This document shows, one piece after another, positions 1-37,022 of a stretch of DNA of 37,022 bases. This stretch comes from Elusimicrobiota bacterium. Lineage in GTDB: Bacteria > Elusimicrobiota > Endomicrobiia > Endomicrobiales > Endomicrobiaceae. The number at the start of each line of letters is the position of its first letter. The stretch's first letter is position 1. Below the pieces are notes generated by a model. That model was not told the origin of the DNA. It made no database searches and worked only from the letters and a program-made list of their open reading frames with translations. The stretch spans positions 1-37,022 of the forward strand of contig JAFXOV010000014.1 of NCBI GenBank assembly GCA_017528425.1, written 5' to 3'. A program made the position numbers and the translations under genes.

Positions 1-670
1 CATATAAAACCTTTATTAAGTCTGTTTCCGATTTATTCAAATAATAAGGATTAAACAATATAATTTTTCTGTAATTTGATAAACTCTTTGAAACATTTTT
101 ATTTGCATTATAATAACTGTATCCGAGAGTTGTTTTGTTTAATAAATCCAACTTTTCATGAAATAAAATTCTTATATCATGCAAATATTTTAATAAACTG
201 TTAATATTTGACGGTAAATCGTAACCTATATCGGCATTTAATTTTAAATTTAATAATTTTTTATTATCTATTTTTTCAACATCTAATGAGTGTATAAAAT
301 TTAATATTTCATAACTCCATTCAAAAAATTCCGAAAAAGATATATTTAAAAATTCTTTATTTTTAATATTTTCCTTTACTATTTCATATATAATGTATGC
401 ACTATCAATATTTGAAATAATTTTTTTATTTCCATATTTCTTATCTATTTCTCTTACAAGTTCGTCAAAGGTAAAAAATTTCGGTGGAATAAAAGCTTTT
501 TTTATTTTTTTTGATAACTCTTTTTTTATAAAAAGGCTCGGTCTGTGTGAAGGTGATATAATAACTATATCACTAAAATCCATATCTTTTTGTGATAATT
601 TCAATATATGATTTGTTGTATATTCTATTATATTATCATTGATTGATATATTTAATATATTTGAGCTCAT
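1..670 (-). CDS. AddB-like ATP-dependent nuclease subunit, N-terminal part (partial)
   Basis: Reading the minus strand from the ATG at 668-670 gives about 223 codons with no stop before the window edge, so the gene is truncated here and its C-terminus lies outside. The visible protein starts MSSNILNISIND and contains IVIISPSHRPSLFIKKEL followed by a KKAFIPPKFFTFDELV-like segment. In AddB/PD-(D/E)XK-type exonuclease subunits an N-terminal 'PN/SxRxxxxl...P.i.TfdeLv' pattern of this kind is the degenerate helicase start. The diagnostic C-terminal nuclease and Fe-S cysteines are not in the window, so the family call rests on this pattern alone. If correct, the product would work with an AddA partner in double-strand-break end resection. 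No clear Shine-Dalgarno precedes the ATG. The gene diverges from the Fe-S scaffold gene across a 123-bp gap. Confidence 0.55.
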   Translation of the reverse strand, partial: MSSNILNISINDNIIEYTTNHILKLSQKDMDFSDIVIISPSHRPSLFIKKELSKKIKKAFIPPKFFTFDELVREIDKKYGNKKIISNIDSAYIIYEIVKENIKNKEFLNISFSEFFEWSYEILNFIHSLDVEKIDNKKLLNLKLNADIGYDLPSNINSLLKYLHDIRILFHEKLDLLNKTTLGYSYYNANKNVSKSLSNYRKIILFNPYYLNKSETDLIKVLY

Positions 671-707
671 TTTTAATACAGCTTAATATATATTTTTAAT
701 ATTTTAT

Positions 708-736
708 TTGCAAACAATATCTCTTTTTAGTAAAAT
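708..736 (+). promoter_or_regulatory. Sigma-70-type promoter for the Fe-S scaffold/GGGtGRT operon
   Basis: TTGCAA at 708-713 and TAAAAT at 731-736 are separated by 17 bp, a near-consensus -35/-10 pair. Transcription would start near 743, leaving a leader of about 50 nt before the ATG at 794. A GAGGTG ribosome-binding site lies at 781-786. Confidence 0.6.
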
Positions 737-793
737 CAATATGTTTTAATTAACAAATTTTGGTAGTGCATAACAATAATGAGGTGAAAAAAA

Positions 794-1492
794 ATGAGTT
801 GTATGTGTTCGGAAGAAGTAAAAAAAATGTGCCCTGTAACAAAAGGTGCAAAACATGGTCCTGCGCCTATTCCTGAAGAAGGTAAATGGGTAAAGGCAAA
901 AGAAATAACAGACATCAGCGGTTTAACACACGGAGTAGGTTGGTGTGCACCGCAACAAGGAGCTTGCAAGCTTACACTTAATGTAAAAAACGGTATAATT
1001 GAAGAGGCTCTTGTTGAAACATTAGGTTGTTCCGGAATGACACATTCCGCAGCAATGGCAGCAGAAGTTTTATCGGGAAAAACATTACTTGAAGCATTAA
1101 ATTCGGATTTGGTTTGTGATGCAATCAATACCGCAATGAGAGAACTTTTCTTACAAATTGTTTACGGTAGAACTCAAACTGCATTTTCAGAAAACGGACT
1201 CCCGGTAGGTGCCGGTCTTGAAGATTTAGGTAAAGGTTTAAGATCTCAAGTAGGAACTATGTACAGCACAAAAGAAAAAGGTGTCAGATATTTGGAAATG
1301 GCAGAAGGTTATGTGTTGGAAATAGGTTTGGATAAAAATTCAGAAGTTATCGGATATAAATATGTTCATATCGGTAAAATGATGGAAGCCATAAGAAAAG
1401 GTATGGATCCTAAAGAAGCTTTGGAAAAAAATACGGGAACATACGGAAGATTTAACGAAGCAGTAAAGAAAATTAATCCAAGACACGAATAA
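794..1492 (+). CDS. NifU-type iron-sulfur cluster assembly scaffold protein
   Basis: A 232-residue protein related to the NifU/IscU N-terminal scaffold family. The signature GCSGMTHSAAMAAEVLSGKT places C79 where NifU-like proteins have a cluster-ligating cysteine. Further cysteines at C51, C58 and C108 and a cysteine-rich start (C3, C5, C13) could also bind metal. The C-terminal ~100 residues extend past the core scaffold and lack the CxxC NfU domain. The start is fixed by a GAGGTG Shine-Dalgarno seven bases upstream. The next gene begins 58 bp downstream on the same strand and encodes a GGGtGRT-family protein, a pairing that recurs in anaerobes. The predicted role is building or holding an Fe-S cluster for that partner or a shared target; this is inferred from family and context. 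No IscS or SUF genes are nearby. Confidence 0.8.
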   Translation: MSCMCSEEVKKMCPVTKGAKHGPAPIPEEGKWVKAKEITDISGLTHGVGWCAPQQGACKLTLNVKNGIIEEALVETLGCSGMTHSAAMAAEVLSGKTLLEALNSDLVCDAINTAMRELFLQIVYGRTQTAFSENGLPVGAGLEDLGKGLRSQVGTMYSTKEKGVRYLEMAEGYVLEIGLDKNSEVIGYKYVHIGKMMEAIRKGMDPKEALEKNTGTYGRFNEAVKKINPRHE

Positions 1493-1550
1493 TAACGACA
1501 GGTTATTGGGTTATAAGTTTATAAACTAAAATATTAACATGGAGTAAAAT

Positions 1551-2549
1551 ATGGTTACATTTGAAGGTTATGAAAGAAGAATAGACAAAATAAATGCTTG
1601 TATGAAAAAATACGGCATAAAAGATTTGGAAGATGCAAAATCAATTTGCACTTCAAAAGGTATTGATGTTGAAGCTATAGTTAAAGGTGTTCAACAAATA
1701 GCATTTGAAAATGCTGTTTGGGCATATACTTTAGGTGCGGCAATAGCAATAAAAGAAGGTGCAAAAACAGCATCTAAGGCTGCAGAATTAATAGGTATCG
1801 GTCTTCAAGCATTTTGTATTCCGGGATCTGTTGCAGATCAAAGAGCAGTAGGTTTAGGTCATGGAAACTTGGCAGCAATGTTACTCAGAGAAGAAACAAA
1901 ATGTTTCTGTTTCTTGGCAGGACATGAATCTTTTGCTGCTGCGGAAGGTGCAATAGGTATTGCAAGAACAGCAAACAAAGTAAGAAAAGAACCTTTAAGA
2001 GTTATTCTTAACGGTTTGGGTAAAGATGCAGCTTATATCATTTCAAGAATCAATGGTTTTACGGCTGTTGAAACGGAATATGATTATCATACAGGCAAAT
2101 TAAATATAGTAAGTGAAAAAGCTTTCTCGGACGGAGACAAAGCTAAAGTTAAATGTTACGGAGCAGATGATGTCAGTGAAGGCGTTGCAATAATGATACA
2201 CGAAGGTGTAGATGTTTCCATTACCGGAAATTCTACAAACCCTACAAGATTCCAGCACCCTGTTGCAGGAACATATAAGAAATGGGCAATTGAAAACGGC
2301 AAAAAGTATTTTTCTGTAGCTTCAGGCGGCGGTACCGGAAGAACATTGCATCCTGATAACATGGCTGCAGGTCCCGCTTCTTACGGTATGACTGATACTA
2401 TGGGAAGAATGCACGGAGATGCACAGTTTGCAGGTTCATCTTCCGTTCCAGCACACGTAGAAATGATGGGACTTATAGGTATGGGTAACAATCCTATGGT
2501 AGGTGCATCAGTAGCAGTAGCAGTTGCAGTTGAACAAGCAGCAAAATAG
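1551..2549 (+). CDS. GGGtGRT family protein, function unknown
   Basis: A 332-residue protein carrying the family-defining motif SGGGTGRTLHPD around residues 258-269, followed by a glycine- and methionine-rich tail (SYGMTDTMGRMHGDAQFAG). The family is named after this motif and has no established activity. The glycine-rich loop could bind a nucleotide or cofactor, but that is speculation. The start at 1551 is supported by GGAG at 1541-1544. It follows the NifU-type scaffold gene by 58 bp, apparently in one operon driven from 708-736, so the two products probably act together, for example the scaffold supplying an Fe-S cluster. Cysteines near residues 16 and 31 and the CFC pair near 120 are possible ligands. 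No terminator is visible downstream; the pilin promoter begins 24 bp after the stop. Confidence 0.85.
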   Translation: MVTFEGYERRIDKINACMKKYGIKDLEDAKSICTSKGIDVEAIVKGVQQIAFENAVWAYTLGAAIAIKEGAKTASKAAELIGIGLQAFCIPGSVADQRAVGLGHGNLAAMLLREETKCFCFLAGHESFAAAEGAIGIARTANKVRKEPLRVILNGLGKDAAYIISRINGFTAVETEYDYHTGKLNIVSEKAFSDGDKAKVKCYGADDVSEGVAIMIHEGVDVSITGNSTNPTRFQHPVAGTYKKWAIENGKKYFSVASGGGTGRTLHPDNMAAGPASYGMTDTMGRMHGDAQFAGSSSVPAHVEMMGLIGMGNNPMVGASVAVAVAVEQAAK

Positions 2550-2572
2550 AATAATTTTTACATAAATAATAC

Positions 2573-2601
2573 TTGACACTTTTATTTGAATAGGCTATAA
2601 T
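2573..2601 (+). promoter_or_regulatory. Exact-consensus sigma-70 promoter for the pilin gene
   Basis: TTGACA at 2573-2578, a 17-bp spacer and TATAAT at 2596-2601 match the bacterial housekeeping consensus perfectly. The -10 box overlaps the ATG at 2600, so that in-frame upstream codon lies before the transcript start and cannot be the translation start. Confidence 0.85.
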
Positions 2602-2659
2602 GAAAGTGTCGCAGGTAGAAAAAAATGTAAAAAAAAATAAAAAAAAAGGAGAAAAGGAC

Positions 2660-3058
2660 ATGAAGAGAAAAGGTTTTACACTTGTTGAGTTGGTTATCGT
2701 AATCGTTATCGTTGGTATCTTGTCTATCGTAGCTGTACCTATTTACAGAGGATACACAAGAAAAGCAATGGCAACAGAAGCAAAATCGTTGTTGGGTTCT
2801 ATCCAAATTGCAGAAAAAGTTTATTATGCTGCAAATTCAGTGTATTTTACAACCGCTGCAACAGCATATGCTGAAGATTTGGATGTTGATGCAAGAGCAA
2901 ACAAATACTTTAAGACTTTTACAATTTCAAGTACAGACACAAGTGGCTTTACAGCTTCAACAGCAGGAGAAACAGGTGGAGCAGCAGCTAACATTAGTAT
3001 AACATTGAAAGGACTTACAAACGGTTCTCCGGAATGGGTTGAATCAGGTTTACAATAA
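2660..3058 (+). CDS. Type IV pilin-like prepilin (N-methylation motif protein)
   Basis: A 132-residue prepilin. The leader MKRKG is followed by FTLVELVIVIVIVGILSIVA, the class III/type IVa prepilin signature. Cleavage after the glycine would leave Phe1 for N-methylation, and Glu5 is present. About 20 hydrophobic residues form the N-terminal helix, and the remainder is a small Ala/Thr/Gly-rich head. The start at 2660 is chosen because AAAGGAGAA ends just upstream and the longer frame from 2600 would begin inside the promoter -10 box. No pilus assembly ATPase, platform protein or prepilin peptidase is in the window, so this is a stand-alone pilin unit with its own promoter and terminator. It could be a major or minor pilin or a type II secretion pseudopilin. 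The low-complexity head fits a major pilin or competence-type pilin but does not decide. Confidence 0.85.
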   Translation: MKRKGFTLVELVIVIVIVGILSIVAVPIYRGYTRKAMATEAKSLLGSIQIAEKVYYAANSVYFTTAATAYAEDLDVDARANKYFKTFTISSTDTSGFTASTAGETGGAAANISITLKGLTNGSPEWVESGLQ

Positions 3059-3073
3059 TATTCTTTCATGGAT

Positions 3074-3111
3074 AAAAAAAACGGTGGTTTTAAAAACCAC
3101 CGTTTTTTTTT
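3074..3111. terminator. Bidirectional rho-independent terminator between pilin and metK
   Basis: ACGGTGGTTTT and its exact reverse complement form an 11-bp stem at 3081-3103, flanked by an A-tract (3074-3080) and a T-tract (3104-3111). The T-run appears downstream on either strand, so the structure can end both the pilin transcript (plus) and the metK transcript (minus), which converge here. Confidence 0.9.
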
Positions 3112-3125
3112 GTGTTCAAAATGTA

Positions 3126-4304
3126 TTATTTCAATAGTTTTTCAGCCAAATTTTTTATTTCTTGAGCCTTATTTGTTTGTTCCCATGTAAAATCTTGTCT
3201 GCCGAAATGACCGTAAGCGGCAGTTTTTGCAAATACCGGTTTTCTTAAATCCAAATATTTTATTATACCGTTAGGTGTTAGAGGAAACACTTTTCTTACT
3301 ATCGGTTCCAAAAGGTTACCTGCAACTTTGCCGGAATGATGCGTGTCTACCATTACCGATACAGGTTCTGCTACACCTATGGCATAAGCTAACTGAACGG
3401 TACATTTTTCGGCAATGCCGGAAGCTACTATATTTTTGGCAATATGTCTTGCCATATAACATGCACTTCTGTCAACTTTTGTGGAGTCTTTACCCGAAAA
3501 TGCTCCCCCGCCATGTGCCGCCATACCGCCATAAGTATCTACAATTATTTTTCTTCCGGTAAGACCGGTATCTGCCTGAGGTCCGCCTATAATAAATTTT
3601 CCTGTAGGATTTATATGTATTATCGTTTTTTTGTCTATTAAGTTACCTAAAACCGGTTTTATAACTTTATCAAAAATTTCTTTTTTTGCTTTTTTTGTAA
3701 TTTGGTTACCGCTTTTATCCAAAATTTCTTCAGTGTGTTGGGTAGAAAGAACTACCGTATCTACTCTGTATGGTTTCCAGTTTCTATATTCAACCGTAAC
3801 CTGTGTTTTTCCGTCCGGTCCTAAATATTTCAATATATTTTTCTTTCTTACTTCGGCAAGTCTTAAAGCCAATTTATGTGCCAACATTATCGGTAATGGC
3901 ATCAACTCTTTAGTCTCTTTACAGGCAAAACCTATCATCAAACCTTGGTCGCCTGCTCCGCCGGTATCTACACCTTGAGCAATATCGGGAGATTGTTCGT
4001 TTATTGTATCTATTATTGCGCAAGTTTTGTAATCAAAGCCAAACTTTGAATCGGTATAACCTATATTTTTTATGGCATTTTTTATAATTTCTCTTTTATT
4101 TATTTGAGCTTTTGTTGTTATTTCCCCGCCAACAACCAAAAGACCGTTGGAAACAAAAGTTTCACATGCTACTCTTGCTTTATCATCCTGTTTTAAAATT
4201 GCATCTAAAATGCTGTCCGATACGATATCACAAATTTTGTCGGGATGCCCTTCCGTTACGGATTCGGAAGTAAAAAACCATCCTCTTTCTTCCTGCTTTT
4301 TCAT
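3126..4304 (-). CDS. metK: S-adenosylmethionine synthase
   Basis: MetK makes S-adenosylmethionine from methionine and ATP in the cytoplasm. The 392-residue length is typical. The N-terminal signature [14 protein letters not shown] lies near residue 14, the central [12 protein letters not shown] follows, and the glycine-rich phosphate loop [20 protein letters not shown] contains the catalytic Lys/Asp residues of the family. The start ATG at 4304 has GAGGA upstream. A gene on the same strand lies beyond it, but a 103-bp gap with a possible promoter separates them, so metK is probably transcribed alone and ends at the bidirectional terminator. No SAM riboswitch is evident in the short leader. 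Nothing looks unusual in the sequence. Confidence 0.98.
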
Positions 4305-4338
4305 CTATCTATCCTCTTATATTTTTTTTCTTAAATTT

Positions 4339-4407
4339 CAATTATCAATTTTGTCTTTTTTAGATTATCAATTATAAATTATACATTGTAAATTATAAAT
4401 TGCCGTT
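4339..4407. repeat. AT-rich dispersed repeat (ATTTATAATT / TTTACAATG type)
   Basis: The spacer between metK and the nucleotidyltransferase gene is built of related short units (AATTATAAATT, ATTGTAAATTATAAATTG). Its right part, read on the minus strand from 4408 to about 4384, nearly matches the plus strand at 34915-34939, sharing the core CGGC(A/G)ATTTATAATTT followed by ACAATG. Related units occur at 16015-16045, 18243-18278 and 33431-33478. Confidence 0.6.
4364..4392 (-). promoter_or_regulatory. Candidate metK promoter within an AT-rich repeat
   Basis: On the minus strand TTTACA (complement of 4387-4392) and GATAAT (complement of 4364-4369) are 17 bp apart, and the transcript would start about 50 nt before metK. 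The call is tentative because the same AT-rich motif recurs in other intergenic regions and may simply resemble a promoter. Confidence 0.4.
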
Positions 4408-5430
4408 TTATTTTATATTAAACAACAGTCCGTTATAAACCGAAAGTTTTCCCGGAACATTTATTCCTATAATACTTGAACATAATTTCGCATGTTTTCC
4501 TATTATGGTATTATCCCAAATAATAGAATCTTTTATTATCGCATCATTTTGAATCTGGACATTGTTACCTATAACCGTTCCGTTATCAATAACAACGTTT
4601 TTCCCTATTTTACAATTTTTCCCTATAACAGATTTGCCTATAAACTTAACGGTTCTATCTATTTTACAACCGGAATCGGCAATAACTTCCGTATTTTTTA
4701 TTTTTTTACCGGTTATTTTAACCGATATTTTGTTAAACAAAGCATCTTTTATACCTTGTTTATATTCTTCTATATTCCCGATATCAGTCCAATATCCACT
4801 CATTAAATAGGCATATATAGGCTTTTTAAGTCTTAATAATCTCGGCCACAAATCTTTACCGAAATCATAAAAATTATCCGGAATGTGTTTAAATATTTCC
4901 GGTTCAAAAATATAAATTCCCGTATTTACCGTGTTGGAAAAAACTGAACTCCAAGTCGGCTTTTCCACAAATTTAACTATTTTGCCGAATTTATCCGTTA
5001 AAGTTATACCGTAGGGGAATCTCGTCTCAACTTGCTTTACTATCATTGTAGCAAGAGCTTTTTTCTTTTTATGAAAGGCAACGGCAGATGTTAAGTCTAT
5101 ATTCGATAATCCGTCTCCGGACATTACAATAAAAGTGGAATCGAAAAATTTTTTACATTTTTTAAGCCCGCCTGCCGTTCCCAATAAAGTTTCTTCCATG
5201 GAATAATTTATATCTACTCCAAACTTTTTACCGTCACCGAAATAACTTGTTATTTGTTCAGGTAAAGTATGCAAATTCATAACAACAGAATCAATGTTAT
5301 GCTTTTTTAAATTATTCAGCGTGTGTTCTATTACAGGCTTATTTAATAACGGAATCATCGGTTTCGGGCATTCAAAAGTTAAAGGTCTTAACCTTGTTCC
5401 AACTCCCGCAGCCAAAATAAAAGCTTTCAT
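4408..5430 (-). CDS. Sugar-phosphate nucleotidyltransferase with left-handed beta-helix C-terminus
   Basis: A 340-residue NDP-sugar pyrophosphorylase-type enzyme. The N-terminal Rossmann-like domain starts MKAFILAAGVGTRLRPLT with the G-x-G-T-R loop, followed by a CPKPMIPLLNKPVIEH substrate loop and an SGDG metal-binding motif near residue 110. After residue ~240, hexapeptide-like repeats (GKSVIGKNCKIGKNVVI, GTVIGNNVQI) predict a left-handed beta-helix. This arrangement is typical of mannose-1-phosphate guanylyltransferase and glucose-1-phosphate nucleotidyltransferases; the exact sugar and base cannot be told from sequence alone. The start at 5430 is chosen over an upstream in-frame TTG (5454) because GAGGGAG lies just before this ATG. 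It follows holA by 49 bp on the same strand. It likely supplies activated sugar for surface polysaccharide. Confidence 0.9.
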   Translation of the reverse strand: MKAFILAAGVGTRLRPLTFECPKPMIPLLNKPVIEHTLNNLKKHNIDSVVMNLHTLPEQITSYFGDGKKFGVDINYSMEETLLGTAGGLKKCKKFFDSTFIVMSGDGLSNIDLTSAVAFHKKKKALATMIVKQVETRFPYGITLTDKFGKIVKFVEKPTWSSVFSNTVNTGIYIFEPEIFKHIPDNFYDFGKDLWPRLLRLKKPIYAYLMSGYWTDIGNIEEYKQGIKDALFNKISVKITGKKIKNTEVIADSGCKIDRTVKFIGKSVIGKNCKIGKNVVIDNGTVIGNNVQIQNDAIIKDSIIWDNTIIGKHAKLCSSIIGINVPGKLSVYNGLLFNIK

Positions 5431-5479
5431 GAAATCTCCCTCAAAAATTCTCAAAAATTACAAAGCGTTTTTTATTATA

Positions 5480-6496
5480 CTACTTACAGATAAATAAGAC
5501 AAGATTTTCTATTGCGGATTTATCATCGGTTTTACCGGTTTTTAATGCTATATCGGTTTTCAAAATTTCTTTCAAACATTTTTTCAAATGTACCAAACTA
5601 TATTTCGATAAATTTGCCGCATACTTGTATTGAAAATAAGAATAAACTCTGACATAGTTTAAAGCATCTTGTGAAGTATAATTCTTTTCTTCCATTAAAC
5701 TTTTTGCAGTTAACATTTTTCTTACCGCACCTGAAATCGTAGATAATAATCCTATCGCACTTTCACCGGTCTTAAGCATTTGTTCAACAATAAACAGAGA
5801 ATATTTAACATTTTTTTCCTCTATAGCATTTGTCAGCATAAAAATATTTATTTCTTTTGTAAATCCGCTTATTTTAACGAAATCCTCTACGGTTACAGTT
5901 TGTTTCTCTTTACCTAAATACAACGAAATTTTTTCTATTTCGTTAGATACATTTTGTAAATCAAGACCGGTATCGTTTATTATTTGTTGAACAACATCAG
6001 GTTCTATATTTTTTCCCCTGTTATTAAACTCTTCCTGTATAAAATTTTTGACGTCTTTTTCATATAATTTTTTACAATCAACACAATAACAATTATCACT
6101 TTTTTCGCACAATGTTATTAAATCTTTTCTTTTCGATGTGGAATTTTTTATTTTTTCGGGAAATATTATTATAAAACAAGCAGTATCTACGGGATTTTCT
6201 ATTATTTTTGTAATTATTTTAAAATCATCATTTTTCAATTTGTTTGCCATTTTCAAAATAACTATTCTTTTGTCGGTTAAAAACGGCAAAGTTTCAACGG
6301 AATTTAAAATATCGTTACCCGAACATTCCGTTGCCTGAAAAATTTCTCTGTTTAAATCATCGGTATTTACAACTTTTTCTATTCTTTTAAGACTGTCTTC
6401 CAATAAAAAAGATTCTTCCCCCGCCAAAAAATATACAGGGCTTATTTTTTTTGCCGACAAATTTTTTCTAAACATAGATACGGTTGAAAATTTCAT
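5480..6496 (-). CDS. holA: DNA polymerase III delta subunit
   Basis: HolA is the clamp-loader delta subunit that opens the beta sliding clamp. The 338-residue length is right for the family. The N-terminus has the SPVYFLAGEESFLLEDSL pattern of delta proteins, followed by the divergent AAA+ fold. The FTKEINIFMLTNAIEEKN segment starts the C-terminal collar, and GESAIGLLSTISGAVRKML matches the conserved helix in that region. Delta lacks a functional Walker A motif, and none is seen here. It begins 10 bp after pgpA ends, so it is probably transcribed with pgpA and the upstream membrane TPR gene. Identity is by family pattern; delta subunits diverge strongly, but several segments agree. Confidence 0.92.
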   Translation of the reverse strand: MKFSTVSMFRKNLSAKKISPVYFLAGEESFLLEDSLKRIEKVVNTDDLNREIFQATECSGNDILNSVETLPFLTDKRIVILKMANKLKNDDFKIITKIIENPVDTACFIIIFPEKIKNSTSKRKDLITLCEKSDNCYCVDCKKLYEKDVKNFIQEEFNNRGKNIEPDVVQQIINDTGLDLQNVSNEIEKISLYLGKEKQTVTVEDFVKISGFTKEINIFMLTNAIEEKNVKYSLFIVEQMLKTGESAIGLLSTISGAVRKMLTAKSLMEEKNYTSQDALNYVRVYSYFQYKYAANLSKYSLVHLKKCLKEILKTDIALKTGKTDDKSAIENLVLFICK

Positions 6497-6506
6497 TTAA
6501 AAACCT

Positions 6507-6974
6507 TTAAAAAATATACATAACAAAATACAATATAATTGTAGCATAAAAACCGGCAAAAATATCATCCAATATAACGCCGAAAGCATTTTTTATTTTC
6601 TTGTCGGCATAACTTACGGGAAACGGTTTTGTTATATCAAATAATCTAAACAATACAAACCCCACAATATACGGAATAATACTTTTGGAATTTTTTAGTT
6701 TATCTGCCACTAATAAAAAAGTTACGGATTGTCCTATAAATTCATCTATTACCACAAAGGACGGATCGTGAGATGTATACATTAAAACTTTTTTAACTGA
6801 AAACATTGCAATAACAAATATGCTTACTATTGTTATAACTAAGCCTACAAATCCGAAATTATAGTTTATAAAAAATATTACAGGTAAACTTACCAAAGAA
6901 CCTATTGTACCGGGCGCTTTCGGGAAATATCCGCAATAAAAAAGTGTTGATATAAAAAATGCTAATTTTTTCAT
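6507..6974 (-). CDS. pgpA: Phosphatidylglycerophosphatase A
   Basis: PgpA removes phosphate from phosphatidylglycerol phosphate to give phosphatidylglycerol in the inner membrane. The 155-residue protein has the family's N-terminal GYFPKAPGTIGSLVSLPV motif, the acidic VVIDEFIGQ motif near residue 75, and FRLFDITKPFP followed by GVILDDIFAG toward the C-terminus; the Asp and Glu residues bind magnesium. Hydrophobic segments between these motifs make it a small integral membrane protein. Its ATG overlaps the TGA of the upstream membrane TPR gene (ATGA, 6971-6974), indicating translational coupling. Confidence 0.95.
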   Translation of the reverse strand: MKKLAFFISTLFYCGYFPKAPGTIGSLVSLPVIFFINYNFGFVGLVITIVSIFVIAMFSVKKVLMYTSHDPSFVVIDEFIGQSVTFLLVADKLKNSKSIIPYIVGFVLFRLFDITKPFPVSYADKKIKNAFGVILDDIFAGFYATIILYFVMYIF

Positions 6975-8512
6975 TCTTCCGAATCTATATCATACATTTT
7001 TGAAACTTTATTTGTTCTTTTAAATATATTTATATATTTATCTTTCATTTCCCGTGCTTTTTCTTTATTACCTTTATACTTATATATCAAAGCCAAATTA
7101 TAGTATGTGTCGGGATTGTCCGTTGAGAGAGACAAACTTTTTAATAACATTTCTTCTGCTTTGTCTATATCTCCCATTTTTGCGTAAACACCGGCCAAAT
7201 TTCCGTAATGTTTCGAGTATTCTTTTATGGATATTGCTTTCAAATATTGTTTTTCTGCTTCCTTATAAAAACCATTTTCATACAAAAAACGACCAATCAT
7301 CGAATGCGGTATATCGGATTCCGGAGACATTTCTAATGCCGTAAGCCAAAAAACTTCTTTATTTTTAAATTTGTTTTCATAAAAAACGGTTATTGCGGAA
7401 AAGCACAATAAAACACAAAGAACTAAAGATATAAACTTTTTAAAATTTATTTCGTTATATTCTTTTAGAAATTCCAATACTATAATCAATGCTCCTATCA
7501 AGGGCAAATATATTCTGTGATCATATGGTTGATAATTTGTAACTAAAAATGTAGGAAACAAAAAAAGAAAAAACCAAATAAAGCCAAACAAAACAAATTT
7601 TAAATTTTGCAACTTGAATTTTAGAAAAAACAAAACAAAAACAAGAACGGATGCTATTGATAATAAATAATCTATTTTTAACATTGAAGGAAACACCGAT
7701 AATTTTATCGGGAAAAATATATTTGCAACATATTTTGTCGTTGTAGGAAATGCTTTAATAAAATTGTTTAACAATTCCTTAAATGTAAGAGAATACGGTT
7801 GATAACTAAGCACATATTTTCTGTAAAGCAGATAAGCTGCCGCTATTAATATCCAAATCGTAGCACAAACGACAATTCTTTTAGTTTCTTTTTTCTTATA
7901 CAGCATCAACAAAAAATAAAAAACAGGAATAAATATTGCCGTCTCTTTTGTAAATAAAGATAAGACAAAACAAATTAAATAACCGAATAAACAGCCTGTT
8001 TTATTCGTGTCTATGTATTTAATAAAAAAATAAAACGATAAACATAGAAACAAGGTCAATAACGAATCGTTTCTACCCGGTACCCAAGCAACAGCTTGAA
8101 CTATTGCGGGATGACAAGCAAAAAGCAGACAAAATATTAAAATCTTTTTCTTATCGTAAAGCAAAGATAAAAACAAGTATATACTAAATACGGAAAACAA
8201 ATGTATTATTACGTTTGTGAGATGATATCCGAAAGGTTTTATTCCGTACAAATATTTTTCACAAAGGAATGTTAAATTTAAAACCGGTCTGCAAAACTTA
8301 TCCATTCCTTCACCGAAAACAGTATTTGAAAAAATGTTTTTTATATTTGAAAAAGACAAATAATCCTGCCTGGCCAATATCAATACATCATCGTCGTAGT
8401 AAGAAAAATCAAAAGATATACTTGTTCCATACAAAGAAAATATTAAAACCGCAAAAAGAATAAATGCAGTTATATTAAAATGGTTGGTTATAAAATTTTT
8501 AATTTTTGACAT
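6971..8512 (-). CDS. Multi-pass membrane protein with C-terminal TPRs, GT-C/TMTC-like
   Basis: About 513 residues. After a short cytoplasmic start (MSKIKNFITNHF) there are roughly ten hydrophobic segments, then a soluble C-terminal region with at least two tetratricopeptide repeats (EAEKQYLKAISI..., DKAEEMLLKSLSLSTDNPDT, YYNLALIYKYKGNKEKA). The first lumenal loop has FSYYDDDVLIL followed by a conserved FCRPVLNLTFL, and later HPAIVQAVAWVPGRND. These resemble the TMTC/DUF1736 and related GT-C glycosyltransferases, where acidic loop residues act at the active site. A lipid-linked-sugar transferase is likely but the substrate is unknown. I place the start at 8512 rather than at an upstream TTG (8629), because the extension would be encoded by a long palindromic element; no good Shine-Dalgarno precedes the chosen ATG, so the start is uncertain. 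It is coupled to pgpA. Confidence 0.7.
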   Translation of the reverse strand: MSKIKNFITNHFNITAFILFAVLIFSLYGTSISFDFSYYDDDVLILARQDYLSFSNIKNIFSNTVFGEGMDKFCRPVLNLTFLCEKYLYGIKPFGYHLTNVIIHLFSVFSIYLFLSLLYDKKKILIFCLLFACHPAIVQAVAWVPGRNDSLLTLFLCLSFYFFIKYIDTNKTGCLFGYLICFVLSLFTKETAIFIPVFYFLLMLYKKKETKRIVVCATIWILIAAAYLLYRKYVLSYQPYSLTFKELLNNFIKAFPTTTKYVANIFFPIKLSVFPSMLKIDYLLSIASVLVFVLFFLKFKLQNLKFVLFGFIWFFLFLFPTFLVTNYQPYDHRIYLPLIGALIIVLEFLKEYNEINFKKFISLVLCVLLCFSAITVFYENKFKNKEVFWLTALEMSPESDIPHSMIGRFLYENGFYKEAEKQYLKAISIKEYSKHYGNLAGVYAKMGDIDKAEEMLLKSLSLSTDNPDTYYNLALIYKYKGNKEKAREMKDKYINIFKRTNKVSKMYDIDSEE

Positions 8513-8547
8513 TTTTTTAATTAACAAATCATAAAAACGATGAAATA

Positions 8548-8631
8548 TTTTGAAGTTATACAAGGCGACAGCACGGCGAAGTTTACATTTATGGTAAATG
8601 AGCCGTGCTGCAACACAGTATAAATTCAAAA
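8548..8631. repeat. 84-bp interrupted palindromic element between serA and the membrane TPR gene
   Basis: Outer arms 8548-8561 and 8618-8631 pair at 13 of 14 positions. The middle arms CAGCACGGC (8569-8577) and GCCGTGCTG (8602-8610) pair perfectly, and TTTAC (8582-8586) pairs with GTAAA (8594-8598). The GC-rich core stands out in AT-rich surroundings. There is no T-run, so it is not a simple terminator. It may be a dispersed palindromic (MITE/REP-like) unit or an mRNA processing or stability hairpin. Confidence 0.65.
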
Positions 8632-8641
8632 GATAAATCGT

Positions 8642-10219
8642 TTATAGAACTACGTTCTTAACTTTTGTAACACCTTCAACTTTTGCAATTTTGGATATAA
8701 CATCGTTAGAAACTTCGCCATCTATTTCCAAAACGGTTACTGCTTGTTTTCCGGATTCTTTTCTTCCTACAGTCATACCTGCAATATTTATTGCTGCAGA
8801 ACCGATTATTGTTCCCAATGTTCCTATAACTCCCGGTTTATCGGTATTATTAATAAATATTTTATGACCTTCCGGTTTTATATCAACATTCAATCCGTTA
8901 ATATTAACTATTCTTTGTTGTTTATCAAGCAATGTTCCTGCTATGGAATATTCACCTTTATCTGTTTTAACTTTAGCAAGTATCATATTTGTATAATCTT
9001 TAACATCTTTTACTATAACTTCTTTTATGTTTATTCCTCTTTCTTTTGCAACCGATATTGCATTTACGGAATTAATCTTCAAATCCAAAATTTGTCCCAA
9101 AATTCCTTTCATATATGCAACTGTTAAAGGATTTGTTTTAAATTCGGAAACATTACCGCAATAACTTAATTCTATTTCGGAAATTCCGCCTTCGATTATT
9201 TGACCTTGGAAAGAACCGATTTTGTCTGCAAGTTCTATATAAGGCATCATTTGTTTCTGTGTATCCCAATCTACAGTTGCGACATTAACTGCGTTTCTTA
9301 TTAAACCTTTTGTGAAGAAGTCTATAACTACTCCCGCCATTTCTATAGCAATTTTAACTTGAGCTTCTTCCGTTGAAGCGGCCAAATGAGGAGTTGTTAT
9401 AATATTAGGTGTTGTTTGAATTGACCAATCTACAGGAGGTTCTTTTACAAATACATCAAGTGCGGCATTTGCAACTTTACCGGACTTAACAGCTTCAATT
9501 AAATCTGCATCGTTGATTATTGCACCTCTTGCACAATTGATAATTCTTACACCGTCTTTCATTTTTGCAATATTTTCTTTATTTATCATTCCTCTTGTAT
9601 CATCCGTTAAAGGAGAATGTATTGATAAATAATCTGCTTGTTTGAAAACCTCATCCAATGTCGTTAATTCTATTCCGTTATTTTTTGCAACTTCAGCATT
9701 TGCAAACGGATCGTATGCAACAACTTTCATACCGAAAGATAAAAGTCTTTTTGCAACTTCGTTTCCTATTCTTCCGAGACCGATTAATCCGAGTGTTTTA
9801 CCGAATATTTCGTTACCCATGAATTTTTTCTTTTCCCATTTCTGAGACTGCATTGAAGTAACTGCGGCAGGTATATTTCTTGCCATTGAAAGAATAAGTC
9901 CTATTGTATGTTCGGCAACAGATATTGTGTTTCCGCCGGGAACGTTTGACACAACTATACCTTTTTGAGTAGCTGCTTTTTTATCTACGTTATCTACACC
10001 GGTTCCTGCTCTGCCGATAAATTTTAATTTTTGTGCAGCTTCAATAATTTCAGCCGTAACTTTAACTTCGGAACGAATTATAAGACCGTCATAATCTTTT
10101 ATAATTTCTTTAAATTCCTCAGGTGAAGGTTTTGCGTGCACTTCAACCTTAAAATCAGGATGATTTAATAATTGGTCTAATCCTTCCTGGCTGTCATAAG
10201 TCATCAAAATCTTGTACAT
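8642..10219 (-). CDS. serA: D-3-phosphoglycerate dehydrogenase (long form with ACT domain)
   Basis: SerA oxidises 3-phosphoglycerate with NAD+, the first step of serine synthesis. The protein has 525 residues, the long bacterial form. The N-terminal substrate domain contains FIGRAGTGVDNVD. The NAD-binding Rossmann motif GLIGLGRIGNEVAKRL lies near residue 145. The catalytic Arg is in INCARGAIIN, and the catalytic His is in TPHLAASTEEAQ. An intervening regulatory domain follows, and a C-terminal ACT domain (KPGVIGTLGTIIGSAAINIAGM) usually senses serine. GGAGAG precedes the ATG. It lies 26 bp downstream of lon in the same direction and could be part of that transcript, although its function is unrelated to proteolysis. 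Confidence 0.97.
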   Translation of the reverse strand: MYKILMTYDSQEGLDQLLNHPDFKVEVHAKPSPEEFKEIIKDYDGLIIRSEVKVTAEIIEAAQKLKFIGRAGTGVDNVDKKAATQKGIVVSNVPGGNTISVAEHTIGLILSMARNIPAAVTSMQSQKWEKKKFMGNEIFGKTLGLIGLGRIGNEVAKRLLSFGMKVVAYDPFANAEVAKNNGIELTTLDEVFKQADYLSIHSPLTDDTRGMINKENIAKMKDGVRIINCARGAIINDADLIEAVKSGKVANAALDVFVKEPPVDWSIQTTPNIITTPHLAASTEEAQVKIAIEMAGVVIDFFTKGLIRNAVNVATVDWDTQKQMMPYIELADKIGSFQGQIIEGGISEIELSYCGNVSEFKTNPLTVAYMKGILGQILDLKINSVNAISVAKERGINIKEVIVKDVKDYTNMILAKVKTDKGEYSIAGTLLDKQQRIVNINGLNVDIKPEGHKIFINNTDKPGVIGTLGTIIGSAAINIAGMTVGRKESGKQAVTVLEIDGEVSNDVISKIAKVEGVTKVKNVVL

Positions 10220-10245
10220 TTTACTTACTCTCCATACTGTTTATT

Positions 10246-12597
10246 TTATTTTTTATTAAAAGCATATTTTATTACTTCGTCCATATGTTTAACAGGAATC
10301 ATTTTTATTTTCTTTTTAACATTCTCGGGAATATCAACCAAATCTTTTTTGTTTGCTTCAGGGAATAAAACCATATCTATTCCTTCTCTGTAGGCAGCCA
10401 AAACTTTTTCTTTTAAACCGCCTATAGCCAAAGCTCTTCCTCTCAACGTTATTTCTCCTGTCATAGCAAGTTTTTTTCTTACGGGTTTATTCATACATAC
10501 GGAAGCTAATGCAGTTGCCATTGCAAGACCGGCACTGGGTCCGTCTTTAGGAACCGCCCCTTCCGGGACATGAACATGAAAATCCGTATCTTTAAACATA
10601 TTTTCTTTTATACCAAGCTTTTTCGCCGATGATTTAACATAGGTAAATGCAGCTTGAACAGACTCTTTCATGACATTACCGAGCTGTCCGGTAAGATTTA
10701 ACATTCCCTTACCTTTCATTTTGTTTACTTCTATGGTAAGAGTTTCACCGCCGACTTCCGTCCACGCAAGACCTGTAACAACTCCTATTCCGTTTTCCGA
10801 AATTTTTTCTCTTTCGTAATGCGGAACACCTAAGTATTTTTCAACATTTTTAGCTGTTATTTTAATATTACTCTTTTTCTCTAAAGCCAACTCTTTTGCA
10901 GCTTTTCTGCAAAGATTTGCCATTTCTCTGTTTAAATTTCTTACACCTGCTTCTCTTGTATAACTTGCTACAACTTCCTTTATCGCACTGTCATCTATCA
11001 CAAGTTCTTCTTCTTTTAAACCATGATCTTTCATCTGCTTTTTTATAAGAAATTTTTTTGCAATTAACAACTTTTCTTCATCTGTGTAACCCGAGAACCT
11101 TATAATTTCCAATCTGTCGAGCAAAGTATTTGGTATATTGTTCAAAGTGTTTGCCGTTGTGATAAACATAACATCCGACAAATCATAATCCACATCCAAA
11201 TAATGATCCCCGAAAGCATAGTTTTGTTCGGGATCCAACACTTCCAATAATGCAGCTGACGGATCACCTCTCCAATCACTGCCCATTTTATCTATTTCAT
11301 CAAGAATAAACACAGGGTTACTTGAACCTGCTTTTTTCATAGATTGAATAATTTTTCCCGGCATGGAACCGATGTAAGTTCTTCTATGTCCTCTGATTTC
11401 TGCTTCATCTCTTACACCGCCCATAGAAATCCTTACAAAGTTTCTGCCCAAACTTCTCGCAACTGATTTTGCAATTGACGTTTTACCTACTCCCGGAGGT
11501 CCTATAAAACAAAGTATGGGGCCTTTTATTTTCTTTACTCTCGAAAGTACAGCCAAATATTCTATAACTCTCTCTTTTACTTTATCTAATCCGTAATGAT
11601 CTTCATCCAATATTTCTTTTGCTCTTACCAAATCCAAATTATCTTTAGTCAATTTTTTCCAAGGCAAATCCAACAACCATTCTATATAAGTTCTTATAAC
11701 GGAAGCTTCCGGAGATTGCGGCATCATTTTTTCCATTCTCGCCAACTCTTTTTCGGCAACTTCTCTTGCTTCTTCGGACATTGAACTTACTTTTATTTTA
11801 TCTCTTAATTCTTCTATTTCTTTAGAGTTATCATCTTTCTGTTTCAATTCTTTTTGTATAGCTTTCATCTGTTCGTTAAGATAATACTCTTTCTGGTTCT
11901 TTTCTATTTGATTTCTTACTCTGTTTTGAATTCTTCTTTCTATATTTAAAATTTCAATTTCGGTATTTAAAATTTGAATTATTTTATTTAATCTCTTAAG
12001 CGGATTTACGGCTTCCAATATAGCTTGTTTCTCGCTGCTTTTTATAGAAATATGAGAAGCAATTGTATCTGCTAATTTTGAAGGCTCCTGTATGTTCGAA
12101 ACCGATATCGAAATTTCCATCGGCATTCTAGGATTAAGTTTTACATACTGTTCAAAAAGAGCAACTATTCTTCTCATAACAGCTTCAACTTCCGGAGTTT
12201 TTTCTATGTTTTCATCAAAGATATTTAAACCGACTTCAATATAACCTTTATCGGTAAGTTTAAATTCCGTCCATTCGGCTCTTGCAACACATTCTATTAA
12301 AATTTTTAATGTTCCGTCCGGCATTTTCAACATTTGTAAAACTTCACAAACAGAACCGATACTGTATATATCGTCCGGAGACGGATCTTCTATTTGCAAG
12401 TTTTTTTGAGTTGCAACAAAAATATACCTTTCGGATGTCATTGCTTCTTCAAGAGCTCTTATAGATTTTTCTCTACCGACGGCAATAGGTAATACCATTG
12501 AAGGAAAAACAACCACATCTCTTACCGGCAACATAGGTAATACCGTAGGCAACGAAATACTTCTTTTTTCATTTAAGTTTTTTTCTATTTCACTCAT
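10246..12597 (-). CDS. lon: ATP-dependent Lon protease
   Basis: Lon unfolds and degrades damaged and regulatory proteins in the cytoplasm. The 783-residue protein has all three family domains: the N-terminal substrate domain (from [16 protein letters not shown]), a coiled-coil linker and an AAA+ module with Walker [10 protein letters not shown] and Walker B FILDEID. The C-terminal protease has the Ser-Lys dyad S688 ([11 protein letters not shown]) and K731 ([10 protein letters not shown]), 43 residues apart as in E. coli Lon (S679/K722). Its ATG overlaps the clpX stop by four bases (12594-12597), so clpX and lon are translationally coupled. It is the last member of the tig-clpP-clpX-lon cluster. 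No HrcA/CIRCE operator was seen in the cluster. Confidence 0.98.
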
Positions 12598-13916
12598 GCA
12601 ATCTCCTTAGGACTTGTCTTTGTTTTTTCTGTTTCAAGTAACTGCTGAGATTCCAAATTGTTGATATTATCATTAAAAACTAATTTCGGCATAGATTTTT
12701 GTTTTATGGTATCTAAATCTACCGTGCATTGTTTTACTTTATCTTCATGGAACATTTCAAACATTGTTTCCGTTAAGATACTTTCTATCATTGATCTTAA
12801 ACCTCTCGCGCCTGCAGATTTATTAAGAGCAATGCTTGCTATTTCTTTTAATGCATCTTTTTCAAAAATTAAATCTATATGTTCCAAAGAAAACATTTTT
12901 GTATATTGTTTAACCAAAGAATTTTTAGGCTCGGTTAAAATTCTAACCATATCGTCAACCGTAAGGTGTTCCAATGTTGAAATTACGGGAAGTCTTCCAA
13001 CCAGTTCCGGAATTAAACCGTACTTTATTAAATCGTGAGTTTCAACCTGTGACAATACTTTATCCTTGTCGGCAAGTTTTTCTTCTTTTGACAATTTTTC
13101 CTTGTTATTTACAAAACCGATACCCTTTTTATTTAATCTTGTTTCTATTACTTTTTCTATACCGTCAAATGCACCGCCGCAAATAAACAAGATATTTGTG
13201 GTATCAACTTTTATACATTCCTGTTGAGGATGTTTCCTTCCGCCTTGAGGAGGAACATTTGCAATTGTACCTTCTATTATTTTTAAAAGTGCCTGTTGAA
13301 CACCTTCACCGGAAACATCTCTGGTAATAGATTTATTTTCCGATTTTCTTGCTATTTTATCTATTTCGTCTATATATATAATTCCGCATTGTGCTCTCTG
13401 TACATCATAAGAACAATTTTGTAATAATCTCACCAAAATATTTTCTACATCATCACCGACATATCCCGCTTCGGTTAATGTTGTTGCATCGGCTATAGCA
13501 AAAGGCACATCCAACATTCTTGCAAGAGTTTGTGCAAGCAAAGTTTTACCTGTACCCGTAGGACCTAACAAAAGTATATTTGATTTCTGAAGCTCCACAT
13601 CGGAAGCAGATGTGTCTGAGTTTGTTTGTATTCTTTTATAATGGTTATATACTGCTACGGACAAAACTTTTTTTGCTTGTTCCTGCCCGATAACATAAGC
13701 ATCCAAAAACTTTTTTATATCTTTAGGTTTGGGAACAGGCTTTATTATTCGTTTAGTTTCCGTTTTTTCAAGTCTGTTCAATATATCGTTGGAAGCTCTT
13801 ATACAATCGGAGCATATAATAGCTCCGCCACCACCGATAAATCTTTTTCCGCTGGATTTCGGTTTACCGCAAAACAAACATTTTTGTTCTTTCGTATTAT
13901 TATTATTATCTGCCAT
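12594..13916 (-). CDS. clpX: ClpXP protease ATP-binding subunit ClpX
   Basis: ClpX recognises, unfolds and feeds proteins to ClpP. The 440-residue protein begins with the C4 zinc-binding domain (CLFCGKP... and CSDC). Walker A is [15 protein letters not shown] and Walker B is [26 protein letters not shown] loop is present, as is the IGF tripeptide (KKGIGFVNN) that docks into ClpP pockets. The ATG shares a base with the clpP stop (TAATG at 13914-13918), and the clpX stop overlaps the lon start, so all three genes are coupled. A C-terminal tail of about 25 residues after the sensor-2 domain is poorly conserved. Confidence 0.98.
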
Positions 13917-14524
13917 TATTTTTTCCCGGGAACTATAATTTCATCTATCAAGCCATATTCTTTTGCTTCTTGTGCAGACATATAACAATTTCTTTCTGTA
14001 TCTGCAATAATTTTTTCTCTTGTTTGACCTGTATGTAATGCTAAAATATCTGCCAGTTTATTTTTTGTTAAAAGCAATTCTTTTGTTTCAACATCGATAT
14101 CGGTAACTTGTCCCGATAATCCGCCACCATATATTAACGGTTGATGTATCATTATTCTTGAATGTTCCAAAGCATATCTTTTACCCTTAGAGCCTGCGGC
14201 AAGCAGTACAGCTCCGAAAGACATTGCCATACCCATACAGATTGTCGTTATAGGACTTTTTATGTACTGCATTGTATCATAAACGGCAAGACCTGCCGTA
14301 ACTATTCCACCCGGAGAGTTGATATATAAATTAATATCTTTTGTATTATCTTCCGCATCTAAATATAAAAGTTGTGCTATCAATGCATTTGCGGAATCTG
14401 TGGTTACTGCGCCTTCTGCTCCACCGACAAAAACTATTCTGTCTTTCAAAAGTCTTGAATATATATCATAACCTACAGAAGTATTACCGCTTTTATCTAT
14501 TACCGTTGGTATAAAATTTGGCAT
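13916..14524 (-). CDS. clpP: ATP-dependent Clp protease proteolytic subunit, with Asn in the triad Asp position
   Basis: ClpP forms the tetradecameric peptidase chamber used with ClpX. The start is placed at 14524 because AGGAGG lies just upstream; an in-frame codon at 14551 lies before this site. This gives 202 residues. The nucleophile is S102 in [11 protein letters not shown] and the catalytic His is H127 in RIMIHQP, 25 residues apart as usual. The third triad position aligns to N179 in [11 protein letters not shown], where most ClpPs have Asp in a D-T-D-R-D pattern. Listeria ClpP1 is a known ClpP with this Asp-to-Asn change. A three-residue insertion follows HQP (IYGGGLSG). The hydrophobic and handle regions look intact and the gene is in its usual place, so it is probably active, perhaps with altered catalysis. 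Confidence 0.97.
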
Positions 14525-14536
14525 TTTACCTCCTAT

Positions 14537-14684
14537 AAAAATGCTTCGCATTTTTTTGAAGATTGGAGGATTTGAGGATTGGAAGATTGGATGCTATTTT
14601 GTAAATTTGCTCCGCAAATTTTGTTATTATTTATTTTTTTCCCTCTTTTCTTCCATTCTTCTATTCTTCTAATCTTCTATTCTT
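14537..14684. repeat. Intergenic element with two perfect small hairpins and purine/pyrimidine inverted repeats
   Basis: The clpP-tig spacer contains two 8-bp perfect hairpins with 3-nt loops: AAAAATGC/GCATTTTT (14537-14555) and AAATTTGC/GCAAATTT (14603-14621). It also has a purine-rich tract of GAAGATT/GGAGGATT units (14559-14590) facing a pyrimidine-rich tract of TTCTATTCTTC units (14641-14684), roughly inverted. The first hairpin sits just before the clpP Shine-Dalgarno. On the minus strand it ends in a U-rich run, so it could act as a weak terminator of tig or a 5' stabiliser of clpP mRNA. Confidence 0.6.
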
Positions 14685-15998
14685 CTACTTTACCGGCATA
14701 TCCTTTTCTGTTTCACTGATTTTTGCATTATCAACCAAAAACTTAAATATTTTTTCTTCTTTTAGTGCTGCAGCTATGTTAGACTTATTTTCTTTAAAAT
14801 AATTTTCTACATCTTCTTTTCTTGTCGGATTTGAATTTAACATTTTCTGTTTTTCTTCATCCAATTCTTTTTCACCGACTTCGATTTTTTCATCAACACA
14901 TATACCGTTTAAAATGTAAGATAATCTAACATTCTTTTCCGCTTCTTCAGCATACTTTTTATCGGAAGATTCTACCTGTTTTGCAATAAATTCTTCATTG
15001 GCACCTTGGCTCTTCATATAATCCGACATTCTCTTAATCAAATATTTTTTCTGCTGTAAAACTATTGATTCGGGAACATCAAATTTATTTTTATCCAAAA
15101 GATGTTCTATTATTTGTTTTTCAACTTCACCGTTTTGTCTTCTTGTCTCTTCGCTTTCCAAAGATTCTTTTATTTTTTTCTTCAAATCATCAAGATTTTC
15201 AAGACCCATATCTTTAGCAAAATCATCGTTAAGTTCAGGTAATTCTTTTTCTTTTACTTCTTCTATCGTTGTTTTAAATAACACTTTTTTACCTGCTAAA
15301 GATTTATTTAAATAATCTTTAGGATATTCTATTTCTATGTCTTTAGTGTCACCTTTTTTTGCACCTTTTAAACCGTCTTTAAAACCTTTCAAGGTGTTTT
15401 CTGCGGACAAATCTATCATATGTTCTTTTGCTTTTATATTTTCTACAGGCTTACCGTCACAAAAGCCCTCATAATTAACTATAACAAAACTATCTTTTTT
15501 TACTTCACCCGTTTTTGATACTATAAGTTTTGCATTTCTGTCCAACAAAACATCTATGTTCTTATTTATGTTTGCATCGGTTACTTTATATTTTTCTTTT
15601 TTTATTTTTATGTCTTTATAATCTTTTACCTTTACTTCCGGTTGACATTCCGCTTTAAAAGAATATTTCAATACCTGTCCGAACTCATATTCAAGGTTTG
15701 TAATAACAGGCATATCTATAGGTGCAAAATTTTCTTTTTCCAATGCGGAAAACACTGTTTTTTTAATCATATTTTCAATCAATTGTTCTTTAGCAACATC
15801 AGGATAATTTCTCTTAATTATATCCATAGGAACTTTCCCTGCTCTAAATCCGGAAACCTTTGCCGTTTTTTGAATTGATTCGTAAACTGATTTTAATTCT
15901 ATATCTGTTTGAGAAGGTTCTATTTCAACTTCCATAGATATTAAACACGGTTTTTTTTCTACAACTTTTGATTTGAATTCATACTTTTGCGTACTCAT
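14685..15998 (-). CDS. tig: Trigger factor (ribosome-associated chaperone)
   Basis: Trigger factor binds the ribosome exit site and shields nascent chains; the middle domain has FKBP-type prolyl isomerase activity. The 437-residue length fits. The ribosome-binding signature GFRAGKVPMDII lies near residue 55. The PPIase domain is recognisable around residues 160-245 (SFVIVNYEGFCDGKPVEN...). The C-terminal chaperone arms are charged and helical. The AGAGGTC Shine-Dalgarno supports the ATG at 15998. The gene heads the tig-clpP-clpX-lon series, 160 bp upstream of clpP, with a repeat-rich spacer between. Transcription probably comes from the tRNA-Leu promoter upstream or from a promoter in the AT-rich 16013-16089 spacer. 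Confidence 0.97.
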   Translation of the reverse strand: MSTQKYEFKSKVVEKKPCLISMEVEIEPSQTDIELKSVYESIQKTAKVSGFRAGKVPMDIIKRNYPDVAKEQLIENMIKKTVFSALEKENFAPIDMPVITNLEYEFGQVLKYSFKAECQPEVKVKDYKDIKIKKEKYKVTDANINKNIDVLLDRNAKLIVSKTGEVKKDSFVIVNYEGFCDGKPVENIKAKEHMIDLSAENTLKGFKDGLKGAKKGDTKDIEIEYPKDYLNKSLAGKKVLFKTTIEEVKEKELPELNDDFAKDMGLENLDDLKKKIKESLESEETRRQNGEVEKQIIEHLLDKNKFDVPESIVLQQKKYLIKRMSDYMKSQGANEEFIAKQVESSDKKYAEEAEKNVRLSYILNGICVDEKIEVGEKELDEEKQKMLNSNPTRKEDVENYFKENKSNIAAALKEEKIFKFLVDNAKISETEKDMPVK

Positions 15999-16012
15999 GA
16001 TGACCTCTTATA

Positions 16013-16045
16013 TAATTTATATTTTACAATTTATAATTTATAATC
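16013..16045. repeat. AT-rich dispersed repeat upstream of tig
   Basis: On the plus strand TTTTACAATTTATAATTTAT continues into AATC. This is the same TTTACAATT/ATTTATAATT theme as at 4339-4407 and 18243-18278, here in the orientation opposite to the downstream gene. That argues against all copies being simple promoters. Confidence 0.5.
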
Positions 16046-16089
16046 AACGACAATTAGAAATTAAAAATTAGTATTCTAACAACAAAGTA

Positions 16090-16171
16090 TGCGGATAGAG
16101 GGACTTGAACCCCCACACCTTACGGTATATGGTCCTAAGCCATACGCGTCTGCCAATTCCGCCATATCCGC
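16090..16171 (-). tRNA. tRNA-Leu (anticodon UAG)
   Basis: On the minus strand the acceptor stem GCGGATA pairs with TATCCGC, followed by discriminator A at 16090. The D arm contains GGCGGAATTGGCAGACGC. The anticodon stem TATGG/CCATA encloses the loop CTTAGGA with anticodon TAG (complement of 16135-16137). A long variable arm (ACC-GTAA-GGT) marks a class II tRNA, and the T arm carries GGTTCAAGTCC. The total is 82 nt and the 3' CCA is not encoded. It decodes CUN leucine codons. Confidence 0.97.
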
Positions 16172-16208
16172 ATTTGCATTAATATTTATATATTATATTA
16201 ATTATAGA

Positions 16209-16238
16209 ATTATATCATTTTGGGAAGATTTTAGTCAA
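16209..16238 (-). promoter_or_regulatory. Candidate promoter for tRNA-Leu (and possibly tig)
   Basis: On the minus strand TTGACT (complement of 16233-16238) and TATAAT (complement of 16209-16214) are 18 bp apart. The transcript would begin about 30 nt before the tRNA. The -35 box lies directly after the ribF stop. Confidence 0.6.
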
Positions 16239-16239
16239 T

Positions 16240-17127
16240 TTATAATTTGAAATATTTCTTTGTGGTATCAATATCTTTTTGAATTGCTTCTTTCAATATA
16301 TTTATACTTCTAAATTTTTGTTCTTTTCTTACGAATTTATGTATGTAAATTATAGGATTTTCTTCTTTCCAAACACCTGAAAAATTCAACAAATGTATTT
16401 CAATCGATAAATTATGTTCTTTCAATTTTACGGTAGGTCTTGTTCCAATATTTAACACACCGCAATACATATTATTTTTCTTATCACTTACAACACACGA
16501 AAAAACACCTTTAGGCAGCAATTTTGTTTCATCTGTTTTAATATTTATTGTAGGGAATCCCAATGTTCTACCGATTTTGTTACCCGTTACATGCTTACCT
16601 GTAAAACTAAAAACTCTGTTGAGCATTTTATTTGTATTTACAATATCATTTTTAATAATTAAATCTCGAATTTCGGAAGAAGAAACGATTTTATTTTTTA
16701 CTTTTACGGGTTTTATTACGGTAAGTTTTATGCCATACTTTTTTACATTTTTTTTAAGCCAAGCAACATTTCCCTTTCTGGCTTTACCGAAAGTACAATC
16801 ATACCCGACAACAATATGCTTTGCTTTCAGTTGCTTTACCAAAACTGTTTCAAAAAAATCTTCTGCGGTAGTCGATAACATTTTTTTTGTTACCGGAAGC
16901 AATAATATTTCATCAACACAAAAAGAAGCCAAAAGATTAATTTTTTCTTCCGTGGTAGTTATAAGTCCGCTTACTTGTTTTACGGGATTTTCAAAAGATA
17001 AAACAATACTTTTTAAATTGTCTTCTTTTGCAACATCAACAACTTTATTTAAAATGGCTTGGTGTCCTTTATGAACACCATCAAAAGTACCGATAGTAAT
17101 TACAGATTGTTTTAGATTTTTAGACAT
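16240..17127 (-). CDS. ribF: Bifunctional riboflavin kinase / FAD synthetase
   Basis: RibF phosphorylates riboflavin to FMN and adenylates FMN to FAD. The 295-residue protein has an N-terminal nucleotidyltransferase domain with ITIGTFDGVHKGHQAIL (an HxGH-type motif) and VVGYDCTFGKARKGN. The C-terminal flavokinase domain has TGKHVTGNKIGRTLGFPTINI, LPKGVFSCVV and GVLNIGTRPT; the catalytic Glu is in SIEIHLLNF. Both active sites look complete. The gene overlaps the end of ychF by eight bases (17120-17127), so the two are coupled, a common arrangement without an obvious functional link. Confidence 0.97.
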   Translation of the reverse strand: MSKNLKQSVITIGTFDGVHKGHQAILNKVVDVAKEDNLKSIVLSFENPVKQVSGLITTTEEKINLLASFCVDEILLLPVTKKMLSTTAEDFFETVLVKQLKAKHIVVGYDCTFGKARKGNVAWLKKNVKKYGIKLTVIKPVKVKNKIVSSSEIRDLIIKNDIVNTNKMLNRVFSFTGKHVTGNKIGRTLGFPTINIKTDETKLLPKGVFSCVVSDKKNNMYCGVLNIGTRPTVKLKEHNLSIEIHLLNFSGVWKEENPIIYIHKFVRKEQKFRSINILKEAIQKDIDTTKKYFKL

Positions 17128-18211
17128 TGAATTTGAACTCTATGATATCACCGTCTTTTACAACGTAATCTTTACCTTCGCTTCTCAAAAGACCGGCTTC
17201 TTTAACGGCTTTATCGTTACCCAATTTAAAAAGGTCATCAAAAGCCATAACTTCTGCTCTGATAAAACCTCTTTCAAAATCGGTATGAATAACACCGGCA
17301 GCCTGCGGTGCCAAGAAACCTTTTTTTATTGTCCAAGCTCTTGATTCGTCTTCTCCGGCAGTTAAAAATGTTATAAGTCCCAACAAATCATAACTTGCTT
17401 TAATAAGTCTGTTAAGACCGGGCTCCGTAAGTCCCAAATCTTTCAAAAATGCCAATTGATCTTCTTCGGAAAGTTCGGAAAGTTCCGCTTCTATTTTTGC
17501 ACAAATAGGTATTGCCTGAGCATTTTCCTGTTTTGCTCTTTCCAAAACTTGTTCTGTATATTTATTTTTCATTTCCGGTAAATCTGCATCGGAAATATTA
17601 CATGCATACAAAACAGGTTTAGCAGTTATCAGGAAAAAGTTTCTTAATATTTCTTTTTGTTCTTCTTCTATTTCAAGAGTTCTTACCGGTTTCCCCGATT
17701 CCAAATGAGCTTTTATTTTGTCTGCCAACTCTTTTTCGGCAACAACTTTTTTATCTCTTGATTTTATATCCCTTTGCAATTTTTCCAACTTTTTATTTAT
17801 TGCTTCAAGATCCGCAAGCATAAGTTCGGTTTCTATGATATCTATGTCTCTTATAGGATCTATTTCTCCCATAACATGCGTGATATCGGAATTTTCGTAA
17901 CATCTTACAACATGAACTATAGCAGATGTTTCTCTTATATGTGCCAAAAATTGATTACCTAAACCTTCACCTTTAGATGCTCCCTTTACAAGACCGGCAA
18001 TATCCACAAACTCTACCATTGCAGGAACTTTCTTTTTAGAATTGTAAAGTTTTTCCAAAAAATCTAATCTTTTATCGGGAACTGCCACTACACCCACATT
18101 CGGATCTATTGTACAGAACGGATAATTTGCACATTCCGCACCTGCTTTTGTTATTGCATTAAACAATGTAGACTTACCTACATTGGGAAGTCCGACTATA
18201 CCCAATTTCAT
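17120..18211 (-). CDS. ychF: Redox-regulated ATPase YchF (Obg-like)
   Basis: A 363-residue member of the YchF/OLA1 branch of Obg-like P-loop proteins, which prefers ATP and binds ribosomes. The G1 motif is GIVGLPNVGKSTLFNAIT at residue 4, G2 is NYPFCTIDPNVG, and G3 is DIAGLVKGAS. A coiled-coil insertion spans residues ~125-190. The specificity motif is NISDAD in place of NKxD, as expected for an ATPase of this subfamily. The C-terminal TGS-like domain ends GDIIEFKFNV. The ATG at 18211 has AAGGCGG upstream. It is the first gene downstream of the giant gene on the same strand, separated by 74 bp of AT-rich sequence that may hold its promoter. Confidence 0.97.
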   Translation of the reverse strand: MKLGIVGLPNVGKSTLFNAITKAGAECANYPFCTIDPNVGVVAVPDKRLDFLEKLYNSKKKVPAMVEFVDIAGLVKGASKGEGLGNQFLAHIRETSAIVHVVRCYENSDITHVMGEIDPIRDIDIIETELMLADLEAINKKLEKLQRDIKSRDKKVVAEKELADKIKAHLESGKPVRTLEIEEEQKEILRNFFLITAKPVLYACNISDADLPEMKNKYTEQVLERAKQENAQAIPICAKIEAELSELSEEDQLAFLKDLGLTEPGLNRLIKASYDLLGLITFLTAGEDESRAWTIKKGFLAPQAAGVIHTDFERGFIRAEVMAFDDLFKLGNDKAVKEAGLLRSEGKDYVVKDGDIIEFKFNV

Positions 18212-18247
18212 ATTTACCGCCTTTATATCAATTCTAAGATTTTTCTA

Positions 18248-18276
18248 ATTATAAATTATAAATTCTAAATTGTAAA
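18248..18276 (-). promoter_or_regulatory. Candidate ychF promoter in AT-rich repeat
   Basis: On the minus strand TTTACA (complement of 18271-18276) and TATAAT (complement of 18248-18253) are 17 bp apart. The sequence belongs to the same AT-rich repeat family seen at 4339-4407 and 16013-16045, so promoter function is plausible but not certain. No GC-rich terminator for the giant gene is seen in this 74-bp spacer. Confidence 0.4.
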
Positions 18277-18285
18277 TCGTTTTTA

Positions 18286-21200
18286 CTATGCACTGGCCAA
18301 CATCTTTCTTATATTCTTCATTTCACCATCTAAGGTATTTTCAAGTAATACTTTTTCGAATGTTTCTTCATCCAATATTGGCAACAATCCAATTTCTCCG
18401 GATTTATAATTAAACAAACCATCATTTAGCTTTGCTAATACAACAGGATCCATGTTTAATCTATACACTAATGCTCTTCTAAATTCATCGGTTTTAATAA
18501 TATCTGCATATTTGGAATCCACGATAAACTCCGTAAGATCTCTATTTACTGATTTTCTGTATACCGGTATTGCGTTTTGCGGATCTGACGGATTTGCAAT
18601 ACAAACAAATACTTCTTGTCCCTTTTCCGGTTTTCCAATCTCTAAAGATATTTCATGTTTCGTTTCAGCAAAAGGAATTTCTTGTAACTTAGCAGATGCA
18701 ATATCTTCATCAATACTATCAACTTTTTCCGTAGATTTTTCCTTGGTATCAAGGGTTGTTATCGGTCTCATTTGAAGTATATAAATTTCATCTCCCACAA
18801 TTGAGAACTCAACATCTATAGGATATCCTACCGCATTTTCTAAAATAGAAAGATTTTCCGTCAATTTTTTTACCATTTTGGAATTCAATGCTCTTGTTTT
18901 TGCTTTCGATCCTACAGGAACTTTCTTTATTCCGCCATCGACATCCGTAACCAATTTAAATTGTTTATTTGCTACAGAATATTCTATTACTTCTCCGCTG
19001 TTCATATCCACTAAAATACTATCCGGAGTAAACATTCCGGATACCAAACCTTCCCCTTGTCCAAATAAAACATTGATTGTTGCATTTCCGTATTTGTTTC
19101 TGGTAAAAGCAACTCCTGATATTTCGGAATCAATCATTTCTTCAACCAAAACGGCAGGTTTTACAACTTGTCCGCTCGATATCATATAATCTATACATCT
19201 TTCCGCAAAGAAAGATTTCCAACATTTTCTTACATTATCATATACGTCCCCATATTTAACATTAAGACTCGTTTCACCCATACCCGCAAAAGCATTATTT
19301 GTAGCATCTTCTCCGACTCCCGAAGATCTTACGGAATATTTGCCATCAGGTTTTATAAATTTGCCCAGCAAGTGTTTTATTTCTTTTTCTTTATCCGAAC
19401 CTTTTAGTTTATCCGAATCTATTACTTCACAAATAGCTTTTGCAAGTTCCATTGCTCTTTCTTTATTTCTGTTTTTTATTGCTTTTTCAAATTCGGCTAA
19501 AAGTTTTTCCTGTCCTAAAGTTTTGAACAATTCGGGCATTACATTCACACCTATACCAATTCCACCCGGAACAGTAACACCCTCTCTGTCTTTTAACAAC
19601 TTAAACATTTTGGCAAGTTGTGAAGTTTTAGAGCCGAATATTCTCTCGTCAGATGCATTTTCTTCAAACAGACTTATTTCATCTCTTAAATCTACTTTAC
19701 CTTTTGTCATGTCTATAGCATTTACTTTCTTTTTGATGATAGAAATCAATGCCTGAAGAATATCTTTTTTTGCAAGTAAATCTTTTGATGTTTCATCTTC
19801 ACTGACAAAATATTTGTATATTTCGACATTTTTTATCATTGTAAGAATCTTTTGAACATTTGTAGTATCAAGACTTTCCATAGCAACAAAATCAACCAAT
19901 TGATTAATAAATTGTTGCATAAATTCGCTCAACTTTTTCTTAATATCTTTTTCCATTTCTTCTATTTGCTTTTTTAAATCTTCTAAATCTTGTCTTACAC
20001 CTATCGTCTTTATGAAATTTAGTTTCTTTATCAATTCTTGCAATATGTTATATGCTATATTTACATTTTCAACTGTCTTAAGATTTTCTATAGCTTCGGA
20101 AATATTTTGTATTTTATCTTGTATGTAACCATCATTTAATTTATTTATTTTATTTTTTACTGTTTCCGGCATATCATCGGAAAATAAAGAATCCAAAACC
20201 TGTGTTGTTTTAACGTTACCTATTACCTGAAAATATACATATTCTACAAATCTGTTTATATTTTCATCCGTTGAATGTTGTTTCATAAAATCTATAACGG
20301 CTTGTGCGTCATCAGAATTAATATAATTTTGTAATTCATCCAACAAAGCAACATCTATATCGTCAAACAACAAAACCATTCCGGTTTCTCCGTTCATAAG
20401 AACTCTTGTACCTTCTTTTAACGTTTTTCTTGCTGTTTTTACTTTTCTTACCTGAAACTGATTATCAAGAAGTTCTACTTCCCCGGAAGGTAAATAGTAC
20501 AACGTTTCTATTTCTTTATCTGCCCATGTTGCACCGCTAAGCACAACAGAAGGTTTCTTTAATTCTCTTGTTGTAATAGCAGCATGGCTTAATACTCCTC
20601 CGCCTGTGGTTATTATACCTCTTGCAGTTTCTATATCTTTTATATCATCAGGCGTGGTATAAGGTACAACCAGTATACTGTTCTCATTAACCTTTTTCTT
20701 TTCGAAAGTAATATTTCCGACAACACTTACACCTGTTCCGTCAGACGTTGGAGTACTTTGAATTTTAGGGCTTTCAATTGTTTGAACATCTCTTGTCAAT
20801 AAATTTTTTGTTCTCTGCCTTTCTCGTGAATCTACCCATTCTTGCTTGGAAATTTTGTAACCTTCTTTGCCCAATATTTGTATTAACTGTTCACTTGTAA
20901 GTTTTTGTCTTGTTTTGGTTGTTACAAGTTCAGCTATTGCATATTTTGTTCTTTTTGTATTAGGATCCATTATCGCTCTTACAAACAATTTGTCACCGTT
21001 TTTTAATTCCATAACAGAACTTACAACTTCATAACTGCCGATATCAGCCAAAATTCTTGTATCAAACTCATAATTATTTACCAAATTAACAATTCTTGCC
21101 TGTTGCGATGTTTCAGTGAAGTTTGTATTTATTTCATCTATCATTGAATTAACTATATCATAACCTTCGTTTCTTACTAAAATGCCATCCTCATTTAAAA

Positions 21201-24200
21201 TCAATCTGCCTTCCGCAAAAGCTCTTTCTATCGGTTCATTAAAATATTTATTGACAAAATTCGGATCTTCCAACATTTTTGTGAGAGATTTTTCTGTATC
21301 TGTAGGTAACAAATCACAACCTAAATAAGATAACATCATATTTAAACCTTCAGGATGTAATTCTCTTTTTTCCGGCAATTTGGCTAAATTTTCACCTCTC
21401 GGACCATACCCGTATGCTCTCCAACCGTAATTATTTATATTGACGCCATACCAAGACTCTCTCCTTTTTGCTTTCGTTAACCATAATTCAAAAACATGTT
21501 TGTATTGTGCCTCTATAGTTCTATGCCAATTTTTCAAATCATAATCAACATTTGTAGAAAACTTGAATATTTCAACAACATGCGTTGCAATATCTATTAA
21601 GTCCGTTGAATCACTCAATCCAAAATCTTTGTTAAGAGTGGCTTTTAATCCATATGATTCATAACCATCCGAATATTGAGTATCTGTATCAACATGAAAA
21701 CCCAAATATTCAAGAATTTCTTTAAAATATCTTATTCTTTCTTTTTTACCTATATCTTCACCGAGCATCGGTCTTTCTCTGTAAAATATACTTATACCTC
21801 TGTCAACATCACCAAAATTAAAGAAAATATCTACACTGTGAGCATTTAATCTTGTTGTCCATACAACAAGATCGTCCTTACAAACAAAATCATCTATTTT
21901 GTCATACGGCAATTTTCTCGTAGCCAACTTAGATAAAAATCTTATGATGTTCGAATTTATGGTATTTGACAAATTGTAACCGCTTACCGTAGATTGTTGA
22001 CTTGCAGTCATAATTTGTATCGGTCTGGAATTTGCTCTTTCCGTCGAATGACGAATATTTGCCGAGTTTGCGTTTGCAACTCTTGTAGAAATTGCGTCCA
22101 AATCTTTCATTCCCTGTTTAAAATCTTGTATCGATGTTTGGTGAACCGCATTTATAAGAGTATGTATTTCTTTTATGTCTTTTATACCGTCAACCGTCCA
22201 ATTTGATAATTTCAATAACAAAGAATTCCTTCTTGTTTGTTTCTTTCTGTCTGCAGAAGACTCTTTTAAAGATTCTTTGATATTTTCCAATGCAATCTGT
22301 GCAGCATCTCCGTGTTCTTTATTTATTTTCTTCATTTCATCTATCATAGCTTGTAACTCACTCAATAATTCCGCCATACTTTTGTCATAATTTTTAGAAT
22401 CTTCTATTTTCCCCATTAAAGAAAGAACCGAGGTATTATACTGCAATATCTTTTGTAAAAGTTCAAATTGAATCAATACTTCTCCAACCTCACTGTTATT
22501 CATATCCGTTTCACCTTCTATTTTAGTCATTACTGGTTTTCTGTAAGTTAATAACAAATTGTTATCTGTTCTGTCATCCCATACACCAAATCTTTCGGAA
22601 GAAAGCTGTGCTCGTTCAAACAAATCTTGGGGCAAAAGTTTTATTAACGGTGTAAAATTATATTCATAATAAAGATTTATATTTTTTATACCTACATTAC
22701 TCATATATAAATATATAGGAATATCAAAATTATTAGCCAACATTCTTACATTTTCAAAATCTATAGGCACATCTTTTATTACATTGCTATATACCCCATC
22801 AGACACAATATTTAAAAGCAGAATCACAGCTCTTTTTCTTTTATTAATATCTGCAGTTTCGTCGTTTGCCAAGGAAACTAATCTATCTATAATGCTATAA
22901 GCAAGTTGTTTTGTTTTTGGATTTTCGATCCTGTTCATTGATCTTCCACCCTTCTTAACAGTTTCACTGGTTTCTTCCGAAAAAGCATATGCAATTATCC
23001 TAACGGGATTTACATATTCTATAGATTCCAAAATCATATCTGCTAATTGCTCGGCATCATCGGAAATAAAATCCTCATTGAGAAAATCTATACTGAATGT
23101 CGTTCTGTTTTGTCTTGCGGCATCTATAACAATTTCCAACGTTTCAAGATTAAACCCGACTCCGTCTTGTTTACTTTTGTTATATTTGTATTGATTTGAT
23201 GTATTAAACAGACTCTCATATATACTGACATCCTGCGGTCTTACAAGAGTAAGATATCTGAAAATATCCAAACACTGTTTTTTTCTGTTTTGATATTCTT
23301 CAGAATTTTCATCTTGAATTTGTTTGGATGATATAGGTGCATATATATGTAAAGCTAAATTTATCAACATTTGTACGACTTTTTTATTGAAGGAATCCGA
23401 ACTAATATCAGAATCGTTAAATTGAGGCTGTACAAGTAATATAAGTTGAGAAAGCAGAGAATCAAAATTTGTTTTATCCGGATTGTCATATTCATCAATC
23501 AAAACTTGCTCTAATTGATCTAAGTTAAAAGTTCTCGAATTTAAGTCCCTAACTTCCGAAAGTGTTTTTTCGCAAATTGATAATAATACTTTTATTATTT
23601 CAGAAGAAATGCTCTTATCCGTATCTTTTAATTTCAGAGTTTCTTTCAACAATAAATCAAGTTGGTATTCCAACAGAACTATATTCTTATCATTTATTTT
23701 GTCGGCAATTTCTTCAATATTAGAAGCTATATCGGTAAAAGTTTTTCCGGCAGTTTCATCTGTTATAACGGAAGCTACATCTCTCAACTTTTCTGCATTT
23801 TCAGTTAAACTTTTCGATAAGTTTTCGTTAATTTGTTCTTTAGAAAAAACAGCAAAATAATATTCTTTTAATCCATCATATCCTTTCAATTCATTTTTAA
23901 TAGCAAAAGGAATTTCTTCATCTGCTGATACAAGCCCTCTATTTACAAGCTTATCCACAATATACTGAATAAAATCCGGACTTACCGATCGGCCAAAAGA
24001 CATCAACATTCCCATTTCAGATAATACTGTATTTTCGTCTCTGTCTTCTAATTCGTTATCCTCGAAAAACAGAGAATCAATTATTGAATAAAATAACATC
24101 CTATCTGAATTTCTAATATCCACAAGCTTAAGGAAAGGTACTAAAATATATATTAAAACTTTAGTTAAATAAACATTCGAATCAAAACTTTTAATAAGAT

Positions 24201-27200
24201 TTTGTTCCAAACAAAATTTTCTGAGTTTACCATAAACCGTATCTTCTTTATAGTATTGTCCGTATTCATCTTCAACTTTTATTTGAATATTATAATTTTT
24301 CTTATGATTTTTCTTTAAAAATTTAATAAGTTCATATATTTGTTCAACAACAATAGCATATTTCCTGCTAACATCTTCCGGCAAATTCGATAAATTTTCC
24401 ATTATTTCTTTTAATTCATCATAAAATGTCATACCGGAAAGAGCCTGTATGGCATTATCGATTGCTGCTTGATCTACCATCAGTTTATTTTTTTGATCTG
24501 TTTTTTGTTCTAAAAAGTCAGTTTTTTCAAAAGAAGGTAATGTTGTTATTGCTCTTCTTTGCAAAACAAATATTTTACCGTTTCCGTCTATGGCAAATTC
24601 TATATCTACAGGATATCCGGCATCTTCTTCCAATATATTTGCTGTTTCTTGTAATTGTTTTATTGTTTCTTCATCCAAAATTCTTTCAATTCTTTCTTCA
24701 TCTGTGATTTTGGCTACTCTTGTCCCGCCTTGCTCTTTTTCTTCTATCTTTATCATATTGTTTAAAGCTCTGCGGTATTCTATTCTTCCGTCAGATGCTC
24801 TAACAGTTACATGATCAGGAGTTATTCTCCCGGAAACAAGCCCCTCACCTAATCCCAAAACACCTTCCATCGTTAAATTGCCGCTATTATCCCTGGTGAA
24901 CACTACTCCTGCTTTTTTTACATCAACAACCATTTCCTGTATTAACAGTGCAGGTTGAACAACAATGCCGTTTTTAATCATATCTTCTATACAAGTTGTT
25001 GTAAAGAAAGATTTCCATCCTTCTTTTACACTTGCATAAACATCATCTCTACCTACATTTAACATTGTTTTTGCCATTCCGGCAAAAGCATGATTTTCTC
25101 CGTCTTCACCTACTCCCGAAGATCTAACGGCATATTTTTTACCGCTATCCAATTTAGAACCCAAATATGCTTCCAATTCTTCGTCATCTAAATTTTCAAT
25201 AAAACTTGATATTCTTTTTCCTATCTCGATTGCTTTTCCTCTGTTTTTCTCTTTTATTGCATTTTCAAAATCTTTCATCTGTTTCGGATATTGAGAAATG
25301 CCATTATGTTCAAAAAAGATTCTTAGCACATCTTTACTTATACCTATTCCGTCGGGTATACCCGCAATTGATATTTCTCTATCTTTAAATAATCTTGCAA
25401 GTTTTGCAAGTTCGGTTGTCTTTGTTCCGTACCTTACAACATCTTTTGCTCTTATATCTTCAAAATCTCTTATTTCCGTTTCGTAATCTATACCTTTTTC
25501 CAAACTTATTATTTTATCTATTTCGAAAATCAAACTTGCCATTTCCGAAATACTGTCAAGTTTCCAAACTATTGCTTTTTCTCTTATTTTTATCAACTCA
25601 TCTTTATCATCTTCGGATACATTAGTTTTAGACAATATTTCTTTAGCTTGCTTAACCATTCCTTTAACTTCTTTTGCTATTTGTGAACGTGCAGCTTCTC
25701 TGTCCGCTGTAACAATTTCCGACAATTTTCTCTTTTCTTCCGCAATTTCATCGTCAGTTAAAGAATACTGTAATGCATCTAATTCCTGTTCTATAAACTT
25801 TATTACGGCAAGTCTTATACTTGCATCTTTTATATTCTTCTCGTTTTCAATATATATTTTTAATGCTTTTATTTTCTCACCCGTATACACCTTTACCAAT
25901 TCGGAAATTTTTTCTTTTATTTCCGGGCCTTCCCAAGCCAATAAGAACTGTGTTATTTTTTCTTTTTCTTTTTCGGTAACTACTTGCAGGAATATATATT
26001 CAACAACTTTTCTGATATTTTTATCTTGATAATGATTTTGTATATACCTGATTATAAAATCGGTATCATTGTTATCTATGGCTTTTTGTATTTCGGATAT
26101 AGCCGGAATATCCCTGTAAACCAACACTCTTCCGTTAAGTCCGTTAGCTAAAACAACATCGCCTTCTTCCAATACTAATCTGTGTTCGGATATTTTTTGT
26201 ATTTCGTAGTCTCCTTTTTGTTCGATAGGCGATTCTATGGAATAATAAGGAACTACCAATTTACCGTCAACCCATTGTCCGTTGGAAAGTATTGCAGTTT
26301 TATGATTTTCTCTTGCGGTAATATTTGCATGGCTTAACATTCCGCCGGTAGTTGTCATAATAGCACCTGCATTCATTATTGTCGCAACGTCTTCAGGTGT
26401 AGTATAAGAAACAACCCACATAGTATTTTGATTAACATTAGCTTTCTTGTAAGTAATTCTTTCGGGAATATATCTGTCCGATTGTCCCGAAACACTCATA
26501 CCTCTTGTATATATCCCGTCTTTAGGGAACAAAATTCTTTCTTTTAATACGGTTAACGATTCTTTCTTTTCCGAAGCACTTCTCGGTTTTTGTTCTTTTA
26601 CGGCATAGCCGAACTCTTTTAATATTTTTATTAAATCTTTATAATCCAAATTTGTTCTGTTACCGTCAAAATCAACAAATTCAACATAAGCAAACTTTGT
26701 TCTTTTTCTTTCTTTATCAACAGCAGTTTTTACGGATAGCCATCCTTTACCATCCAATCTTAACAAACCGCTTAAAGCAACCATACCACCGATATAACCT
26801 TCGGTTTCAAAATTAAAATTGTCATAATCCAACAAATTAATAACCTGTGCTTGTCTTAATGAATCATCAACGTTTCTGTTAATAGCGCTCAACAATCTGT
26901 CTACACCGTCATACTTTTCGTTTCTTGCCAAAATACCGTTATCATCAATTGTAAGTTTACCTTTAACATATTCACTAACAATTTCCCATACATTTCTTTT
27001 ATCCGAACTTATCGATAAATAATCATAAACATCATCAAGCCCGACTCCTACACCTTTTTGGTCTATTTGTTTTTTTAAATTACCTAATACCGTGCTTCTT
27101 GTTTGCCACTCTTGTTTTAATGTAGATATTCTTTCAAAACCTCTCGGCATATTGGTGGAATTTTTCAATTTTGCAAAATCTTCAAGGCTATAAGAAGGAA

Positions 27201-30200
27201 TATCAAATTGATAATAACTATGTTTATCACTGTCGACATCGTTTCCTTCTATGTCGTAGTCCAAGTCCGTCACATCTCCAAGAATATTCAATGCTTGTTC
27301 AAAATATTTCGCATAATCAATTCCGTTACTTATTGCACCTTTCGGCAGCGAATACATTGCCGTAAAATTACATACTCCGTATGCATAAGTATCTGCGGAT
27401 ACTTTTGTGTCAATATTCGTTATATCAAAACCGACTTGCGAAAAAAGAGAAGCAAGCAAAAGAACTCTCATTGCATTTCCGTCTCCTCTTCCGGAATCAT
27501 TGAAAGTAACCCTTATCCCTTCATCAAGATCAACCATTATATCAACACTGTGAGCACCCAAACTTTTCGAATAAATAATTTTATTATCTTTTGAAACAAT
27601 TCTCACTCCGATTTTCAAAAAGGTAACCAAATTTAAAGAGGATACAAAATCTTCCATCTGTTTACTCATTCCGGTTCTTGAACAATCAAAGAAACTTAAA
27701 TGTTCGGTATCATTTTCTTTAAAGACATACTGATTTCCTATATTACTGAACTTTAATTTGCTCATTAAACTTCCTATGGCTGTTTGATGAACTGCATTTA
27801 TCAAAGTATGCAATTCGGTAATTTTATCCATATCCGCAACAGCCCATTTCTTTAAGCTGACCAAATCCGAAACCGTCGCTCTGTGAGAATAAAAATCTTT
27901 CTTCATTCTTTCCAAGGAAACTTTTGCTTTATCTGCTGCTTCTTCGTTTAAAACAGCAAAACTGTTTATCATTTCCTCTATAAAATAGAAAGAATCTTCT
28001 ATTGCATCTCTATTTGCTTTATTAATTTCAGATAAAGCCAAAATGTTGTTTTCAAGTACATCTTCAAGCGCTTCAAAATATAAAGCCGCATTGTTATTGT
28101 CTTCATCTGTTGCTTGTGATGATAAAAATTGTTTCTTTAATGACCTGAAATATTTTATTGCTTGTTGTTTTGCCCCCGAAACAGAAGCAGGAATTCTGTC
28201 AAGAAGCAATTGATACTCCGGAATATAAAGTCTTCTGTCGTATATTGCAGATTCTTCCTGTATGCTGTCAAACTCAATACCGATTGTATAATAAAATTCT
28301 TCCAAATCTTTATACGTTTTTATTTTATCTTTCAATTGTGCCGGAATATTAGCATAAGCCGCTTGTAAACTTTTAGGCGTCCATTGTGACCTGTTTGCAC
28401 CAAACTTATCTTGTTTTCTAAATTCGTTATATAGCCCTTTTATTAAAGACAATGATTCTTGTCTGTTTATATCGTACATAAACGAAATTATATCTAACAC
28501 CATTTCTTCATAACCGACATAACGAACATTAAGATTTCTTGTTACATAGCTCAACAAACTTTGTGAAGTTTCGGTACTTTCGATAAAAGCCATTATCGGC
28601 ACTAACATCTTTAATACTTTTGTATCTCTAAAGCAATCGTTATCTATAAACAAGAAAGCCAATTCGTTCATTTGCGTTGTAACAACTTCAATTTGCTCTT
28701 GTTTAGATAATGCTAAAGCCGCATTTAATTGTTCAAGAATTTTCGCATATTCTTCACTGTTAAAAATTTCATTTGAAGGATTATCTTGTTTTAAAAATTG
28801 AAGTCTTGATATTATATCACTTAAATACAAATTGTTGGTTTTTAAAATTTCTGCATTATCCGCAAACAATTTTATATTTTCTTCATCTAATAAAGGTTCA
28901 CTTTGTTCTTGTTGGGTTGAATTTTCTTTTCCTTCACAAATTTCATAAAAGCTTTTTGTCCACTCATACTCATCAATACCTCTTATAAACGGAGGCTTTG
29001 TTGCTTTACCGCTTTTATACAATGCTCTTATATATGCTTTTGCATATTCGTCAATTTCCCCGGAAGAAGATGATAGAAGCACTTCCAACACAGGAATAAA
29101 CCAAACAGCAAAAGAATCGTCTGTATCCATAATTTTATATACTTCATATTCCCATTCTGCAATACTGCCAAAAGAAAAAGGTGACGGTACGGGCAAAGCA
29201 AATTTTTTGTAATCCGTCATAGTTATGACAGAACCTTTATTTTTGTACAAAGAATCGAATATTTTATGAACACAGCCTATTTGTCCTGTCTTATAAAAAT
29301 ATTTTGCGCTATCCATCAACACCTCAAAATATCTCGTTGAGTTGTTTTTCTTGTCTGTGGCTTGTTTCAAAATATAATCAAAAACTTTATCAAACAATAA
29401 ATTGCCTTGCTCATCTCTTAAATATGCGGAAATATTCAATACAGGTTCCAATAAAAATACAAGATCAAAACTATTTGATTTTTTGTGATTTTCAGAAACA
29501 AAATTGAAAAGTTCTACAATTTTTTGTGTAATTGCATTTTTATCTTTTCCTATATTTTCGAATTCTTCAATAAAATCATTTCTTTCCTGTCTGTAACCAA
29601 GATACTTGTTTCTTGAAATATCTTCCAATGTTTCTATTATCTGATCTATCTCGGAATCTAAATTTTTGTCTTGAGATGTAGGATTTTGCATTAAGGTTAA
29701 AAGCAACTTATTTTCCATCTTAGCGGAAATAAGATTATATACGGAATGCGATATAGAAGATATTATGATGGCAGCAAAAATCGATTGCGGGAACACAAAA
29801 GAAGCAGTAATAAATACAGCTGTTAAAATCGTAGAAGGAATAAAGAAATCTCTTACATTTCTTACATTAACTCTATTGGAAAATAACTCTGCAATAAAAC
29901 TATTTTTTATTTCCCCTCCTTCAACTTTTTTATTCACTAAATTGTTTATCTTGTCTGCCAAAGGATGAGCAAACGAAAACCCGAATATTCCTATAATGCC
30001 GGTAACTATTGCAGGAACTATCGATGCGGGATTTGATACAATCATACCTATCACAATAAAAGGTATAAATCTAAAAATTGTTTCTTCTACGATAGGAGCA
30101 ATAACAATTTCATATACAGTCTCAAACGTTATCTTAGATTTTATGACTAAATTTTTTAACACTACCAAACTTTCTTTCTTTGGTAAAAGTCTTCTAAAGG

Positions 30201-32754
30201 CAAAATCTTTATCTCCTGTAGAAGAAACATATCCGCTTTTTAAAGTAAATGTTGTTTTTACCTTTGATAATGCCTTTTTCTTATTTATTTCATATATGGT
30301 TTCGTTTATTTTTTCCAATAATTCGGCAAGTTCTTGTTTAGATTGTTCGGAACCATCCAAAAGTTTCATATCGGATATTCTTCCTATCGACATATGAACG
30401 ATATTCGGAGTTTTATATTTGGTATCAAGACTCTTAAATATTGTTCTAAACTGTAACATCCTTTCTATTAAATCTTTATCGGTAATTTCGTATATTATCA
30501 CCCCATCCGGCATTAATTTTAATGTTCCGGCCATCGAAGTTCTGAAATTAACAAAATCTTCTCCCAAAACCTCAAGAACAGAAAAAATATCGGAAGATTG
30601 ATCTTGTCTTTCTACGAGAGAATCTATTTCTTGTTGTGTAGGTAAAGAATCGTATCCTATCGTCATATGTAACTGTTCAAATGGCATTAACTTAACAGCA
30701 TCTCCCGCAACATTTTTTAGTGGTTCAAGTATATATTTTGCAATTTTTTTTCTTGTAGCATTTGTCGGTTCCAACTCTACCGAAGGCTGAGCATATTTAT
30801 TTGTTGTTATCCTTTCTAACATCTGTCTTGTTCTTGCGGTATCAATCGATGAATAAGGTATAATCTCACCGTCACTAAAACGATATCTTGTGTTGCTTAC
30901 CATACCTTTGTTGGCATTATCTTTGTATTCAACATAAAATTCTGCTTTACCTTTAACATCATCGGATATTATATCCCAATTTAAAATTTCTACAGAGCCA
31001 TAAAAATCAGACTGTTTTGCTATTATATATTCTTTAACAAACTCCTTTATTCCATTTTTTATATCTTGTTTCGAATATTCTTCAAAAATCGTATTGTTAC
31101 TTGTTTCCAAGAATATAAGGTTCAATATTTTCGGAAAACTTACATTTAAAGGTTCTTGTGTTAACGGTTCCAAGTTTATCGTGTTTTTCAATATATTTGA
31201 GTAATATATTACATTGTCGATATAAATTTGTTTTGCTTGTTCTATCGGCTGTGTTATTTTCGGAGTAATTATTACATACGAAATTCTTTGTTGCTCAAAA
31301 ATTCTCTCCAAACCTCTGGTATGGAATCCACCGGTAACAACTAATTTTAGTTTCTTGTTGTTAAGATTTGTTTTTATTTGTTTTACAGCGGCATTGATAT
31401 CGTTAATAAACACACCATTATTTGTGTTTTTTTGTGTTATTAAGCAATCTGCAAAAATTTGGTCTCTCGTTATATTATTTTGGTGATACTTGGTCAACAA
31501 CTTTTTATAAGGCTCTAAATTCTTTATTATGTTTTCGGAAAAGTAGGAAGGCCAAACAGTTTTAAACAGTTCGTATCTTTTTTCAAATTTATAATATTCA
31601 TCTGCGGAAATATCAGCAGAAAAATATTGTTTTATCGTCGGAATAAAATCCGCTAAGAAAGCTACTTCTTTTTCATATTTTGTCCTTCCCAACTTAACAT
31701 AAAGTTCATTTATAAAATTTTCTTCTTCCTGAACCAACTTTATAGGGTTTATATTTTGATTAAACTCCAAATACGATAAAAAGTTTTCAAAATGAGCTAA
31801 TTTTAATTTTGCTGTTATGGAATATTGTTTGTTTAATGCTATCAAATCTGCTGAAATATCTTCCAAATTAGTGAAATTGTTACTGTTTTTTATTAAGGCA
31901 GAATATTGTTGATACGGCAATACATTTTTTACCTCGGAAATAAATCTGGTAAATTCCGTAATTACTCTTTTGTTGTTTATATCTTGTGCTTTATCCAACA
32001 ATGAAATGTATATTTTTATATTCGGATATTTATCCATAGACAAGTTTGAGGTGTCTGCCAACAATTTCAACTCACCATAAAAAGATTTTGCATCTACCTC
32101 TTTTTGTTTAAAGGATCTAATCAGTTTTTCAAGCTTTCTTGCCTGTCTGCTGGAATAGTCTCTTTTTATTTTATTTACTTCTTTTTCCATCTGAACACAA
32201 ACAGCATCTATTTCCGGCTGTAACGATAATATCGCACCCAACAATTTAATATTTTCTTTATAAAGATCTTCTTTTTCTATCCCGAGAACAAAATTCTTTT
32301 TGTTGTTCATAATGGAATAATATTCGGTTCCGCTTAACTTACCGGAATCTATTAATCCTTCCAAAACTTTTGTTCCGTTTTTGTTATTGTTAAACGCCGA
32401 AAGCCACGATGTATCTACAGTTTTAAAAGCGCCTTCCAAATAAACATTTTTCAAATTGTAAGTATTATCTATATATCCTATTATAGAAGCTATTTTTCTT
32501 TGTGTTTCCGCATGACAATGCAAATCTTGTATATTTATAATGATATCTTCACTGTCAAAATATTTTGCCGAAGTTATTTTTCCCAAAGATGTAGGTATTA
32601 TAGGGTTATCGAAATTTATATTTTCTATTGCAGGCATACTTGATCCTATGGATGCAAAAGCGGAATTACCGAATACACCTGAAATAAGAAAAGTTATTGA
32701 AGTAAAAACAGCAACTGATTTTTTAAAATTAAGTTTATTAAGAAGTTTTTTCAT
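18286..32754 (-). CDS. Giant (~4,822 aa) membrane-linked protein with 2H phosphoesterase-like, CPBP protease and two dikinase modules
   Basis: No stop interrupts 14.5 kb. The start at 32754 follows GGAGAA; an upstream TTG lies inside that site. Residues 1-34 form a Sec signal ending AFA. An N-terminal domain has QDLHCH (H79) and TGGFHT (H478), possibly ChaN/TraB-like. HMTIG (H696) and HMSIG (H787) match the paired HxT/S motifs of 2H phosphoesterases. EETIFR (890-895), FSFAH (926-930) and HSVYN (1003-1007), within hydrophobic helices, are the CPBP/CAAX protease motifs. After a helical stretch come two modules: LHTLINAVHQT (H1649; H3531), AHSVDI (H1735; H3639), phosphohistidine domain (GGMLSHANITARE, H2142; GGGVLSHAAITTRE, H4057) and ATP-grasp PPDK-type domain (VRSSGVGED, R2544; R4476; ending LQRRAIT / LQMRPIT). 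The PEP-binding barrel is absent. It probably transfers ATP phosphate via His to an unknown acceptor. Motifs are seen; activity is inferred. Confidence 0.85.
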   Translation of the reverse strand: MKKLLNKLNFKKSVAVFTSITFLISGVFGNSAFASIGSSMPAIENINFDNPIIPTSLGKITSAKYFDSEDIIINIQDLHCHAETQRKIASIIGYIDNTYNLKNVYLEGAFKTVDTSWLSAFNNNKNGTKVLEGLIDSGKLSGTEYYSIMNNKKNFVLGIEKEDLYKENIKLLGAILSLQPEIDAVCVQMEKEVNKIKRDYSSRQARKLEKLIRSFKQKEVDAKSFYGELKLLADTSNLSMDKYPNIKIYISLLDKAQDINNKRVITEFTRFISEVKNVLPYQQYSALIKNSNNFTNLEDISADLIALNKQYSITAKLKLAHFENFLSYLEFNQNINPIKLVQEEENFINELYVKLGRTKYEKEVAFLADFIPTIKQYFSADISADEYYKFEKRYELFKTVWPSYFSENIIKNLEPYKKLLTKYHQNNITRDQIFADCLITQKNTNNGVFINDINAAVKQIKTNLNNKKLKLVVTGGFHTRGLERIFEQQRISYVIITPKITQPIEQAKQIYIDNVIYYSNILKNTINLEPLTQEPLNVSFPKILNLIFLETSNNTIFEEYSKQDIKNGIKEFVKEYIIAKQSDFYGSVEILNWDIISDDVKGKAEFYVEYKDNANKGMVSNTRYRFSDGEIIPYSSIDTARTRQMLERITTNKYAQPSVELEPTNATRKKIAKYILEPLKNVAGDAVKLMPFEQLHMTIGYDSLPTQQEIDSLVERQDQSSDIFSVLEVLGEDFVNFRTSMAGTLKLMPDGVIIYEITDKDLIERMLQFRTIFKSLDTKYKTPNIVHMSIGRISDMKLLDGSEQSKQELAELLEKINETIYEINKKKALSKVKTTFTLKSGYVSSTGDKDFAFRRLLPKKESLVVLKNLVIKSKITFETVYEIVIAPIVEETIFRFIPFIVIGMIVSNPASIVPAIVTGIIGIFGFSFAHPLADKINNLVNKKVEGGEIKNSFIAELFSNRVNVRNVRDFFIPSTILTAVFITASFVFPQSIFAAIIISSISHSVYNLISAKMENKLLLTLMQNPTSQDKNLDSEIDQIIETLEDISRNKYLGYRQERNDFIEEFENIGKDKNAITQKIVELFNFVSENHKKSNSFDLVFLLEPVLNISAYLRDEQGNLLFDKVFDYILKQATDKKNNSTRYFEVLMDSAKYFYKTGQIGCVHKIFDSLYKNKGSVITMTDYKKFALPVPSPFSFGSIAEWEYEVYKIMDTDDSFAVWFIPVLEVLLSSSSGEIDEYAKAYIRALYKSGKATKPPFIRGIDEYEWTKSFYEICEGKENSTQQEQSEPLLDEENIKLFADNAEILKTNNLYLSDIISRLQFLKQDNPSNEIFNSEEYAKILEQLNAALALSKQEQIEVVTTQMNELAFLFIDNDCFRDTKVLKMLVPIMAFIESTETSQSLLSYVTRNLNVRYVGYEEMVLDIISFMYDINRQESLSLIKGLYNEFRKQDKFGANRSQWTPKSLQAAYANIPAQLKDKIKTYKDLEEFYYTIGIEFDSIQEESAIYDRRLYIPEYQLLLDRIPASVSGAKQQAIKYFRSLKKQFLSSQATDEDNNNAALYFEALEDVLENNILALSEINKANRDAIEDSFYFIEEMINSFAVLNEEAADKAKVSLERMKKDFYSHRATVSDLVSLKKWAVADMDKITELHTLINAVHQTAIGSLMSKLKFSNIGNQYVFKENDTEHLSFFDCSRTGMSKQMEDFVSSLNLVTFLKIGVRIVSKDNKIIYSKSLGAHSVDIMVDLDEGIRVTFNDSGRGDGNAMRVLLLASLFSQVGFDITNIDTKVSADTYAYGVCNFTAMYSLPKGAISNGIDYAKYFEQALNILGDVTDLDYDIEGNDVDSDKHSYYQFDIPSYSLEDFAKLKNSTNMPRGFERISTLKQEWQTRSTVLGNLKKQIDQKGVGVGLDDVYDYLSISSDKRNVWEIVSEYVKGKLTIDDNGILARNEKYDGVDRLLSAINRNVDDSLRQAQVINLLDYDNFNFETEGYIGGMVALSGLLRLDGKGWLSVKTAVDKERKRTKFAYVEFVDFDGNRTNLDYKDLIKILKEFGYAVKEQKPRSASEKKESLTVLKERILFPKDGIYTRGMSVSGQSDRYIPERITYKKANVNQNTMWVVSYTTPEDVATIMNAGAIMTTTGGMLSHANITARENHKTAILSNGQWVDGKLVVPYYSIESPIEQKGDYEIQKISEHRLVLEEGDVVLANGLNGRVLVYRDIPAISEIQKAIDNNDTDFIIRYIQNHYQDKNIRKVVEYIFLQVVTEKEKEKITQFLLAWEGPEIKEKISELVKVYTGEKIKALKIYIENEKNIKDASIRLAVIKFIEQELDALQYSLTDDEIAEEKRKLSEIVTADREAARSQIAKEVKGMVKQAKEILSKTNVSEDDKDELIKIREKAIVWKLDSISEMASLIFEIDKIISLEKGIDYETEIRDFEDIRAKDVVRYGTKTTELAKLARLFKDREISIAGIPDGIGISKDVLRIFFEHNGISQYPKQMKDFENAIKEKNRGKAIEIGKRISSFIENLDDEELEAYLGSKLDSGKKYAVRSSGVGEDGENHAFAGMAKTMLNVGRDDVYASVKEGWKSFFTTTCIEDMIKNGIVVQPALLIQEMVVDVKKAGVVFTRDNSGNLTMEGVLGLGEGLVSGRITPDHVTVRASDGRIEYRRALNNMIKIEEKEQGGTRVAKITDEERIERILDEETIKQLQETANILEEDAGYPVDIEFAIDGNGKIFVLQRRAITTLPSFEKTDFLEQKTDQKNKLMVDQAAIDNAIQALSGMTFYDELKEIMENLSNLPEDVSRKYAIVVEQIYELIKFLKKNHKKNYNIQIKVEDEYGQYYKEDTVYGKLRKFCLEQNLIKSFDSNVYLTKVLIYILVPFLKLVDIRNSDRMLFYSIIDSLFFEDNELEDRDENTVLSEMGMLMSFGRSVSPDFIQYIVDKLVNRGLVSADEEIPFAIKNELKGYDGLKEYYFAVFSKEQINENLSKSLTENAEKLRDVASVITDETAGKTFTDIASNIEEIADKINDKNIVLLEYQLDLLLKETLKLKDTDKSISSEIIKVLLSICEKTLSEVRDLNSRTFNLDQLEQVLIDEYDNPDKTNFDSLLSQLILLVQPQFNDSDISSDSFNKKVVQMLINLALHIYAPISSKQIQDENSEEYQNRKKQCLDIFRYLTLVRPQDVSIYESLFNTSNQYKYNKSKQDGVGFNLETLEIVIDAARQNRTTFSIDFLNEDFISDDAEQLADMILESIEYVNPVRIIAYAFSEETSETVKKGGRSMNRIENPKTKQLAYSIIDRLVSLANDETADINKRKRAVILLLNIVSDGVYSNVIKDVPIDFENVRMLANNFDIPIYLYMSNVGIKNINLYYEYNFTPLIKLLPQDLFERAQLSSERFGVWDDRTDNNLLLTYRKPVMTKIEGETDMNNSEVGEVLIQFELLQKILQYNTSVLSLMGKIEDSKNYDKSMAELLSELQAMIDEMKKINKEHGDAAQIALENIKESLKESSADRKKQTRRNSLLLKLSNWTVDGIKDIKEIHTLINAVHQTSIQDFKQGMKDLDAISTRVANANSANIRHSTERANSRPIQIMTASQQSTVSGYNLSNTINSNIIRFLSKLATRKLPYDKIDDFVCKDDLVVWTTRLNAHSVDIFFNFGDVDRGISIFYRERPMLGEDIGKKERIRYFKEILEYLGFHVDTDTQYSDGYESYGLKATLNKDFGLSDSTDLIDIATHVVEIFKFSTNVDYDLKNWHRTIEAQYKHVFELWLTKAKRRESWYGVNINNYGWRAYGYGPRGENLAKLPEKRELHPEGLNMMLSYLGCDLLPTDTEKSLTKMLEDPNFVNKYFNEPIERAFAEGRLILNEDGILVRNEGYDIVNSMIDEINTNFTETSQQARIVNLVNNYEFDTRILADIGSYEVVSSVMELKNGDKLFVRAIMDPNTKRTKYAIAELVTTKTRQKLTSEQLIQILGKEGYKISKQEWVDSRERQRTKNLLTRDVQTIESPKIQSTPTSDGTGVSVVGNITFEKKKVNENSILVVPYTTPDDIKDIETARGIITTGGGVLSHAAITTRELKKPSVVLSGATWADKEIETLYYLPSGEVELLDNQFQVRKVKTARKTLKEGTRVLMNGETGMVLLFDDIDVALLDELQNYINSDDAQAVIDFMKQHSTDENINRFVEYVYFQVIGNVKTTQVLDSLFSDDMPETVKNKINKLNDGYIQDKIQNISEAIENLKTVENVNIAYNILQELIKKLNFIKTIGVRQDLEDLKKQIEEMEKDIKKKLSEFMQQFINQLVDFVAMESLDTTNVQKILTMIKNVEIYKYFVSEDETSKDLLAKKDILQALISIIKKKVNAIDMTKGKVDLRDEISLFEENASDERIFGSKTSQLAKMFKLLKDREGVTVPGGIGIGVNVMPELFKTLGQEKLLAEFEKAIKNRNKERAMELAKAICEVIDSDKLKGSDKEKEIKHLLGKFIKPDGKYSVRSSGVGEDATNNAFAGMGETSLNVKYGDVYDNVRKCWKSFFAERCIDYMISSGQVVKPAVLVEEMIDSEISGVAFTRNKYGNATINVLFGQGEGLVSGMFTPDSILVDMNSGEVIEYSVANKQFKLVTDVDGGIKKVPVGSKAKTRALNSKMVKKLTENLSILENAVGYPIDVEFSIVGDEIYILQMRPITTLDTKEKSTEKVDSIDEDIASAKLQEIPFAETKHEISLEIGKPEKGQEVFVCIANPSDPQNAIPVYRKSVNRDLTEFIVDSKYADIIKTDEFRRALVYRLNMDPVVLAKLNDGLFNYKSGEIGLLPILDEETFEKVLLENTLDGEMKNIRKMLASA

Positions 32755-32763
32755 GTTCTTCTC

Positions 32764-32807
32764 CAAAAGAAAAATCCTGCTTTTATATGTACATAAAAGC
32801 AGGATTT
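32764..32807 (-). terminator. Terminator/attenuator hairpin directly before the giant gene
   Basis: AAATCCTGCTTTTAT (32772-32786) and its exact reverse complement (32793-32807) form a 15-bp perfect stem with a 6-nt loop. On the minus strand the stem is followed by TTTCTTTT and then, within a few bases, the GGAGAA Shine-Dalgarno of the giant gene. The stem also encodes the last codons and stop of the upstream membrane protein. It looks like a rho-independent terminator that transcription must pass to reach the giant gene. Confidence 0.75.
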
Positions 32808-33343
32808 ATTCTATTTATATTAAAATTTAAAATATTATCATATAACTTTTTTATCGACGCATAAAACAGGAATATCATGCTCGAAAAACAAAAGATTTTA
32901 TCACAAAAGGCATAAAACTCCGTAGATAAACTTCCGTAATCATACAACAAAACATCGTAAACAACAACACTTCCGTTCTGTCCATACTGCAATTTCATTG
33001 ATTCATTCTGTATTTGTGAACCGGTAATAATAAAATCGTTAGTTTTGCACGGTAAACTTTTATTTTCTTCTTTTTGAGAGTCGGATGTTTTTGTTTTATC
33101 GGCAACTATTTTTGATGTTAAAGAAAAATTTATTTTCTCTATTTTATTTGCCACAAAAAACACTGCGGAAAAAACATCTTTTTGAATATCCGAAAAAGTC
33201 GATAAATCACTTGTGGTAATATTTGTTAACACAGGAGAAAAAACACAATTAAAAATTATCAAAAACGCCAACAACAAACCGATAACTTTAATTGTTATTT
33301 CGGACAAAACAAAACAATAGATGTTTTCCATATTTCTAATCAT
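32783..33343 (-). CDS. Small membrane protein of unknown function, upstream of the giant gene
   Basis: 186 residues; not recognised as a known family. There is one strong hydrophobic helix near the N-terminus (IKVIGLLLAFLIIFNCVFS, about residues 18-36) and another near residues 150-165 (FCFSSMIFLFYASI). A polar, Ser/Lys-rich middle of about 100 residues probably faces the periplasm if the N-terminus is cytoplasmic. AGGTG lies before the ATG at 33343, and an exact-consensus promoter sits just upstream. The gene ends 28 bp before the giant gene's ATG, and its last codons lie in the terminator-like hairpin. The two genes are therefore likely co-transcribed with partial termination between them. 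The product could be a membrane partner, anchor or regulator of the giant protein; this is context only. Confidence 0.7.
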   Translation of the reverse strand: MIRNMENIYCFVLSEITIKVIGLLLAFLIIFNCVFSPVLTNITTSDLSTFSDIQKDVFSAVFFVANKIEKINFSLTSKIVADKTKTSDSQKEENKSLPCKTNDFIITGSQIQNESMKLQYGQNGSVVVYDVLLYDYGSLSTEFYAFCDKIFCFSSMIFLFYASIKKLYDNILNFNINRINPAFMYI

Positions 33344-33359
33344 AATAACACCTAAGGAA

Positions 33360-33387
33360 ATTATAGACCATTTTTATATTTTGTCAA
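33360..33387 (-). promoter_or_regulatory. Exact-consensus sigma-70 promoter for the small membrane protein/giant gene unit
   Basis: On the minus strand TTGACA (complement of 33382-33387) and TATAAT (complement of 33360-33365) are separated by 16 bp. Transcription would start near 33353, only about 10 nt before the ATG at 33343, giving a very short leader. Confidence 0.75.
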
Positions 33388-33449
33388 TAATTTTATATAT
33401 ATAATATATTATATACATAAATATCCGCAAAGACAATGTATAATGTAGA

Positions 33450-33478
33450 ATTTATAATGTACAATGAATGTAAAAAAC
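33450..33478 (+). repeat. 29-bp dispersed repeat, copy 1
   Basis: This 29-bp sequence, starting ATTTATAATG and ending GTAAAAAAC, matches 34922-34950 at 28 of 29 positions in the same orientation. The copies are about 1.47 kb apart and bracket the two outer-membrane protein genes. The upstream flank (33431-33450) adds related units (ACAATGTATAATGTAGAAT). Confidence 0.8.
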
Positions 33479-33502
33479 GGGAAGAAAACTCTTCCCGTTT
33501 TT
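33472..33502 (-). terminator. Rho-independent terminator downstream of the first OMP gene
   Basis: CGGGAAGA (33478-33485) and TCTTCCCG (33490-33497) form an 8-bp GC-rich stem with a 4-nt loop, extended by A/T pairs on both sides. On the minus strand it is followed by a run of T. It lies 34 bp past the OMP stop codon and also isolates the giant-gene promoter downstream. Confidence 0.88.
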
Positions 33503-33535
33503 ATTATTTATAGATTTTTTTGTTTTGTTACTGTT

Positions 33536-34111
33536 TTATATATTAAATTTATAACCTACATTAACAGATGTTACATTATATTGCAGGTTAATGTCATAAT
33601 AGTCAGATACACCACCTTTAGCCGATGAGAATATAAGTTCTACAAAAGCCATATCTTTTATCATTGTTCCAAAACCTGCTCCCAAATATAACCCATTATC
33701 TACAGAAGGTGTTTCTCCATAATTTTCATATCTTACCATACTTAAACCTAACTGACCTATTAAATATATACTTGTGAAAATATCGGATTCTAATTTTACC
33801 TCAGGTTTTACCGCTACATAAAGATTTGTTGTTCCGAATTTCACTTCGGAGTCCATTTTTGCAGCGGTATCAAAAACATAGTTTACACCAACACCTACGG
33901 ACAAATTATCTATTAATCCATAAAAAAATTCTGCTCCCAACATAAATGGTATATCCGTATTATATTGAGAAAAGTCTTCTGTGTAGTCAAAATTGAAATT
34001 ACTATTTACCCCTAAACCTAATTTTGCATTTATGGACATATCTCCTTTTTCTGCAAATACAGGCACTACCATTGCCGCTGCTAATATGAAAGTCAATAAA
34101 CTTTTTTTCAT
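33536..34111 (-). CDS. Outer-membrane beta-barrel protein (OmpW/OmpA-barrel-like), copy A
   Basis: 191 residues with a Sec signal peptide (MKKSLLTFILAAAMVVPVFA, cleavage after AFA-type VFA) and about eight amphipathic strands alternating with turns. Examples are LGAEFFYGLIDNLSVGVGVNY, LYVAVKPEVKLE and the terminal VNVGYKFNI. The pattern is that of a small 8-stranded barrel. The last residue is Ile rather than the usual Phe. It shares most strand sequences with the gene immediately upstream (34215-34805), for example GTTNLYVAVKPE and VDNGLYLGAGFGT, so the two are tandem duplicates. TAAAGGAGAA precedes the ATG. A terminator follows. The cargo, if any, is unknown; the role may be structural or porin-like. 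Confidence 0.8.
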   Translation of the reverse strand: MKKSLLTFILAAAMVVPVFAEKGDMSINAKLGLGVNSNFNFDYTEDFSQYNTDIPFMLGAEFFYGLIDNLSVGVGVNYVFDTAAKMDSEVKFGTTNLYVAVKPEVKLESDIFTSIYLIGQLGLSMVRYENYGETPSVDNGLYLGAGFGTMIKDMAFVELIFSSAKGGVSDYYDINLQYNVTSVNVGYKFNI

Positions 34112-34153
34112 TATTTTTTCTCCTTTATTAAAAAAATCATTTCATAATTTTTA

Positions 34154-34220
34154 ACTGATCAGCTGAGAACGAAAAAAACTTGTTTTCAGCTTATCACCTT
34201 ATCAGCTTATAAGCTTATAA
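34154..34220. repeat. Short repeat cluster (CAGCTTAT units) and weak hairpin between OMP genes
   Basis: GCTGAGAAC (34162-34170) pairs with GTTTTCAGC (34182-34190) with one G-U pair. It is followed by repeated CAGCTTAT/AAGCTTATAAGCTTATAAGC units that run into the last codons of the upstream OMP gene. There is no T-run after the stem on the minus strand, so it does not look like an efficient terminator, and both OMP genes may share a transcript. Confidence 0.5.
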
Positions 34221-34805
34221 GCTAAACCTATAACCTACGTTGATTGTTGTTGCCGTATATTGTATATCTGCAGAGGATCCTCCGTTATTGCGTTTTGCAT
34301 GACCGTTGGATGATGACAACACAAGTTCAACAAAAAATGCATCTTTTATTGTTGTTCCAAAACCGGCACCCAAATATAATCCGTTATCTACAGAAACAGA
34401 TCTGTTTTCCCAATCAATTCTATTAATTGCCAAACCTATTTGACCTATTAAATATATATTTGAAAAAACGTTCGATTCTATTTTAAATTCAGGTTTCACT
34501 GCCACATAAAGATTTGTTGTTCCTACTTTTAGATCATCAAAATAACCATCAGTTTCAGAATTAAAAATATAATTTGCTCCAACACCTAAGGATAAAATAT
34601 CGCTTAGTCCATAAAAAAACTCTGCTCCCAAAGAAAACGGATTTTTTACATCAAAACCAAGCTTATAATCATCCTCTACTATCATTTTAATACTATTACT
34701 TACACCTAATCCCAATTTTGCATCAATAGACATATCACCTTTTGCTGCAAATGCAGGTATTGTCATTACTACTGTCATCAATACGGTCAACAATCCTTTC
34801 TTCAT
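34215..34805 (-). CDS. Outer-membrane beta-barrel protein (OmpW/OmpA-barrel-like), copy B
   Basis: 196 residues with a signal peptide (MKKGLLTVLMTVVMTIPAFA, AFA cleavage) and a small beta-barrel pattern ending INVGYRFSL. It is a paralogue of the next gene: GDMSIDAKLGLGV, GAEFFYGLSD, VGTTNLYVAVKP and VDNGLYLGAGFGT are shared almost word for word. The extracellular-loop regions differ most, around residues 38-55, 75-85 and 165-180, as expected if surface loops diversify. AAAAGGAGG sits right before the ATG at 34805, giving very strong initiation, and a likely promoter lies 40-70 bp upstream. It is probably abundant and cotranscribed with copy A, 103 bp downstream. Confidence 0.8.
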   Translation of the reverse strand: MKKGLLTVLMTVVMTIPAFAAKGDMSIDAKLGLGVSNSIKMIVEDDYKLGFDVKNPFSLGAEFFYGLSDILSLGVGANYIFNSETDGYFDDLKVGTTNLYVAVKPEFKIESNVFSNIYLIGQIGLAINRIDWENRSVSVDNGLYLGAGFGTTIKDAFFVELVLSSSNGHAKRNNGGSSADIQYTATTINVGYRFSL

Positions 34806-34843
34806 TTACTGCCTCCTTTTTAGTTTAAAAGATACTCTTGTTT

Positions 34844-34873
34844 ATTGTATTAACTTTGCATATTTATTGTCAA
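34844..34873 (-). promoter_or_regulatory. Promoter for the tandem OMP genes
   Basis: On the minus strand TTGACA (complement of 34868-34873) and TACAAT (complement of 34844-34849) are 18 bp apart, and a start near 34837 gives a ~30-nt leader. The -35 is exact and the -10 differs at one position. Confidence 0.6.
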
Positions 34874-34921
34874 TGAAAAACATAAAATTTTCAAGATTAT
34901 AGCGGTGAACGGAAAACGGCG

Positions 34922-34950
34922 ATTTATAATTTACAATGAATGTAAAAAAC
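34922..34950 (+). repeat. 29-bp dispersed repeat, copy 2
   Basis: Matches 33450-33478 at 28 of 29 positions. Its left half with the preceding AAAACGGCG also nearly matches the reverse strand at 4384-4408. It lies in the 335-bp non-coding stretch 34806-35140, which otherwise holds the OMP promoter, a hairpin at 35018-35041 and the obgE terminator. I see no gene there. Confidence 0.75.
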
Positions 34951-35017
34951 AGTAATCTTTCTCCTCTTACTTTTTGTTATTTTATAGATTCCAAATTAAG
35001 TCCGGTATGACATTGTA

Positions 35018-35041
35018 GTGTTATTTGGGATGACATAACAC
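35018..35041. other. Intergenic stem-loop with ATGACAT direct repeat
   Basis: GTGTTAT (35018-35024) pairs with ATAACAC (35035-35041) around a 10-nt loop, with AAGT/ACTT further out able to extend it. ATGACAT occurs twice, once before and once inside the loop region (35007-35013, 35030-35036). It lies in non-coding DNA between obgE and the OMP genes; its function is unknown. Confidence 0.45.
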
Positions 35042-35067
35042 CACTTAATAAAAAGGATGTAAGGGCA

Positions 35068-35115
35068 GAAAAAAAAACAGAAATAGTTGTAACTAAAACA
35101 CTTCTGCTTTTTTTT
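35068..35115. terminator. Bidirectional terminator downstream of rplU-rpmA-obgE
   Basis: CAGAA (35078-35082) plus TAGTT (35084-35088) pair with AACTA (35091-35095) and TTCTG (35102-35106), with a small internal bulge. A nine-base A-run (35069-35077) flanks one side and an eight-base T-run (35108-35115) the other. On the minus strand this ends the obgE transcript, 26 bp past its stop. Confidence 0.7.
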
Positions 35116-35140
35116 ATATTAATGTAACTTTATTATTTCT

Positions 35141-36394
35141 TTATTTTGTAAAATCGAATTCGAAGTTACCGATTCTAACGGTGTCACCAATTTTGCATCC
35201 TTTTTCTTCCAATGCAAGTTCTACACCCATTTTTTTCAATATATTTTGAAATCTCCTTAATGCATCTTCTTCATTGAATTTTGTCATTTCGGCTAAAACT
35301 TCAATTTTTTTACCGGAAATAACATAAACTCCGTCTTCATCTACATCTATTTTAAAGTCCGGTTCGTATATATATTTTTTTACCGGAATAGATTTTATAT
35401 CTTCTTCTTTTACAGGTAGTTCCACCAATTTTGCTATAGTTTCCAATAGTTTATCTATACCTTCTTTTGTCATATTTGATATAGCAAAAATCTTTTTATT
35501 TTTAATATTTTTTTTGAATTTTTTAACTATTTGTTCGCAATCGGTTGCATCAATTTTATTTAATGCTATAACCATATGTTTTTTGGATAAATATTTCGAA
35601 TATTTTTTTAGTTCGTTGTTTAATATTTTGTATACTTCATAAGGATCTCTGCCGTCAAACCCGCTGACATCTATCATATATAACAAAACTTTAGTTCTTT
35701 TTATGTGCCTTAAAAATTCAAGTCCCAACCCTTTACCGGAACTTGCACCTTCAATTATTCCCGGTATATCGGCAATAACTATTTGTTTATCGTGTAAAGA
35801 AACAACACCTAAATTAGGTTCAAGAGTTGTGAACGGATAATCTGCAATTTTAGGTCTTGCAGAACTTACTACAGACAAAAAAGTAGATTTCCCCGCATTA
35901 GGAAAACCAACCAAGCCAACATCTGCAATAAGTCTTAATTCCAATTCGATTTCTGCGGTTTCGCCCGGTTCACCTTTTTCGGCAATTCTGGGAACTGTAT
36001 GCCTTTGAGTTTTAAAAGAAGAGTTTCCTCTACCGCCTCTACCGCCCTTAGCAACTAAAACTCTTTGTCCTTCTTCTTTTAAATCCGCAAATAATTCTTT
36101 ATTTTTGTATACCAATGTTCCTAGCGGAACTTTTATTACTAAATCTTGTCCGTATTTACCAAACTTGTTTGAACTTTCACCGCGACTGCCGTTTTCGGCA
36201 AAAAATTTCGGTCTGTAAGAAAGGTCTAACAATGTGGACTTTTTTATATCCGTTTCGATATAAATATCCCCACCTTTACCGCCGTTACCGCCATCAGGAC
36301 CGCCGAGCGGTACAAACTTTTCTCTTCTAAAAGAAATACAGCCGTCGCCACCGCGACCGGCTGTAATAAATATTTTTGCTTTGTCTATAAACAT
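35141..36394 (-). CDS. obgE: GTPase ObgE/CgtA
   Basis: Obg is an essential GTPase that binds the 50S subunit and links ribosome assembly to stress signals. At 417 residues it has the full long-form architecture. The glycine-rich Obg fold is at the N-terminus (AGRGGDGCISFRREKFVPLG, GGPDGGNGGKGGD). The G domain has G1 GFPNAGKST, G2 DYPFTTLEPNLG, G3 DIPGIIEGAS and G4 NKID. A C-terminal OCT domain extends from about residue 345. G5 reads AISNM where SA is usual, a minor change. It follows rpmA by seven bases; rplU-rpmA-obgE is a conserved operon order, and a terminator lies just past the stop. Confidence 0.98.
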   Translation of the reverse strand: MFIDKAKIFITAGRGGDGCISFRREKFVPLGGPDGGNGGKGGDIYIETDIKKSTLLDLSYRPKFFAENGSRGESSNKFGKYGQDLVIKVPLGTLVYKNKELFADLKEEGQRVLVAKGGRGGRGNSSFKTQRHTVPRIAEKGEPGETAEIELELRLIADVGLVGFPNAGKSTFLSVVSSARPKIADYPFTTLEPNLGVVSLHDKQIVIADIPGIIEGASSGKGLGLEFLRHIKRTKVLLYMIDVSGFDGRDPYEVYKILNNELKKYSKYLSKKHMVIALNKIDATDCEQIVKKFKKNIKNKKIFAISNMTKEGIDKLLETIAKLVELPVKEEDIKSIPVKKYIYEPDFKIDVDEDGVYVISGKKIEVLAEMTKFNEEDALRRFQNILKKMGVELALEEKGCKIGDTVRIGNFEFDFTK

Positions 36395-36401
36395 TTTATC
36401 C

Positions 36402-36662
36402 TTAGTTTGCAGAAGGTTCTACATTAACAAAACATCTGTCTCCTGCTCTTCTAATAAATTTTACTGTTCCTGCAACTTTTGCAAACAAAGTGTTATCTTT
36501 TCCCATACCAACATTTGTTCCGGGATGATATTTTGTTCCTCTTTGTCTAACAATTATTGCACCTGCTTGTGCATATTGATCACCATATATTTTTACGCCT
36601 AATCTTTTACCTTGTGAATCTCTACCGTTACTGGTAGAACCTTGTCCTTTTACATGTGCCAT
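36402..36662 (-). CDS. rpmA: 50S ribosomal protein L27
   Basis: 86 residues beginning [20 protein letters not shown] and containing [21 protein letters not shown] and [14 protein letters not shown], the standard L27 sequence. L27's N-terminus reaches into the peptidyl-transferase centre. The N-terminus is the form without the cleavable leader found in Firmicutes, though it has V-K-G-Q in place of the usual AHKKGxGS. It lies between rplU and obgE with short spacers. Confidence 0.98.
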
Positions 36663-36683
36663 TTTCTTCTTCTCCTAAAACCC

Positions 36684-36998
36684 TTATGCCTTAATATCAA
36701 CTACTTCTATTTCTGTTACATATTGTCTATGACCTTGCATTTTTGTATAACCTGTTTTTGCTTTTTTCTTGAATACAAGAATCTTAGGCAATCTTTTTTG
36801 TGCAACAACTTTTGCCGTTACTTTTGCACCTTCAACCGTAGGTTTACCTACTGTTGCTTTGTCACCGTCTGCTATCATTAAAACTTGATCCAAAACAACT
36901 TCTTTACCAACTTCTGCTTCGTCAAGTTTTTCAATAACTACGTTCATTCCTTTTTCTACTTTATACTGCTTTCCACCTGTCATTACTATTGCGTACAT
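36684..36998 (-). CDS. rplU: 50S ribosomal protein L21
   Basis: 104 residues beginning MYAIVMTGGKQYKVEKG, with KILVFKKKAKTGYTKMQGHRQ near the C-terminus, the 23S-binding signature of L21. It is the first visible gene of the rplU-rpmA-obgE operon. GGGAG lies ten bases before the ATG. The operon promoter, and any L21 leader, would be beyond the window's right edge. Confidence 0.98.
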   Translation of the reverse strand: MYAIVMTGGKQYKVEKGMNVVIEKLDEAEVGKEVVLDQVLMIADGDKATVGKPTVEGAKVTAKVVAQKRLPKILVFKKKAKTGYTKMQGHRQYVTEIEVVDIKA

Positions 36999-37022
36999 TT
37001 TAAATTACTCCCATTGACTTAC

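Follow-up and report, generated by a model that had tools for sequence, protein, structure and literature searches.

The window analysed here is a stretch of 37,022 bp that forms one whole contig of an endomicrobial genome (2.08 Mb, 64 contigs, 100% complete). A giant gene of 4,822 aa is encoded on its minus strand within the open frame 18286-32766, with the ATG at 32754 and GGAG upstream, and the plus-strand reading of 18286-32754 is full of stops. The uninterrupted frame of about 14.5 kb claimed in a preliminary description of this DNA was borne out. The host lineage is Elusimicrobiota/Endomicrobia and not the Omnitrophota mentioned there for very large genes, with Ca. Ruminimicrobiellum as the nearest relative; the closest head domains are those of Ca. 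R. bubulum (87% identity) and Ca. R. ovillum (82%). The features of the locus, from the C-terminus of the giant upward, are the following.

18286..32754, minus strand, giant gene, 4,822 aa (frame, intact orthologues, dN/dS)
18289..18324, minus strand, C-terminal tail EMKNIRKMLASA with the family motif [ILM]LxAA, shared by giants
18724..19641, minus strand, module 2 ATP-grasp (PPDK_N match), residues 4372-4677
20377..20757, minus strand, module 2 phosphohistidine swivel domain, H4057 (PF00391, E 9.4e-16; Foldseek match to the PPDK central domain)
20785..22485, minus strand, module 2 helical and alpha/beta domain, residues 3424-3990
24445..25473, minus strand, module 1 ATP-grasp (PPDK_N match), residues 2428-2770
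26185..26487, minus strand, module 1 phosphohistidine swivel domain, H2142 (PF00391)
26515..28092, minus strand, module 1 helical and alpha/beta domain, residues 1555-2080
29719..30117, minus strand, CPBP-like four-helix membrane segment, residues ~880-1012 (EETIFR, FAHP, HSVYN; hydropathy; PF02517 in one relative)
30145..30837, minus strand, 2H-like region, residues ~640-870 (H696MTIG, H787MSIG; motif conservation)
31219..32622, minus strand, head domain, residues ~45-512 (invariant Q76, D77, H79, E107, R430, H478)
32653..32754, minus strand, predicted signal peptide, residues 1-34 (net charge +5 before the hydrophobic core; cleavage suggested after AFA, between AFA and SIG)
32772..32807, minus strand, terminator-like leader hairpin between orf186 and the ribosome-binding site, with 16 pairs and a T-rich stretch after them
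32783..33343, minus strand, orf186, small membrane protein, candidate partner of the giant

Integrity and conservation of the giant gene

Full-length orthologues were found in five other genomes with frames of 4,718-4,936 aa, namely three of the same genus (G003, 4,935 aa; G006, 4,936 aa; G008, 4,846 aa) and one in each of two other genera (G020, 4,718 aa; G016, 4,821 aa). Two further orthologues (G001 and G029) are cut off by contig ends, and single-module relatives of 2,885-2,944 aa are present in other genera (G022, G026, and G033). The gene order obg - orf186 - giant - ychF - ribF was kept across the orthologue loci, with rplU-rpmA beyond obg wherever the contig was long enough. The search for orthologues and conserved neighbours proposed in the preliminary description therefore yielded both. 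In comparison with two congeners, dN/dS was 0.07-0.34 in all segments of the giant, values that are rough since synonymous divergence is about 1; it was lowest in the head (0.07-0.09), with 0.10-0.19 in the His and ATP-grasp domains. These ratios indicate that purifying selection acts along the whole giant and most strongly in the head.

The same data bear on the explanation that several genes were fused by an assembly or frame error, which had been named beforehand as a way in which the gene could prove spurious. Independent assemblies carry collinear giants of the same length, synteny is conserved, and nothing in favor of such an artefact was found among the giant and its orthologues. Together with the dN/dS of 0.07-0.34, this excludes an assembly join or a chance frame, and the probability left to the artefact is negligible.

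The adjacency of orf186 to the giant was kept in G003, G006, G008, G020, G016, G026, and G033. In most of the genomes examined this fast-evolving gene is the one directly before the giant, and its product is possibly a partner of the giant. Between orf186 and obg, two related small proteins resembling outer-membrane barrels are encoded in tandem (33536-34111 and 34215-34805, minus strand); the pair is absent at that spot in the G003 locus. A PADLOC run returned no defence family.

Domain architecture of the giant protein

All motifs claimed in the preliminary description were present in the order it gave, from the signal peptide through the two ATP-grasps. The motifs located in the N-terminal quarter are QDLHCH at residue 76, VYLEGA at 104, GGFHT at 475, HMTIG at 696, HMSIG at 787, EETIFR at 890, FAHP at 928, and HSVYN at 1003.

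The head was assigned to no Pfam family, and profile searches against Pfam and PDB gave nothing usable. Its residues Q76-D77-L78-H79, E107, R430, and GGFH478 were invariant in 53/53 heads. DUF1722 was considered and rejected, as its match, seen in 21 of the 53 heads, was weak and spanned no more than a portion of the helical region (residues 122-193 in the head of the window's protein, where it scored below the cut-off). An AlphaFold2 model of the head, based on an alignment with 53 natural relatives, reached a pLDDT of 88.8; the top Foldseek match of the head in PDB was EreC (E 0.24, probability 0.30) and ChaN was also listed (E 2.1), neither of them significant. The catalytic residues of EreC are E47, H50, E78, R261, and H289 (PMC7979712). 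The spacing of 28 between H79 and E107 of the head is the same as that between H50 and E78 of EreC, and the late invariant R430 and H478 resemble R261 and H289, an equivalence drawn from motif and spacing. In contrast to EreC and ChaN, the head has a much larger helical insertion. The head probably has an Ere/ChaN-like hydrolase core.

For residues ~640-870, claimed to be a 2H phosphoesterase, both HxT/S motifs were confirmed, but no 2H model or structure was significantly similar. The best HMM match was to PF13563 (E 0.051, in one orthologue) and the best PDB match had an E of 1.3. The paired HMTIG/HMSIG motifs were kept within the genus, and the second His is replaced by Asn in the G020 orthologue. 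The 2H assignment is accordingly a weak one. The claim of a CPBP segment fared better. Motifs of the EExxxR, FxxxH, and HxxxN types are all present on four hydrophobic helices, although PF02517 scored 12-13 bits on the giant, below the cut-off of 22.4, and passed it in the single-module relative G026 (23.2). Residues ~880-1012 are thus a probable CPBP segment, and protease activity of the giant is weakly suggested.

Two collinear modules of ~1,200 aa follow the CPBP-like segment. Each consists of a helical region, the motif HTLINAVHQT, an alpha/beta domain, a swivelling His domain, a linker, and a PPDK_N ATP-grasp. The HMM search proposed in the preliminary description recovered PPDK_N and PEP-utilizers in two copies each. 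PPDK_N matched two stretches (whole protein E 2e-98, 330 bits against a cut-off of 27), both above the cut-off when scored singly, and PEP-utilizers matched twice (E 1e-24; PF00391, 57.6 and 36.8 bits against 23.1). Both modules contain GGxLSH, with the phosphorylatable His, as do the orthologues examined, and nearly all module copies of the orthologues keep this His together with the GxK, RSS, DxE, and LQxR motifs of the ATP-grasp. The duplicated dikinase modules that had been claimed were thus found with their catalytic residues conserved, and by domain content the giant is a probable dikinase-type phosphotransferase.

In a Foldseek search with a model of the alpha/beta and His domains, only the His domain was identified, as the PPDK central domain; the alpha/beta domain had no confident match (best YbjN, E 0.15, probability 0.63). 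Searches of the full-length giant down to a lenient E of 10 found neither a carbohydrate-binding module nor a PEP/pyruvate TIM barrel, and the NCBIfam equivalog cut-offs were widely missed (best 326 against 598 bits). An ATP-grasp tree, built without ordinary PEP synthases, was largely unresolved.

A family of giants sharing head and tail, often preceded by a leader hairpin

The giant belongs to a large paralogous family with a shared head, a C-terminal tail and often a leader hairpin, which the preliminary description had missed. A head profile search of the genome contigs gave 325 relatives. The host genome has about 18 head copies and at least 16 giants; the 16 with complete C-termini (1,032-7,667 aa) sum to 53,174 aa or 7.7% of the genome. 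Of 295 genomes sampled from the phylum, 63 had the head, mainly those of the window's class, and it was absent from some endomicrobial genomes, including near-complete ones. In other classes the matches were weaker and sometimes more numerous, with up to about 80 matched head pieces per genome, and the distant head-bearing proteins (L186-L200) often start with a signal, after which an FWxxR(R/K)-like motif stands. The N-termini of nearly all giants are signal-peptide-like and positive-inside. Larger head-bearing frames of 12,027 aa (partial) and 11,814 aa were seen as well (L052, L057, and L058 in G038; L215 in G041). The host genome also encodes a head-only protein of ~500 aa without the tail (L060, C45:18134-19570); a PPDK_N gene for 859 aa lies ~1.5 kb away.

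The tail stands at the C-terminus of all 16 complete giants of the host genome, typically as (I/V)(K/R)x(I/M)L(S/A)(A/S)A, and the ~100 residues before it are mostly unrelated between siblings. The pattern was drawn from the host genome and then scored on the retrieved loci of other genomes, where it ended 20 of the 24 head-bearing frames with a 3' end compared to 4/293 other frames, and at least three of these four are fragments of head-family members. In the more distant classes the C-terminus usually ends in A rather than in LxAA. The tail looks like an address, processing, or turnover tag. Mimicry of the tmRNA tag was not supported, as the predicted tag ends in PIAA and shares with the tail no more than the last AA.

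C-terminal-processing proteases of the S41 class are known to act on nonpolar tails of this kind. The AA ending of the tail, the single S41 C-terminal-processing peptidase gene in the genome, the modular build of the giant and its CPBP motifs are all consistent with a polyprotein, in which the chain would be cut after export, by the CPBP or the C-terminal-processing protease, into head, 2H/CPBP, and dikinase pieces. No cleavage sites were identifiable in the giant, however, and we regard this reading as improbable.

The leader hairpin was present at the same place in seven of the eight orthologues examined (not in G022), with different sequence and compensatory changes, the latter at 4 of 11 consensus pairs. 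Hairpins of a similar kind lie in front of at least seven sibling giants and of none of the 14 other window genes examined, and in other genomes they were found at 31/52 head-bearing frames compared to 2/158 controls. The distance from the hairpin to the start codon is ~10-40 nt, so the transcript of the giant would usually start upstream and read through it. This leads us to infer that the hairpin acts by attenuation. Antitermination of the RfaH/LoaP type was not supported, the genome having a single NusG gene.

The central domains of the siblings comprise PGI with PGM, CBM48 with amylase, ABC1 kinases with an M48 peptidase, HD, calcineurin-like phosphoesterase, MFS, deaminase, and dikinases with LMW phosphatase. 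The TASHNP and DGDR motifs are intact in a sibling PGM that is fused to a PGI-like domain, as are the catalytic-looking motifs of a GlgX-like CBM48-GH13 region. The latter forms the core of a 2,309-aa giant of the host genome (L174, C19); it is embedded in this way almost only in the window's genus and elsewhere occurs as a standalone form of ~647 aa. The embedded PGI is found in several genera, and the standalone PGI is retained in relatives. On contig C18 of the host genome (L183 and L184), a standalone PGI gene adjoins the giant with the embedded copy, 46% identical. Taken together, these PGI genes show duplication. In the embedded copy GEPGT is changed to GTAGT, and the catalytic Glu has probably been lost. 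It follows that cargo is not always catalytic and that giants need not be active enzymes.

This loss of Glu, together with the C43 dikinase modules, which are degenerate in several motifs, would fit giants that are structural, with captured enzyme folds that build up an envelope coat or provide its binding surfaces. An adhesin or coat role has been proposed for the giant ORFs of Omnitrophota (PMC10066038). For the window's giant such a role is unlikely, as its His and ATP-site motifs are intact in nearly all orthologues and its dN/dS is low.

Proposed function and comparison with known systems

We consider it somewhat more probable than its opposite that the product of this endomicrobial gene is a genuine giant phosphotransferase and is exported. 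By homology, each ATP-grasp would take ATP and load phosphate onto the His of its module (H2142 and H4057), the swivel domain would pass the phosphate on to an acceptor, which the alpha/beta or beta-rich domain lying upstream in the module would hold, and AMP and Pi would be released as in water dikinases. The head and tail may be the common addressing parts of the family, for export, anchoring, or turnover, and the middle its interchangeable cargo. An alpha-glucan is a speculative candidate for the acceptor, suggested because the module order matches that of GWD and because siblings carry phosphoglucomutase, a PGI-like domain, and the GlgX-like CBM48-GH13. The 'envelope-associated phosphotransfer' put forward in the preliminary description appears reasonable on account of the duplicated dikinase modules, the Sec-type N-terminus, and the membrane-embedded CPBP-like segment.

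The periplasm is not known to contain ATP. Four CPBP helices, as counted in a hydropathy scan, would leave the dikinases on the head's side of the membrane. Exported dikinases would thus either act in the cytoplasm of another cell, or have a different topology, or be non-catalytic. If the modules work outside the cytoplasm, the source of ATP becomes a direct question, and the host cytoplasm would be the obvious one, as the lineage has links with ciliates of the rumen and flagellates of termites. Isotricha ciliates store amylopectin. The genus has been reported, as unpublished data, from picked rumen Isotricha ciliates (PMC11257099). Action in the ciliate cytoplasm would, speculatively, solve the ATP problem. 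A ciliate host cannot be a necessity, since similar giants were present in digester species; these have the same protein as well, which speaks against a role tied strictly to a host.

The ATP problem would also disappear if the N-terminal segment or the CPBP region anchored the giant with its dikinases facing the cytoplasm and its ATP. Several cargo domains of the family normally depend on ATP or cytosolic metabolites (dikinase, ABC1 kinase, and PGM), and the CPBP helix counts are uncertain. The N-termini, however, resemble Sec signals of the cleavable type, being positive on the N-side and having small residues at -1/-3, the number of helices in the hydropathy scan is even, and most siblings are without a CPBP match. 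We therefore hold an enzyme on the cytosolic side to be rather unlikely.

A wider proposal can be made tentatively. In Endomicrobia and other Elusimicrobiota, a 'head-cargo-tail' system of dozens of exported giants, defined by the Ere/ChaN-like head, the [ILM]LxAA tag, and often a terminator-like leader hairpin gating expression, may deliver paralogues of normally cytosolic and even ATP-using enzymes (dikinases, PGI-PGM, GlgX, and kinases), either to the surface of the cell or into a host protist. In this system, the giant studied here would be an exported dikinase of glucan type. This is possible rather than probable. Defined by their head and their C-terminal tag, and in many cases also marked by a leader hairpin, the giants of Elusimicrobiota become a tractable family.

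A survey counts Elusimicrobiota as one of the bacterial phyla in which huge proteins abound; it assigned no COG to those of Elusimicrobiota, and the parts of it that we consulted make no mention of a shared head, tail, or leader (PMC11573180). The giant ORFs of Omnitrophota are adhesin-like or unannotated and were proposed to form adhesins or coats (PMC10066038); the likeness of Omnitrophota and Elusimicrobiota giant ORFs to the window's giant is their very large size. The head-bearing family was not described in the literature found on Endomicrobia and giant genes. As far as our searches go, dikinase domains in tandem and in GWD-like order, within an exported giant that has its head, tail, and leader in common with others, appear to be undescribed.

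In PEP synthase, PPDK, and rifampin phosphotransferase, the ATP-grasp comes first. These enzymes share homologous ATP-grasp and swivelling His domains with the giant, whereas in the giant the His precedes the ATP-grasp. Assignment as a rifampin phosphotransferase was rejected (269 bits against a cut-off of 999, domain order reversed), and so was assignment as PEP synthase or PPDK, since no C-terminal PEP/pyruvate TIM barrel was found and the order is again reversed. In GWD, the order is substrate region, phosphohistidine domain, and C-terminal PPDK_N ATP-grasp. The modules of the giant are arranged in the same order as those of plant GWD/PWD, with the His upstream of the ATP-grasp. Unlike these enzymes, the giant is bacterial, has two modules per chain, is without a detected carbohydrate-binding module, and additionally carries the head, the 2H-like and CPBP regions, and the tail. 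Without claiming membership of GWD, we suggest that the giant probably works like a water dikinase.
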